Of a DNA stretch of 62,617 nt, positions 1-62,617 are shown piece after piece. The DNA is from a virus: positions 1 to 62,617 of IMG/VR virus record IMGVR_UViG_3300034106_002415, one strand, 5' to 3'. Under the pieces are notes generated by a model. It did no database searches and was not told the DNA's origin. It saw only the letters and a program-made list of their open reading frames with translations. The position numbers were made by a program, and so were the translations under genes. How positions within the stretch are numbered: the first letter of the stretch is position 1; every line of letters starts with the position of its first letter.

Positions 1-120
1 TCGCTGAACAACTTGCTTCTCAAGCCACATCTCTACCCATTCCGGGCGATATGCTCGCTGAGCAACTCGCTTCTCAAGCCGCTCCCGCCGCCGGTGGTCT
101 TGGTGTCACAGCTCCAGCAG
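1..120. repeat. Terminal direct repeat, left copy (circular join)
   Basis: Identical base for base to 62498-62617. The reading frame that is open at the right end continues in phase here, so the two ends join. The exact length of 120 looks like an assembler overlap rather than a biological terminal redundancy, but this cannot be settled from the sequence. Confidence 0.95.
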
Positions 121-1694
121 CCAAGACAGGTCTTGCTGGGTTTGGTCAGCGCTTCGGCCAAACAGCTTCCGCTGGTCTTGGTAAGGGTATGGCCGCTAAA
201 TACGCTCCTTACGCCGCTGGGCTTGGCTTGCTTAATGCTGCTAGCGAAGCATCCACGCCTACGGTTAGGATGCCAGAGGCGGAAGAGTACGAGTTCCCTC
301 TAGAAAACTACCAGCCGCTTAACCTCAATTATCGACCGCGTGAGCTAACCCCCGGCGGTGAAATCCAGTTCTTCGACGTGGTGAACCCGGTTCCGCCCCC
401 GCCCGTCCCCCGTAAGAAAGTAGGCCAGCGTTTTGCTGAAGGCGGCGAAGCCGAAGCTACAGGTGTTAATAATATCCCGATTGACCCGCAGATGTCGCAA
501 ATGTTGGCGGACTACACCCGCATGTTTAGCACGTCACCCGGTGCCATCACTGCGGCGTCAGGCTATCCTGCCCGTACACGTACGTCTGTTGGGGAAATTG
601 ATTTTAATTTGCAGGGTCCCACTGACGCATCGACTGGCACCCCCGGTGCACCTAATGTCCCCGGTTCGGGTGGGGAAACTACGGGTACCCCAGCTAACGT
701 AAGCGACAGCAACACCATGAATGCCGCCAACACCCAAAACTCTGTTAGCAATACGCAGTTTGATATCAACCGGCGAGATGGCGTATATAGCCCCGATCCG
801 CGTGGTCCTTACGTGCTGAACCCGTCACTTCCCGGCACCAACCTCGACGCCGTCAAAGTCTCTGGGCAGGGCGTGATGCCTGACTTCAAGCTCGAAGACT
901 TGCATATCAATCCGGTCAATATGCCGTTCAACGGCACCTATTCGCCTCTGTCACCGGGCACCACGATCCCCGGTATGGAGGTCTCTGGGGACGGTATAAT
1001 GCCTAACTTCACGCTGGACAGCCTGAAAGTGGACCCAGTCATAATCCCGCGAACCAACATATCCAGTGGTTACGGTGCCAGCGGCAGTATGGGTAACTAC
1101 AGAGGCGAGTTCGGTGGCTCCAGCCCGTTCAGCAATACGGGCGGCAACTTGAACAGCATGAGTAGCTTCGGTAATAACCTCGACTCTCGGATCAGCGGGG
1201 GGAACTACACCCTCCCCCCACTCACCTTCACTCCTCCGTTCACACTCCCCCCGCTCACGTTCCCCGGTTCGGTTGGCGGCGGTAACCTACCCACGGACCC
1301 CGAAGAGTACGAAGAGGCAAAAGCTCGCGGTGGTCTAGTGAATATGAAGGATGGTTCCTTTGTCGTCGACGCTCGTACAGTCTCTGAACTCGGCAATGGC
1401 AGCAGCAATGCTGGTATTGAGCATCTGGCTCGCATGGGTGGTCGTCCTGTTCGTGGTGCTGGCGATGGGGTTAGTGATTCTGTGCCAGCACGTATCGGAG
1501 GCCGTCAGAAAGCTCGGGTGGCGCGCGACGAGGTAATCTTCTCGCCGGAGGCGGTCAGCCGCCTTGGTGCTGGTAACCACAGCAAGGGTACCAAGAAGCT
1601 CTACGCTCTTATGGGTAAGGCCCATAGCGCTCGCAAGAAAGCGGGCCGGGGTCAGGACACCAAGGTCGCCAAGGGTCTGGGGGCTCTGAGGTGA
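1..1694 (+). CDS. Virion protein, 3' part of a gene split by the contig ends
   Basis: This is the continuation of the gene that starts at 61816. Joined across the 120-base overlap it would encode about 791 residues. The in-frame ATG at 51 lies inside a repeat and is not the true start. The part seen here is rich in Gly, Pro, Ser and Asn. It contains RFAEGGEAEATG (coded near 430-467) and a low-complexity TLPPLTF stretch near 1210-1260. The C-terminus is basic (KAHSARKKAGRGQDTKVAK). The position before a GNAT-like protein and two ejection-type proteins suggests an internal or tail-tip virion protein. No enzymatic domain is recognised. Confidence 0.8.
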   Translation, partial: AEQLASQATSLPIPGDMLAEQLASQAAPAAGGLGVTAPAAKTGLAGFGQRFGQTASAGLGKGMAAKYAPYAAGLGLLNAASEASTPTVRMPEAEEYEFPLENYQPLNLNYRPRELTPGGEIQFFDVVNPVPPPPVPRKKVGQRFAEGGEAEATGVNNIPIDPQMSQMLADYTRMFSTSPGAITAASGYPARTRTSVGEIDFNLQGPTDASTGTPGAPNVPGSGGETTGTPANVSDSNTMNAANTQNSVSNTQFDINRRDGVYSPDPRGPYVLNPSLPGTNLDAVKVSGQGVMPDFKLEDLHINPVNMPFNGTYSPLSPGTTIPGMEVSGDGIMPNFTLDSLKVDPVIIPRTNISSGYGASGSMGNYRGEFGGSSPFSNTGGNLNSMSSFGNNLDSRISGGNYTLPPLTFTPPFTLPPLTFPGSVGGGNLPTDPEEYEEAKARGGLVNMKDGSFVVDARTVSELGNGSSNAGIEHLARMGGRPVRGAGDGVSDSVPARIGGRQKARVARDEVIFSPEAVSRLGAGNHSKGTKKLYALMGKAHSARKKAGRGQDTKVAKGLGALR

Positions 1695-2119
1695 TTATTT
1701 CGCTCGTCCCTTCGGATCACGTAATGAACGTGTGGCCTGCCGTTGCGGGTTACGTGGAGAACGCGCTTGAGTATACCGATGGCCGGTACGAGCTCGATGA
1801 CGTGCTCGCCATGGTTGAAGGCGGCGGGTTCTTGCTCTGGATCGCCTTTGACGACGAGTCCATCAAAGGCTGCGTAATCACGCAGATCATGGAATACCCC
1901 CGCAAACGTTTCCTTGGCTGCCCCTTCGTTACGGGCGACAACTTCGCATCATGGAAGCAGCCTATGTTCGAGACCCTTCAGCGGTTCGCGCGGGATAGCG
2001 ACTGTGTCGGCCTTGAGGCTACTGCGCGTCTTGGTTGGGCACGCGTGTTTAAGGATGACGGCTACGAAGCTATGTGGCAAACCTTTCAGCTGCCAGCGGC
2101 AGGAGTAAATCATGGGTAA
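1691..2119 (+). CDS. GNAT-like internal virion protein (T7 gp13-like position)
   Basis: A 142-residue protein with a GNAT-like pattern: a substrate half with FLLWIAFDDESIKGCVITQI (about residues 47-66), a C-terminal half with GLEATARLGWARVFKDDGYE (about 107-126) and a final strand. Proteins of this fold sit with the internal core genes of T7-like and many marine podoviruses, where they are thought to be structural rather than active acetyltransferases. It starts at GTG 1691, overlapping the previous stop (GTGA), and ends inside the next gene, so the three are translationally coupled. Activity as an enzyme is not supported. Confidence 0.6.
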   Translation: MIISLVPSDHVMNVWPAVAGYVENALEYTDGRYELDDVLAMVEGGGFLLWIAFDDESIKGCVITQIMEYPRKRFLGCPFVTGDNFASWKQPMFETLQRFARDSDCVGLEATARLGWARVFKDDGYEAMWQTFQLPAAGVNHG

Positions 2120-3242
2120 GTCGGCACCTGCTCCCGCTAAGCAGGAAGTGGTAACCTCCACTAGCAACCTGCCAGAATACGCACGTCCGTATTTTGAAGA
2201 CGTGATGGGTCGCGCAATGCGGGCATCGCGCAGCGAATATGTTCCCTACACCTACGAAGACCGCATTGCCGACTTCACTCCGGCGGAGCAGCAGGTTCGG
2301 CAGAACGTCCTTGGACTTGGCTCACCCAACCAGTTTGCGGTCGGGTCGGGCTTGGCGGCTAGCGCCGCGCAAGGTTCCATGGGGGCGGCAAACTACAATC
2401 CAGCGCAGTTTAGCGCGCAGCAGGTTCAGGCACCGCAGCTGGAGCGTTACGGTCTTCGGGGCCCACAGATGTTCGGCAACGAACAGGCCCAGCAGTACAT
2501 GTCGCCGTTTATCCAGCAGGCGTTGGAGCCGCAGCGGCGCGCAGCCATCGCAAACGCGAAGCGTGGACAGCTTGTTCAGGACCTCGGTTCGGCCCGTCAG
2601 GGTGCCTACGGCGGGAGCCGCCAGCTGCTCGCTGGTTTGGAGCGTGAGCGTAGTCTTGGTCAACAACTTGGTGACGTCGAAGCGCGTGGTATGGAAGCGG
2701 CGTTTGGTCAGGCGCAGCAACAGTTCGAGCGTGACCGCGCAGCGGGGATGACGACGGACCAGCAGAACTTGGAGGCAGCGCTGCGGCAGCAGCAGCTGGG
2801 CACCCAGACGGGACTTCAAGCGGCACTGGCTAACCAGCAGACCGGGCTTGAAGCGCAGCGGCTCGGAGAGCAGTCGCGTCAGTTTGGCGCGAGTCAGAAG
2901 CTGGCTGGCTACGGTCAGGCAGGGCAGCTGGCGCAGACCCTTGGCAATCTAGGTCAGTATCAGCAGCAGGCTGATATTCAGCGGCTTGGAGCGCAGGGTG
3001 CGGCAGCGGGTGAGGTGCGTTCTATGGATCAGCAGCGCCGCGACCAGCGGTATGCCGACTTCTTGCGCCAGCGCGACTTCCGGATGGAACAGATTGGGTA
3101 CCTTAACAACATCCTGCGCGGCCTGCCGGTGGGTCTCAGCACTACGAACACAACCTACGCAACGCCGCCGTCCATGGGTTCTCAGGTGCTTGGTGCCGGT
3201 CTCGGCGGCCTGAGTATGGCCCGCTTGATGGGTGGTGGTTAA
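2112..3242 (+). CDS. Gln/Ala-rich internal virion protein
   Basis: A 376-residue protein. The N-terminus, with PYFEDVMGRAMRASRSEYVPY, is a pattern I recall from virion proteins of marine podoviruses. Residues about 100-330 are very rich in Gln, Ala, Gly and Arg and are predicted to be helical or coiled-coil (repeated QLG, QRLG and QQQ segments). The C-terminus is glycine-rich. It overlaps the upstream gene by 8 bases and is followed after 10 bases by the next gene with a good GGAGG site. The likely role is a DNA-ejection or core protein, inferred from position and composition. Confidence 0.6.
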   Translation: MGKSAPAPAKQEVVTSTSNLPEYARPYFEDVMGRAMRASRSEYVPYTYEDRIADFTPAEQQVRQNVLGLGSPNQFAVGSGLAASAAQGSMGAANYNPAQFSAQQVQAPQLERYGLRGPQMFGNEQAQQYMSPFIQQALEPQRRAAIANAKRGQLVQDLGSARQGAYGGSRQLLAGLERERSLGQQLGDVEARGMEAAFGQAQQQFERDRAAGMTTDQQNLEAALRQQQLGTQTGLQAALANQQTGLEAQRLGEQSRQFGASQKLAGYGQAGQLAQTLGNLGQYQQQADIQRLGAQGAAAGEVRSMDQQRRDQRYADFLRQRDFRMEQIGYLNNILRGLPVGLSTTNTTYATPPSMGSQVLGAGLGGLSMARLMGGG

Positions 3243-3252
3243 GGAGGATTAG

Positions 3253-4629
3253 ATGCCTAAACCGTTCAGCCTCCAGTCGCCCGAGAATATCGCCAAGGAA
3301 TATGGCGGTAACAAGCAGAAGATCGCGCAAGCGATGCAGATGGGGCTTGTCGACCCCACGGCGGGTACCCTTGCGGGTATGTTCATCGACCGTATGCGCG
3401 GCGCGCAGATGCAGGAAGGCGCTCAGGCTCCGACCGTAGCGCAGCAGGTATTTGCCCCTCCAGCCCCACCTGCTCCGCCTCCTGGTGCTCCTCCGATGGG
3501 CGGTATGGGTCCGCCTCCCGGTGCTCCTCCGATGGGTGCTCCGCCTATGGGTGGTATGCCGCCTGCGCCTCCGATGGGTGCTCCGCCTATGGGTGCTCCT
3601 CCGATGGGCATGGCTGACGGCGGCTTGGCTGCGCTCCCCGTTCCGGATAACATGTTCGATGAACCCATGGACGGCGAGTATGCCGGCGGCGGCATCGTGG
3701 CTTTTGCTACGGGGGATGAGGTAGACTATAACGAAATCCTTCAAAAGCAGATGGCCTACTTCAACGACCCAGAGAAGCTAAAAGCTGACTACTTCATGGG
3801 TGGCCAACCCAAGCGCGAAGCTGCTGAACGCCTCCGGCAGTTCTATGCAGGCGCGCTTTCTGAGGAAGGCCTGAAGAAGCGCCGCGACGAGGATAAGTAT
3901 TTTGCGCTTGCGCAGCTGGGTGCCACCATGGCGGGCACCCCTGGCAGCCTGTTCCAGTCATTCAGTGCGGGTGTTGGTAAAGCTCTTCCGGGTCTTCAGG
4001 AGTCGAGCAGGGAGCGCCGCGCAGAGCAGCGTGACGCCATTAAACAGCTGGCGCTTGATGAAGGTGCTACTAACGCTGAAGCACGTGATATTGGTAAGCT
4101 GGTCATGGATGGCCGCCTTAAGGCGACCGATATCGGTCAGACGATTGCCCAGATACGGTCTCGGGAAACCCTTGGCCGCGAAGACATTAAGTCGCGTGAA
4201 CGTATTAGCGCGGCGGATAACGACGCACGTATCCGAGCAGCACTACTTGAGGCTGGTGCTGGCGGTAAGGACGGTATGCGACCGACTTACAGCGCCTCGG
4301 TAGAGCTTTCTGGTAAACAAAAAACTGACGTAGACGATGCTCTTAAAGAGATGATTAAAGCGGAAGAAAAGGGTGATTATACACGCTTTAAAGCGGCGGG
4401 TTCTAAGTACTCTACTGCGCTTCGCAATTACAACCAAACAATAGTGAACAAGCTTGGGTATAATCCTGAGCCTAGTGTCCCTATGGGGTTGTTCCCTAAA
4501 ATGGGAGAACTTGCCAAGAAAGACACATCTATTGGGCACGGGCGCGTTTATGGTGGTAAAAAACCGGCACTGGGTTCCAAGGTGATGAACGCTGCGGATG
4601 AAATTCTTGCGCGTACCGGTGTCGATTAA
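3253..4629 (+). CDS. Internal virion protein with Pro/Met/Gly repeat
   Basis: A 458-residue protein. Residues about 70-118 are a low-complexity collagen-like run built from PPMGAPPMG and PPPGAPP units. It is followed by MADGG and then YAGGGIVAFATGDEV, motifs that recur in other virion genes of this phage. The second half is charged and helical. AAGG and EGG spacers resemble those in the neighbouring ejection genes. The start follows AAGGAGGATTAG, a strong ribosome site. No catalytic domain is recognised; an ejection or core role is inferred from the neighbours. Confidence 0.6.
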   Translation: MPKPFSLQSPENIAKEYGGNKQKIAQAMQMGLVDPTAGTLAGMFIDRMRGAQMQEGAQAPTVAQQVFAPPAPPAPPPGAPPMGGMGPPPGAPPMGAPPMGGMPPAPPMGAPPMGAPPMGMADGGLAALPVPDNMFDEPMDGEYAGGGIVAFATGDEVDYNEILQKQMAYFNDPEKLKADYFMGGQPKREAAERLRQFYAGALSEEGLKKRRDEDKYFALAQLGATMAGTPGSLFQSFSAGVGKALPGLQESSRERRAEQRDAIKQLALDEGATNAEARDIGKLVMDGRLKATDIGQTIAQIRSRETLGREDIKSRERISAADNDARIRAALLEAGAGGKDGMRPTYSASVELSGKQKTDVDDALKEMIKAEEKGDYTRFKAAGSKYSTALRNYNQTIVNKLGYNPEPSVPMGLFPKMGELAKKDTSIGHGRVYGGKKPALGSKVMNAADEILARTGVD

Positions 4630-4663
4630 GCTGACAACAGACCTGCATTTTTAAGGTGACCGT

Positions 4664-7600
4664 ATGGCTTCCGCTGAAAAGTATGCCGCTTGGATCGTAG
4701 CCAACGCCAATAAGCGCGGCACTCCAGAATTTGATACCGTTGCCAAGGCGTACCAAGAAGCCAAAGCGCTTATGGTAAGCCGCCCCGTTGATTCCTCGGT
4801 TTCCAAGCGCGGTGCAGAGCTTGATGCGGAGGAGCGCGCCGCGCAGGAGAAGCTGGCGCAGGACACTCAGAGGCTCGAAGCCTACAACCAGAGTGCCGTT
4901 GGTAAGTTTCTTGCGGCCCCATCGCGGTTGTTTGGTGGGGAGTCGTTTGCTGAAGAGCAGCTTGCAAAACGTAAGGCGGATGCCGCCGAAGTTACTAAGC
5001 GCATCAACCGCGAGCGGGCTTTCATGGAGCGGGAGGGGCGTGCTGCTCCTACACCCACCTTTGGTGAACGTGTAGCCGGTACCCTTAAGTCTATTCCGCG
5101 TGGGGCCATCGAAGGTACGTCGCAAGCCCTTGGTACTTTGGGTGTTTTTGGTAGCGAAGGCGAACAGACCGCTCGCGCTGCGGAAGAACGCGGTACGGCT
5201 TTTGCAAAGAGCCTTGGACTGGGCGCGAGCGAAACCGCCGAGTTTGATCCGATGCAACGCAACCTCGAAGCATTTGGCGGCGGTCTCGGTAGTGTTATCC
5301 CGTATCTCGGTGCAGAGGCAGTGGGGCAGAGGCTCAAGCCGCTTACCAAGGCGGCCCCTTATGTTGCCCGTGGTGCGCAGGCTATCCTTGGTTCTGGTCA
5401 GGGTGCTTCTCAAGCGCGCCAGCAGATGGACGACTTCGAGAAAGAGACGGGGCAAGAAATTGATCCGACCACACGCAAGCTGGTGCAGGCTGGTGGGGGT
5501 GCTATCGGCCTGACTGAACTGCTGCCGGTTGGGCGTATGCTGGACAGCCTCCCAGGGCCGATCAGGACTGCGGTCAACAAGCGCATCACGGACATCGTCA
5601 CTCAAACCGGTGCAGGGAAGCTGGTTCCGGAAGCCGCGCGCACTGCAATCCGCGAAACCCTTCAAGCAGTTGAGAGTCGGGCTGTCGGTCGAATTGCCAC
5701 CCGTGGCGCACTTCCTGAAGCAACACAGGAAGGCGGCGCGCAGCTTGCTCAGAACGTGCTGGAGCGCGCGGCATACAACCCTGATCAAGATGTGATGGAA
5801 AACGTCGCTGAGAACGCTATCCTTGGCGGCCTTGTGGGTGGCACTGTGCGCGGTGGCTTTGAAACCACTAGGGCTCTTGGTAAGCGGGCAGCGGATAACC
5901 GGCGGAAGGCTTTCGAGCAGACTGCGGCCCCTGTTGAAGAGTTCGATATCAACGAGCGCAGTACGGAAGACCCCACGCAGCTGACGCGGCAACGGGTGCA
6001 GCGACTGACCGATCCTGATGAAGACGGTAACGTATTTGCCCGCCGCGCTGATGGTACCGTCTACCAAGCGTCGATGGCTGAGTTGTACCGCATGCGGGTC
6101 CCGACTGATGGTATCCGTGCTGTTCCTATCCCCGAGACGCTCGCGGCTCCGGCTGTTACGCAGCGCTTGACTGCCGCTCTTGGTGATACCTCGTCTGATC
6201 TAGATGTTGACGGCTTCATTAAAAACGTCGCGACGACGCTCAACAACGGCATGGCGTTGGGCAACCCAGAGAGCACGGAAGACTATATCCAGAAGCAGCG
6301 GAATAGCTTGCGTAGGGCGCGCATTTCGGAAGAAGAGCGCATCGCACGTATGCTGGTGCTGGACGAAGCGACGAAGCTCAACGACGAGTATATGAACCTC
6401 GTCACGATGCCGCCTGAAGGAGCTGCCCCTGACACCGCCACGGCGACACCGACATCAGAAGCCCCAGTGCTCTCGGACGAGGCGATTCAAGCTCAAATTG
6501 ACAGCATGCGGGAGCAGGCTGCGCAGCGTGCGGAGGCACTAAAAGAAATTGCGGGCGACTCCAACCAGATTGATAAGGTTAGCATCTTCGCAGACCGCAT
6601 GGCTCAGAGTGGTCTGGCGGCTCCGACGCCGGTTGAGGTAGCACGTCTGAATGACGCGCTGCGCGCGGAGTCTGAAGCCGAGACGGCTGCGGGTCGTGAA
6701 GAGACAGCCCAAGAGCGGCGGCGAGTCCTTGACCGTGCAAATATCATCGAGAGCGTGCTCTACGATGACCGCATCTCTGCGGATACCAAGGTTGACCGCA
6801 TCAACGCCAAGATGCAGGGGAAGGGTCTTGGTCCACTTAGCCGGTACGAACTTGAACGTATCGCGGGTGTCGATTCAGCCAACGCCGTGTTTGGTCCTGA
6901 AGGTGAGTTTACGCAGCGCCGAGACGCACTGCTGGAGCAAGTCCTTGCCGATCCTACCATCACGGACAAGTACCGTGGGTTCACTGAGCAACTCGACCAG
7001 TATCCGGAGCTAGGCGACCCCAGCCCAGCAGAGATACGCATTTTGCGCGGCGATGCAGCGTCCCTTGAGGCACAGATTCCGGAGAGCGGAGAACCTATTA
7101 CCTCTGAGCTGATCCCTGAAGGACCTGGCAATATCTTTGCGGATAGCGCCAACGCCGCTACGGTGACCGAGCCTGCGCCGGAAGTGGTGGAAGAGCCCGC
7201 GCCGGAAGTGGTGGAAGAGCCTGCGCCTGAAGTGGTGGAAGAGCCCGCGCCTACGGATATATTTAGAACCGACCTTACCGATTATGGTTCGTTGGTGGGG
7301 CGCAATGCTCCTGTGCCTGAAGAGCTGGTTGATGCTATCGCTGATAAAGTCATAGACCTTGTCGAAAATAACGATACGGCTACGCTTGCTGAACTCAGCG
7401 CGGACCCAGAACTTGGGCCTGTAATCCAGCAATTTTTTACCAACGAAAGCGCAGCGATTACCAAACGGGGTGTCGAACGCGCCAAGGCCGCACAGCCCGC
7501 GCCTACGGCTGCCACGCAGACGATCAACAACCCCGAAGAGGACGTCACTCCGGTCGAAGAGCAGCTGGAAGCCGATCCCAACACTGTCGAAGGTGCGTTC

Positions 7601-10369
7601 CCTGCATCCCCCAATCGTCCTCGTGCCGAAGCTATTGGCTTTGCGGCTGACATGGAACGCCGCGTCAAGAGCATGTCGAGCCGGTTTATCCGTGCGGCAA
7701 ACTACAAATACCAGACCGCAGAGGACTACGCACGGGCACTGGCTGCCTCCTACGGCCTCACGCAACTGCCGCCCAACCTCAATGTGGCTCGTAAGTTCGA
7801 ACTGCTGGAAAGCCGCAAGGTCGGTGGTCAGATGCGGCTCAACCGGTGGTATCTGCAACCGATCGAGGACAAGGTAAAAGAACTGGGCCTCGACCCCAAG
7901 GACGTCGGAATGTATCTCTGGGCGCGGAGTGCCGCTGCGCGAAACGCGCTGGTCCTTGAGCGCAGTGGTGAGATAAACGGCTCCGGCTTGACCGATGCCC
8001 AAGCGCAGGCTCAACTTGCCAAGCTTGAGCTCGAAGGCCTCGGCCCCGCGTTGCGCGAAGTCGCCAAGCTGCATGATGCCCTGGTGGATTATGTTGGCAA
8101 CCAGCGGGTCAAGGCTGGGCTTCTCTCCCGTGCCGACTGGAAGGCTATGCGTAAGGCGCAGCCGTTCTACACGCCACTCAAGGGCTACGCGCTGAACGGA
8201 GATATGCAAGTCGATGGTGATCCTGATCCGCATAGTGCTGAAGAACGCGGCATCGCCGAGAGCAACGGAACCCGTATCCGTGAAGTGCTGACTGCGCGTG
8301 GGCGCGAGTCGATGCCGTTTAGCCCGCTCTTCAACCTTATGTCCGATGCGCAGTTTGCTATTGCCCGTATCGAGCAGAACAAGGTCAAAGAGGCGTTCCT
8401 CGACAACGTGCTTAGCGACCCCAAGAGCCACGAAGGCCTCGTCACGGTCTACACGCCGAAGAAAGAAGTGCATGCGGGCGGCCTGACCACGCGGCCTAAG
8501 ATGGGGGAGAACGGCCCCGTCAATATGAACCAGCTTGCGGCCCAGAAGAACCCTAGCTTGATGATCGTCAAGAAGGACGGCAAGCCCTACTATATTGAGT
8601 TTGCCAAGACACCTGCGGGGAACGCCCTCTATCGTGCGTTTGCCAACATGACGCCGCCGGAACTGGGTAAGTTCATGCAGGCGGCGCAAGAGGTCTCGAA
8701 TACCATCAAGTCGTTCAAGACCCGTTACAATCCGATCTACATCGGCACCACGGCTTGGGCTCGCGACTTCAACGAAGCTGTCGTTACTGCCTATGCTGCG
8801 CAGGGTATCAAGGGGGGCCCCGCAGCGGGCACCAAGCTCGCTAAGCGGACTGCTCGGTACATCGCATCATTGAGCGGTATGGGCACCATCACCGACTACC
8901 TCAAAGGTAAGGACCCGACCACGGCTGAAGGTGAAATACTGACGCTGCTGTTCGACCAATTCCTTGAGGATGGTGGTGCAATCGGTCACGCGCAGGTTAT
9001 GGACGCTGAGCGCTACGCGCAAGATACAGCCAAGGCCATTGAACGTTACGCCGCTGCTAAACGCGGAGACCCTAGAGCCGCTGCGCTGATGGCCAAGGAT
9101 ATGACGGCGAAGGCGCTGGATAATGCTTCACAGCTTATCGATTTGCAGGCGCGCTTTGCTACGTATCGAGCAGCTATCGAGCAGGGTATCAATCGCGAGG
9201 ACGCAGCTGCACTGGCGCTTGACTCATCGCTAAACCTGACACGGCGCGGCGAGCTGTCCCCTTACCTAGATACGTGGTCATTCTTCTTCAGCCCGACTGT
9301 GGAAGGCGCGCGCAAGCTGCTGTCTCAGGGCCGTTACAGCACGATTGCCCGTAAGTTGTTTTCCAAGGCGGTTATGGTCGGTGCGTTAATGTACCTCTTT
9401 AACCGCTTTGGCCCTGGTGCGGGTGATGACGATGAAGATGGGCGTCCGAACATCCTTGAGGTGAACAATCCAACTGCGCAGTCGCGGATGATCTTCCGAT
9501 ACGGCCCCGGTGTAAACGAGTATGTGGCTGTTCCCGTGGCTTTCGGTATGGGGTACTTCAATTACGCGGGCGGTCAGATCATGGCTGCGGTACTGGATGA
9601 CATCCCGCCGGAAGAGGCTGGGTTCAATATCGTTAGCGGCTTCACGAACATGGCCTCGCCGATCAAGACAGAGGGCACCGAAGGGCTGACCAGCATCGTC
9701 AACTTCGTCATCCCTGACCCAGTGCAGCCGCTTTGGGACTTGGTCGTCAATCGCAGTGCTTTCGGATCAAAAATTTACAGCGACAAGTCTCAGTACGGCA
9801 CACTGCCCAAGTCGGAGCTTGGACGTGAAGAGACCGGAGAAGTCTGGAAGTTCATCGCGCGAGGTATGAACTCTCTCGCAGGTGGCACCGATACGGTGGA
9901 AAAATGGACAAGCATGCAGCCGGAACAGTACCGGTACATCGTGCAGCAGTTCCTTGGGGGTGCCTACGGCTTCGGGCGCGACACGGTAGACTTGGTTGCG
10001 GGTGAAGCCAAACCGGATCAGATGCTCCTGAACCGTATACCGATCATCAAGTCGTTCTTCGGTAGGGGCGGCGAGTTTGCCCCCATGAACAAGTTCTACG
10101 AGGACTACGACGAGCTCAATGCGCTTTACGCGGTCTATAACGACGAGGAGCCCGACTCCGAAAAGCAGGCTGAGAACGAAGCGAAGTTCCCCATGCAGAC
10201 CGATCCGGAGGTTATGGACGCCTTCGGGGATGCCCTGTCGGAGCTACGCAAGATCAACAAGGACAACAGGGACGGCGATTACGCTTCGAGAGAAGCGATG
10301 CTTGCGGACAAAAACAAGGTCTACGAAGACTTCAACCGCGTCTACGCAAAGGCCAAGCGGGGCGAATGA
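4664..10369 (+). CDS. Giant internal virion/ejection protein (gp16-like position)
   Basis: A 1901-residue protein, the longest in the genome. The N-terminal 200 residues are helical and charged. Residues about 836-862 contain three near-identical EVVEEPAP units. The middle (about 1000-1500) contains helical segments such as YLQPIEDKVKELGLDPKDVG. A hydrophobic stretch AVMVGALMYLFNRF (about 1566-1579) is followed by an acidic GDDDEDG turn. The size, its place as the last gene of the internal-core module and the absence of an obvious enzyme motif fit a large polyvalent or ejection protein such as T7 gp16, which forms the DNA translocation channel. I do not see a transglycosylase motif. The gene is ended by a strong hairpin. 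Confidence 0.7.
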   Translation: MASAEKYAAWIVANANKRGTPEFDTVAKAYQEAKALMVSRPVDSSVSKRGAELDAEERAAQEKLAQDTQRLEAYNQSAVGKFLAAPSRLFGGESFAEEQLAKRKADAAEVTKRINRERAFMEREGRAAPTPTFGERVAGTLKSIPRGAIEGTSQALGTLGVFGSEGEQTARAAEERGTAFAKSLGLGASETAEFDPMQRNLEAFGGGLGSVIPYLGAEAVGQRLKPLTKAAPYVARGAQAILGSGQGASQARQQMDDFEKETGQEIDPTTRKLVQAGGGAIGLTELLPVGRMLDSLPGPIRTAVNKRITDIVTQTGAGKLVPEAARTAIRETLQAVESRAVGRIATRGALPEATQEGGAQLAQNVLERAAYNPDQDVMENVAENAILGGLVGGTVRGGFETTRALGKRAADNRRKAFEQTAAPVEEFDINERSTEDPTQLTRQRVQRLTDPDEDGNVFARRADGTVYQASMAELYRMRVPTDGIRAVPIPETLAAPAVTQRLTAALGDTSSDLDVDGFIKNVATTLNNGMALGNPESTEDYIQKQRNSLRRARISEEERIARMLVLDEATKLNDEYMNLVTMPPEGAAPDTATATPTSEAPVLSDEAIQAQIDSMREQAAQRAEALKEIAGDSNQIDKVSIFADRMAQSGLAAPTPVEVARLNDALRAESEAETAAGREETAQERRRVLDRANIIESVLYDDRISADTKVDRINAKMQGKGLGPLSRYELERIAGVDSANAVFGPEGEFTQRRDALLEQVLADPTITDKYRGFTEQLDQYPELGDPSPAEIRILRGDAASLEAQIPESGEPITSELIPEGPGNIFADSANAATVTEPAPEVVEEPAPEVVEEPAPEVVEEPAPTDIFRTDLTDYGSLVGRNAPVPEELVDAIADKVIDLVENNDTATLAELSADPELGPVIQQFFTNESAAITKRGVERAKAAQPAPTAATQTINNPEEDVTPVEEQLEADPNTVEGAFPASPNRPRAEAIGFAADMERRVKSMSSRFIRAANYKYQTAEDYARALAASYGLTQLPPNLNVARKFELLESRKVGGQMRLNRWYLQPIEDKVKELGLDPKDVGMYLWARSAAARNALVLERSGEINGSGLTDAQAQAQLAKLELEGLGPALREVAKLHDALVDYVGNQRVKAGLLSRADWKAMRKAQPFYTPLKGYALNGDMQVDGDPDPHSAEERGIAESNGTRIREVLTARGRESMPFSPLFNLMSDAQFAIARIEQNKVKEAFLDNVLSDPKSHEGLVTVYTPKKEVHAGGLTTRPKMGENGPVNMNQLAAQKNPSLMIVKKDGKPYYIEFAKTPAGNALYRAFANMTPPELGKFMQAAQEVSNTIKSFKTRYNPIYIGTTAWARDFNEAVVTAYAAQGIKGGPAAGTKLAKRTARYIASLSGMGTITDYLKGKDPTTAEGEILTLLFDQFLEDGGAIGHAQVMDAERYAQDTAKAIERYAAAKRGDPRAAALMAKDMTAKALDNASQLIDLQARFATYRAAIEQGINREDAAALALDSSLNLTRRGELSPYLDTWSFFFSPTVEGARKLLSQGRYSTIARKLFSKAVMVGALMYLFNRFGPGAGDDDEDGRPNILEVNNPTAQSRMIFRYGPGVNEYVAVPVAFGMGYFNYAGGQIMAAVLDDIPPEEAGFNIVSGFTNMASPIKTEGTEGLTSIVNFVIPDPVQPLWDLVVNRSAFGSKIYSDKSQYGTLPKSELGREETGEVWKFIARGMNSLAGGTDTVEKWTSMQPEQYRYIVQQFLGGAYGFGRDTVDLVAGEAKPDQMLLNRIPIIKSFFGRGGEFAPMNKFYEDYDELNALYAVYNDEEPDSEKQAENEAKFPMQTDPEVMDAFGDALSELRKINKDNRDGDYASREAMLADKNKVYEDFNRVYAKAKRGE
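7172..7252 (+). repeat. 24-bp in-frame tandem repeat
   Basis: Three units of CCTGCGCCGGAAGTGGTGG plus AAGAG, with one or two silent changes, encode PAPEVVEE repeats within the 1901-residue protein. It is probably a flexible acidic, proline-rich linker. Confidence 0.85.
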
Positions 10370-10403
10370 AAAAACCCCCGCTGGGGGGAAACCAGCGGGG
10401 GTT
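10367..10403 (-). terminator. Intrinsic terminator between convergent arms
   Basis: A 12-bp perfect stem (AACCCCCGCTGG at 10373-10384 and its complement at 10392-10403) with a 7-base loop. It is preceded on the plus strand by AAAAAA, which gives a U-tract for leftward transcripts. It sits between the end of the giant virion gene (+) and the last gene of the leftward arm, so it probably ends the early transcript and may also stop the late one. Confidence 0.85.
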
Positions 10404-10443
10404 AGTACAACCTGAGAGGAGCAAACTCTCACGCGCCATATAG

Positions 10444-10638
10444 CTAAACGCGCCAGATACGTAAACCCCTGACGCCATCCTCGACGACAGATTTCATCAC
10501 GACGCTGAATCGCAGCCGATCCATGACGGGGCGCACCTCTCGCTTTGCTCGGACGGGGTCGAGGCACGGGATAAAGATCGACGTGCCTCGTTTGAACGCC
10601 TTCCAGTTGACCTGGTAACTAACCTTCTCAACCTGCAT
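10444..10638 (-). CDS. Small unknown protein downstream of PrimPol
   Basis: 64 residues, starting MQVEKVSYQVNW. GGGAG lies 5 bases before the ATG at 10638. A longer start at 10653 is possible but lacks that site. It overlaps the PrimPol stop by 11 bases, so it is probably coupled to it. It is basic with no recognised domain. It is the last gene of the leftward arm. Confidence 0.55.
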   Translation of the reverse strand: MQVEKVSYQVNWKAFKRGTSIFIPCLDPVRAKREVRPVMDRLRFSVVMKSVVEDGVRGLRIWRV

Positions 10639-13498
10639 CGGCGCTCCCGACACCTACGACGTCACCCACACTGAAGAACTCTTCCGAGGCAGTGTTGAGC
10701 TCCAGACAGTAGACCGGCGGGGCAACCATCTTCATGCCCTTGTTTAGCCGCTTAACCATCTTACCGGTAAGCACTCCACGCTCCGTGAGGTACTGCATGG
10801 TCTCTTTGTAGTTGACCTGAAACTGGGCGCAGTCGCGCTTAAACGGTGCAGCTGCGATGTACATCTTCTGCGTATCAGGCTCCCAGCGGATCAGAAGCTC
10901 GCTGCGCGGCTCCAGTATCGGAGCGGCATGCATGTTGGACCGTGCGTCCGCTTCTTCGTTGACCACCAAGATGCTCTGGATGTTGCGACGGATGAAGTCA
11001 CCAACCACTTCGATGGCGTTGTTGCGCGGCGGCTGTACGTCCTCGCGAAGGCTGAGCAGCATCTTGCATGCCCAGTCGTAGATGCGCGGCATATCCCAGT
11101 CGATCAGGCCGATGTGCTTAGCAATCGCGCCCCCAGCAAGGTTAGCGGCCAGCACTGCCGACCAGAAACGCTCGCGCTGTGTCAGCTTCAGCTCGCGGTC
11201 AAGCTTCGACTGTATCTGAAGCGCGGTCTTCTTAGCCTGCTCGTGGTTGGCGACGAGCCACGCAGCATAGATGCGCCCAGCGTGTCCGTTGTTTTCCATC
11301 AGCTGGTGATCGAACATGTTCTTGGCCATCAACGGGTCAAGGGTGTCGGTGTAGTCGATCTTGTACTCCACGAGGCGCATGAGCTCCCCGTCAGGGCTGT
11401 TCTTGGCCACGCCCATCTTCTCGTAGAAGGATGCGTTCGATGAGCACAAAGCCATTGTCTGCCACGTAGTGGCATTGTGTCGCAGTTCGTTTGATGATGC
11501 TTTCACGCGGTCCTTACCGCGCCCTTGGGTGATGTTGTACACCAGCGTGGAGAAGTCCTGCGGTGTCATGTTGGTCATCTCGTCCACCGTGTACGGCAGA
11601 TTGTTCATGACCCCGAGACGCAAGACCTTCGCGTTCAGGGTGTCTTCCTTCACGCAGCACAGAGCATCCGGCGTACCCCAGATGCTGTTGCACATATGCA
11701 GGATGGTGGTCTTGCCCGTACCGGAGTGCGGGTGGATGACGTTGAGCATAGCCCCCCGCTGGCCAAGGAACTTGAAGATCGGTGCGCCAAAACCTGTCAG
11801 CGCAGCGAACGCATGCGGCTCAAGACCAGGACGCCCGTAGAGGTTGAAGACCTCTTTCCATTTGTCCAGTGAGCCTACGGGCCCCATTCGTTCTGCGATT
11901 GCCGCTGTGATCGACGAGGGCGGGCTGTAGAACGTACCCTCCACCGTGACCTCCGAATCACCGATGATAAACTTGCTGTCGTTATCCGCCCAACCAAACT
12001 GAAGTCTCATTTGTTCTGCCTTTCGTTTTTCTGAAAGCGCCATCAGTGACGCTCGTATGTACTCTGCTAGATACTCAAACCGCTTCTTACCGCACAGAAT
12101 GCTCTCCCCTGCGAGGAGCTTGCGCAAATCTCCTGGCTCTGAAATCTTGATGAGGGGAGCCGTGAACTCGCGGACACCGTCCTGCGGAGTGTGAAACTTG
12201 AAGACCGCCACGTCCTTCTCGATGGGGTCGCGCATGCGCTTCAAGATGTAGAAGTCATAGGGCAGCACGAGGATGTCGCCTTCCTCAGTGGGCTTGCCAT
12301 CCCGCCCTAGGGGAGCCTTGCGGTAGATACCCCCAGCTTTGCCCCGAAAGAACGGGAACGGGTACTCAGGGATGATGTGGGTCTTGGGTGCAAACCCTTC
12401 TTCCTCCGGCTCCTCAACAACCACGTTGTCTTCTTCGGTGGCTGCAAGCACCTCATTGCCCAGCGTGATGGGCGACTTGATCTTCTCCGCAAACGGGCAC
12501 CCGTCGCAGCCCCCTGGGTTGCCGCGCTCGAATGTCTCGCAGGTGTGCGGCCCGACAATGTGCTTTATCTTCTGTAGCGTCTTGTACGGGTCGTAGTCTG
12601 GGTGGCCCTCCGACATAGTGTGGATGGCGGTGTCTTGGTCTGCGCAGAACTTCGCTACCGACAGGGCGCTGAACCAGCGGTTCTCAGCCAGTGAGGTCCG
12701 GTTCTCGTAGCAGTCCAACAGCTGCTGGCAGCCGTTCCCAGCGATGCTACGCTGTAGGATTTTAGCAAAGCTCGAAGTGATGTTCTCTTGCAGCGACTTG
12801 GCAAGCTCAGAGAGCTCACGCTTGGGTGTCTCAAGCGGGATCAGGTCCGGTGCCTTCACCCCGAGGATGCTGTAAAACTCTTCGAAGTCTACGGGCTTAG
12901 CGGTCGCCAGCACCGTGACATTGTGCGGTGGGTCGTCCTTGTAGTTCAACGTGCCTGGCACGCGCAGGATACGCGCCACCTCGAAGACGGCGGGGTCCAC
13001 GTAAAGCTCATGGGTGTTGCACAGCTTACGCAGCCGTTCGGCTACAGGCTCCCACTGCTCCCTTGTGACAGTTCCCGTCAGCGCCCAGTATACGTGTATG
13101 CCGCGCCCTGAGTTGACGATGATGGGACGGGGTAACCCGACAGTACGGCAGAAGGCTTGAAGCGCGGCCAGTCCGGTAGCTTGATCGACGTAGCCATCGG
13201 GGCGTCCCGTCTTGGGGTTGGGCTGCGCCTTGGCTTCACCGCAGTCGATATCAAGCCAGAATGCCTTGAGCCCTTGGACGTTCTCCTTGGTGCGGTTCGC
13301 GTCCGTAGCGTACTTGGCGACACCGAAGAACACGTTCCATCCGCCCTTCGAGCGGCGTTCAACGAGGACATCAACCTCTTCGCGCGTGGATAAAAAGTCC
13401 TGCCTTCGCTGCAATTCCTTGCCGGAGCCCTTGAGGCTCACGACAGCAAACCAGCCATCATCTGGTTGTACTGCTCTGAGAAGATCGAAGTCGGTCAT
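10628..13498 (-). CDS. PrimPol-helicase fusion (AEP primase plus SF3/DUF927-like ATPase)
   Basis: A 956-residue replication protein. The N-terminal archaeo-eukaryotic primase domain shows motif I LDID (82-85), motif II SGRGIHVYW (130-138) and motif III ILRVPGT (177-183). A Cys cluster (C320, C331, C334) suggests a zinc site. The C-terminal half is a helicase ATPase with Walker A HPHSGTGKTT (589-598) and a Walker B-like VDE (638-640). Such fusions prime and unwind at phage forks and partner the family A polymerase encoded in the same arm. Residues 227-237 (KRELSELAKSL) match a peptide in the ssDNA-binding-like protein just upstream. The Shine-Dalgarno site is weak. Confidence 0.85.
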   Translation of the reverse strand: MTDFDLLRAVQPDDGWFAVVSLKGSGKELQRRQDFLSTREEVDVLVERRSKGGWNVFFGVAKYATDANRTKENVQGLKAFWLDIDCGEAKAQPNPKTGRPDGYVDQATGLAALQAFCRTVGLPRPIIVNSGRGIHVYWALTGTVTREQWEPVAERLRKLCNTHELYVDPAVFEVARILRVPGTLNYKDDPPHNVTVLATAKPVDFEEFYSILGVKAPDLIPLETPKRELSELAKSLQENITSSFAKILQRSIAGNGCQQLLDCYENRTSLAENRWFSALSVAKFCADQDTAIHTMSEGHPDYDPYKTLQKIKHIVGPHTCETFERGNPGGCDGCPFAEKIKSPITLGNEVLAATEEDNVVVEEPEEEGFAPKTHIIPEYPFPFFRGKAGGIYRKAPLGRDGKPTEEGDILVLPYDFYILKRMRDPIEKDVAVFKFHTPQDGVREFTAPLIKISEPGDLRKLLAGESILCGKKRFEYLAEYIRASLMALSEKRKAEQMRLQFGWADNDSKFIIGDSEVTVEGTFYSPPSSITAAIAERMGPVGSLDKWKEVFNLYGRPGLEPHAFAALTGFGAPIFKFLGQRGAMLNVIHPHSGTGKTTILHMCNSIWGTPDALCCVKEDTLNAKVLRLGVMNNLPYTVDEMTNMTPQDFSTLVYNITQGRGKDRVKASSNELRHNATTWQTMALCSSNASFYEKMGVAKNSPDGELMRLVEYKIDYTDTLDPLMAKNMFDHQLMENNGHAGRIYAAWLVANHEQAKKTALQIQSKLDRELKLTQRERFWSAVLAANLAGGAIAKHIGLIDWDMPRIYDWACKMLLSLREDVQPPRNNAIEVVGDFIRRNIQSILVVNEEADARSNMHAAPILEPRSELLIRWEPDTQKMYIAAAPFKRDCAQFQVNYKETMQYLTERGVLTGKMVKRLNKGMKMVAPPVYCLELNTASEEFFSVGDVVGVGSADAG

Positions 13499-13565
13499 AT
13501 GTGAGGTCGCTACTCATCGGGCGCAGAACGCGCCTACAGAAAAAGAGCAGTGCAGGACGGGTGCC

Positions 13566-13796
13566 CTACGATAGCTTGGCGATATAGGCGTCCATCAACG
13601 CGCGGACCGGTGCGGAAGGGTTAGCCGCTCCAGTGAACCAGCTATACACAGTTTGGCGCGATACTTTGAACTCACGGGCCACGGCTGAAACAGGCACTTG
13701 ATGCTTTATGCATGCCTGTCCCAGCCGCACCCCTAGAAGATGCCTATTGGCTTGGCCGTTCCGCTCTATGAGCCGCTGGCTGTAGCCATGCACCAT
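13566..13796 (-). CDS. Small helix-turn-helix DNA-binding protein
   Basis: 76 residues. An HTH is visible in VPVSAVAREFKVSRQTVYSW (about 32-51), of the kind found in transposase-type and MerR/Xre-like regulators. The start was taken at ATG 13796, two bases after the stop of the upstream ssDNA-binding-like gene. An in-frame ATG at 13826 would overlap that gene. It is the only clear HTH regulator candidate next to the replication genes and could act on the operator-like sites near 28.5 and 30.3 kb, but that is speculation. Confidence 0.65.
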   Translation of the reverse strand: MVHGYSQRLIERNGQANRHLLGVRLGQACIKHQVPVSAVAREFKVSRQTVYSWFTGAANPSAPVRALMDAYIAKLS

Positions 13797-13798
13797 AC

Positions 13799-14716
13799 TT
13801 ACTCGTCCCCGTCTTCGTCGCCCCAAGCGTTGAGGACTGAGGCAAGGTCACCCTGCGCAACCACAACGTCGGCTCCCTTCTTGGGTGCCCGCTTCTTGGG
13901 TTCCGTGATGACTTCTTCCTCCTCGTCATCCGGCTCGTCGGAGTAGACGACCTTGGGCTTCGGTGCCGCAGCTTCCTGGGTCTTTGCAGGTGCCGCTTCC
14001 TGCGCAGCTACGGTCAGCACGATCATCTCACGCGTAGCCGGATCGTTGCGCGCTGCTTGGACCAGTGCGTACTCTTCATCGGTGACGCCGCGCATCGGAG
14101 TGAACTGAAGCTCCATGGTCTCTGCATCGAGGTTATAGGCGATGTTGGTCACCACCGTGTCGGGACCTTCGCCGTTGGCGATGAGGAACTTCACATAGCT
14201 CTCGAACGGATGCACGTTGCCGCTGCCCTTACCGAAGAGCGACTTGGCGGGCACGTTGAACTGGTAGACTTCACCGGTTCCATCACCGGCCAACAGCAGC
14301 GCGATACGGCGCTGGAAGCGGCATGCACGGCCCTTACCGTTCTCACCTGAACCCACGACGTTCTTGGGGCACGAGGCGCAGTTGCTAGCCTGCGGGTTGC
14401 CCGCAGCTGCCTCCGGCTTATCACCCAGGTTCGACCAGCAGTCAGGCAGGGTCGGCTTGGCATCGGGGTCATACTTACCCGCGTAGAACGTACGGCTGAC
14501 CTTGGGCAGTGCGTCAACGATGATGGCATTGAACTCACCACGGATGGCCTTGCCGATCTGCTCACCGTTAACGACACGCTTGAAGGTGCCGTTGGTGTTG
14601 GTGGCGATGCGACGGGTGTTCCTCGGGGTCGCCAAGGACTTAGCGAGGTCAGACAGTTCGCGCTTGGCTACCGTCGAAACAGCGCCTTCTTGCTTAAAGA
14701 TGGTCAGGTTGCTCAT
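13799..14716 (-). CDS. Putative ssDNA-binding protein with zinc-like Cys cluster and acidic tail
   Basis: A 305-residue protein. It has a four-Cys cluster (CW, then NCASCPKN, then ACRF; residues about 92-132) and a core of beta-rich sequence. A proline/lysine linker leads to a very acidic C-terminus (GDEDGDE), like the protein-interaction tail of phage SSBs such as T7 gp2.5. It lies among replication genes directly upstream of the HTH and PrimPol genes. Residues about 18-28 (KRELSDLAKSL) match the PrimPol. The SSB assignment rests on tail, size and context and is not certain. Confidence 0.5.
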   Translation of the reverse strand: MSNLTIFKQEGAVSTVAKRELSDLAKSLATPRNTRRIATNTNGTFKRVVNGEQIGKAIRGEFNAIIVDALPKVSRTFYAGKYDPDAKPTLPDCWSNLGDKPEAAAGNPQASNCASCPKNVVGSGENGKGRACRFQRRIALLLAGDGTGEVYQFNVPAKSLFGKGSGNVHPFESYVKFLIANGEGPDTVVTNIAYNLDAETMELQFTPMRGVTDEEYALVQAARNDPATREMIVLTVAAQEAAPAKTQEAAAPKPKVVYSDEPDDEEEEVITEPKKRAPKKGADVVVAQGDLASVLNAWGDEDGDE

Positions 14717-14727
14717 TTGGTCTCTCC

Positions 14728-15129
14728 TTACTTTCCAGTTGGCTTACGTACGCGGACTACATATTTGGTATCGGCGTTCAGGCCGATGGGCAGGTCTTCT
14801 GGGTTATCCTCAAGGAACTGGCGCATGTTGCCGTTGTGGATGCGCTGCTCAAGCAGGAAGGGCGCATCTCGGTCCTTGATGAATTGATACATCGACTCCC
14901 AGTCACTCGTCCAGAACCGAGTGGTTGTCGAGCGGGTAACCGTACCGGCAGCGGTGCGGATGCTGTCTAGGTTCTGGTCGTTGCACAGCGTCAGCAGTGC
15001 TTCGGAGACGACGTCCTGCTGGGCCTTGAGCGCAGCTATCTCCTCCTTGTGTGCTTCTTCCTTCTCGTTAATCGCATCCCGTATCCGCCGGTATGTGAGC
15101 ACGAGCTCGTCGGCTTTGGCATCTTGCAT
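14728..15129 (-). CDS. Conserved phage protein with N-terminal coiled coil
   Basis: 133 residues. Residues 1-50 form a charged helix (EKEEAHKEEIAALKAQQDVV). The second half has the pattern SIRTAAGTVTRSTTTRFWTSDW, found in many phage proteins of unknown function that neighbour SSB genes. A role in recombination or replication is inferred only from context. The start is preceded by AAGGAGCAAACC, the standard leader of this arm, and by a candidate promoter inside the end of the helicase gene. Confidence 0.6.
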   Translation of the reverse strand: MQDAKADELVLTYRRIRDAINEKEEAHKEEIAALKAQQDVVSEALLTLCNDQNLDSIRTAAGTVTRSTTTRFWTSDWESMYQFIKDRDAPFLLEQRIHNGNMRQFLEDNPEDLPIGLNADTKYVVRVRKPTGK

Positions 15130-15156
15130 GGTTTGCTCCTTCTTGGTTGTCTCCCT

Positions 15157-15184
15157 AAGATATTCTTACACTACACAATGTCAA
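15157..15184 (-). promoter_or_regulatory. Sigma70-like promoter inside the end of the helicase gene
   Basis: On the minus strand TTGACA (15184-15179) is followed after 16 bases by TATCTT (15162-15157). The -35 box overlaps the TGA stop of the helicase gene. It would drive the SSB-like, HTH and PrimPol genes. Confidence 0.5.
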
Positions 15185-16743
15185 GCACTTTGTAAAATTT
15201 CTTGTCGGTACAGGTCAATAATTTGTCGGTGGTTGGCGATGTTACCCTTAAGCATCTGATAAAGCTTAACTTCCACGTCGCTACCGCTGATGTGCACGAT
15301 GGTCATCGGGTGCTTCTGCCCTGGTCGATCGATGCGCGCGTTGGCCTGTAGGTAGGTCTCGACAGAGGTCGTCGGGGCGTACCAGATTATGGTGTCAGCT
15401 TCGGTCAGCGTGAGCCCGTGCGAGGCCGCCTTCGGCTGGATGAGGAGTACACGGGGATGCTCGCTGGACTGGAACCGCGCGACGATATCGCTGCGTTTGT
15501 TGAGGGGCACCTTGCCGTTGATGACATCGCAGCTGATCTTCTCTTTCTCTAAGGTGCTGCGCAACAGCTCGATGGTGTGGGTGAACGGCACAAACACCAG
15601 CACCTTGCGGGTGGTCTCCTCGATGGCCTCCAGCACGACGTTGATTCGGTTGCTGACATCAAAGTGCACGACTTCGCCAGTATCCGAGTAGACGGCACCC
15701 CCACTGATCTGGAGCAGCTTGTTGAGGCGGGCGGCTGCGTTGACGGCGCTAACCTCTTCCCCGTCAGCCTCCATGATCATCTGGGTCTTGAGGAGCTTGT
15801 AGTACTTCTTCTGCTGCGCGGTAAGCGGTGCCTCGCGTTCGGTGTGCGTCACCTGTGGCAGGTCCAAGCACTGGCTCTTCTCGAACCGTATGGCGGGTTG
15901 CAGTATGCGGTGCACGACCGACTTTGCCTGCGGTTTGACCCCCCACTTGAACTGCGTGATCTTGTACATGACCGAGTCGCGGAAAGACCCGTAGTGTGGG
16001 GGGCAACCTTCAGGGTTCACAAGCTTGGCAAGACCGTAGGCATCGAGCGGAGACTGCGCCGCCGGCGTACCAGTGAGCATCCACAGGCGCGGATCAGTTG
16101 TCTTGATGAGCCGGTTGAGCACCTTCCACCGCGTGGTCTGCGCGTTCTTGTATGCGGTTGCCTCGTCAACGACGATGAGATCGAAGCCCCCTGCGGCAAT
16201 CGTTTCCTCCACGACTGCCACACCGTCGAAGTTGATGATGACGAAGTCAGAGCCGGCCTCAATGATCTTCTTGCGCTGCTTCGCATCCCCGTGCGCCACA
16301 GAGCAGCTGCGGTGCATAGCAAACTTAAACAGGTCCCCCTGCCATGCGGCCTTCATGATCGAGAGCGGGCACAGCACCAGCACCCGCTTCACGAGCCCCT
16401 TCTTCATCAGGTAGTCAGCCGACCAGATGACACTCGCCGTCTTGCCGGTGCCCGCCTCGCTGAAGCAGAACGCTTTGCGGTGAAGGCTGAGAAACGATGC
16501 CGTGGTCTTCTGGTGCGCGAAGGGTGTGAGCCTGCCGGTCCACTCGTAGTCCCGCAGGATGGGCGATGGGACATCTTCCACACCCAAGGCAGTCAGCTTT
16601 TGTGCTTCCTTGATACCCCAGTGCACGGCGACTTTGCTCAGGTCCTTGCGGCGCTCCATCAGGGCGCTCTTCTTTATCGACCCGATAATTGCCGCAGGCT
16701 CCCGTGTCTCCACGAGGAGAACCTTGTTATCGATGATCCGCAT
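15181..16743 (-). CDS. SNF2/DEAD-type DNA helicase
   Basis: A 520-residue superfamily 2 helicase. Seen: motif I SEAGTGKT (95-102), motif II DEAT (193-196), motif III LTGTP, and C-terminal motifs with ANARIDRPGQKHPMTIVH, the arginine-finger region typical of SNF2 ATPases. Phage SNF2-like helicases act in replication or recombination. The start is preceded by GAGGAGCAAAC. It stands between the small basic protein at 16763 and the conserved gene at 14728. Confidence 0.85.
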   Translation of the reverse strand: MRIIDNKVLLVETREPAAIIGSIKKSALMERRKDLSKVAVHWGIKEAQKLTALGVEDVPSPILRDYEWTGRLTPFAHQKTTASFLSLHRKAFCFSEAGTGKTASVIWSADYLMKKGLVKRVLVLCPLSIMKAAWQGDLFKFAMHRSCSVAHGDAKQRKKIIEAGSDFVIINFDGVAVVEETIAAGGFDLIVVDEATAYKNAQTTRWKVLNRLIKTTDPRLWMLTGTPAAQSPLDAYGLAKLVNPEGCPPHYGSFRDSVMYKITQFKWGVKPQAKSVVHRILQPAIRFEKSQCLDLPQVTHTEREAPLTAQQKKYYKLLKTQMIMEADGEEVSAVNAAARLNKLLQISGGAVYSDTGEVVHFDVSNRINVVLEAIEETTRKVLVFVPFTHTIELLRSTLEKEKISCDVINGKVPLNKRSDIVARFQSSEHPRVLLIQPKAASHGLTLTEADTIIWYAPTTSVETYLQANARIDRPGQKHPMTIVHISGSDVEVKLYQMLKGNIANHRQIIDLYRQEILQSA

Positions 16744-16762
16744 GTTTGCTCCTCAGTGCGGG

Positions 16763-17059
16763 TTATTTCTTTTTTCGTTCCCGCTTACTTACTTCTGAAA
16801 CCAGGTTGTGCTTGCTGTCTCGCTTGAAGGAGCGGTTCTTGGAGGCGCTTTCGACGCGCAGACCGTCCCCGTTGGAGCCACCCTTGTCGAAGGCTTTGAC
16901 GTGGGCAACGTCCTTGTTGTCACCCTTCTTTACCTTGCCTGCCTTGAGAGCCGCGCGCCGTGCAGCGTTGCGGGCCACACGGTTCTTAACTTGCTCGGGC
17001 TGCGCTTGGTATTTGGCAGAGGTTCCGTACTTGCGGTCTTCAGGATTCTTGTAAGGCAT
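16763..17059 (-). CDS. Small basic conserved phage protein
   Basis: 98 residues, MPYKNPEDRKYG at the start and a lysine-rich end. The core KKGDNKDVAHVKAFDKGG resembles a family of short phage proteins that are sometimes grouped with HNH-like nucleases, but a full HNH triad is not visible. It overlaps the upstream nuclease gene by one base (TGATG), so they are coupled. The function is unknown; DNA binding is likely from the charge. Confidence 0.6.
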   Translation of the reverse strand: MPYKNPEDRKYGTSAKYQAQPEQVKNRVARNAARRAALKAGKVKKGDNKDVAHVKAFDKGGSNGDGLRVESASKNRSFKRDSKHNLVSEVSKRERKKK

Positions 17060-17721
17060 CACTTCCTCCGTGGCCGCCAGTGCTCGCAAGTTTCGACCGG
17101 ACACCACCCACACAGCGGGCTGGATTTGGCGTTCCATATACCATTTTCCAAAGCCCCCTCCAAGCGGTCTAGCTCGTCGTTGAACACAGACATGTAGGTG
17201 GCTAGGTGCTCTCGGTAATGGGTCTTCTTCGGAAACTCGTTGCTCACCACGAAGGCTAGGCCTGACTTGATCTTCTGCACCTCCGGCATGTGCACGAACA
17301 CAGCGCCTGCCATCAGATCGAGCTGGTGCATGTCTGCGTACTTGGCGTTCTTGCCGGTCTTGTAGTCGATCATGTGGGCGGTATCGCCGTCCACGATCAA
17401 CAAGTCCACGATCCCACGCCACCATACGGCCTTATCGAAGAAGCTACAGGGCTCCAAGTCACGGGTAACCCCAAGCCTTAACTCGCAGTGCTTTTCCCCA
17501 GGAAATTGGGCCAGTGCTTCCACAGCGGGTCGCATGACCTTGTATTTCCCAGGGATCGGCGTTCCGTGTTTGATGTAGTGTTCAGCAGCAGCGTGAGCTT
17601 CTTCACCAAAAAGAGCCTCGGCCCCTTGAGTATCCTTGACATCCTTAGCCACCTTGAGGTGGTAGTACTTCTTCGGACATTGTGAAAAAGTCTTGATGCT
17701 GCTGTACGACCACGATGGCAT
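17059..17721 (-). CDS. PD-(D/E)XK nuclease with Fe-S cluster (Cas4/RecB-like)
   Basis: 220 residues. The nuclease core is seen as GIVDLLIVDGDTAHMIDYKTGK-type D...DYK (D and K in motifs II-III). Four cysteines, C15 near the N-terminus and C204, C207 and C212 at the C-terminus, have the spacing of the 4Fe-4S cluster of Cas4/AddB-type nucleases. These are 5'-3' exonucleases used in phage recombination and replication. It is preceded by a TAATG overlap with a 17-residue open frame. The assignment is good; polarity is inferred from the family. Confidence 0.8.
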   Translation of the reverse strand: MPSWSYSSIKTFSQCPKKYYHLKVAKDVKDTQGAEALFGEEAHAAAEHYIKHGTPIPGKYKVMRPAVEALAQFPGEKHCELRLGVTRDLEPCSFFDKAVWWRGIVDLLIVDGDTAHMIDYKTGKNAKYADMHQLDLMAGAVFVHMPEVQKIKSGLAFVVSNEFPKKTHYREHLATYMSVFNDELDRLEGALENGIWNAKSSPLCGWCPVETCEHWRPRRK

Positions 17722-17774
17722 TAGTTTTTAACTTTCAAAGAGCGGATTTCCGCCCAAGGATTGTACCAAGCCAT
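17721..17774 (-). CDS. Possible 17-residue peptide
   Basis: MAWYNPWAEIRSLKVKN, preceded by GGGGGAA at good spacing and joined to the nuclease gene by TAATG. It resembles MxWYNPxxW mini-proteins I recall from other phages. It may be a real micro-protein or a leader that sets translation of the nuclease. Confidence 0.4.
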   Translation of the reverse strand: MAWYNPWAEIRSLKVKN

Positions 17775-17794
17775 AGCTTCCCCCGCAGTTTGCC

Positions 17795-18220
17795 TTACAG
17801 ACGATCAGCCACCAGCTTAGCATAACCCGCGATATCGAGGAAGTTATCCTTGTGCGTCGGGTTGCCGTACACGACACGCCCCATCTTATGGGCGATCATC
17901 TCCATGCTCTCACGCATGTCAGCGTCCATGGCTTCCCAGCTGGGGCTGCTCCGCATGAGGTACTTCACACCCTGAATGAACTGCGCCTTGCTGGCGTAGT
18001 CACCGTAGTCGTTGCCACGCTCGGTCAGGACCGTGTCTACGCTGTTGTCCTCGGGGACAAACTCGGGCGCGGCTGGCTGTCCCTTGAGCTGCATCTCCCT
18101 ATGTACAGCCCACGCATGACCATAGAGCATGCCCACCGTCTTCGCGGTTTCGGTAATGCTGTAGCCCCGCTCCAGCAGTTTGCGCGCCAAGGCGCTCTTC
18201 GTCAGTTTACGCTTAGTCAT
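17795..18220 (-). CDS. HTH plus DUF6378-like protein
   Basis: 141 residues. The N-terminal 40 residues look like an HTH (ALARKLLERGYSITETAKTV). Residues 67-141 match the pattern I recall as DUF6378: ERGNDYGDY, then YLMRSSPSW, then MIAHKMGRVVYG and IAGYAKLVAD. This domain is common in phages and of unknown activity. The leader is AAGGAGCAAACA. Confidence 0.65.
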   Translation of the reverse strand: MTKRKLTKSALARKLLERGYSITETAKTVGMLYGHAWAVHREMQLKGQPAAPEFVPEDNSVDTVLTERGNDYGDYASKAQFIQGVKYLMRSSPSWEAMDADMRESMEMIAHKMGRVVYGNPTHKDNFLDIAGYAKLVADRL

Positions 18221-18230
18221 TGTTTGCTCC

Positions 18231-19016
18231 TTACTTCAGATTGCCACCGCTCTTCAGGATATCACCGTCGTATGTGTACGTGCCGGTGTGTGTCAGGCGG
18301 ACAAAGGGGTGGGCGTATACTTTGCCGCCGTGCTTCCGCCACAGCTCACAGAAATGGTAGTCCTCCGACAGAAGGGCCCCGCTCTCGTCGATACTGGTAG
18401 CGAAATATTCGTGGGTGAGGGGTTTAGCGTACTCACCCGTATCTGGGTCTTGGAAGGATGACACTCGGTAGGTCGGCACATGCGGTGCAAGATGCTCGAA
18501 CACACCGCGCTTGATAAGCATGAAGCCAGTGCCGCCATGGCGGACCTCGATGCACCCGCTCTCGTCGGACTCAGCGTCTGCGCCGCCAACCATGTTGAAC
18601 ACGAACGCCCCAGCGTGATGCTCTAGCTCATCCAGCTTGCCTGCGCTTGCAGCGCGCTTGACGCTATCCCAGTTCACTTCCTTCTTGGGGTAGATACCGC
18701 AAGCGATGTCTCGGTCAGTGAGCATAAGCTGCGCCACTGCGTCCCCGTCGAAGCCGATGTCAGCGTCGATGAACATCAGATAATCGTGACCGCTCCCCAG
18801 GAACACACGCGCCAGCTCGTTACGGGCGCGGGTGATAAGGCTCTCGTTGGTGATCTGGCACCACGCCACATGCACCCCCAGCTCACGCATCTTGGCGACC
18901 GTGAACAGCAGACCTTGCACATACGCACCTGTGCACATGCCACCGTACATAGGGGTAGCAATCATCAGGCTCGGGCGCTTGGCCTCGACCGGCTTCACCT
19001 TGATTTCGTCACTCAC
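18231..19016 (-). CDS. Glycosyltransferase, Anp1/GT-A type (first copy)
   Basis: 261 residues. The GT-A signature is FIDADIGFDGDAV (DxD-type, about residues 83-95), preceded by RARNELARVFLGSGHDYLMF. The C-terminal region has EDYHFCELW, the acidic motif of these enzymes. The fold and order match the second copy at 40930 (there FIDSDINF and EDFLFCDRA). Phage enzymes of this type may glycosylate modified DNA bases or virion or host surface sugars; the substrate is unknown. It overlaps the upstream HTH gene by ATGA. Confidence 0.75.
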   Translation of the reverse strand: MSDEIKVKPVEAKRPSLMIATPMYGGMCTGAYVQGLLFTVAKMRELGVHVAWCQITNESLITRARNELARVFLGSGHDYLMFIDADIGFDGDAVAQLMLTDRDIACGIYPKKEVNWDSVKRAASAGKLDELEHHAGAFVFNMVGGADAESDESGCIEVRHGGTGFMLIKRGVFEHLAPHVPTYRVSSFQDPDTGEYAKPLTHEYFATSIDESGALLSEDYHFCELWRKHGGKVYAHPFVRLTHTGTYTYDGDILKSGGNLK

Positions 19017-19198
19017 TTCATCTGCTCCTTCTTGTGCTGGTATACCTGCCGCGCAGCGGCGGCGAGGGTCACGCCGAAATGTTCAGCAATCTCCTCAAAG
19101 GGCTTACCAGCTACGTACATATCCCAAGCCACCTGCCGCTTTTCAGGCGTCCACCAGCCAGCAGGCTTGCGGGGGCGACTGACAATGTTACCCGTCAC
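19013..19198 (-). CDS. Small HTH protein
   Basis: 61 residues with WTPEKRQVAWDMYVAGKPFEEIAEHFGVT, an HTH of the GcrA/sigma-like kind (written here in part: FEEIAEHFGVTLAAAARQVY). The start is GTG overlapping the methyltransferase stop (GTGA). It is likely a DNA-binding factor; the target is unknown. Confidence 0.6.
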   Translation of the reverse strand: MTGNIVSRPRKPAGWWTPEKRQVAWDMYVAGKPFEEIAEHFGVTLAAAARQVYQHKKEQMK

Positions 19199-19860
19199 TT
19201 CTTACGCACCGCAAACTGGCGACCGATGTGAACGATGTCGAGTGATTCCGCAAAGGTGTTCACAAAGAAGTCCGTAGCTAGCTTAGGACGGTGGAGGATG
19301 TCGCGGCTCTCACCCCACAGGTAATCGTCGAATACCATCAAGCCACCCTGCTTCAGCAGCGGCCATGCCATACACGCATCGGTCAGCACGTCCTTGGCGG
19401 TATGGCTACCGTCGATGTAGATGAAGTCGTACAGGTTTTTACCATCGACCCAGTGCGCCAGCTTACCCGCCAGAAACTCGGTGGACGTAGCCTTGTACTT
19501 GTAGACGCGGTTGTTGGTCCTATCCGGCCCGTCACTTGCGAACCGTGTGTGCCCCCAGCTACCCTCGCGGCTACGGTGAAGCGCCGAATTGCAGTTGAGC
19601 GCCGCGATGATGTTGTGGTCGAACCGATCTTCGATACCCTGCACGGTCTCAGCGCTGTGCTCCTCGCTGCCTTCCCACGTATCAACGCAGTCGATCCAAT
19701 CGCCAGGGTTCATCATATTCTCAATGATCCAGACGGCGCTACGGCCCTCGAACGAACCGATCTCAAGGAACGACTTACGTTCCGGCAGCAAGCCCTTTAG
19801 CTGCTCCCACACTGGGATGTTGAAGCTGAACCAGTCTTGCGTGAATTTGTAGTCAGTCAT
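19195..19860 (-). CDS. Class I SAM-dependent methyltransferase
   Basis: 221 residues. SAM motif I is FLEIGSFEGRSAVWI; DWIDCVDTWEG and YDFIYIDGSHTAKDV are the later Rossmann strands. The pattern is that of the Methyltransf_24 family. The start was set at ATG 19860 because GGGAG precedes it; the upstream in-frame ATG at 19884 lacks a site. It is located next to a glycosyltransferase, so a sugar or small-molecule acceptor is as likely as DNA. Confidence 0.75.
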   Translation of the reverse strand: MTDYKFTQDWFSFNIPVWEQLKGLLPERKSFLEIGSFEGRSAVWIIENMMNPGDWIDCVDTWEGSEEHSAETVQGIEDRFDHNIIAALNCNSALHRSREGSWGHTRFASDGPDRTNNRVYKYKATSTEFLAGKLAHWVDGKNLYDFIYIDGSHTAKDVLTDACMAWPLLKQGGLMVFDDYLWGESRDILHRPKLATDFFVNTFAESLDIVHIGRQFAVRKK

Positions 19861-19864
19861 ATTC

Positions 19865-20236
19865 TTAACTCCCGTGTGGGGCATCTGCTGCCCAAAGGAT
19901 TTCGCTTACACGCACCTCAAGGCCGCGATCATTACCGCCGATCTGGTGGGTGTGGTTGAATGATGTTTTGTAGGCCTGCGAACCGGAATGTATATCTTGG
20001 AAATGCAGAACAGCCCACTCATGGTTGTGCCCAAACGCGGTCGCATACTCGAAGTATATAACCGTACCGTTTTTGAGGCCTAAAGCATAGTCGTAAGGGT
20101 CGTAAGTACTCTTTATCAGGGCAGGGGGCCAACCTGCGGCGGTAAGTTCGCGAGTGTTGTTTTGATACTCGGTATCGTGTAGCTTACTATTCAGCTCAAA
20201 AATCTGCTTCTTGAGCTTATCAATTTCATCGTCCAT
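19865..20236 (-). CDS. Unknown protein with short coiled coil
   Basis: 123 residues from ATG 20236, which has AAAGGAGCAAACC in front; a longer frame to 20287 lacks a site. Residues 1-25 form a coiled coil (DEIDKLKKQIFELNSKLHD). The rest is beta-rich with DPYDYALGLKNGTVIYFEYA. No family is recognised. Confidence 0.6.
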   Translation of the reverse strand: MDDEIDKLKKQIFELNSKLHDTEYQNNTRELTAAGWPPALIKSTYDPYDYALGLKNGTVIYFEYATAFGHNHEWAVLHFQDIHSGSQAYKTSFNHTHQIGGNDRGLEVRVSEILWAADAPHGS

Positions 20237-20252
20237 TGGTTTGCTCCTTTCA

Positions 20253-22073
20253 TCAGCCCCCGTAGGAGGGGCCCATCTTGCTCTCACAGTTCAACGGCAA
20301 CGCCGTTGCCCACTTTGGGCGGATACGCATACACTGCTCAACGAACGCACGGGCTTCATCGCGTGAGCTAGCGGGCGCTAGCGCACCCACAGCGTCATGC
20401 ACGGTCATCACCACACGGTAGCGCCGCGCGACCATCAGCATCTGCTCACCGATCACGATGCGGGCCAGGGCCTGACAGATATTCTCGACGGCCTTCCCAC
20501 CATAGATGCGGTTAGGGATGACGGCCTTACCCTTCTTCTGATCGTAGACCATCTCGGTCTTGCCCTCTGGGGTTCGCACCGTGCGTAGGTTGGGATACTT
20601 GATGGAGAGGCCGTTCGGCAGCTTGATACCGTCCGCACCGCACACCGTCAGCACACCGTCACGACCCAAGGGGGCAGTCTGGTTGCTGGCCATGGCGTCG
20701 AGTGCGCTCCCAGCTTGCCGCCACAGCTTCGGGATTTGCGCGTAAGCCTCCCGATACACCTCGATGATGCGCTTGCATTCGTCCAGTTCCATGTCCACGC
20801 CAAAGGTCTTCAACTGCGCCTTGAACTTGGCCGCCCCCATACCGTAACCGCAACCCAAGATGGTGGTCTTACCCACGAACCGCTGGCCGTCCGCCACCTC
20901 TTCGACAGGCACATTGTAAATGGATGACGCCATGATCTTATAGACATCCTCACCGGCATCGAAGGCGGCCACGAGGTCATCCTGTCCAGCAAGCCAGGCC
21001 AAGGTGCGCGCTTCGATCTGGCTGCTATCGCAGTCGATGAACGCATAGCCCTCGGGTGCCAGCATGGCTTTCTTCAGCGGTGACTTGCGTGGGAGATTCT
21101 GGAGGTTGACCTTGTCGTCGCCACCCCAGCGCCCCGTGTGTGCAGCGTAATAGCGCAGCGGAACAGGCAACGCACCACGCTCCGCAATCTTGATAAACCG
21201 CTCGGTGCGTGTCTCCTCAAGGGTGGACTTCACCCCTAGCCGCGCAGCGACAATGGCCTGCACCTGTGGGTTCTCATGCTCCAGCAATTCCTTGAACGCC
21301 TCGTCGTTCTTGGCAAACGCAAAGGTCTCCTTGCCTGTGGTTGGGCTGATCTTCATGGGCGGCACAACACCGTGGAACGTCAGCAGCTCGGCCAGCTTGG
21401 GGTTGCTCATCAGGTCGGCCTTCTCGTAGTTGAGCTTGGCCATGAGAGCTTCCTTCTGGGCTTGGACATTAGCCAAGTGGTCGGTCAACACCTGCTTATC
21501 CAGGACGAGGGCCGGCTCAGAGAACATTCGGATGGTCAGGTCGATCAGACGAAACTCCACTGACGGGAAGCCCTCACCAATGCGCTTGAACAGCTTGTAC
21601 GTCAGCTCCACGTCGTTGATGCAGTAGTCGCCGTAGGCCGCCAGTTCTTCCGCCGTGAAGTCCAGTCGCCCCTTGCCCAGCGCGTTGACAACCTCGGTGC
21701 CCTTGACGCCCAGCCCATACCGCTCGACGGCTCGTGCCAGGCTATTGCCAGCATCCGGCCCATCCAGTGCCCGCAGCATGGACAGGGTATCCACAATGCG
21801 CTTGGGTCGGATGTCGAACCGCCAGTTCATGATGGCCATATCGAACATCGCGTTGTGCGCGATGGCGATGCTGTTGGCCCAGTCGAACCTATCCAGCCAA
21901 GCCTTGGTCTGCTTGACTGTGCCGGAGAACCACTGCGCCGGCTCGTCGTCCACCTTTACGGATACGCCGATAGCCTCAAAGCGCGAGTCACGGACATACT
22001 CCTCCGTTGTGATCTTCGACAGGCTGAACTGCTGGCTGTAGTAGGTCTCGAAGTCTACGGTCAGGATGGTCAT
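20253..22073 (-). CDS. Family A DNA polymerase with 3'-5' exonuclease
   Basis: 606 residues from ATG 22073 (ATGA overlap with the gene before). The DnaQ-like exonuclease has D7/E9 in TVDFETYY, AHNAMFD (72-78) and CINDVE (151-156). Polymerase motif A is DSSQIEARTLAW with D349. Motif B runs from R398 to Y410 (K402, and Leu406 at the position of E. coli Phe762). Motif C reads VHDA (H559-A561) instead of HDE. It is the replicative polymerase, working with the PrimPol-helicase. The frame continues upstream to 22277, but those residues overlap the previous gene. Confidence 0.9.
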   Translation of the reverse strand: MTILTVDFETYYSQQFSLSKITTEEYVRDSRFEAIGVSVKVDDEPAQWFSGTVKQTKAWLDRFDWANSIAIAHNAMFDMAIMNWRFDIRPKRIVDTLSMLRALDGPDAGNSLARAVERYGLGVKGTEVVNALGKGRLDFTAEELAAYGDYCINDVELTYKLFKRIGEGFPSVEFRLIDLTIRMFSEPALVLDKQVLTDHLANVQAQKEALMAKLNYEKADLMSNPKLAELLTFHGVVPPMKISPTTGKETFAFAKNDEAFKELLEHENPQVQAIVAARLGVKSTLEETRTERFIKIAERGALPVPLRYYAAHTGRWGGDDKVNLQNLPRKSPLKKAMLAPEGYAFIDCDSSQIEARTLAWLAGQDDLVAAFDAGEDVYKIMASSIYNVPVEEVADGQRFVGKTTILGCGYGMGAAKFKAQLKTFGVDMELDECKRIIEVYREAYAQIPKLWRQAGSALDAMASNQTAPLGRDGVLTVCGADGIKLPNGLSIKYPNLRTVRTPEGKTEMVYDQKKGKAVIPNRIYGGKAVENICQALARIVIGEQMLMVARRYRVVMTVHDAVGALAPASSRDEARAFVEQCMRIRPKWATALPLNCESKMGPSYGG

Positions 22074-22261
22074 TTTGCTACTCCTTGTGGTCGCACCCAG
22101 CGCCTGCCGCGCTTTTCGTGTAGGACTAAGCTGACCGGCCCGTCCTGCCCGTAGACCCATGCGTAGTGCTGGCCCAATATCAGCGCTCCATCCACCGTAT
22201 CGGCGTACGCCTGCGCCACGACGTACCCGTCCTGCGTGACGCGCGCTCGGTATTCGGTCAT
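22070..22261 (-). CDS. Small unknown protein
   Basis: 63 residues from ATG 22261 (MTEYRARVTQDG). It ends with an ATGA overlap on the polymerase start, so translation of the polymerase is probably coupled to it. It is beta-rich with no recognised domain. Confidence 0.6.
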   Translation of the reverse strand: MTEYRARVTQDGYVVAQAYADTVDGALILGQHYAWVYGQDGPVSLVLHEKRGRRWVRPQGVAK

Positions 22262-22266
22262 ACCCA

Positions 22267-22362
22267 TTACTCCCCATCGCGGTCGATGGCCCGCTTAATC
22301 AGTATGTAGCTAGGGGCTACAATCAGTGCGACCACCGTCCAGAAAAGTATCGGGTCATGCAT
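22267..22362 (-). CDS. 31-residue single-pass membrane peptide
   Basis: A hydrophobic helix FWTVVALIVAPSYILI is followed by positive residues (KRAIDRD). GGGAGCAGG lies upstream. It overlaps the previous gene at its start and leaves a 5-base gap to the next. The role is unknown. Confidence 0.55.
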   Translation of the reverse strand: MHDPILFWTVVALIVAPSYILIKRAIDRDGE

Positions 22363-22525
22363 CGGCCTGCTCCCTCGCTACCGTTGCCTTGGCCTGCCAC
22401 AGGTGCGCCTTGGCGCGCTCGGACAGCACCACTGGTCTCATTGCCCCGTCAGGGTATCGCCAGTAGAACCTACGGTTGTGGATCACCACGTTTGCGTCTC
22501 TGCTAGAACGGCGTTCGGCTGTCAT
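22355..22525 (-). CDS. Small basic protein
   Basis: 56 residues, MTAERRSSRDANVV at the start with FYWRYPDGAMRPVVLS in the middle. It is linked to both neighbours by overlaps (ATGA with the gene upstream; 8 bases with the membrane peptide). The function is not recognised. Confidence 0.55.
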   Translation of the reverse strand: MTAERRSSRDANVVIHNRRFYWRYPDGAMRPVVLSERAKAHLWQAKATVAREQADA

Positions 22526-22773
22526 GCCACCCTCCAGCAGCGGGCCACGTTGTTCTCACGATCGGTTCGCACCGTGAACTTGCCACCATATTTGCGCGCG
22601 TAGGCCGTCATGGCGGCGTTGAGACGCCCCACAGCCTTGTCACCGTTACGGAGCATGACACCCACCAGGGGTATGGTGAAGCTATCCCCAACCCGAAGCT
22701 CTGCGAACGGGTACTTGCGTGGACGCCCAACAGCCACGGGCGGCATGGGGATGCGTTCTTCAATCTCAATCAT
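22522..22773 (-). CDS. Conserved small phage protein
   Basis: 83 residues. The central motif AELRVGDSFTIPLVG and the ending ARCWRVA are a pattern I have seen in phage proteins of unknown role. It overlaps both the methyltransferase-like gene and the following small gene by four bases. Confidence 0.6.
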   Translation of the reverse strand: MIEIEERIPMPPVAVGRPRKYPFAELRVGDSFTIPLVGVMLRNGDKAVGRLNAAMTAYARKYGGKFTVRTDRENNVARCWRVA

Positions 22774-23399
22774 GCTGGACTTCCCTTAGTGACAGTTCCC
22801 TTATCCCCCCACTGCTCGGCCATAGCCTCGGCAATCCCTTTGAACGTGGTGCTACGAAGCTTCCACCGGTCGGCACTGGGTGGGAGGTAGTGCAGGCGCT
22901 GGCGCTGGTTGTCAGGTAGCGCATCCATCGCAGCCTTGACGTTGTTGGTCGGCACCAGAGGCGGCAGATTCTTCAGCCACAGGCACGTTGCCTTCTGCTC
23001 CATGTGGCCAAACATCCACGGCTGCACCAATTGCGTTTGCTTGACCCCACCGATCCGCTCCTTCGCATACTTGTGCATGATCGGGTTCTCAATGGCGATG
23101 CGCGGCACAGGTGCGTCAAGCAGCTCGCGGAAAAACTCAGCTGCCTCGTCCAGCTTCTCCCAGCGTGACGGGTCTTTGTGCAGCCACGCTACCCCACTGT
23201 TGGTGAGGTAGGTGCAGGGCGGGTGGGCAATCATCAAGTCCCAACCATGCCCGTGTGCAAGCACTAGGGCATCACCTTGGATGTGCCACTGGGGATCACC
23301 ATCAGTCGGCAGCAGGTCGCAAGACCAGGCGTCATGCCCACGCGCACGGAACGCATCGCGAACCGTGGCGCTATATTCGCAGGCGACCAGAACCTTCAC
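22770..23399 (-). CDS. Cytosine-C5 methyltransferase-like protein
   Basis: 209 residues. Seen: SAM region VACEYSATVRDAFRARGHDAW, motif IV PPCTYL (about 60-65) with the catalytic-type Cys, and motif VI-like IENPIMHKY. A recognisable target-recognition domain is missing, as in many short phage homologues, so it may be inactive or modify a nucleotide. It starts with GTG one base after the previous stop. Confidence 0.7.
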   Translation of the reverse strand: MKVLVACEYSATVRDAFRARGHDAWSCDLLPTDGDPQWHIQGDALVLAHGHGWDLMIAHPPCTYLTNSGVAWLHKDPSRWEKLDEAAEFFRELLDAPVPRIAIENPIMHKYAKERIGGVKQTQLVQPWMFGHMEQKATCLWLKNLPPLVPTNNVKAAMDALPDNQRQRLHYLPPSADRWKLRSTTFKGIAEAMAEQWGDKGTVTKGSPA

Positions 23400-23400
23400 C

Positions 23401-23628
23401 TCAAACCCCCGTAAGTTCTGGCGTAGACGTGGTGGCCACCGTGTTCAGAAAGGGAATAACCGGCTGCTCACCACGCAAGGCAGCGTAGGCTAGCTGCACC
23501 TTGGCAGTGTTGATGATCTTGCCAGCCGTGTTGTTGATCTCGGCTGCCTGCTTTAAATCCATGTCCCCATCACGCAGCTTGTCGAACACTTCGATCAGGC
23601 TGTCGCGGATGTCGGTAATGTTAGTCAT
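23401..23628 (-). CDS. Small unknown protein
   Basis: 75 residues. A helix-rich N-terminus (DIRDSLIEVFDKLRDGDMDL) with KQAAEINNTAGKIINTAKVQ is a pattern found in phage early genes of unknown role. It overlaps the zinc-finger gene upstream by ATGA. The leader is AAGGAGCAAACC. Confidence 0.6.
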   Translation of the reverse strand: MTNITDIRDSLIEVFDKLRDGDMDLKQAAEINNTAGKIINTAKVQLAYAALRGEQPVIPFLNTVATTSTPELTGV

Positions 23629-24440
23629 TGGTTTGCTCCTTGGTTGATGAACTTTTTAATCTTGGTTATGAGTTCGAGGGCTTCATTTAGCTGTTTACTA
23701 TGCCCCCCGCCCTTCCAGCTTGGGTGTGTAGGGCCCTCCATTATACCGTGTATCTCTCGATACTTCATTATGTTGCGCGCTCTGAATGCGTTAAGACACT
23801 CAGACGAACAGCATAGGTGGGCGTCAGGATGATACTTGCGATGTGTCCGTTGGTTCAGTGACGGAGTAAAAACCGTTTTGCACTCATGGCATGAAGCATC
23901 GTCGTAGTATCCTGACGCTATCAGTTCTGCGGGCCGGTACTCTCTCCTAGTAAGTACCTGTGATTTCTGCGCGGGAGACTTCTTGTTTAGATTTTTCCAG
24001 CATGACTCACAGCAAAACCTGGTGTCGGTACCCTTTGCAAGCCACCTTGAACGCTTTTGGCTCGTTAACGGCACATCTGCACCGCAGAGTATGCAAGGTA
24101 CGCTTTGCGGTACACTTGCTCGGCGTTCCTGTTCTTGCCTCCACTTGATACGGCGTTCCTCTTTCGCTTCCTTGGTGTAATGGCCGTTTTTCCATTGTGA
24201 GTGTGCAGGGCCTGTCCGCTTGTTGTTATGGTTATATGCAACCAAGCGATCCCTAGCAGCCTTTTGAGCCGGTGACCCCCATGGAGGCATCTTACCCGAC
24301 TCCCACCGTGCCCGAGAATGTTGACCACGCGACAGGTGAAGGCACGGCTTTGAGCAGTAGACTGTTCTGGCCGCCCGAATGTTTTCACGCTGCTTTACAC
24401 TAGGCGCAAACTCTGCGCTGCACACGCCGCACGTAGCCAT
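23625..24440 (-). CDS. Multi-zinc-finger protein, homing-endonuclease-like
   Basis: 271 residues with three or four treble-clef-like pairs: TCGVCSAEF with YCSKPC, then CILCGAD with CCESC, then CHECKTVF with CCSSEC. GPAHSQWKNG and GPTHPSWKGG match the Gx-H-xWKxG motif often found near HNH-type homing endonucleases. A catalytic HNH triad is not seen. It is likely a mobile DNA-binding protein or a nuclease remnant. It overlaps both neighbours (TGATG and ATGA). Confidence 0.5.
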   Translation of the reverse strand: MATCGVCSAEFAPSVKQRENIRAARTVYCSKPCLHLSRGQHSRARWESGKMPPWGSPAQKAARDRLVAYNHNNKRTGPAHSQWKNGHYTKEAKEERRIKWRQEQERRASVPQSVPCILCGADVPLTSQKRSRWLAKGTDTRFCCESCWKNLNKKSPAQKSQVLTRREYRPAELIASGYYDDASCHECKTVFTPSLNQRTHRKYHPDAHLCCSSECLNAFRARNIMKYREIHGIMEGPTHPSWKGGGHSKQLNEALELITKIKKFINQGANQ

Positions 24441-24742
24441 CACACGCCCCCCTTCATGTCACGAACTAGGGGGCGCACCATCTCCCAGTTCTCCTCGTTA
24501 GCCACCACAGCCACACCGCCAGCGAGGCGGATGCTCTCGATCTCACGGGTTTGCAGCGCGGTCGGCCTGTTAGCGCCTGCCTTGCACTCAATGGCGAGGA
24601 AGCGACCGTTCACACAGGCGATGATATCCGGCACCCCACTGCGACCGTAGCCGTGCGTGGCAGGGAAAAAGTAGTACGCGCCCTCGCTCTTGAGGACGGA
24701 CTCCACCTTAGTTTTTATGCGCTTTTCTGGTGTTTGCGCCAT
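24440..24742 (-). CDS. VRR-NUC endonuclease
   Basis: 100 residues. The VRR-NUC core is GVPDIIAC (D39) and FLAIECKAG (E52, K54) with a Gln further on. These are PD-(D/E)XK nucleases that act on branched or replicating DNA in phages. The leader is GAGGAGCAAAC and a candidate promoter lies 25-50 bases upstream. Confidence 0.8.
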   Translation of the reverse strand: MAQTPEKRIKTKVESVLKSEGAYYFFPATHGYGRSGVPDIIACVNGRFLAIECKAGANRPTALQTREIESIRLAGGVAVVANEENWEMVRPLVRDMKGGV

Positions 24743-24766
24743 GAGTTTGCTCCTCTTGGTTGGGTG

Positions 24767-24794
24767 TTCCTACCCTTTTTATATTGGTTGTCAA
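24767..24794 (-). promoter_or_regulatory. Candidate promoter before the nuclease gene
   Basis: On the minus strand a perfect TTGACA (24794-24789) is followed by an AT-rich spacer and a weak TAGGAA at 24772-24767. The -35 box overlaps the stop of the preceding small gene, as at 15179-15184. Confidence 0.35.
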
Positions 24795-24964
24795 GCGATA
24801 CCCGTGCGCTCCCTCGCATAGGCAATCAGCACCTCGCGCATCTCGGCACTCGGATTGCGGAACCGTTTGTAGAAGTCGAGGATATCCTGGGGGAGGCGCA
24901 TGGTGACGTGCGTCATGCGTGGAGGGGTGAGCGGTGCGAGATGTGCGAGATGTGCCTTGTTCAT
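24791..24964 (-). CDS. Small ribbon-helix-helix-like protein
   Basis: 57 residues. THVTMRLPQDILDFYKRF has the strand-helix pattern of an RHH DNA-binding protein, though a second helix is only weakly visible. It overlaps the next upstream gene by ATGA. It could be an auto-regulator; no target is known. Confidence 0.5.
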   Translation of the reverse strand: MNKAHLAHLAPLTPPRMTHVTMRLPQDILDFYKRFRNPSAEMREVLIAYARERTGIA

Positions 24965-25158
24965 TGTGTGTCCTTCATCAGTAGGTGACGGTCGAGGCGG
25001 TCAAGCACCTCGGTAACGTCAGAGAGCAGACGCGCTGCTTGGTTGGATTCGGGTACGCCATCGACGATGTTCCAGTCGGCGTGATTGTCGAGGTAATCGT
25101 AGACACCGCACAGTGCGCTGTGGATGTCGATCAGAAATGTGCGGTGGATGTCGGGCAT
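24961..25158 (-). CDS. Small unknown protein
   Basis: 65 residues from ATG 25158 (GAGGGAGCAG in front). It is mainly helical, with VYDYLDNHADWNIVDGVP. It is coupled to the RHH-like gene by ATGA. No family is recognised. Confidence 0.5.
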   Translation of the reverse strand: MPDIHRTFLIDIHSALCGVYDYLDNHADWNIVDGVPESNQAARLLSDVTEVLDRLDRHLLMKDTQ

Positions 25159-25171
25159 CTCATCTGCTCCC

Positions 25172-25345
25172 TCAGTGTATCGGCGGCAGCGGTGAGCGGA
25201 TACCAGGAATGTCAATCCCTGCGCCGTCCAATGCCCGTATCAGTGACGTTATGAGGTGAGCATGGTTCATCGTGATATCGATGATGTCTTGCATCGCCTC
25301 GGTCAGGGATTCGATGGTTTCCTCTTGCGCGTTGTCGTCGTGCAT
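25172..25345 (-). CDS. Small unknown protein
   Basis: 57 residues, acidic start (MHDDNAQEETIESLTEAMQ), helical. It lies between the genes at 24961 and 25348, with 2 bases to the latter. No family is recognised. Confidence 0.45.
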   Translation of the reverse strand: MHDDNAQEETIESLTEAMQDIIDITMNHAHLITSLIRALDGAGIDIPGIRSPLPPIH

Positions 25346-25347
25346 CT

Positions 25348-25620
25348 TCAGTCCTCCCGTGTGTCATAGCGGTAATCACCATAGGCAGCTTCAGCGTCCA
25401 TGATGTCCTCACTGACCCGTTCGTGGGCGTACTTGATGATGGCTATGTCCTCGGCGTCTGTGGTCTCGATGCTGTAGCCGTTGTGCCGCACGTCCTCGAT
25501 TCGCAAGTCATCGCCATCAGTCTCATAGATCACCTCGACCTCCCAGACCTCGTCCCCCCGCTCCAGCTCGTAATCGAAGTGGAGGGTGTATCGCCCGCTA
25601 TATGCACCGTAGCCGTTCAT
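25348..25620 (-). CDS. Unknown acidic protein
   Basis: 90 residues, beta-rich start (MNGYGAYSGRYTLHFDYELE) and a strongly acidic end. The leader is GAGGAGCAAGCAC. No family is recognised. Confidence 0.5.
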   Translation of the reverse strand: MNGYGAYSGRYTLHFDYELERGDEVWEVEVIYETDGDDLRIEDVRHNGYSIETTDAEDIAIIKYAHERVSEDIMDAEAAYGDYRYDTRED

Positions 25621-25631
25621 GTGCTTGCTCC

Positions 25632-25835
25632 TCAGTTGCTATCCCAGTGGTGGTAGCCCGCGCCGTTGTCGCCACGGCCCCTGTCGTAGGCGTCCTCGCG
25701 TTCCTCGTCGGCCCGCTCCACCAGCACCATCGCAAGCTCCTGCCAGTTGGTGTCGGTGTTGGTGCCATACTTCACCCAACGCTTCAGGCCTTCCCAAGGC
25801 AGGGTGCGGAAGTAATCACGATCCTTCTTAGTCAT
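25632..25835 (-). CDS. Unknown small protein
   Basis: 67 residues with GLKRWVKYGTNTDTNWQELA and an acidic Asp/Arg tail. It overlaps the gene at 25828 by 8 bases. Its leader is GAAGGAGCAAACC. Confidence 0.5.
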   Translation of the reverse strand: MTKKDRDYFRTLPWEGLKRWVKYGTNTDTNWQELAMVLVERADEEREDAYDRGRGDNGAGYHHWDSN

Positions 25836-26031
25836 TGGTTTGCTCCTTCTTCGTTAGGCCCAGCGCATACAGGCGCTGGCGCAGGTGGTTGGGGGCAAAG
25901 CCCCACAGGCCAAGCACGTTTCGACCATACAGAGCGCACTCCTTGTTAAGCTCTGCCTCAAGGGCGCGTAGCTGTGCCTTGGCCTCGTCGTACTGGTGCA
26001 GCAGCGTGAACACTTTGAGTTCGTCGGTCAT
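25828..26031 (-). CDS. Unknown small protein with a coiled coil
   Basis: 67 residues, HQYDEAKAQLRALEAELNKE being helical. The start is fixed by GAGGAGCAAACC before ATG 26031; a longer frame upstream to 26226 would run through the next gene. No family is recognised. Confidence 0.5.
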   Translation of the reverse strand: MTDELKVFTLLHQYDEAKAQLRALEAELNKECALYGRNVLGLWGFAPNHLRQRLYALGLTKKEQTND

Positions 26032-26041
26032 GGTTTGCTCC

Positions 26042-26407
26042 TCAGTAGATTTCGATCTCGCGGCGGATACCCAGGCGATACTCACGGTACATCGAACCGC
26101 CGCCCTCTGTGTCGTCGTTGTCCTCGCCGATCCGCACCATCTCCCAGTGCGCCCTGTGGGTTGCGTGTTCCTCGGTGTTGAACGCTTCCTCGAACTCCCG
26201 CACCGCAGCCCATGCTGATTGGACATATTCGTAATCGTCGTACCACTTCACATCGTCGTACTTCACGGTCACTAGTGGGTGGTCGTCGTATTCGAAGATG
26301 CTGCACCAGGCTTTCGGCCAGTGCTTATCAATCCATGCCGCAATCTCGCTGGTCTCTGTTTCGCCCGCTGGGTAGAAGGCGAACATCACATCACTACGGT
26401 AGCCCAT
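26042..26407 (-). CDS. Conserved phage protein starting MGYRSDV
   Basis: 121 residues. The N-terminus MGYRSDVMFAFYP is shared by phage proteins of unknown function that I recall. Aromatic and acidic residues alternate through the middle (KYDDVKWYDDYEYVQ). The start follows GAGGAGAAGCAAG. Confidence 0.55.
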   Translation of the reverse strand: MGYRSDVMFAFYPAGETETSEIAAWIDKHWPKAWCSIFEYDDHPLVTVKYDDVKWYDDYEYVQSAWAAVREFEEAFNTEEHATHRAHWEMVRIGEDNDDTEGGGSMYREYRLGIRREIEIY

Positions 26408-26418
26408 CTTGCTTCTCC

Positions 26419-26493
26419 TCAAGCCATCATCAGGATGAAAACACAGGCGACCAGTGCGGCCACCACGAAAACGGATTGCACGGGGGTCTCCAT
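26419..26493 (-). CDS. 24-residue membrane peptide
   Basis: One hydrophobic helix (VFVVAALVACVFILMMA) with GGGAGCAGTAAC before the ATG. It fills the gap between two small genes. It is probably translated; the role is unknown. Confidence 0.45.
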   Translation of the reverse strand: METPVQSVFVVAALVACVFILMMA

Positions 26494-26494
26494 G

Positions 26495-26728
26495 TTACTG
26501 CTCCCCCCGCGCACGGATGGCAGACTGGAAGTCCTCCTCGTTCTCCACCACGTTCCAGCGGGCGATGAACGCTAGCAGCCACTGCCAATGCTCCCCCACC
26601 ACCAGAAGTAGTTCGTCGGCTGACATGAGGGGCAGGTTGTTCGTGTCGCAGTACTCAGTCAGCAGGTCAGTCAGTGCCTCGGTGCTGTTGCTACGCACGA
26701 TGTCGTCGAAGTCTGTCATCTGTGTCAT
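26495..26728 (-). CDS. Unknown small acidic protein
   Basis: 77 residues, helical, with NLPLMSADELLLVVGEHWQW. The leader is GAGGAGCAAGCAC. No family is recognised. Confidence 0.5.
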   Translation of the reverse strand: MTQMTDFDDIVRSNSTEALTDLLTEYCDTNNLPLMSADELLLVVGEHWQWLLAFIARWNVVENEEDFQSAIRARGEQ

Positions 26729-26739
26729 GTGCTTGCTCC

Positions 26740-27246
26740 TCAGTTGGCGAAGTAGATTGCCTTGGCCTCTTCAACCGGCAGGTCAGACAGGTAGGTATAG
26801 GTGGGATACTTGGCCTTCATCACATCCAGCACCATCCAGTGCGTCTGTGGTTTCTGTACAGCCAGCTCCCAGACGCCAGCCACGTCAGGCTTGGTGAACA
26901 GCACCTTGGCCTTCATGGCGCGGGCGAAATCCTTGTCGCGCAGCCACTGGTTGACCAGATCACCGCAGACCATTTCCAGGTTTTGCTCAAGGGTCATGCC
27001 GTAGGCTTCATACGGTTTGTAGGTCTCGCCGATTAAGGTGTTGAGGGTCTCAATGTCGGCATAGCCGCGCCCGCCCTCGCCGTGGAACTCATCCGGCCCG
27101 CCGTGGCCACGGTTGGACACAGTCCCCCAGCGTTCACCGTCCACATACAGGACAGCCGTGTAGCAGTGGGTCTCCTCGCTGAAGTGTGCAACGCGCTTGA
27201 TGTTGGACAGCGCGATGTGCGGTGCCTTGGTCAGTGTGATCGTCAT
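26740..27246 (-). CDS. Conserved phage protein of unknown function
   Basis: 168 residues, with TAVLYVDGERWGTVSNRGHG and GPDEFHGEGGRGYADIE in the first half and a helical end. This pattern occurs in several phage early regions as far as I recall. An imperfect palindrome lies about 45 bases upstream of the start. Confidence 0.55.
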   Translation of the reverse strand: MTITLTKAPHIALSNIKRVAHFSEETHCYTAVLYVDGERWGTVSNRGHGGPDEFHGEGGRGYADIETLNTLIGETYKPYEAYGMTLEQNLEMVCGDLVNQWLRDKDFARAMKAKVLFTKPDVAGVWELAVQKPQTHWMVLDVMKAKYPTYTYLSDLPVEEAKAIYFAN

Positions 27247-27289
27247 ATGCTTGCTCCTCGGTTGTGCGGGTTGCTCCCGCTGCTAATTG

Positions 27290-27310
27290 TGTGACACGCT
27301 GTGTGTCACA
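27290..27310. promoter_or_regulatory. Inverted repeat, possible operator
   Basis: TGTGACAC, 5 bases, then GTGTCACA: two perfect 8-bp arms. It lies upstream of the leftward gene 26740-27246, with a TTGACC just beyond it and CACAAT downstream on the minus strand. The half-site TGTGACAC resembles the TGTGGCACA core of two other early sites. Confidence 0.45.
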
Positions 27311-27330
27311 GGTCAATGGGGTTTTTTACA

Positions 27331-27513
27331 TTAGGCTTCGCTTGTGTCTTCCTGCTGCGATTCGATGAAGTCCCAACCGGCCGCGCACATGCGCTGCTCG
27401 ACCTTGTCGGGGTTGACCCCATCCAGTTCCTCTGGGTCAAAGGCACACACCGCAAACCCAGCATCACGCAGCAGTTTGAGCGCATCCAGAATCTCGTTGG
27501 TGTAGGTGAACAT
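27331..27513 (-). CDS. Unknown small protein
   Basis: 60 residues from ATG 27513 (GGAGAGAAGTG in front). It contains ILDALKLLRDAGFAVCAFD and GWDFIESQQED. It is helical and acidic; no family is recognised. Confidence 0.5.
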   Translation of the reverse strand: MFTYTNEILDALKLLRDAGFAVCAFDPEELDGVNPDKVEQRMCAAGWDFIESQQEDTSEA

Positions 27514-27526
27514 CACTTCTCTCCTT

Positions 27527-27691
27527 TTATGACAGTTCCCTGCCCTCGACGCCCAGCGCCTCGGATATCCAGGCCATTGCGGTCTTCACGTCATCAACAC
27601 GGGCGGGGTTCGGCTCAGTGTCCTCCCAGTCCCAGATGGCCTCCCACAGCGTGTCCAGCCATGATGCGGGGTTGTTCGCATTGGGTTTCAT
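27527..27691 (-). CDS. Unknown small protein
   Basis: 54 residues rich in Trp and acidic residues (SWLDTLWEAIWDWEDTEPN). GGAGAGTGAG precedes the start. No family is recognised. Confidence 0.45.
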   Translation of the reverse strand: MKPNANNPASWLDTLWEAIWDWEDTEPNPARVDDVKTAMAWISEALGVEGRELS

Positions 27692-27712
27692 CTCACTCTC
27701 CTTTCCTGGTTT

Positions 27713-27943
27713 TTAGTTGTGGGTGTCGGCCATCTTGGTGACGTAATGCACGGGGCGTTCGTACCGGCCCGCACTGTCGCGGGTGACGCTAACCCAGCGG
27801 CCGCCACTGGCAAGGCCCACTGTCTGCCCATAGTTGATGTTCACGCCCAGCGGCCACAGTTCGGTCAAGGCCTCGCTGTCCAACGCCTCGTTCAAGGTAT
27901 CGAACCAGTTCTGCCCCGTGCGGTTCAGGTCAATCACGCGCAT
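27713..27943 (-). CDS. Unknown small protein
   Basis: 76 residues from ATG 27943 (GGGAGAGTGAG in front). It contains FDTLNEALDSEALTELWPLG and GLASGGRWVSVTRD. It overlaps nothing but is only one base from the next gene. No family is recognised. Confidence 0.5.
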   Translation of the reverse strand: MRVIDLNRTGQNWFDTLNEALDSEALTELWPLGVNINYGQTVGLASGGRWVSVTRDSAGRYERPVHYVTKMADTHN

Positions 27944-27944
27944 C

Positions 27945-28070
27945 TCACTCTCCCTTTGGTTTGTCGTGGCCACGCAGCAGGGCGTGGATAAGCTTTGCCT
28001 CTTTCTTTCCGATCGGTTGGCGGCTGGCCTTGATGGCGCGGTTCACCGCTGTTTCGTTATAGTTGGTCAT
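27945..28070 (-). CDS. Unknown small basic protein
   Basis: 41 residues, MTNYNETAVNRAIKASRQ at the start and then basic residues. ATGA overlap with the gene upstream indicates coupling. No family is recognised. Confidence 0.45.
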   Translation of the reverse strand: MTNYNETAVNRAIKASRQPIGKKEAKLIHALLRGHDKPKGE

Positions 28071-28477
28071 GGCTTAGGCTCCAGATCAGTGAGGAAAGCG
28101 GCTGTGAAGTGGCTGATGTTGTCATCAGTCCGGATGTTGGCGATGCCATCGCTAATCCGGTCAATGGTTCCGGTGCGGTCGTTGCTGATAATCCGCACCT
28201 TGTCGCCAAGGTTAAACGTGTTGGTCATGGCGTTAGGCTCCCCCAACAGTTCGGCCAACAGTTCATCATCGCTCAGGTTGGCCAGCACATCATCCAGCGT
28301 CATTGCGGGGTCAGTGATGCCGTAAAGCAGCCAGTTTGTGTTGGCCCTGCCACCGGCCTTGTCGGCCTCTTGCATGGTGGCGAAGCCGCCCACGGTGTGG
28401 ATGATGCCTTCATCACCCCACAGTTCATAAGCAAACTTGCCGGTGGCGTTTGCGTCCTTGCCTGTTGACCAGCCCAT
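28067..28477 (-). CDS. Unknown early protein
   Basis: 136 residues from ATG 28477 (GAGGGAG in front), MGWSTGKDANATGKFAYELW. The second half carries NLGDKVRIISNDRTGTID, an SH3/KOW-like beta strand pair. It is the first gene after promoter-like element A, so it is probably the leading gene of the unit running to 27331. No family is recognised. Confidence 0.5.
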   Translation of the reverse strand: MGWSTGKDANATGKFAYELWGDEGIIHTVGGFATMQEADKAGGRANTNWLLYGITDPAMTLDDVLANLSDDELLAELLGEPNAMTNTFNLGDKVRIISNDRTGTIDRISDGIANIRTDDNISHFTAAFLTDLEPKP

Positions 28478-28505
28478 GATGTTCACTCCCTCGTTGATGT
28501 TTCTA

Positions 28506-28534
28506 AGCTAACCCGTGTGCCACACGGCGTCAAG
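28506..28534 (-). promoter_or_regulatory. Promoter-like element A with palindromic spacer
   Basis: On the minus strand TTGACG (28534-28529), a 17-base spacer and TAGCTT (28511-28506). The spacer holds a 15-bp palindrome CCGTGTGCCACACGG (28514-28528). It is matched by element B at 30312-30340, including the downstream AACATC. Confidence 0.55.
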
Positions 28535-29061
28535 GGTAAAATCGAAAACTGATCGAAAATAATTTAAGTGTCTGATTTCGCAGGGTTGTTATGGAAAGTG
28601 TAAGGTATGTAAGGAAAACGGCAAGGGGTTCTTACATTAGTTTTGCGGGGAAAACGCAACAAAACCAGTGGGGTAGTAGTATAGTAAATAGTTTTGTAAA
28701 ATAGTAGGATTGTAAAAACGGAAATACGCCAGACTTTTTTTGTCGCACCCATCGCTGTGCCACACAAGTGCGAGCCAGTTTCGCCGAAACCGAAAAAGTT
28801 GAAATCCCGCTCACACCCGTCTTACATTCCTACAGTTCTTACACCATTGAAATCATTATCTTTTTTTCTTACACAACATCTTACACAACCCCCATTTCTT
28901 TACGTTTGTTTTTCCTGTTGCCACGAAAACCGTAGCGTGTTAGTCGTGTGTTCACGACCTCGGGAAGCCGGAACCGCCGCCCACCTATGACGGTTCCCGC
29001 CCACGCCTGGCTCCAGGCCAACGCCGTTCCTGTGGGGCTGGCAATGCCAGCCCCCCTCCCC
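28535..29061. other. AT-rich non-coding stretch with TGTAAG repeats
   Basis: There is no convincing gene; the short open frames here have no good start sites. It is notably AT-rich. It carries the hexamer TGTAAG or its complement at 28599, 28608, 28631, 28821, 28838, 28868 and 28880. A third TGTGGCACA-type site lies at 28756-28764. An iteron-like origin or a regulatory region is possible, but no direct evidence exists. Confidence 0.5.
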
Positions 29062-29787
29062 TCAATGCCGCGCAATCTGAACCGACACGCGCGCCTTGCT
29101 AGCCGTTCCCATGCAAGCCCGACACGTGGCGCAATTGGTCACGGCCGCCTTTTCTTTGCTGGCAGGGCAAACGGTTTCTAGGCCTTTGACGTTTTCAAAT
29201 GGCTTGGCGGTGACGCGAAACGTCCGAAACCCGCGCTTATGTGCGGCCAGCATATCGGCCAAGCTATCGGCACTGGCCATGACAAGCCGCGCCCAATCGA
29301 TACCGGCCGCGCGCCATTGGTGCGTGTATCCCGTCCAACCTAGTGCCTTGCTAGCGGCCGCTTGCCATATGCCTATAGGCGCGGCGAAGGGGTCGCCATA
29401 GGAACCAAAGCGAACCATCCGGCCCTCGCATAGGCTGGCAATGTCGGCCATAGTGGCGCGGGGATATATGCCGCGCTGATACCCATTGTATACCGACAAG
29501 GGGGCTTGGAACGTCTTCACATAGCAGGGGACAAAGGCCTCACCGCTAGCCGTCACAGTCTCCCGCATAGCCGGCCGGTGTGGGCATTGGCCGCAAATGC
29601 TAGCGTCATCGCCAGACTTAACCGCATGGTGTGGCGCGATATCCGATCGGATAATCCATGTCTGTATCATGTCGCCAGTCTTGGCGTTTGCGCTGCTATT
29701 CGCAAAGCCCGTGGCAATCACCACGATAGGCTGGCCGTCAATGCCGCTAGGGCCTTCATACAGAATATAACCGTTTGGCTTGGACAT
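29062..29787 (-). CDS. Cys-rich conserved phage protein
   Basis: 241 residues. Cysteine clusters: CGQCPHR (about 65-71), then C88, and near the end CPASKE and CATCRAC. This suggests a zinc or Fe-S site. FGSYGDPFAAPIG and GYTHQW are recurring motifs of a phage family of unknown function. The start follows CACGGGAGTAATTACC. Confidence 0.6.
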   Translation of the reverse strand: MSKPNGYILYEGPSGIDGQPIVVIATGFANSSANAKTGDMIQTWIIRSDIAPHHAVKSGDDASICGQCPHRPAMRETVTASGEAFVPCYVKTFQAPLSVYNGYQRGIYPRATMADIASLCEGRMVRFGSYGDPFAAPIGIWQAAASKALGWTGYTHQWRAAGIDWARLVMASADSLADMLAAHKRGFRTFRVTAKPFENVKGLETVCPASKEKAAVTNCATCRACMGTASKARVSVQIARH

Positions 29788-29811
29788 GGTAATTACTCCC
29801 GTGTGGTTTGA

Positions 29812-30015
29812 TTAGTACTTAGCAACCTTGCCCAATTGCTTAAGGGTGGCGGATACTAGGCCGTGATCGTCCGGCATATCGCCAAGGCCCAAAAGATCGA
29901 GCGCGGCATAGACGGCACTGAATGTATCACGTTCGGGGTGGCGGGCTTTGATATCGCGGGCAACACGCACCAACACGGTGACGGTGTGAAGCGATTTAGC
30001 GAGCGGTTTGTTCAT
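29812..30015 (-). CDS. Unknown small protein
   Basis: 67 residues with a basic N-terminus (MNKPLAKSLHTVTVLVRVAR), helical. CACGGGAGTAACATC precedes the start. No family is recognised. Confidence 0.5.
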   Translation of the reverse strand: MNKPLAKSLHTVTVLVRVARDIKARHPERDTFSAVYAALDLLGLGDMPDDHGLVSATLKQLGKVAKY

Positions 30016-30036
30016 GATGTTACTCCCGTGATGTGA

Positions 30037-30216
30037 TTAGCGGATGACGACTAGTTCGGACGCAAGGAAAGCTTGCTCAAAGCCGCCAGTATCCGGCTTG
30101 ACGTTAAACCATTCATCTTTGCCGATGACGCAAATGTCGGCAATCTTGCCACGCAAACCGTTGATCGTGATGACGTTTGCGCCCTTGCGCTTTGCTTTGT
30201 GCGATGTGGTCAACAT
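30037..30216 (-). CDS. Unknown small basic protein
   Basis: 59 residues from ATG 30216, with a basic N-terminus (SHKAKRKGANVITINGLRGK). ACGGGAGTAATCACC precedes the start. It is the first gene after promoter-like element B. No family is recognised. Confidence 0.5.
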   Translation of the reverse strand: MLTTSHKAKRKGANVITINGLRGKIADICVIGKDEWFNVKPDTGGFEQAFLASELVVIR

Positions 30217-30311
30217 GGTGATTACTCCCGTTTGATCTTTGTATCGGAGGCCGCAGGTTGCACCGTGTCGCCGTAGCAGTCCGGTGCGGTGTTTGGCCGT
30301 TCGATGTTCCA

Positions 30312-30340
30312 AAGCTAGCCGGATGTGGCACACGTGGCAA
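30312..30340 (-). promoter_or_regulatory. Promoter-like element B
   Basis: On the minus strand TTGCCA (30340-30335), a 17-base spacer with TGTGGCACA at 30324-30332 (plus-strand reading), and TAGCTT (30317-30312) followed by AACATC. It has the same layout as element A. Confidence 0.5.
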
Positions 30341-30470
30341 CAAGAAAATGAAAGAAACCCGAAAATAATTTATAACCCGTTGAGATCAAACGAAATAAAT
30401 CTTCGCTCTCATCGTGGCGCGACCGAAACGCTACCTAGCCAAAAGCAGATGACGCGCGTGGGCGCCGCGT

Positions 30471-30533
30471 GTGTCGCGTGTGTCGCGTGTGTCGCGTGTG
30501 TCGCGTGTGTCGCGTGTGTCGCGTGTGTCGCGC
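30471..30533. repeat. 9-bp tandem repeat
   Basis: Six perfect copies of GTGTCGCGT plus a seventh with one change. It is in frame for SRV in one direction, but the reading frame has no start site in context. It is non-coding by the context seen. Confidence 0.9.
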
Positions 30534-30956
30534 ATTACGCGCGCCTGGCGTGTGGGGGTGTGCGCCCGCGCGCGCCTGGACGCGCACCCACCCGCCCCCG
30601 ACCCCCCCTGTATGGCTTTGGAGTCCCAGCGATTTACATACATAGTATTATGCACAGCCCCCCACGCACTTTTCCAAACCAGCGACCCCCACCCCCCTTC
30701 TATTAGGAAGACCCCCCGTCAGGAGTCCCAACCTCCCCTTGCCCCCGTAGGGGGTATATTATATAACCGTACTGCGCCTCGCCCCCCGTCCTCTCCCCGT
30801 GGTGTGCTGCGGATAATCGGAATAAACGTCGTCTGACCCACGACGGGCGCTCCAGCTTGCTTCTTGGCGGCATTTCGGTATAGCCCTCGCTCCCTCCCCT
30901 AGCGGGGTAACCCGGATGATCAGCAGCATCGCCCGCTGCTGGGGGGCCGGACCCAC

Positions 30957-30986
30957 TTTACAAACTCCCCCGTACGCCCTTATAGG
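30957..30986 (+). promoter_or_regulatory. Candidate late promoter
   Basis: TTTACA (30957-30962), an 18-base spacer and TATAGG (30981-30986), with transcription starting some 25 bases before the first packaging gene. The match to sigma70 is moderate. Confidence 0.4.
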
Positions 30987-31018
30987 CAAGGTCTGCTCCC
31001 ACAAACCGGACGCTGCGC

Positions 31019-31618
31019 ATGCCCATTGCCAAGATCGAACCCACGGATAAGCATCCCATCCCGTACTCGCTGGATGCTGATGAACCCGAGGATTATCTGA
31101 CGCAGGTGCTGATCGCAGGGAATACCGCCGATGTACTTGAGCAGCTTGGTGCCCCCCTCGAAGTCGACGACAGCACGTTCCATAAAGAGAAGGCGCTGAT
31201 TGATGCGGCGTTGAAGGGGAAGAACCCAGACGCCTTGCGGCAGTATCCGGCAGCGGTAGCTGCATCTGCCTTCGTTAAGCGGTATGGAAGCAGCATCGCG
31301 CATGAAGTGTCCGAGGTGCGCACGGCTTTGACCAACAAGCTGCTTGAAATTGCCGACTGCGGAGACACCAAGCACGAACTGCGTGCGATTGAGCTGCTGG
31401 GTAAGCACGTCGATATCGGCCTGTTCACCGAGCGCAGCGAGATCAACATCAACTACAAGGACCCCGAGAGCCTGGAGAAGGCAATCAAGGAGCGGGTCAA
31501 GCGGTTGCTGAACGCAGACATTATAGACGTGACGCCTGTCGGGATGGACCTCGACGAGGAGCTAGGCGTCTTCGAAGGTCCCGACGAAGAGCCGGAGGGT
31601 GACGAGCCCGATGCTTGA
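31019..31618 (+). CDS. Terminase small subunit (putative)
   Basis: 199 residues directly before the large terminase, which it overlaps. The pattern LLEIADCGDTKHELRAIELLGKHV, followed by an acidic C-terminal tail, is what I recall for small terminases of marine podoviruses. The assignment rests mainly on position. There is no strong ribosome site. Confidence 0.65.
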   Translation: MPIAKIEPTDKHPIPYSLDADEPEDYLTQVLIAGNTADVLEQLGAPLEVDDSTFHKEKALIDAALKGKNPDALRQYPAAVAASAFVKRYGSSIAHEVSEVRTALTNKLLEIADCGDTKHELRAIELLGKHVDIGLFTERSEININYKDPESLEKAIKERVKRLLNADIIDVTPVGMDLDEELGVFEGPDEEPEGDEPDA

Positions 31619-33134
31619 CGACATCTCCCTCGTAGACATCCCCAAGATACTCCACAAGCTGCCGCCGCGCGAGCAAGAGCTCTTGCTGGCTGAGCTGGAC
31701 AAGTTGGCCGAGATGAAGCAGCGCAAGCTGTCTCAGACCAAGTTCCTTGCCTTCGTGAAGGAGGTATGGCCCGCGTTCATTGCTGGGAGGCACCATGCGA
31801 AAATGGCGGATGCGTTTGAGCGGGTGGCTCGGGGCGAGTGCAAGAGGCTTATTATTAATATGCCTCCTCGCCACACTAAGTCTGAGTTTGCCTCTTATCT
31901 ATTGCCTGCTTGGTTTCTGGGGAAGTACCCGCACAAGAAGATCATCCAGTGCTCCCACACAGCTGAGCTCGCCGTTGGTTTCGGTCGTAAAGTCCGTAAC
32001 TTGGTTGATACGGATGCCTACAAAGCAATTTTCCCTGATCTTGCGCTGGCATCCGACTCCAAGGCAGCAGGACGGTGGAATACCAACAAGCAGGGCGACT
32101 ATTTCGCTATCGGTATTGGTGGTGCCGTTACCGGTAAAGGGGCCGACGTCCTCATCATCGACGATCCACACAGCGAGCAAGAAGCTGCGCTGGCCGAAGT
32201 GAACCCAGATATATACGACAAGACCTACGAGTGGTATACTTCGGGCCCCCGTCAGCGTCTGCAACCAGGTGGGTCCATCGTCATCGTCATGACACGGTGG
32301 TCGAAGCGAGACCTGACGGGCCAGATTATCAAAGATGCGGCGGCCAACGAGAGCATTGGCGAGTGGGAAGTCATTGAATTTCCAGCAATTTTGCCCAGCA
32401 ACAACCCGCTGTGGCCCGAGTTCTGGGAGTTGGATGAACTTCTGAAGGTTAAGCGCGACGTCCCTAACAGCAAGTGGATGGCGCAGTACCAGCAGAACCC
32501 CGTGTCTGAGTCTGCTGCTATTATTAAACGTGAGTGGTGGAAGACGTGGGAGCGCGAGAACCCACCCCAGTGCGACTTCCTGCTACAAAGTTGGGACACG
32601 GCCTTCGAGAAGACGCAGCGAGCGGATTACTCGGCGCAGACCACATGGGGTGTGTTCTACCACCCAGACGACAACGGTATAGATCAGGCCAACATCATCC
32701 TGCTGAACGCGGCGCGTGACCGCGTGGAGTTCCCTGCTTTGAAGCAGTGGGCCATCGACGAGTATAAAGAGTGGGACCCAGATAGCGTCATCATCGAGAA
32801 AAAGGCGTCAGGGGCACCGCTCATCTACGAGATGCGGTCCATGGGCATACCCGTGCAGGAGTTCACCCCGACAAGGGGTAACGACAAGATCAGCCGTCTG
32901 AACGCTGTGGCGGACATATTTGCCTCTGGACGGGTGTGGGCCCCAGCAACGCGCTGGGCTGAAGAAGTCATTGACGAGGTGGCTGAGTTCCCTGCGGGTA
33001 GCCACGATGACTTTGTCGACACCGTCTCCATGGCGATGCACAGGTTCCGGCGCGGGGGCTACGTGACTACTGCGCTAGACGCAGACGACGAACCGCTGTA
33101 TTTTAAAAGCTCACGCAGGCAGGGTTATTACTAA
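31611..33134 (+). CDS. terL: Terminase large subunit
   Basis: About 507 residues from ATG 31611 (a GTG at 31599 with GGAGG just before it is an alternative). The ATPase has Walker A MPPRHTKS (about 84-91) and Walker B VLIIDDP. The nuclease domain has SWDTAF, VIIEKKASG and SHDDFVD with the expected acidic residues. It packages the genome by the T4-type motor mechanism. Its stop overlaps the portal start (TAATG). Confidence 0.9.
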   Translation: MLDDISLVDIPKILHKLPPREQELLLAELDKLAEMKQRKLSQTKFLAFVKEVWPAFIAGRHHAKMADAFERVARGECKRLIINMPPRHTKSEFASYLLPAWFLGKYPHKKIIQCSHTAELAVGFGRKVRNLVDTDAYKAIFPDLALASDSKAAGRWNTNKQGDYFAIGIGGAVTGKGADVLIIDDPHSEQEAALAEVNPDIYDKTYEWYTSGPRQRLQPGGSIVIVMTRWSKRDLTGQIIKDAAANESIGEWEVIEFPAILPSNNPLWPEFWELDELLKVKRDVPNSKWMAQYQQNPVSESAAIIKREWWKTWERENPPQCDFLLQSWDTAFEKTQRADYSAQTTWGVFYHPDDNGIDQANIILLNAARDRVEFPALKQWAIDEYKEWDPDSVIIEKKASGAPLIYEMRSMGIPVQEFTPTRGNDKISRLNAVADIFASGRVWAPATRWAEEVIDEVAEFPAGSHDDFVDTVSMAMHRFRRGGYVTTALDADDEPLYFKSSRRQGYY

Positions 33135-35584
33135 TGGCAATTGACAAGGCTCTTAACGCCGCCCCCACTGGCTTGACTGCTATGCAGCCGTCGCTGGACA
33201 TCGACGAGCTCTACGCTGAGCCGAACGAGCCTGAGATCGAGATCGAGATCGAGCTCGACTTGGACGACGAGGGGGAAGAGGACGAAACGCCTCCGGGGTT
33301 TGACGACAACCTTGCCGAAGACATGGACGACGGGCAGCTGACCGAGCTGGCGGGTGACCTGCTGGGTGAGTTTGATGAGGACATCAGCAGCCGCAAGGAC
33401 TGGATACAGACCTACGTCGACGGCCTTGAGCTGTTGGGTATGAAGGTCGAGGACCGCACCGAGCCGTGGCCCGGTGCCTGCGGTGTGTACCACCCGCTCC
33501 TGTCTGAAGCTCTGGTCAAGTTCCAAGCTGAGACCATGATGGAGACGTTCCCAGCACAGGGGCCGGTGCGGACGCAGATCATCGGTGAAGAGACGCCAGA
33601 GACGCGTGACGCCGCCCAGCGTGTGCAGGCGGATATGAACTACGAGCTCACCGACGTCATGACGGAGTATCGGCCCGAGCATGAGCGGATGCTGTGGGGT
33701 CTGGGCCTGTCAGGTAACGCCTTCAAGAAGGTCTACTACGACCCGAGCTTTGGCCGTCAGACGGCTATGTATATCCCCGCCGAAGATGTGGTGGTGCCTT
33801 ACGGTGCGTCCAACCTTGAGACGGCAGAGCGCGTCACCCATGTGATGCGTAAAACGCCTAATGAACTCAAGAAGTTGCAGTCAAAGGGCTTCTACCGCGA
33901 AGTCGAGATGGCTGACCCCGTCGACAGCTTCGATGAGGTTGAGAAAGCCATCGCGGAGAAAATGGGCTTTCGAGCCAGCTCTGACGACCGCTACAAGCTG
34001 CTGGAAATGCACGTCGACCTCGTGCTTCCGGACGACGAGTTTGCCAAGGACGAGTCCAAGGCCGGCATCGCCGTGCCTTACGTAATTACCATCGAGAAGT
34101 CGTCGCAGACCATCCTCGCTATCCGTCGTAACTGGAACCCAGACGACGAGATGAAGCAGAAGCGCAACCACTTCGTGCACTACGCGTACGTTCCGGGGTT
34201 TGGCTTCTATGCCTTCGGTCTCATCCACCTCGTGGGTGCCTTCGCCAAGTCGGGCACCAGTCTTATCCGTCAGCTGGTCGATGCGGGTACGCTGAGCAAT
34301 CTGCCCGGTGGCTTCAAGACCAAGGGTCTGCGGGTCAAGGGTGATGACACCCCCATCGCTCCGGCTGAGTGGCGTGACGTCGATGTGGCGTCAGGTACGA
34401 TGCGCGACAACATCATGCCGCTGCCGTATAAGGAGCCCAGCCAAGTCCTCTACAGCCTTCTGGGTACCATCGTAGAGGAAGGCCGTCGCTTCGCTGGCGC
34501 TGCTGATATGAAGATCAGCGACATGTCGGGTCAGGCTCCGGTCGGCACGACGCTGGCTATCCTTGAGCGCACCTTGAAGACCATGTCGGCGGTGCAGGCG
34601 CGCATCCACTACGCGATGAAGCAGGAGTTCAAGCTCCTTAAGAACATCATCCGCGACTACACCTCGGACGACTACGGCTATAAGCCAGAGGTTGGCCCCA
34701 AGCGCGCCAAGCAGAGCGACTACGACAAGGTGTATGTCATCCCTGTGTCGGACCCCAACGCCGCCACCATGGCGCAGAAAATCGTCCAGTATCAGGCGGT
34801 TATCCAGTTGGCGCAGTCGGCTCCGGGCATCTACGACATGCCTTACCTGCACCGGCAGATGCTTGAAGTGCTGGGTATCAAGAATGCCCAGAAGCTCGTC
34901 CCGCTGCAAGACAGCGACGAGATGAAGCCCCGCGACCCGGTCAGCGAGAACATGGACGTCCTGAACATGAAGCCGGTCAAGGCGTTCATGTACCAAGACC
35001 ACGAAGCGCACCTTGCCGTCCACATGGCGGCTGTTCAAGACCCGAAAATCCAGCAGATGGTGGGGCAGAGCCCCAACGCACAGACCATCATGGCGACTAT
35101 GACGGCTCACATGCAGGAGCATCTGGCGTTCGAGTATCGCCGTCAGGTGGAAGAGCAGGCGGGCGTCCCGCTGCCGCCGCCCAATGCTGAGATGGACGAG
35201 AAGACCGAGCTGGAGGTGTCTCGCCTTGCCGCTGCCGCTGCCCAGCAGTTGCTCAGGAAGAACCAAGGCGAAGCTGCCCAGCAGCAGGCTCAGCAGGCGG
35301 CACAGGACCCAGTTATGCAGCTTCAGCAGGCCGAGCTGCAACTCAAGGCCGAAGAGCTTAGGCAGAAGGCGCAAAAGCTTCAGGTCGACGCCGCAGATAA
35401 GGCGGACAGGCTGGACATCGAGCGCGAGCGCATCGCCGCTCAGAAGGAGATCGCCGGTCTCAACGCTGGGGTCAAGGTTGCCACCGACAAGGCACGTCTG
35501 GCGTCAGACGAGCAGCTCGAAGGGCTGCGTGTGGGCGTCCAAGTTGCTCGTGAGAGCATGACGAGTGAGCAAAAGCCGGCTTAA
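33134..35584 (+). CDS. Portal protein (P22-like)
   Basis: 816 residues. The N-terminal acidic stretch (IEIEIELDLDDEGEED) is followed by the conserved core (RTEPWPGACGVYHPLL, then PEHERMLWGLGLSGNAFKK). The C-terminal 130 residues are a Gln/Ala-rich coiled coil resembling the barrel of the P22 portal. It forms the dodecameric ring at the vertex and binds the terminase. Confidence 0.8.
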   Translation: MAIDKALNAAPTGLTAMQPSLDIDELYAEPNEPEIEIEIELDLDDEGEEDETPPGFDDNLAEDMDDGQLTELAGDLLGEFDEDISSRKDWIQTYVDGLELLGMKVEDRTEPWPGACGVYHPLLSEALVKFQAETMMETFPAQGPVRTQIIGEETPETRDAAQRVQADMNYELTDVMTEYRPEHERMLWGLGLSGNAFKKVYYDPSFGRQTAMYIPAEDVVVPYGASNLETAERVTHVMRKTPNELKKLQSKGFYREVEMADPVDSFDEVEKAIAEKMGFRASSDDRYKLLEMHVDLVLPDDEFAKDESKAGIAVPYVITIEKSSQTILAIRRNWNPDDEMKQKRNHFVHYAYVPGFGFYAFGLIHLVGAFAKSGTSLIRQLVDAGTLSNLPGGFKTKGLRVKGDDTPIAPAEWRDVDVASGTMRDNIMPLPYKEPSQVLYSLLGTIVEEGRRFAGAADMKISDMSGQAPVGTTLAILERTLKTMSAVQARIHYAMKQEFKLLKNIIRDYTSDDYGYKPEVGPKRAKQSDYDKVYVIPVSDPNAATMAQKIVQYQAVIQLAQSAPGIYDMPYLHRQMLEVLGIKNAQKLVPLQDSDEMKPRDPVSENMDVLNMKPVKAFMYQDHEAHLAVHMAAVQDPKIQQMVGQSPNAQTIMATMTAHMQEHLAFEYRRQVEEQAGVPLPPPNAEMDEKTELEVSRLAAAAAQQLLRKNQGEAAQQQAQQAAQDPVMQLQQAELQLKAEELRQKAQKLQVDAADKADRLDIERERIAAQKEIAGLNAGVKVATDKARLASDEQLEGLRVGVQVARESMTSEQKPA

Positions 35585-35607
35585 ACCCCGGCGCAGGGAG
35601 AGACTAA

Positions 35608-35802
35608 ATGAGCAACGACATCTTCCGCCATCTGGCGAACAAGAACAACGAGGAGATCAAAATCCTCTCTGACGATTTGGCGCGTGGGCACGCCAAAGAC
35701 CACGGGGAATACAAGTACGCCGCTGGCGTAATCCGTGGGTTGATGATGGCTAACAGCTTCATCGCTGAAACTGCCCACAAAATGGAGACTGACGATGACT
35801 GA
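35608..35802 (+). CDS. Unknown small head-module protein
   Basis: 64 residues, helical, with DDLARGHAKDHGEYKYAAGV. It overlaps the next gene by 8 bases. A similar small gene stands after the portal in many related phages. The function is unknown. Confidence 0.55.
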   Translation: MSNDIFRHLANKNNEEIKILSDDLARGHAKDHGEYKYAAGVIRGLMMANSFIAETAHKMETDDD

Positions 35803-36223
35803 TACAGAGGACAAAACTCTGTTCGACGAGCTACCTACCCTCCGTAAAATGACCAATGTCGAGGCGGCTAACCAGCCGGTTGAAGACAAACCCAAGCAAC
35901 TGCCGGAACCATCGGGTTATCGCCTTCTGTGCGCGGTGCCTGACGTCGAGGAGAAGTATGCCAGTGGTCTGTACAAGGCGGATATCACCCGACACCACGA
36001 AGAGCTGACCACCCCAGTGCTGTTTGTGCTGAAAATCGGCCCCGACGCCTTCAAGGACCCCAAGCGGTTCCCGAACGGTCCGTGGTGCAAGGAAGGTGAT
36101 TTCATCCTGACCCGCCCGATGGCCGGTAGCCGTGTGAAAATCCACGGTCGGGAGTTCCGTCTTATCAACGACGACAGCGTTGAGGCTGTTGTGGACGATC
36201 CGCGAGGCATTTCGCGCGCCTAA
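35795..36223 (+). CDS. GroES-like co-chaperonin
   Basis: 142 residues. The middle and C-terminus show the GroES beta pattern: GYRLLCAVPDVEEKY, then GPWCKEGDFILTRPM, then GSRVKIHGREFRLINDDSVE. A mobile loop is not clearly conserved. Its position between portal and scaffold genes suggests a helper for capsid folding, like T4 gp31. The assignment is by pattern. Confidence 0.6.
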   Translation: MTDTEDKTLFDELPTLRKMTNVEAANQPVEDKPKQLPEPSGYRLLCAVPDVEEKYASGLYKADITRHHEELTTPVLFVLKIGPDAFKDPKRFPNGPWCKEGDFILTRPMAGSRVKIHGREFRLINDDSVEAVVDDPRGISRA

Positions 36224-36256
36224 CGGGAGCGTTTTCCCGTACAAAGGAGAGAAGTG

Positions 36257-37183
36257 ATGGCTACCAAGCCTATTGACGACGACATCCAGTGGGAAGTCGA
36301 AGCTGAAGACGACGAAAAGCCTCAAGTCGAAGTGGTCGACGATACTCCGGAGGCTGACAGGGGCCGTGAGCCCATGCCGAAGGAGATTGTCGAGGAGCTG
36401 GAGAGCGACGAGCTCGAAGAATACTCCGATAAGGTCAAAACCCGCCTCAAACAGATGAAAAAGGTCTGGCACGACGAGCGCCGAGAGAAGGAACGCGTCC
36501 AGCGTGAGCAGCAGGAGGCTCTGAACGCCGCCCATCGACTGCTGGAAGAAAACCGCCGCCTGAAAAAGACGCTGTCTGAAGGCGAGCAGTCACTTGTTGG
36601 CAGCTATAAGCAGACCGCCGAGTATGAAATCGACGCCGCCCGCAGGGCATATCGCGATGCGTACGAGTCTGGTGACGCTGACAAGGTCGTTGATGCCCAA
36701 GAAAAGCTCTCGCGGGCTACTTTGCGGCTTCAGCAGGTTGAGCAGTATCGACCTACTTTACAGCAGGAAGAAACTGAGGTAGACATTGTACCGCAGCAGG
36801 TGCAACAGCCCCGGCTCGACCAGAAAACGGTTACGTGGCAAGAGCGTAATACGTGGTACGGGACCGATCCGGAGATGACTGCGTCGGCTCTCGGGCTTCA
36901 CCAGAAGCTCGTTAATGAACGTGGCCCGCAGTATGTGGGTTCCGACGAATATTGGACAGCCGTCGACACAACGATGCGCCGTCGATTCCCCGATTACTTC
37001 GGGGAAGAAGAGGCTCCGAAAACCTCTTCGCGCGAAAACAAGAGCGCGAATGTCGTAGCTCCTGCTTCACGCAGCCGGTCCCCCAAAAAGATTGTGCTGA
37101 AACAGTCCCAGCTGGCCATCGCCAAGAGGTTGGGTCTTACTCCCGAGCAATATGCTCGTGAACTCATGAAGACGGAGAACTAA
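36257..37183 (+). CDS. Scaffold-like protein
   Basis: 308 residues from ATG 36257 (AAAGGAG in front). It has an acidic N-terminus and a long charged helix of coiled-coil type from about 60 to 165. The C-terminus is basic (SRSPKKIVLKQSQLA). It is placed before the capsid genes as scaffolds usually are. Confidence 0.65.
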   Translation: MATKPIDDDIQWEVEAEDDEKPQVEVVDDTPEADRGREPMPKEIVEELESDELEEYSDKVKTRLKQMKKVWHDERREKERVQREQQEALNAAHRLLEENRRLKKTLSEGEQSLVGSYKQTAEYEIDAARRAYRDAYESGDADKVVDAQEKLSRATLRLQQVEQYRPTLQQEETEVDIVPQQVQQPRLDQKTVTWQERNTWYGTDPEMTASALGLHQKLVNERGPQYVGSDEYWTAVDTTMRRRFPDYFGEEEAPKTSSRENKSANVVAPASRSRSPKKIVLKQSQLAIAKRLGLTPEQYARELMKTEN

Positions 37184-37184
37184 T

Positions 37185-37673
37185 ATGGCTACTCGTGATA
37201 CTCATTCCATCGACGACGTCATGGAAACTCTCGGTGAAGCGCGTGCGCCTCGCCAGACGCGTGAAGATACAAAGCGTGTCGAAGTTTGGGCCCCAGCGTC
37301 AACGCTGCCCGAGCCAGACAAGCAGCCGGGTTACGCCTATCGCTGGATTCGTGTTTCCACGAACGGTGAGAAGGACCCCCGGAACATTTCGGCCAAGCTG
37401 CGCGAAGGTTGGGAACCTGTTAGCATTAGCGAGCAGCCCAAGTTTAGCCTGATGGTCGATCCGGACAGCCGCTTCAAAGACAACGTCGAAGTCGCAGGGT
37501 TGCTGCTTTGCAAAGCTCCGATGGAACTGATGCGCCAGCGTAAGTCTTACTTCACTGGTAAAAATCAGTCTCAGATGGAGTCCGTGGACAACAACTTTAT
37601 GCGCGAGAGCGATGCTCGTATGCCTCTCTTCCGTGAGAAGAAGTCATCGACATCATTTGGCAAAGGCAGATAA
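37185..37673 (+). CDS. Unknown virion-assembly protein
   Basis: 162 residues. The pattern YRWIRVS, then KLREGWEPVSI and MLM-like LMRQRKSYFTG, is conserved in related phages next to the scaffold gene. Its exact role is unknown. Confidence 0.55.
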   Translation: MATRDTHSIDDVMETLGEARAPRQTREDTKRVEVWAPASTLPEPDKQPGYAYRWIRVSTNGEKDPRNISAKLREGWEPVSISEQPKFSLMVDPDSRFKDNVEVAGLLLCKAPMELMRQRKSYFTGKNQSQMESVDNNFMRESDARMPLFREKKSSTSFGKGR

Positions 37674-37685
37674 CAGGAGCTAATT

Positions 37686-38285
37686 ATGGCTTATCCCGCT
37701 GTTGAAGCCCCCTACGGGCTTCTCCCGATTAACCTTATCGGCGGTCAGGTGTTTGCCGGTTCCACCCGTCAGATTCCGATTGCTGTCAACTCGGCCACGG
37801 CCATCTTCTATGGTGACGTTGTCAAGCTGAACAGCGACGGTACTCTGGACAAGGACACCGGTACGAGCGCCGCTACCCCGGTAGGTGTGTTCCTTGGTTG
37901 CACCTACGTCGATCCGACGTTTGGTCTGACCTTCCGTCAGTACTACCCCGGTACCACGAACATCAACGGCATCACGGCCTATGTGCTGGACGATCCCGAT
38001 GCGCTGTTCAAGGTCGCCGTGGTTTCGAGCGGCACCACCATGAGCTTTATGAACCGTACTTCGGTCGGTAATAACGCTGTTCTGGTGCAGAACTCGGGCC
38101 TGACGGCCACTGGTAACAGCCGCGTGGCTGTTAGCTCGACCACCGCAACCACTTCAACGTGGCCGGTGCGCGTTATCGACGTCATCCCCGACACCGCTAG
38201 GGCGGGTAACCCCGGTTCGTATACCGAGGTTATCGTCAAGTGGAATCAGGGTATGCACCAGTACCTCAACCCAACCGGCGTGTAA
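37686..38285 (+). CDS. Head decoration or capsid-accessory protein
   Basis: 199 residues, beta-rich (PYGLLPINLIGGQVFAGSTR at the start, then VLVQNSGLTATGNSRVAV). It lies just before the major capsid gene. A decoration or stabilising role is inferred from its position and composition. Confidence 0.55.
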   Translation: MAYPAVEAPYGLLPINLIGGQVFAGSTRQIPIAVNSATAIFYGDVVKLNSDGTLDKDTGTSAATPVGVFLGCTYVDPTFGLTFRQYYPGTTNINGITAYVLDDPDALFKVAVVSSGTTMSFMNRTSVGNNAVLVQNSGLTATGNSRVAVSSTTATTSTWPVRVIDVIPDTARAGNPGSYTEVIVKWNQGMHQYLNPTGV

Positions 38286-38297
38286 GGAGACTGAACA

Positions 38298-39209
38298 ATG
38301 GCAATTTCGCGCGCACAGCTTCTTAAGGAGCTTCTGCCGGGTCTGAACGCCCTGTTCGGCCTCGAATACGCACGCTACGGCGAAGAGCATAAGCAAATCT
38401 TCGAAACGGAAAGCTCTGAGCGTTCGTTCGAAGAAGAAACCAAGCTCTCGGGCTTCTCGGCTGCGCCGGTGAAGAACGAAGGTTCGGCCATCGCTTATGA
38501 CAACGCGCAGGAAGCTTGGACGGCTCGCTACAACCACGAGACGATTGCTCTCGGGTTTTCCATCACGGAAGAAGCCATCGAAGACAACCTGTACGACTCG
38601 CTGTCGGCCCGCTACACCAAGGCACTTGCTCGTGCCATGGCGTACACCAAGCAGACCAAGGCTGCGGCTGTCCTGAACAACGGTTTCGACGCCGATTATC
38701 CCGGTGGCGATGGCGTGGCTCTGTTCTCGGCTTCGCACCCGCTGGTTGGTGGTGGCACCAACTCGAACATCCCCAGCACTCCGGCTGACCTCAACGAAAC
38801 CTCGCTTGAGGCTGCGGTCATTCAGATTGCTGCGTGGACCGACGAGCGTGGCCTGCTGATCGCGGCTAAGCCGAAGAAGCTGGTTGTCCCGCCGAGCCTG
38901 ATGTTCGTTGCGACCCGACTGCTGGAGACCGAACTCCGCGTGTCGACCGCCGACAACGACATCAACGCCATCAAGTCGAACGGCGCTATCCCTGAAGGGT
39001 ACACGGTCAACCACTTCCTGACCGACCCGGACGCATGGTTCCTGACGACCGATGTGCCGAACGGCCTGAAGCACTTTGTTCGTACGCCGATGGCGCAGAA
39101 CATGGATGGTGACTTCGACACCGGCAACGTTCGCTACAAGAGCCGCGAGCGTTACAGCTTTGGCTGGTCTGACCCGCTGGGCATGTACGGTAGCGAAGGC
39201 GCTGCCTAA
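38298..39209 (+). CDS. Major capsid protein (Mu gpT/HK97 fold)
   Basis: 303 residues. LLPGLNALFGLEYARYGEEH at the start, FEEETKLSGF, then SITEEAIEDNLYDSL and LFSASHPLVGG match the pattern of the gpT-like capsid family. It is followed by a terminator, as usual for an abundant protein. Confidence 0.85.
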   Translation: MAISRAQLLKELLPGLNALFGLEYARYGEEHKQIFETESSERSFEEETKLSGFSAAPVKNEGSAIAYDNAQEAWTARYNHETIALGFSITEEAIEDNLYDSLSARYTKALARAMAYTKQTKAAAVLNNGFDADYPGGDGVALFSASHPLVGGGTNSNIPSTPADLNETSLEAAVIQIAAWTDERGLLIAAKPKKLVVPPSLMFVATRLLETELRVSTADNDINAIKSNGAIPEGYTVNHFLTDPDAWFLTTDVPNGLKHFVRTPMAQNMDGDFDTGNVRYKSRERYSFGWSDPLGMYGSEGAA

Positions 39210-39212
39210 GCT

Positions 39213-39236
39213 AAGTCCTAGGGAAGTTTAGGACTT
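39213..39236 (+). terminator. Upstream hairpin after the capsid gene
   Basis: AAGTCCTA and TAGGACTT, 8-bp arms with an 8-base loop. There is no U-tract, so it may be part of a tandem terminator with the following hairpin. Confidence 0.5.
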
Positions 39237-39238
39237 CG

Positions 39239-39270
39239 AGACCCCCCGGCGAGAGTCGGGGGGTCTTTTT
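39239..39270 (+). terminator. Rho-independent terminator after the capsid gene
   Basis: A 10-bp stem (AGACCCCCCG and its complement CGGGGGGTCT) with an 8-base loop, then TTTT. Confidence 0.9.
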
Positions 39271-39304
39271 CTGTCCGCTATAAGGCCGGTGGTTCGTTAT
39301 CTAG

Positions 39305-39325
39305 ACCTGTAACGTTACCTGTAAC
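39305..39325. repeat. Short direct repeat and palindrome
   Basis: ACCTGTAAC twice at a 12-base distance; the overlap makes a perfect 10-bp palindrome GTAACGTTAC (39309-39318). It is located between the capsid terminator and the homing endonuclease gene. Confidence 0.6.
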
Positions 39326-39400
39326 TAAGTCTCCTTATCCGTGCTTCAAACCTAGCAGACCACACTTTGTTTTCGCAGGTACATGTTGTAAGAGGATGGT

Positions 39401-39937
39401 ATGACTAGGGCGGAGGCAAAAGCTGCGGGGCTACCCCGTTACCACGGGAGACCCTGTCAAATTCATGGCACGACCGAGCGGTACACCGCAAATTGCGAGT
39501 GTTGCGCGTGCGCGTGTGTGAGGACGGCAAAAGACCATCAGAAACATCTAGCTAAACGGCGCGCCGTTAAGGCTGCGTATCGAGTAGAGCACCGGGAGGA
39601 GGCCCGCGATAGGTCGGCTAAATGGAGCGCAGAAAACCCCGATAGGGCGCGTGAGCGCGTGGCTATATGGCATAGGGAGAACCGCGATAAGAGTTGCGCC
39701 AAGCGCGCTAAACGCCGTGCGGCCTTGGTCAACCGCACACCCGTATGGGCGGATTTAAAAATTATAGCTGAAATCTATGCCGAAGCACAGAGACTGACCG
39801 AGACCACGGGGGTCCCGCATCATGTAGACCATATTATCCCGTTGCATGGTAAGACTGTATCGGGGCTACACGTGGAGGGAAATTTGCAGATTCTCACCGC
39901 GCAAGAAAACTTGCGTAAGAGCAACCGTGTGGTATAA
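39401..39937 (+). CDS. HNH homing endonuclease
   Basis: 178 residues. Cys-rich N-terminus (CECCACACV), a basic helical middle and an HNH C-terminus: HHVDHIIPLHG, GLHVEGNLQIL, then NLRKSNR. It is a freestanding mobile endonuclease inserted after the capsid gene, preceded by AAGAGGATGGT. Confidence 0.85.
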   Translation: MTRAEAKAAGLPRYHGRPCQIHGTTERYTANCECCACACVRTAKDHQKHLAKRRAVKAAYRVEHREEARDRSAKWSAENPDRARERVAIWHRENRDKSCAKRAKRRAALVNRTPVWADLKIIAEIYAEAQRLTETTGVPHHVDHIIPLHGKTVSGLHVEGNLQILTAQENLRKSNRVV

Positions 39938-40026
39938 GTGCGGAACCGGAATTATACCCGTGCCGACTGGTCCGGCAGACGTTGCAGAGACGGTACGGGG
40001 GATGTGCTGCTACACGGAGATAAATA

Positions 40027-40425
40027 ATGGCGAATACCACGTTCAACGGTCCGGTACGTTCTGAGAACGGCTTCGAGACCATCTCGATCAACCAATCGAC
40101 CGGTACGGTTACCGTCACCTCCACCCTTGGCCCTGCCATGTCGGTTACTTCTCTGGCGGCAACTGGCGCTGTCACGGCAGCTTCGGTAGCGGCAACTGGC
40201 AACGTCACGGCTGACAGCAACGTCGCGCTTGTCGCTGGCGGCGCTTCTGCGTTCATCGCAACCAACACGGCTGCTGGTATGGGTATGTACGTCGGTTCAG
40301 GCGCTCCGACCGTGGCTGCTGCCAAGGGTTCGATCTATCTGCGTAGCGATGGTAGCTCGACGTCGACCCGTCTGTACGTTTCGGATGGTGGCACCACTTG
40401 GATCGCCGTAACCACCGCATCGTAA
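40027..40425 (+). CDS. Small structural protein
   Basis: 132 residues rich in Ala, Thr, Val and Ser, with the start MANTTFNGPVRSENGF that I recall from marine phages. The ending GTTWIAVTTAS is also typical. It is probably a head fibre or decoration protein. The ribosome site is CGGAGATAA. Confidence 0.6.
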   Translation: MANTTFNGPVRSENGFETISINQSTGTVTVTSTLGPAMSVTSLAATGAVTAASVAATGNVTADSNVALVAGGASAFIATNTAAGMGMYVGSGAPTVAAAKGSIYLRSDGSSTSTRLYVSDGGTTWIAVTTAS

Positions 40426-40449
40426 TAGCTCAATAGGAGGGCCACCCCT

Positions 40450-48404: not shown

Positions 48405-49015
48405 GCCTCGTAAACCTCCAGAAGAAGATTGGCGTCACCGCTGACGGTGCGTTTGGCCCCGGCACGCTTAAGGCTGCCGCTACTTACTACAAGCTGTCGC
48501 CCCACCGCGCCGCGCACTTCTTTGCCCAGACGGCGCACGAGAGTGGCAACTTCACGGCGTTTAGCGAGAACCTGAACTACGGCGCGAAGGGCCTGCGCGG
48601 TATCTTTGGCAAGTACTTCCCGACCGACGCCATGGCCAAGATGTATGAGCGCCAGCCACAGAAGATTGCCAACCGTGTCTATGCCAGCCGCATGGGCAAC
48701 GGCGTCGAGGCGTCCGGTGATGGTTGGAAGTACCGTGGTCGCGGCGCGTTGCAGCTGACGGGTAAGGCGAACTACCAAGCGTTCTCCGACTACATCAACC
48801 GCCCAGACGTGATGACAAACCCCGACCTCGTGGCAACCGAGCTCTGCTTCGAGTCGGCGCTGTGGTTCTTCGACAAGAACAAGCTCTGGGGTATCTGTGA
48901 CCAAGGCATTAACGACGCCGCCATCCTCGCGCTGACCAAGCGGATTAACGGTGGCACCCACGGTCTGGATGACCGCATGGCGAAGACAAAGAAGTTTGCC
49001 GGGTGGCTGGCATGA
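48401..49015 (+). CDS. GH19 endolysin
   Basis: 204 residues. HFFAQTAHESGNFTAF, with Glu47, then SENLNY, with Glu56, and YRGRGALQLTGKANY are the GH19 signature. It cuts the peptidoglycan glycan chain. The start overlaps the holin candidate, and its stop overlaps the spanin gene, forming a compact lysis cassette. Confidence 0.85.
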   Translation: MSLVNLQKKIGVTADGAFGPGTLKAAATYYKLSPHRAAHFFAQTAHESGNFTAFSENLNYGAKGLRGIFGKYFPTDAMAKMYERQPQKIANRVYASRMGNGVEASGDGWKYRGRGALQLTGKANYQAFSDYINRPDVMTNPDLVATELCFESALWFFDKNKLWGICDQGINDAAILALTKRINGGTHGLDDRMAKTKKFAGWLA

Positions 49016-49413
49016 TCCCTAACCCTATTATGCTATACGCAGCGGCAGGCGCTCTCATTGTTGGTGCAGCCGCAGGGTATAAGGTCCGCGACTGGCAGTG
49101 TGACGCAGCGTACGCAAAGGCTATGGAAAAAGCTGAGAAGCAGCGCGTCAAAAAGCAAGAGGTGGTAGATGTTATTTCGCAAACGTATGAGGACCAACGC
49201 GATAAAGCCGATGGGGTGGCGACCGAGAGAACCTATACCATTCGCGAAATATACAAAACGGCTCCTGCCGTTCCTGTTGATTGTGCCGCTCCTGATGCTG
49301 TGCGTAAGCTGCTCGAAAGCGGTGTCCGTGACGCCAATGCCGCGTCCGCCGGCGAACCTAGCGTCGAAATGCCCAGCGCTTCAGAACCCGCCGCTGGTAC
49401 TGCTCGACCCTGA
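49012..49413 (+). CDS. Rz: Inner-membrane spanin subunit
   Basis: 133 residues from ATG 49012 (ATGA overlap with endolysin). One N-terminal membrane helix (IMLYAAAGALIVGAAAGYKV) and a coiled-coil periplasmic region. The second frame inside it carries the outer-membrane partner. Confidence 0.7.
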   Translation: MIPNPIMLYAAAGALIVGAAAGYKVRDWQCDAAYAKAMEKAEKQRVKKQEVVDVISQTYEDQRDKADGVATERTYTIREIYKTAPAVPVDCAAPDAVRKLLESGVRDANAASAGEPSVEMPSASEPAAGTARP

Positions 49414-49516
49414 ACGGGCGCTCTGGGAAGCGGACATGATTGCAAAATACGCGGATTGCAGTATAAAACACCGGCTGACGGTTAAAGCATGGGAAGACGC
49501 AGTAGCTGTAAAATAA
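49169..49516 (+). CDS. Rz1: Outer-membrane lipoprotein spanin subunit, nested
   Basis: Up to 115 residues, in another frame inside and beyond Rz. Signal helix LLPFLLIVPLLMLCVSC with a lipobox-type ending at Cys, then a Pro-rich stretch (VTPMPRPP). Downstream in-frame ATGs at 49187 and 49211 are alternative starts. The nested layout is that of the lambda Rz/Rz1 pair. Confidence 0.75.
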   Translation: MLFRKRMRTNAIKPMGWRPREPIPFAKYTKRLLPFLLIVPLLMLCVSCSKAVSVTPMPRPPANLASKCPALQNPPLVLLDPERALWEADMIAKYADCSIKHRLTVKAWEDAVAVK

Positions 49517-49525
49517 GGACGGCCC

Positions 49526-51862
49526 ATGGCCACATTCTACCTCGACTTCGACGGAGGCAATGACGCAAACAACGGCACGACTTTTGCCTTGCGGTGGAAG
49601 ACGATCACCAATGGCGCTACGGCTGGACGCCTTGCGGTGGGTGATACCGTCAGGATCATGGCCTCGCCTGATCCGACAAGCATTGGCAATGCGACTTGGA
49701 CGGGTGGCGGGCGTCCTGCTTCCGTAGGCATCTCATCATCTACTAACGCCACGCCTATCGTCATTACGACCTCGTCGGCGCACGGGCTAGTGACGGGCGA
49801 CTATGTGTCCGTTACGGGCCACACGACCAACACGAACGCCAACGGTGTCTGGAAAGTCGGCACTACGCCCACAAGCACCACGTTTCAAATCCTTCAGATT
49901 GACGGCACCAATACCACAGGTAACGGTGTTGGTGGCGCAACAGGCAACGTTACAAACGCGGACAACCTCGTCGTCAAGACGGCGTCGCCGCTGGTGCAGA
50001 ATATTGCCCTCTGCGGCGGTCTGGGGGAAAAGCCCGCTTGGACGGCCAGCGCAAACGTCACGACAGCGCGAAATACAGTAACCTATAAAGAAGGCAACTC
50101 CGCTGCCGAAATTGATATTTTTTCTGCGTTTACCACTGGCAAAGCGGCTTACTACACATTACCCGCAACGCTTGATTTGTCAGCTTATCAGCAAGTTTCG
50201 TTTTGGGTGCGTCTAAACTCTGGGTTTCTAGGCGCGGCGGGCCAAACTTACTTGGCGCTTTGCACCGACACCATTGGTGACACGGTCGCGCATCAGTGCA
50301 ATATCCCCGCAGTCGGCGCGACTGCTGTATGGGTGCCGGTCACGGTCAATTTGGGTACTAACCTCAACGCGGCCATCCGATCAGTGGCGTTCTATGTGGC
50401 CACCGATGGCCCCGCGCAAAACTTTAGGTTGGACAACATCGTTGCCTGCAAGGCCGCGTCGTCTGCCGACAGCGTGACGCTCAACTCGCTGATCTCTAAA
50501 TCGGACGGCACGGGCGATGAGGCGTGGTACGCCATCCAGAGCATCAACTATGATGTCATCATGCTGGCCAATGCCAATGGTAATACTAGTCAAACCGCCA
50601 ACATCCGAGGCTACAATGGCGTCACGGAGACGGTGACGACCTACAAGCGCGAGACGACAAAAACGGTGCCTGCCGCTACTTCCAACGCAATTGTGGCTGC
50701 TGTTAATGACGAAGGCAACCCCGGCAACCTCATCACCTACAGCGGCGGGTGGAACAGGACGGATATGTCCACGCAGACGGGCGTAACGTGGTACGACGGC
50801 ACCAACGGGTTTGGCATCGGCTTGCAGGCCAATGCGCGCGAGTATGTCCAAATTGATCGGCTAAACTTTTGTCGATATAACATAGCCGTCCAGATTACAT
50901 CAAGTTCAAACAACATGATTGTTGGCTCTATGTACATAACTGCCAGCTCCTCCACTGCGCTTGAAATGGGCGCAACCAACATTTTGAATTTTATTGGTTC
51001 GTCGTTGTGGATTAATAACAATGGGGGCGGTTTTACATACGCCGCAACAGGCGCAAATATTACAGATGTTAAACTGTTGTCTAATAACTCATCTAGCGGT
51101 GTAGATTTTGGCACCTCTCGGTATAACACAATTAGCTCTTTAATTGGCGGCAACAACGGCACCGGAACGTCTAATGGCGATATACTTTTTAACCAATGTT
51201 TTAACGGCACTGTTAGAACGGCGACACTAACCAACGGCCCCGGAAACGGAATTGTTTCTGGGATAAATGCGTTTAGTAATTCGGTCAACGGTGGCAGCAG
51301 TTCTGGTCACGCGCAAGGCGTGCTTGTTAATTCTACATCTGAGCTATATCTTAACAACTTTACTATTAACGAAGCCACAGAGGTCGGCACCGTTGGCACC
51401 GTGCCGGGGTTTGTTTACGCCAACCGCCTTGACGACACCGACAATAACAGTTGGGTTTTTCAGCCTAGCATCGGCACCGTCAACCAACAAACGTCGGTCG
51501 TGGACAGCCCCGCCACAACCGCGTGGCGCATGCGCCCAACGTCAACCAATGCCCGCGCAACCAGCCCCCTGCTACTTAAACTCGGCACCGTCGTTTGCGC
51601 CGCCAGCAGCGCCGTAACCGTCACGGCCCGTATGCAACGCGACAATGCCGGCTTGACCATGCGCCTCATCTGCCCCGGCGGCCAGATTACGGGCGTCTCT
51701 ACGGACGTGTTTACGGACATGACGGCTGCGGCGAACACTTGGGAAACCGTTTCTATTACGTTCACGCCCACCAAGGCAGGTGCGGTGGACATCTACGCCG
51801 AAGCCTTCGGCGGCACGACATTTTCCGGTTACGTCTGCAACCTCACAGCAACACAGGCATAA
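49526..51862 (+). CDS. Tail spike, beta-helix type (copy 1)
   Basis: 778 residues. The N-terminal region (1-145) and C-terminal region (from about 611, NFTINEATEV) are highly similar to those of copy 2. The centre is a Gly/Asn/Ser-rich region typical of a right-handed beta-helix, and more AT-rich. It probably binds or cuts a host surface polysaccharide; no hydrolase residues were recognised. Confidence 0.75.
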   Translation: MATFYLDFDGGNDANNGTTFALRWKTITNGATAGRLAVGDTVRIMASPDPTSIGNATWTGGGRPASVGISSSTNATPIVITTSSAHGLVTGDYVSVTGHTTNTNANGVWKVGTTPTSTTFQILQIDGTNTTGNGVGGATGNVTNADNLVVKTASPLVQNIALCGGLGEKPAWTASANVTTARNTVTYKEGNSAAEIDIFSAFTTGKAAYYTLPATLDLSAYQQVSFWVRLNSGFLGAAGQTYLALCTDTIGDTVAHQCNIPAVGATAVWVPVTVNLGTNLNAAIRSVAFYVATDGPAQNFRLDNIVACKAASSADSVTLNSLISKSDGTGDEAWYAIQSINYDVIMLANANGNTSQTANIRGYNGVTETVTTYKRETTKTVPAATSNAIVAAVNDEGNPGNLITYSGGWNRTDMSTQTGVTWYDGTNGFGIGLQANAREYVQIDRLNFCRYNIAVQITSSSNNMIVGSMYITASSSTALEMGATNILNFIGSSLWINNNGGGFTYAATGANITDVKLLSNNSSSGVDFGTSRYNTISSLIGGNNGTGTSNGDILFNQCFNGTVRTATLTNGPGNGIVSGINAFSNSVNGGSSSGHAQGVLVNSTSELYLNNFTINEATEVGTVGTVPGFVYANRLDDTDNNSWVFQPSIGTVNQQTSVVDSPATTAWRMRPTSTNARATSPLLLKLGTVVCAASSAVTVTARMQRDNAGLTMRLICPGGQITGVSTDVFTDMTAAANTWETVSITFTPTKAGAVDIYAEAFGGTTFSGYVCNLTATQA

Positions 51863-51865
51863 GCC

Positions 51866-52084
51866 ATGTATGAGATCATCGACCGTGAACAGGACGACGC
51901 CGGGAAATGGCGCATCCGCGTGGCCATCGGCGGCCAGACCGTGACGTTTAAGTTTGCGTCAGACCCCACAGACGAGGAGGCGCAGGCGCAGGCTGCGCGT
52001 TACGACGCTTCACAGGCAGTGGCGTCAGGCGAAACAGCCACTATCACGCCTGACCCGACCAACGGCGCTTTCCAAGTCACATAA
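51866..52084 (+). CDS. Small spike-associated protein (copy 1)
   Basis: 72 residues, MYEIIDREQDDAGKW, with a short beta domain (VAIGGQTVTFKFASDP) and an AQAQAARYDASQ helix. Located immediately after the spike, so it may help its assembly. A shortened copy follows spike 2. Confidence 0.6.
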   Translation: MYEIIDREQDDAGKWRIRVAIGGQTVTFKFASDPTDEEAQAQAARYDASQAVASGETATITPDPTNGAFQVT

Positions 52085-52099
52085 GGGGATATCAGCGCC

Positions 52100-54370
52100 G
52101 TGCCTACATTCTACATCGACTTTGAAAACGGCAACGACGCCGCCGCCGGCACGTCGTTTGCCACGCGATGGAGAACCATGACCAGCGGCGCTACGGCTGC
52201 GCGCATCGCGCCGGGTGATACGATCAGGATCATGGCGTCGCCCGATCTAACCAACATGGGCAACGCGACTTGGACAGGCGGCGGGCGTCCTTCTTCGGTT
52301 AACATCTCGTCGTCCACCAACGCCACGCCTATCGTGATCACAACCTCATCAGCGCATGGGCTGGTGGCGGGCGACTATGTCTTTGTCGCGGGTCATACCG
52401 TCAATACCAACGCCAACGGCACTTGGAAGGTCGGCACGGTGCCGACAGGGACTACATTTCAAATTCTTCAAATCGATGGCAGCAACACCACGGGCAACGG
52501 CGTCGGTGGCGCAACGGGCAACGTCACCAACGCCAACGGTAGCGTCGTCAAAACGGCAACGCCGCTTATACAGAACATTGCTCTGTGCGGCGGCTTGGGG
52601 GAAAAGCCTGCGTGGACGGCAAGTGCAAACGTCACGACAGGGGTAGGTGCGGGAAGAGAAGGCAATGGCAGTGCGTCATTTTCTATAGCCGCTGCGTTCA
52701 CTACAGGCAAAGCTGCGTACTACACGCTCCCTTCGACCCTTGACCTCTCAGGTTATCAGCAAGTTTCGTTCTGGATGCGCCAATTTGGGCCTTATGGTGC
52801 GGCAGGCCAAATGTATTTGGCACTTTGCACGGACACCATTGGCGACACCGTCGCGAACCAGTGCAACTTTCCTGCGCCCGTTACAAACAGTTGGTTTCCA
52901 GTGACGGTCAATCTTGGCACCAACCTCAACGCCGCTATCCGCTCAGTGGCGCTTTACGTTGTTACCGATCTTGGCGCGCAAAGCCTTGTGATTGACAACA
53001 TCACCGCGTCCAAAGCTGCCTCTTCCGCAGATAGCCTGACGCTTACATCACTGGTCTCAAAATCGGACGGCACGGGCGACGAAGCGTGGTACACCATCGA
53101 TAGCGTTAACTACGATGTCATCGTGATGTCGGCCTATTACACCGGCACCACCGGGACAGTGACAACTTACAAACGCGAGACTGTAAAGACCCCAGCAGGG
53201 TCTGGCGTTGATGGTCTCGGCGTTGGTATCGTCCAAGACAGCGGTACAGCCGGCAACGTCATCGCGTACAGTGGCGGGTGGAATAGAACGGATATGTCCA
53301 CGCAGACGGGGGTAACTTGGCTGGACGGTCAGAACGGAACCAACCGTGGTATAACCGCCGCTGGCTCTGGCCAAAATTTTTGGACAATGGATCGCGTCAA
53401 TCTGTGTCGTTATGGTCAGGGTCTTTCTTTTACTGCATCTGATATAACGATTGGAAATATGTACATTACGGCTAGTGCCTTAAGAGGCTCAAGCATCGGC
53501 GTAACCAACTCTACAATTACAAATGTCTGGTCTTATAACAACGGCGGTAACGGGATTGAATTTGGCGGTTTTGGTTCTACTATAACAAATGTTAAACTTG
53601 TAGCCGGCAATAGTTCTACTGGGTTAGTTTTCTCTGGCTCAAGATTCCATACCGTTGGCTCTGTAATTGGCGGCAATAACGGTAGTAATGACATACAATT
53701 TCAAGGTTTTAATTGCACGGTAGGGACGGCCACCTTAACCGGCTTCAATTCCCTTGCTACTGGCATTAGTTCAACCTCGTCAGCGTTTGATAACTTTGTC
53801 AATGGCGGTAGCAGTTCCGGCCATGCTCAAGGCGTGAGCCTTACTTCTGGCCAGTTGTATCTCAATAACTTCACCATCAACGAAGCCACAGAGGTTAGCA
53901 GCAGCACCGTGGCGGGATTTGTCTACGCCAATCGCCTCGACGACACCGACAACAACAGTTGGGTTTTTCAAGCGGGCATCGGCACCGTCAATCAACAGAC
54001 CGCAGTGGTGGACAGCCCCGCGACGACATCGTGGCGGATGCGCCCGACAACGACGACTGCCTCTGCAAACAGCCCGCTGCTGCTCAAATTGGGTACGGTG
54101 GTCTGCGCCGCCAGCAGCGCAGTGACGGTCACGGCCCGTATGCAGCGCGACAACACCCAACTGACCATGCGCCTGATCTGCCCCGGCGGTCAGATCACTG
54201 GTGTTTCCACAAGCGTGAGCAGCGACATGACGGCTGCGGCAAATACGTGGGAGACGGTTAGTATCACGTTCACGCCGACGGAAGCCGGCGCGGTGGACAT
54301 CTACGCCCATGCTTTTGGTGGAACAACGCGCAGCGGCTACGTCTGCAACCTCACAGCGACACAGGTCTGA
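52100..54370 (+). CDS. Tail spike, beta-helix type (copy 2)
   Basis: 756 residues from GTG 52100. The ends match copy 1 but the middle (about 420-590) is largely different. This fits two receptor-binding proteins with a common attachment and trimerisation frame. Confidence 0.75.
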   Translation: MPTFYIDFENGNDAAAGTSFATRWRTMTSGATAARIAPGDTIRIMASPDLTNMGNATWTGGGRPSSVNISSSTNATPIVITTSSAHGLVAGDYVFVAGHTVNTNANGTWKVGTVPTGTTFQILQIDGSNTTGNGVGGATGNVTNANGSVVKTATPLIQNIALCGGLGEKPAWTASANVTTGVGAGREGNGSASFSIAAAFTTGKAAYYTLPSTLDLSGYQQVSFWMRQFGPYGAAGQMYLALCTDTIGDTVANQCNFPAPVTNSWFPVTVNLGTNLNAAIRSVALYVVTDLGAQSLVIDNITASKAASSADSLTLTSLVSKSDGTGDEAWYTIDSVNYDVIVMSAYYTGTTGTVTTYKRETVKTPAGSGVDGLGVGIVQDSGTAGNVIAYSGGWNRTDMSTQTGVTWLDGQNGTNRGITAAGSGQNFWTMDRVNLCRYGQGLSFTASDITIGNMYITASALRGSSIGVTNSTITNVWSYNNGGNGIEFGGFGSTITNVKLVAGNSSTGLVFSGSRFHTVGSVIGGNNGSNDIQFQGFNCTVGTATLTGFNSLATGISSTSSAFDNFVNGGSSSGHAQGVSLTSGQLYLNNFTINEATEVSSSTVAGFVYANRLDDTDNNSWVFQAGIGTVNQQTAVVDSPATTSWRMRPTTTTASANSPLLLKLGTVVCAASSAVTVTARMQRDNTQLTMRLICPGGQITGVSTSVSSDMTAAANTWETVSITFTPTEAGAVDIYAHAFGGTTRSGYVCNLTATQV

Positions 54371-54371
54371 C

Positions 54372-54479
54372 ATGTACGAGATCATTGACCGTGAGCAAAA
54401 CGAGGAAGTGCAGGCGCAGGCTGCGCGTTACGGCGCGATGATGCAGGGACAGTCAGATGCCGCTCCCAACACGAACTGA
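54372..54479 (+). pseudogene. Internally deleted copy of the MYEIIDREQ gene
   Basis: 35 residues. MYEIIDREQ is retained and joined through NEEV to QAQAARY, with the middle beta domain of copy 1 (about 27 residues) missing. The new C-terminus overlaps the next gene. It may still be translated, perhaps as a leader for the fibre gene. Confidence 0.65.
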
Positions 54480-56520
54480 TGTCCTCACCCTAGACTTTAC
54501 GGGTGCCGGTCAACCGGCGGCGTATATCGAAGCCAAGACGCTCAGCCCGTCTTCGGCAACGCTCGATTATACGCTGGCGGGGCAGCCCGCTTTTGGCCTC
54601 GCGCCCGCAGGGGGCGGCGGGGTTACTGTAAACCTTACCGGTGTTTCTGCGACGGGTTCGGTCGGCACTGCTACGATTCAAGCGCTAGCTAATATACTTA
54701 CCACTGACGTTTCTGCGTTAGGTTTGGTTGGTACTGCTACGGCTGCGGCTAACATCAGTATACTTGTCACTGGTGTTTCTGCGACGGGTTCGGTCGGCAC
54801 TGCTACAACTCAAGCGTTAGCTAATATACTTGCCACCGGTGTTTCTGCGACGGGTTCGGTCGGCACTGCTACGGCTGCGGCTAACACCAGTGTGCCTGTT
54901 ACTGATGTTTTTGCGGTAGGTTCGGTCGGTGACGTTACGATCCAAACGCTAGCTAACGTACTTGTCACCGGTGTTTCTGCGGCAGGTTTGGTTAACGATG
55001 TCGCGATTGCGGCTAGCACCAGTGTGCCTGTTACTGACGTTTTTGCGATGGGTTTGATTGAGAGTGTTACGACCCAAGCGCCAGCTAACGTACTCGTCAC
55101 TGGTGTTTCCGCTGAAGCCATTATTGAGGGCGTCGGTATAGCTAGTGGTGGCAATATCAGCGTCGATCCGGGCAGCGTAGTTAGCACGGGGTTCGTAGGC
55201 GTTGTAACGGTAAACGTCATAGCGAATATCTCCGTTACGCTTACAGGCGTTGAATCTACTGGCTCAGTTGGCACGGTTACAGCCTCCACCCCCGCTAGCT
55301 TCTCGGTCACAGGCGTATCCGCTGATGGCTCGGTTGGCACCACCCAAGTCACGGGTAAAGCCAACACCACCCTGACCGGTGTCTCCGCTGTTGGCTCAGT
55401 TGGCACCGTAGCTATCGGCGCTGCTGCTTCTACCACCCTGACCGGTGTTTCTGCCGCAGGCGCAGTGGGCACAGTTTCTGTTAGTGAAGGCACTAGCTTC
55501 TCGGTCACGGGCGTCTCAGCTACTGCTTTCGTTGGCACCACCCAAGTCACGGGTAAAGCCAACACCACCCTGACCGGTGTCTCCGCTGTTGGCTCAGTTG
55601 GCTCGGTTTCTGTTGCCGAAGGTACAGGCGTCACCCTCACAGGTGTTTCTGCCGCAGGCGCAGTGGGCACAGTTTCTGTTAGTGAAGGCACTAGCTTCTC
55701 GGTCACGGGCGTCTCCGCTGATGGCTCGGTTGGCACCGCCCAAGTCACGGGTAAAGCCAACACCACTCTGACCGGTGTCTCTGCTACCGGCTCAGCTGGC
55801 TCGGTTTCTGTTGCCGAAGGTACAGGCGTCACCCTCACGGGTGTTGAGGCTACTGGCTCAACTGGGACCGCCACCACTACCGGTAAGGCCAACGTTTTCC
55901 CAACCGAGGTGTCGGCCAACGGGCTTGTTGGTACAGCGAGCACCTCGACCAATAACAACCTACAGGTTACCGGCGTAAGCGCTGCTGCTTCTGTCGGCAC
56001 TGCTATCGCCGCAGCTTCGGCTAGTGCTCCTGTTACGGGCGTCTCTGCTGCTGGCGATGTTGGCACGGTTTTTGTCGCTGCTAACTGCAACGTGCTGCCC
56101 GATGGCGTCTCGGCTACTGCTTCCGCTGGCACCGCCCAAGTCACAGGTAAAGCCAATGTCACCCTGACCGGCGTTAGCGCACAAGGTGCGGTTGGTACGG
56201 TTACTACTGAATCGGCCTATTACGTCACCGGTGTGTCCGCCGCCGTATCGGTAGGTACTGTTTCGGTTGCCTCCAAGGGGAACGTGTTTGTTACGGGGGT
56301 CGAGGCTACCGGCGTCGTTGCCAAGGTCCTTGTTTGGGGTGTTATCAACGACAATCAGGTACCCAACTGGCAAGACGTCAACGACTCGCAAAGCGTGACT
56401 TGGTCTGCTATAGACGACAACCAGACACCTAACTGGCAGGCGGTAAACGCCTCGCAATCCATTACGTGGGGTGCTATAAACGACGGGAACACCGTGGTAT
56501 GGGTACAGATACCAACGTAA
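54457..56520 (+). CDS. Repeat-rich tail fibre
   Basis: 687 residues. After an N-terminal region of about 59 residues come about 26 units of 22 residues with the consensus VTGVSAxGSVGTxxV. The C-terminal end has PNWQxV/VTWxxI repeats (NDNQVPNWQDVN, SIT). It resembles Ig-like or beta-prism fibre shafts of marine phages. The start overlaps the previous small gene. Confidence 0.75.
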   Translation: MPLPTRTDVLTLDFTGAGQPAAYIEAKTLSPSSATLDYTLAGQPAFGLAPAGGGGVTVNLTGVSATGSVGTATIQALANILTTDVSALGLVGTATAAANISILVTGVSATGSVGTATTQALANILATGVSATGSVGTATAAANTSVPVTDVFAVGSVGDVTIQTLANVLVTGVSAAGLVNDVAIAASTSVPVTDVFAMGLIESVTTQAPANVLVTGVSAEAIIEGVGIASGGNISVDPGSVVSTGFVGVVTVNVIANISVTLTGVESTGSVGTVTASTPASFSVTGVSADGSVGTTQVTGKANTTLTGVSAVGSVGTVAIGAAASTTLTGVSAAGAVGTVSVSEGTSFSVTGVSATAFVGTTQVTGKANTTLTGVSAVGSVGSVSVAEGTGVTLTGVSAAGAVGTVSVSEGTSFSVTGVSADGSVGTAQVTGKANTTLTGVSATGSAGSVSVAEGTGVTLTGVEATGSTGTATTTGKANVFPTEVSANGLVGTASTSTNNNLQVTGVSAAASVGTAIAAASASAPVTGVSAAGDVGTVFVAANCNVLPDGVSATASAGTAQVTGKANVTLTGVSAQGAVGTVTTESAYYVTGVSAAVSVGTVSVASKGNVFVTGVEATGVVAKVLVWGVINDNQVPNWQDVNDSQSVTWSAIDDNQTPNWQAVNASQSITWGAINDGNTVVWVQIPT
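54634..56343 (+). repeat. 66-bp tandem repeats in the fibre gene
   Basis: About 26 imperfect units. The central units (about 55300-55860) are the most alike and form larger super-repeats, suggesting recent expansion. Confidence 0.8.
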
Positions 56521-56529
56521 GGGACGAAC

Positions 56530-62617: not shown

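Follow-up and report, generated by a model that had tools for sequence, protein, structure and literature searches.

Phages are known to widen their host range by taking up spikes from one another. Phages with several spikes, and the gain of spikes by recombination, are established in the Ackermannviridae (PMC11414711). Their TSP1-TSP4 clusters, for instance those of S117 and CBA120, show that acquisition of spike genes together with recombination alters host recognition, and duplication of an ancestral spike has been proposed (PMC11414711, PMC8432352). Addition of a fifth spike gene of similar sequence resulted in recombination among the spike genes (PMC11414711). The T7-like Klebsiella phages K5-2 and K5-4 are dual-depolymerase phages; one section of the paper on them bears the title 'Each K5-2 virion contains both tail proteins' (PMC5496888). 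Here we describe a locus with two spike-like genes, A and B, in the viral record IMGVR_UViG_3300034106_002415. The whole stretch of 62,617 nt that was analysed is referred to as the window. Both genes were probably acquired from other phages and stacked at a single site.

Results

The original prediction, made from the letters of the window, described two spike genes in tandem, each followed by a short gene beginning with MYEIIDREQ. All four ORFs (spike A, companion M1, spike B and companion M2) were found where they had been placed (Table 1), and alignment confirmed that A and B are head-to-tail homologues along their whole length. Another record, L001, is 100% identical to the window over 15,610 nt and may derive from the same sample. 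An identical 120-bp direct terminal repeat (positions 1-120 and 62498-62617) suggests that the record covers the entire genome or is a circular assembly that was opened with an overlap. A 1901-aa gene at 4664-10369 matches the large PHROG families of unknown function phrog_14770 and phrog_616.

Table 1. Features of the tandem spike locus (nucleotide positions in the window; residues for the domains of spike A).
Feature	Position	Strand	Description
Outer-spanin-like gene	49169..49516	+	Near-identity to empty-site relatives ends at its stop codon (left insertion edge)
Spike A	49526..51862	+	ORF, 778 aa
Spike A, N-terminal beta-helix cap	residues 1-60		From model strands and family matches
Spike A, inserted small beta domain	residues about 60-145		From model strands and family matches
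Spike A, CBM-like sandwich	residues about 178-308		From model strands and family matches
Spike A, beta-helix rungs	residues about 310-655		Hypervariable part 426-600; from model strands and family matches
Spike A, C-terminal CBM-like sandwich	residues about 660-778		From model strands and family matches
Spike A, hypervariable AT-rich centre	50801..51325	+	Codons 426-600; GC 0.46, third-position GC 0.47
M1 companion	51866..52084	+	72-aa chimera: residues 1-46 MYEIIDREQ family; tail from phrog_644-type gene end
Joint between both cassettes	52000..52088	+	88% DNA identity to L005 pre-spike gene end and downstream spacer
Spike B	52100..54370	+	ORF, 756 aa, GTG start; architecture as in A
M2 companion	54372..54479	+	35 aa; MYEIIDREQ head in frame with normal C-terminal half of family
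687-aa repeat gene, first 55 codons	54457..54621	+	Spike-cassette origin; same head after M in spike-bearing phages
687-aa repeat gene, remainder	54622..56520	+	Resident 22-aa repeats

In the nearest backbone relatives, whose lysis-gene proteins are 96-98% identical to those of the window, the insertion site is empty and the spanin gene is followed directly by the repeat gene. At the DNA level, L082, L083 and L096 are 92-96% identical to the window up to position 49514, where this identity stops. No spike match was obtained in 12 same-backbone records of 58-68 kb, and the same query finds the spike in all spike-bearing records (20/20). The metagenome search proposed with the original prediction did recover single-copy relatives. 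They reside in other backbones, whose terminase and structural protein are distant or were not found, some of these records being fragments. Absence from close backbone relatives combined with presence in other backbones is the pattern of horizontal acquisition. One spike occupies the same site in L013, a more distant backbone relative (structural protein 69%); thus, the position of A could be older and have been lost in the others. In another phage, three distant spike relatives, 54-71% identical to each other, lie in tandem (L030:8001-15239), indicating that tandem stacking happened more than once.

Downstream of the spikes, the first 55 residues of the 687-aa gene are of the kind found in spike cassettes, and the resident repeats come after them; in most empty-site relatives its counterpart starts with a different head (MFGF...). 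A 66-nt repeat, encoding 22 residues of the TGVSATGSVGT type, occurs about 21 times in the gene (54635-56263), and among backbone relatives the gene product ranges between about 230 and over 1000 residues in length. In yet another record this insertion site is occupied by a different protein of 1020 aa, which is fused to the repeat gene (L117:470-3532), suggesting that the site takes varied inserts.

Among the close family members that were examined, nearly all have a short M gene (about 60-67 residues) behind the spike; in distant members it is longer or more divergent. Neither PHROGs nor Pfam yielded a family for M, and a search for it in named phages gave none. M1 has kept the family core; its residues 1-46 are those of an ordinary M, and a foreign tail follows. 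In L005 and L052, the spike is immediately preceded by a 134-aa gene, and it is the end of this gene that the tail of M1 matches. In the comparison with L005, 78 of the 89 bases of the M1-tail segment are identical (88%; score 123, against a maximum of 23 in 200 shuffles), which argues that B came with its own upstream flank. The segment is absent from the sequence upstream of A, i.e. the second copy does not carry the flank of the first, as it would after duplication within the genome. Among other contigs the M1 joint was found only in one identical contig. Small phrog_644-type genes precede many different tail-end genes across phages (L005:971-1375 and L161-L239) and may be a common recombination edge.

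The second MYEIIDREQ gene had been described as lacking its middle. Indeed, M2 misses 26 codons of the family's 61-residue form, among them those of the conserved KWRIRV-type core, and it is probably non-functional. Should M act on the spike, M1 might do so for A as well as for B. A stretch of 37 nt shared by M1 and M2 (92%) was considered as a target-site duplication and rejected because other family members match M2 equally well (90-92%).

A full-length alignment of A and B gave a protein identity of about 70%. It amounts to 81% in residues 1-170, 72% in residues 180-330, 64% in residues 331-425 and only 48% in residues 426-600 before rising to 85% in the last 178 residues (601-778), consistent with the predicted close ends and strongly different centres. 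A good end-to-end alignment of the centres had been named as evidence against the original prediction. Despite their strong divergence they do align, with 47% identity over 175 aa (E=1e-36), which partly speaks against that prediction. Synonymous divergence between A and B (about 0.5) is near-uniform along the gene (four-fold-site differences of 0.49, 0.53, 0.48, 0.64 and 0.52) and as deep as that between A and the spikes of other phages. Over much of its length, A is nearer to spikes of other phages than to B. The longest run identical between A and B measures 23 nt, and synonymous differences do not drop at the ends; recent gene conversion between the two genes was rejected on these grounds. 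Trees with weak support placed A among single-copy genes and B apart. A sister relationship of A and B was rejected for the C-terminus (p 0.041); the value for the whole gene (p 0.087) was above 0.05. Triplet tests revealed strong mosaicism among spike alleles. L029 is mostly 95-100% identical to the window through the lysis genes (one 100-nt block at 90%). Inside its spike, identity falls in successive 100-nt blocks (0.90, 0.81, 0.74), to 74% within 370 nt, and the contig then ends. Thus, the spike varies even among close relatives.

Both centres are AT-richer than their surroundings, as had been noticed at the outset, with a GC content of about 46% versus 57-60% in the flanks. The single-copy relatives from other phages share only about 37-48% identity with each other at residues 451-600 and more at both ends, and a GC dip is present in every one examined (third-position GC of the centre 0.39-0.54). 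The divergent AT-rich centre is therefore a trait of the family and no mark of the tandem. An amino-acid effect is insufficient as the cause of the dip, since third-position GC of the centre lay below the expectation from flank codon usage in 14/14 genes compared, by about 0.1-0.3. It is doubtful, and in our estimate very unlikely, that the AT-shifted codon usage of the centre is maintained by selection or by a targeted diversification process. If it were, the spike family would be a system to study in-place diversification of receptor-binding regions.

Structure prediction of the monomers with AlphaFold yielded confident models of both spikes (mean pLDDT 91.6 and pTM 0.87 for A, 89.2 and 0.84 for B), which are right-handed beta-helices with carbohydrate-binding-like sandwiches. 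In VIA-align comparisons, A resembled the glycoside hydrolase BT_1002 (Z 28.3, rmsd 2.4, 283 aligned), the pectate lyase Pel9A (Z 27.9, rmsd 2.7, 288 aligned), the Dettilon gp208 tailspike (Z 23.7, rmsd 2.7, 277 aligned), several tailspikes with Z 20-26 and alginate lyases, and B gave similar matches (Z 20-28 for the two spikes against beta-helix lyases and tailspikes), most match ranges covering only residues 1-684 of A and 1-653 of B. The sandwich domains resemble carbohydrate-binding modules, and one family member has a CBM_4_9 match. In Pfam, Beta_helix and NosD were each matched by two family members. A sequence search against solved structures returned nothing useful. Both models possess the parallel beta-helix central domain of right-handed beta-helix phage tailspikes. 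A tail-anchoring domain was detected in neither A nor B by Pfam or PHROG, and the helix cap starts at residue 1; some relatives match a major-tail-protein domain at residues about 57-143.

Discussion

Directly readable from the sequence are the two copies, the empty site, the chimeric joints, the single copies elsewhere and the hypervariable centre common to all. The closest relatives lack both spikes and the junction keeps a piece of another phage's gene; hence, the spikes appear to have been acquired from other phages. We favour the reading, with a probability of about 0.7, that A and B represent two alleles of a single family of phage spikes, built of a beta-helix and two carbohydrate-binding-like sandwiches, and that they were drawn from a recombining pool and stacked at an insertion site that separates the lysis genes from the tail-fibre genes. 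As a rule, the family travels as one spike with the 61-residue M behind it and the start of the gene that comes next. B would have brought along the terminal part of the gene upstream of it in the donor, and this part would have been fused in frame to the resident companion to form M1; that the two gains came in this order is our inference. The second companion would have lost its core and become M2, and the head of the cassette's last gene would have been fused to the resident repeat gene.

The original prediction explained the locus differently, by tandem duplication within the genome followed by replacement of the receptor-binding centre. Such a duplication, with subsequent divergence or replacement in one copy, fits the head-to-tail order of spikes and companions and the conserved ends around a divergent centre, and the whole-gene test does not reject sisterhood of A and B. 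It is nevertheless highly improbable, as the site is empty in near relatives and the flank upstream of B stems from the gene of a different phage, unlike the flank of A. Moreover, synonymous sites differ almost evenly along the gene and to the depth seen between phages, A is over long stretches nearer to foreign spikes than to B, no identical run exceeds 23 nt, and single-copy relatives have a centre just as divergent and AT-rich. The depth of the A-B divergence could also mean that the two-spike array is old, arose in a different phage lineage and was transferred as a unit, and tandem arrays do exist elsewhere, as in L030 with its three copies. We consider this rather unlikely, because the M1 joint occurs in no other contig found except the identical one and because the close spike relatives are all single-copy, although several of these records are fragments.

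A fold in common does not show function. A and B might be glycan-active enzymes of late infection, either secreted or attached to the capsid, instead of virion spikes. The lack of a recognised tail-anchoring domain, the adjoining lysis genes and the best fold matches, which are free polysaccharide lyases, are compatible with such a role. Yet the likeness to phage tailspikes is strong too, the downstream neighbours encode tail-fibre-like proteins and a structural protein, and hypervariability of the beta-helix centre fits receptor binding, so that we assign the enzyme role only a small chance. As virion spikes, A and B would both be carried on the particle and, according to the models, would bind or cut surface polysaccharide. 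In agreement with the original prediction, models and alignments revealed two spike-like proteins whose variation is concentrated in a beta-helix centre of the glycan-binding kind, which makes two specificities plausible. Through their different centres, the two modelled spikes probably provide two glycan specificities. The spike family appears to be widespread in environmental phages and uncharacterised.

Conserved ends enclosing a divergent AT-rich centre invite the conclusion of duplication plus replacement. The same pattern in single-copy relatives shows that it is no proof of this, and the tempting inference is corrected here. As the joints are still readable, the locus illustrates how a phage can gain a second spike, with the empty site, the donor gene end and a broken companion kept. 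Set against the recombination among similar spike genes in Ackermannviridae (PMC11414711), the longest identical run of A and B is so short that it may help the tandem to persist.

As in the Ackermannviridae, several beta-helix spikes are encoded together in the window. TSP2 of CBA120 is a fold match to A with Z 26.2 but an rmsd of 13.0 over 350 residues. In contrast to that family, no Gp10-like or XD attachment domains were recognised, the backbone is different, and both spikes come from a single sequence family, have ends that match and are accompanied by a small gene. With K5-2 and K5-4 the window shares the presence of two spike or depolymerase genes per phage (PMC5496888); those phages belong to another family, and their activity and host are known. 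A sequence homologue of A (35% over 80% of A) is encoded by the archaeal Methanosarcina virus MetMV (AZF89914.1, L316:3542-5893), an uncharacterised hypothetical protein and the single match in that record. Right-handed beta-helix polysaccharide lyases (Pel9A, alginate lyases, AlgE epimerases) have the central-domain fold in common with the spikes at 10-20% identity. The tandem spike locus is a well-documented case of a known route and no new kind of system.
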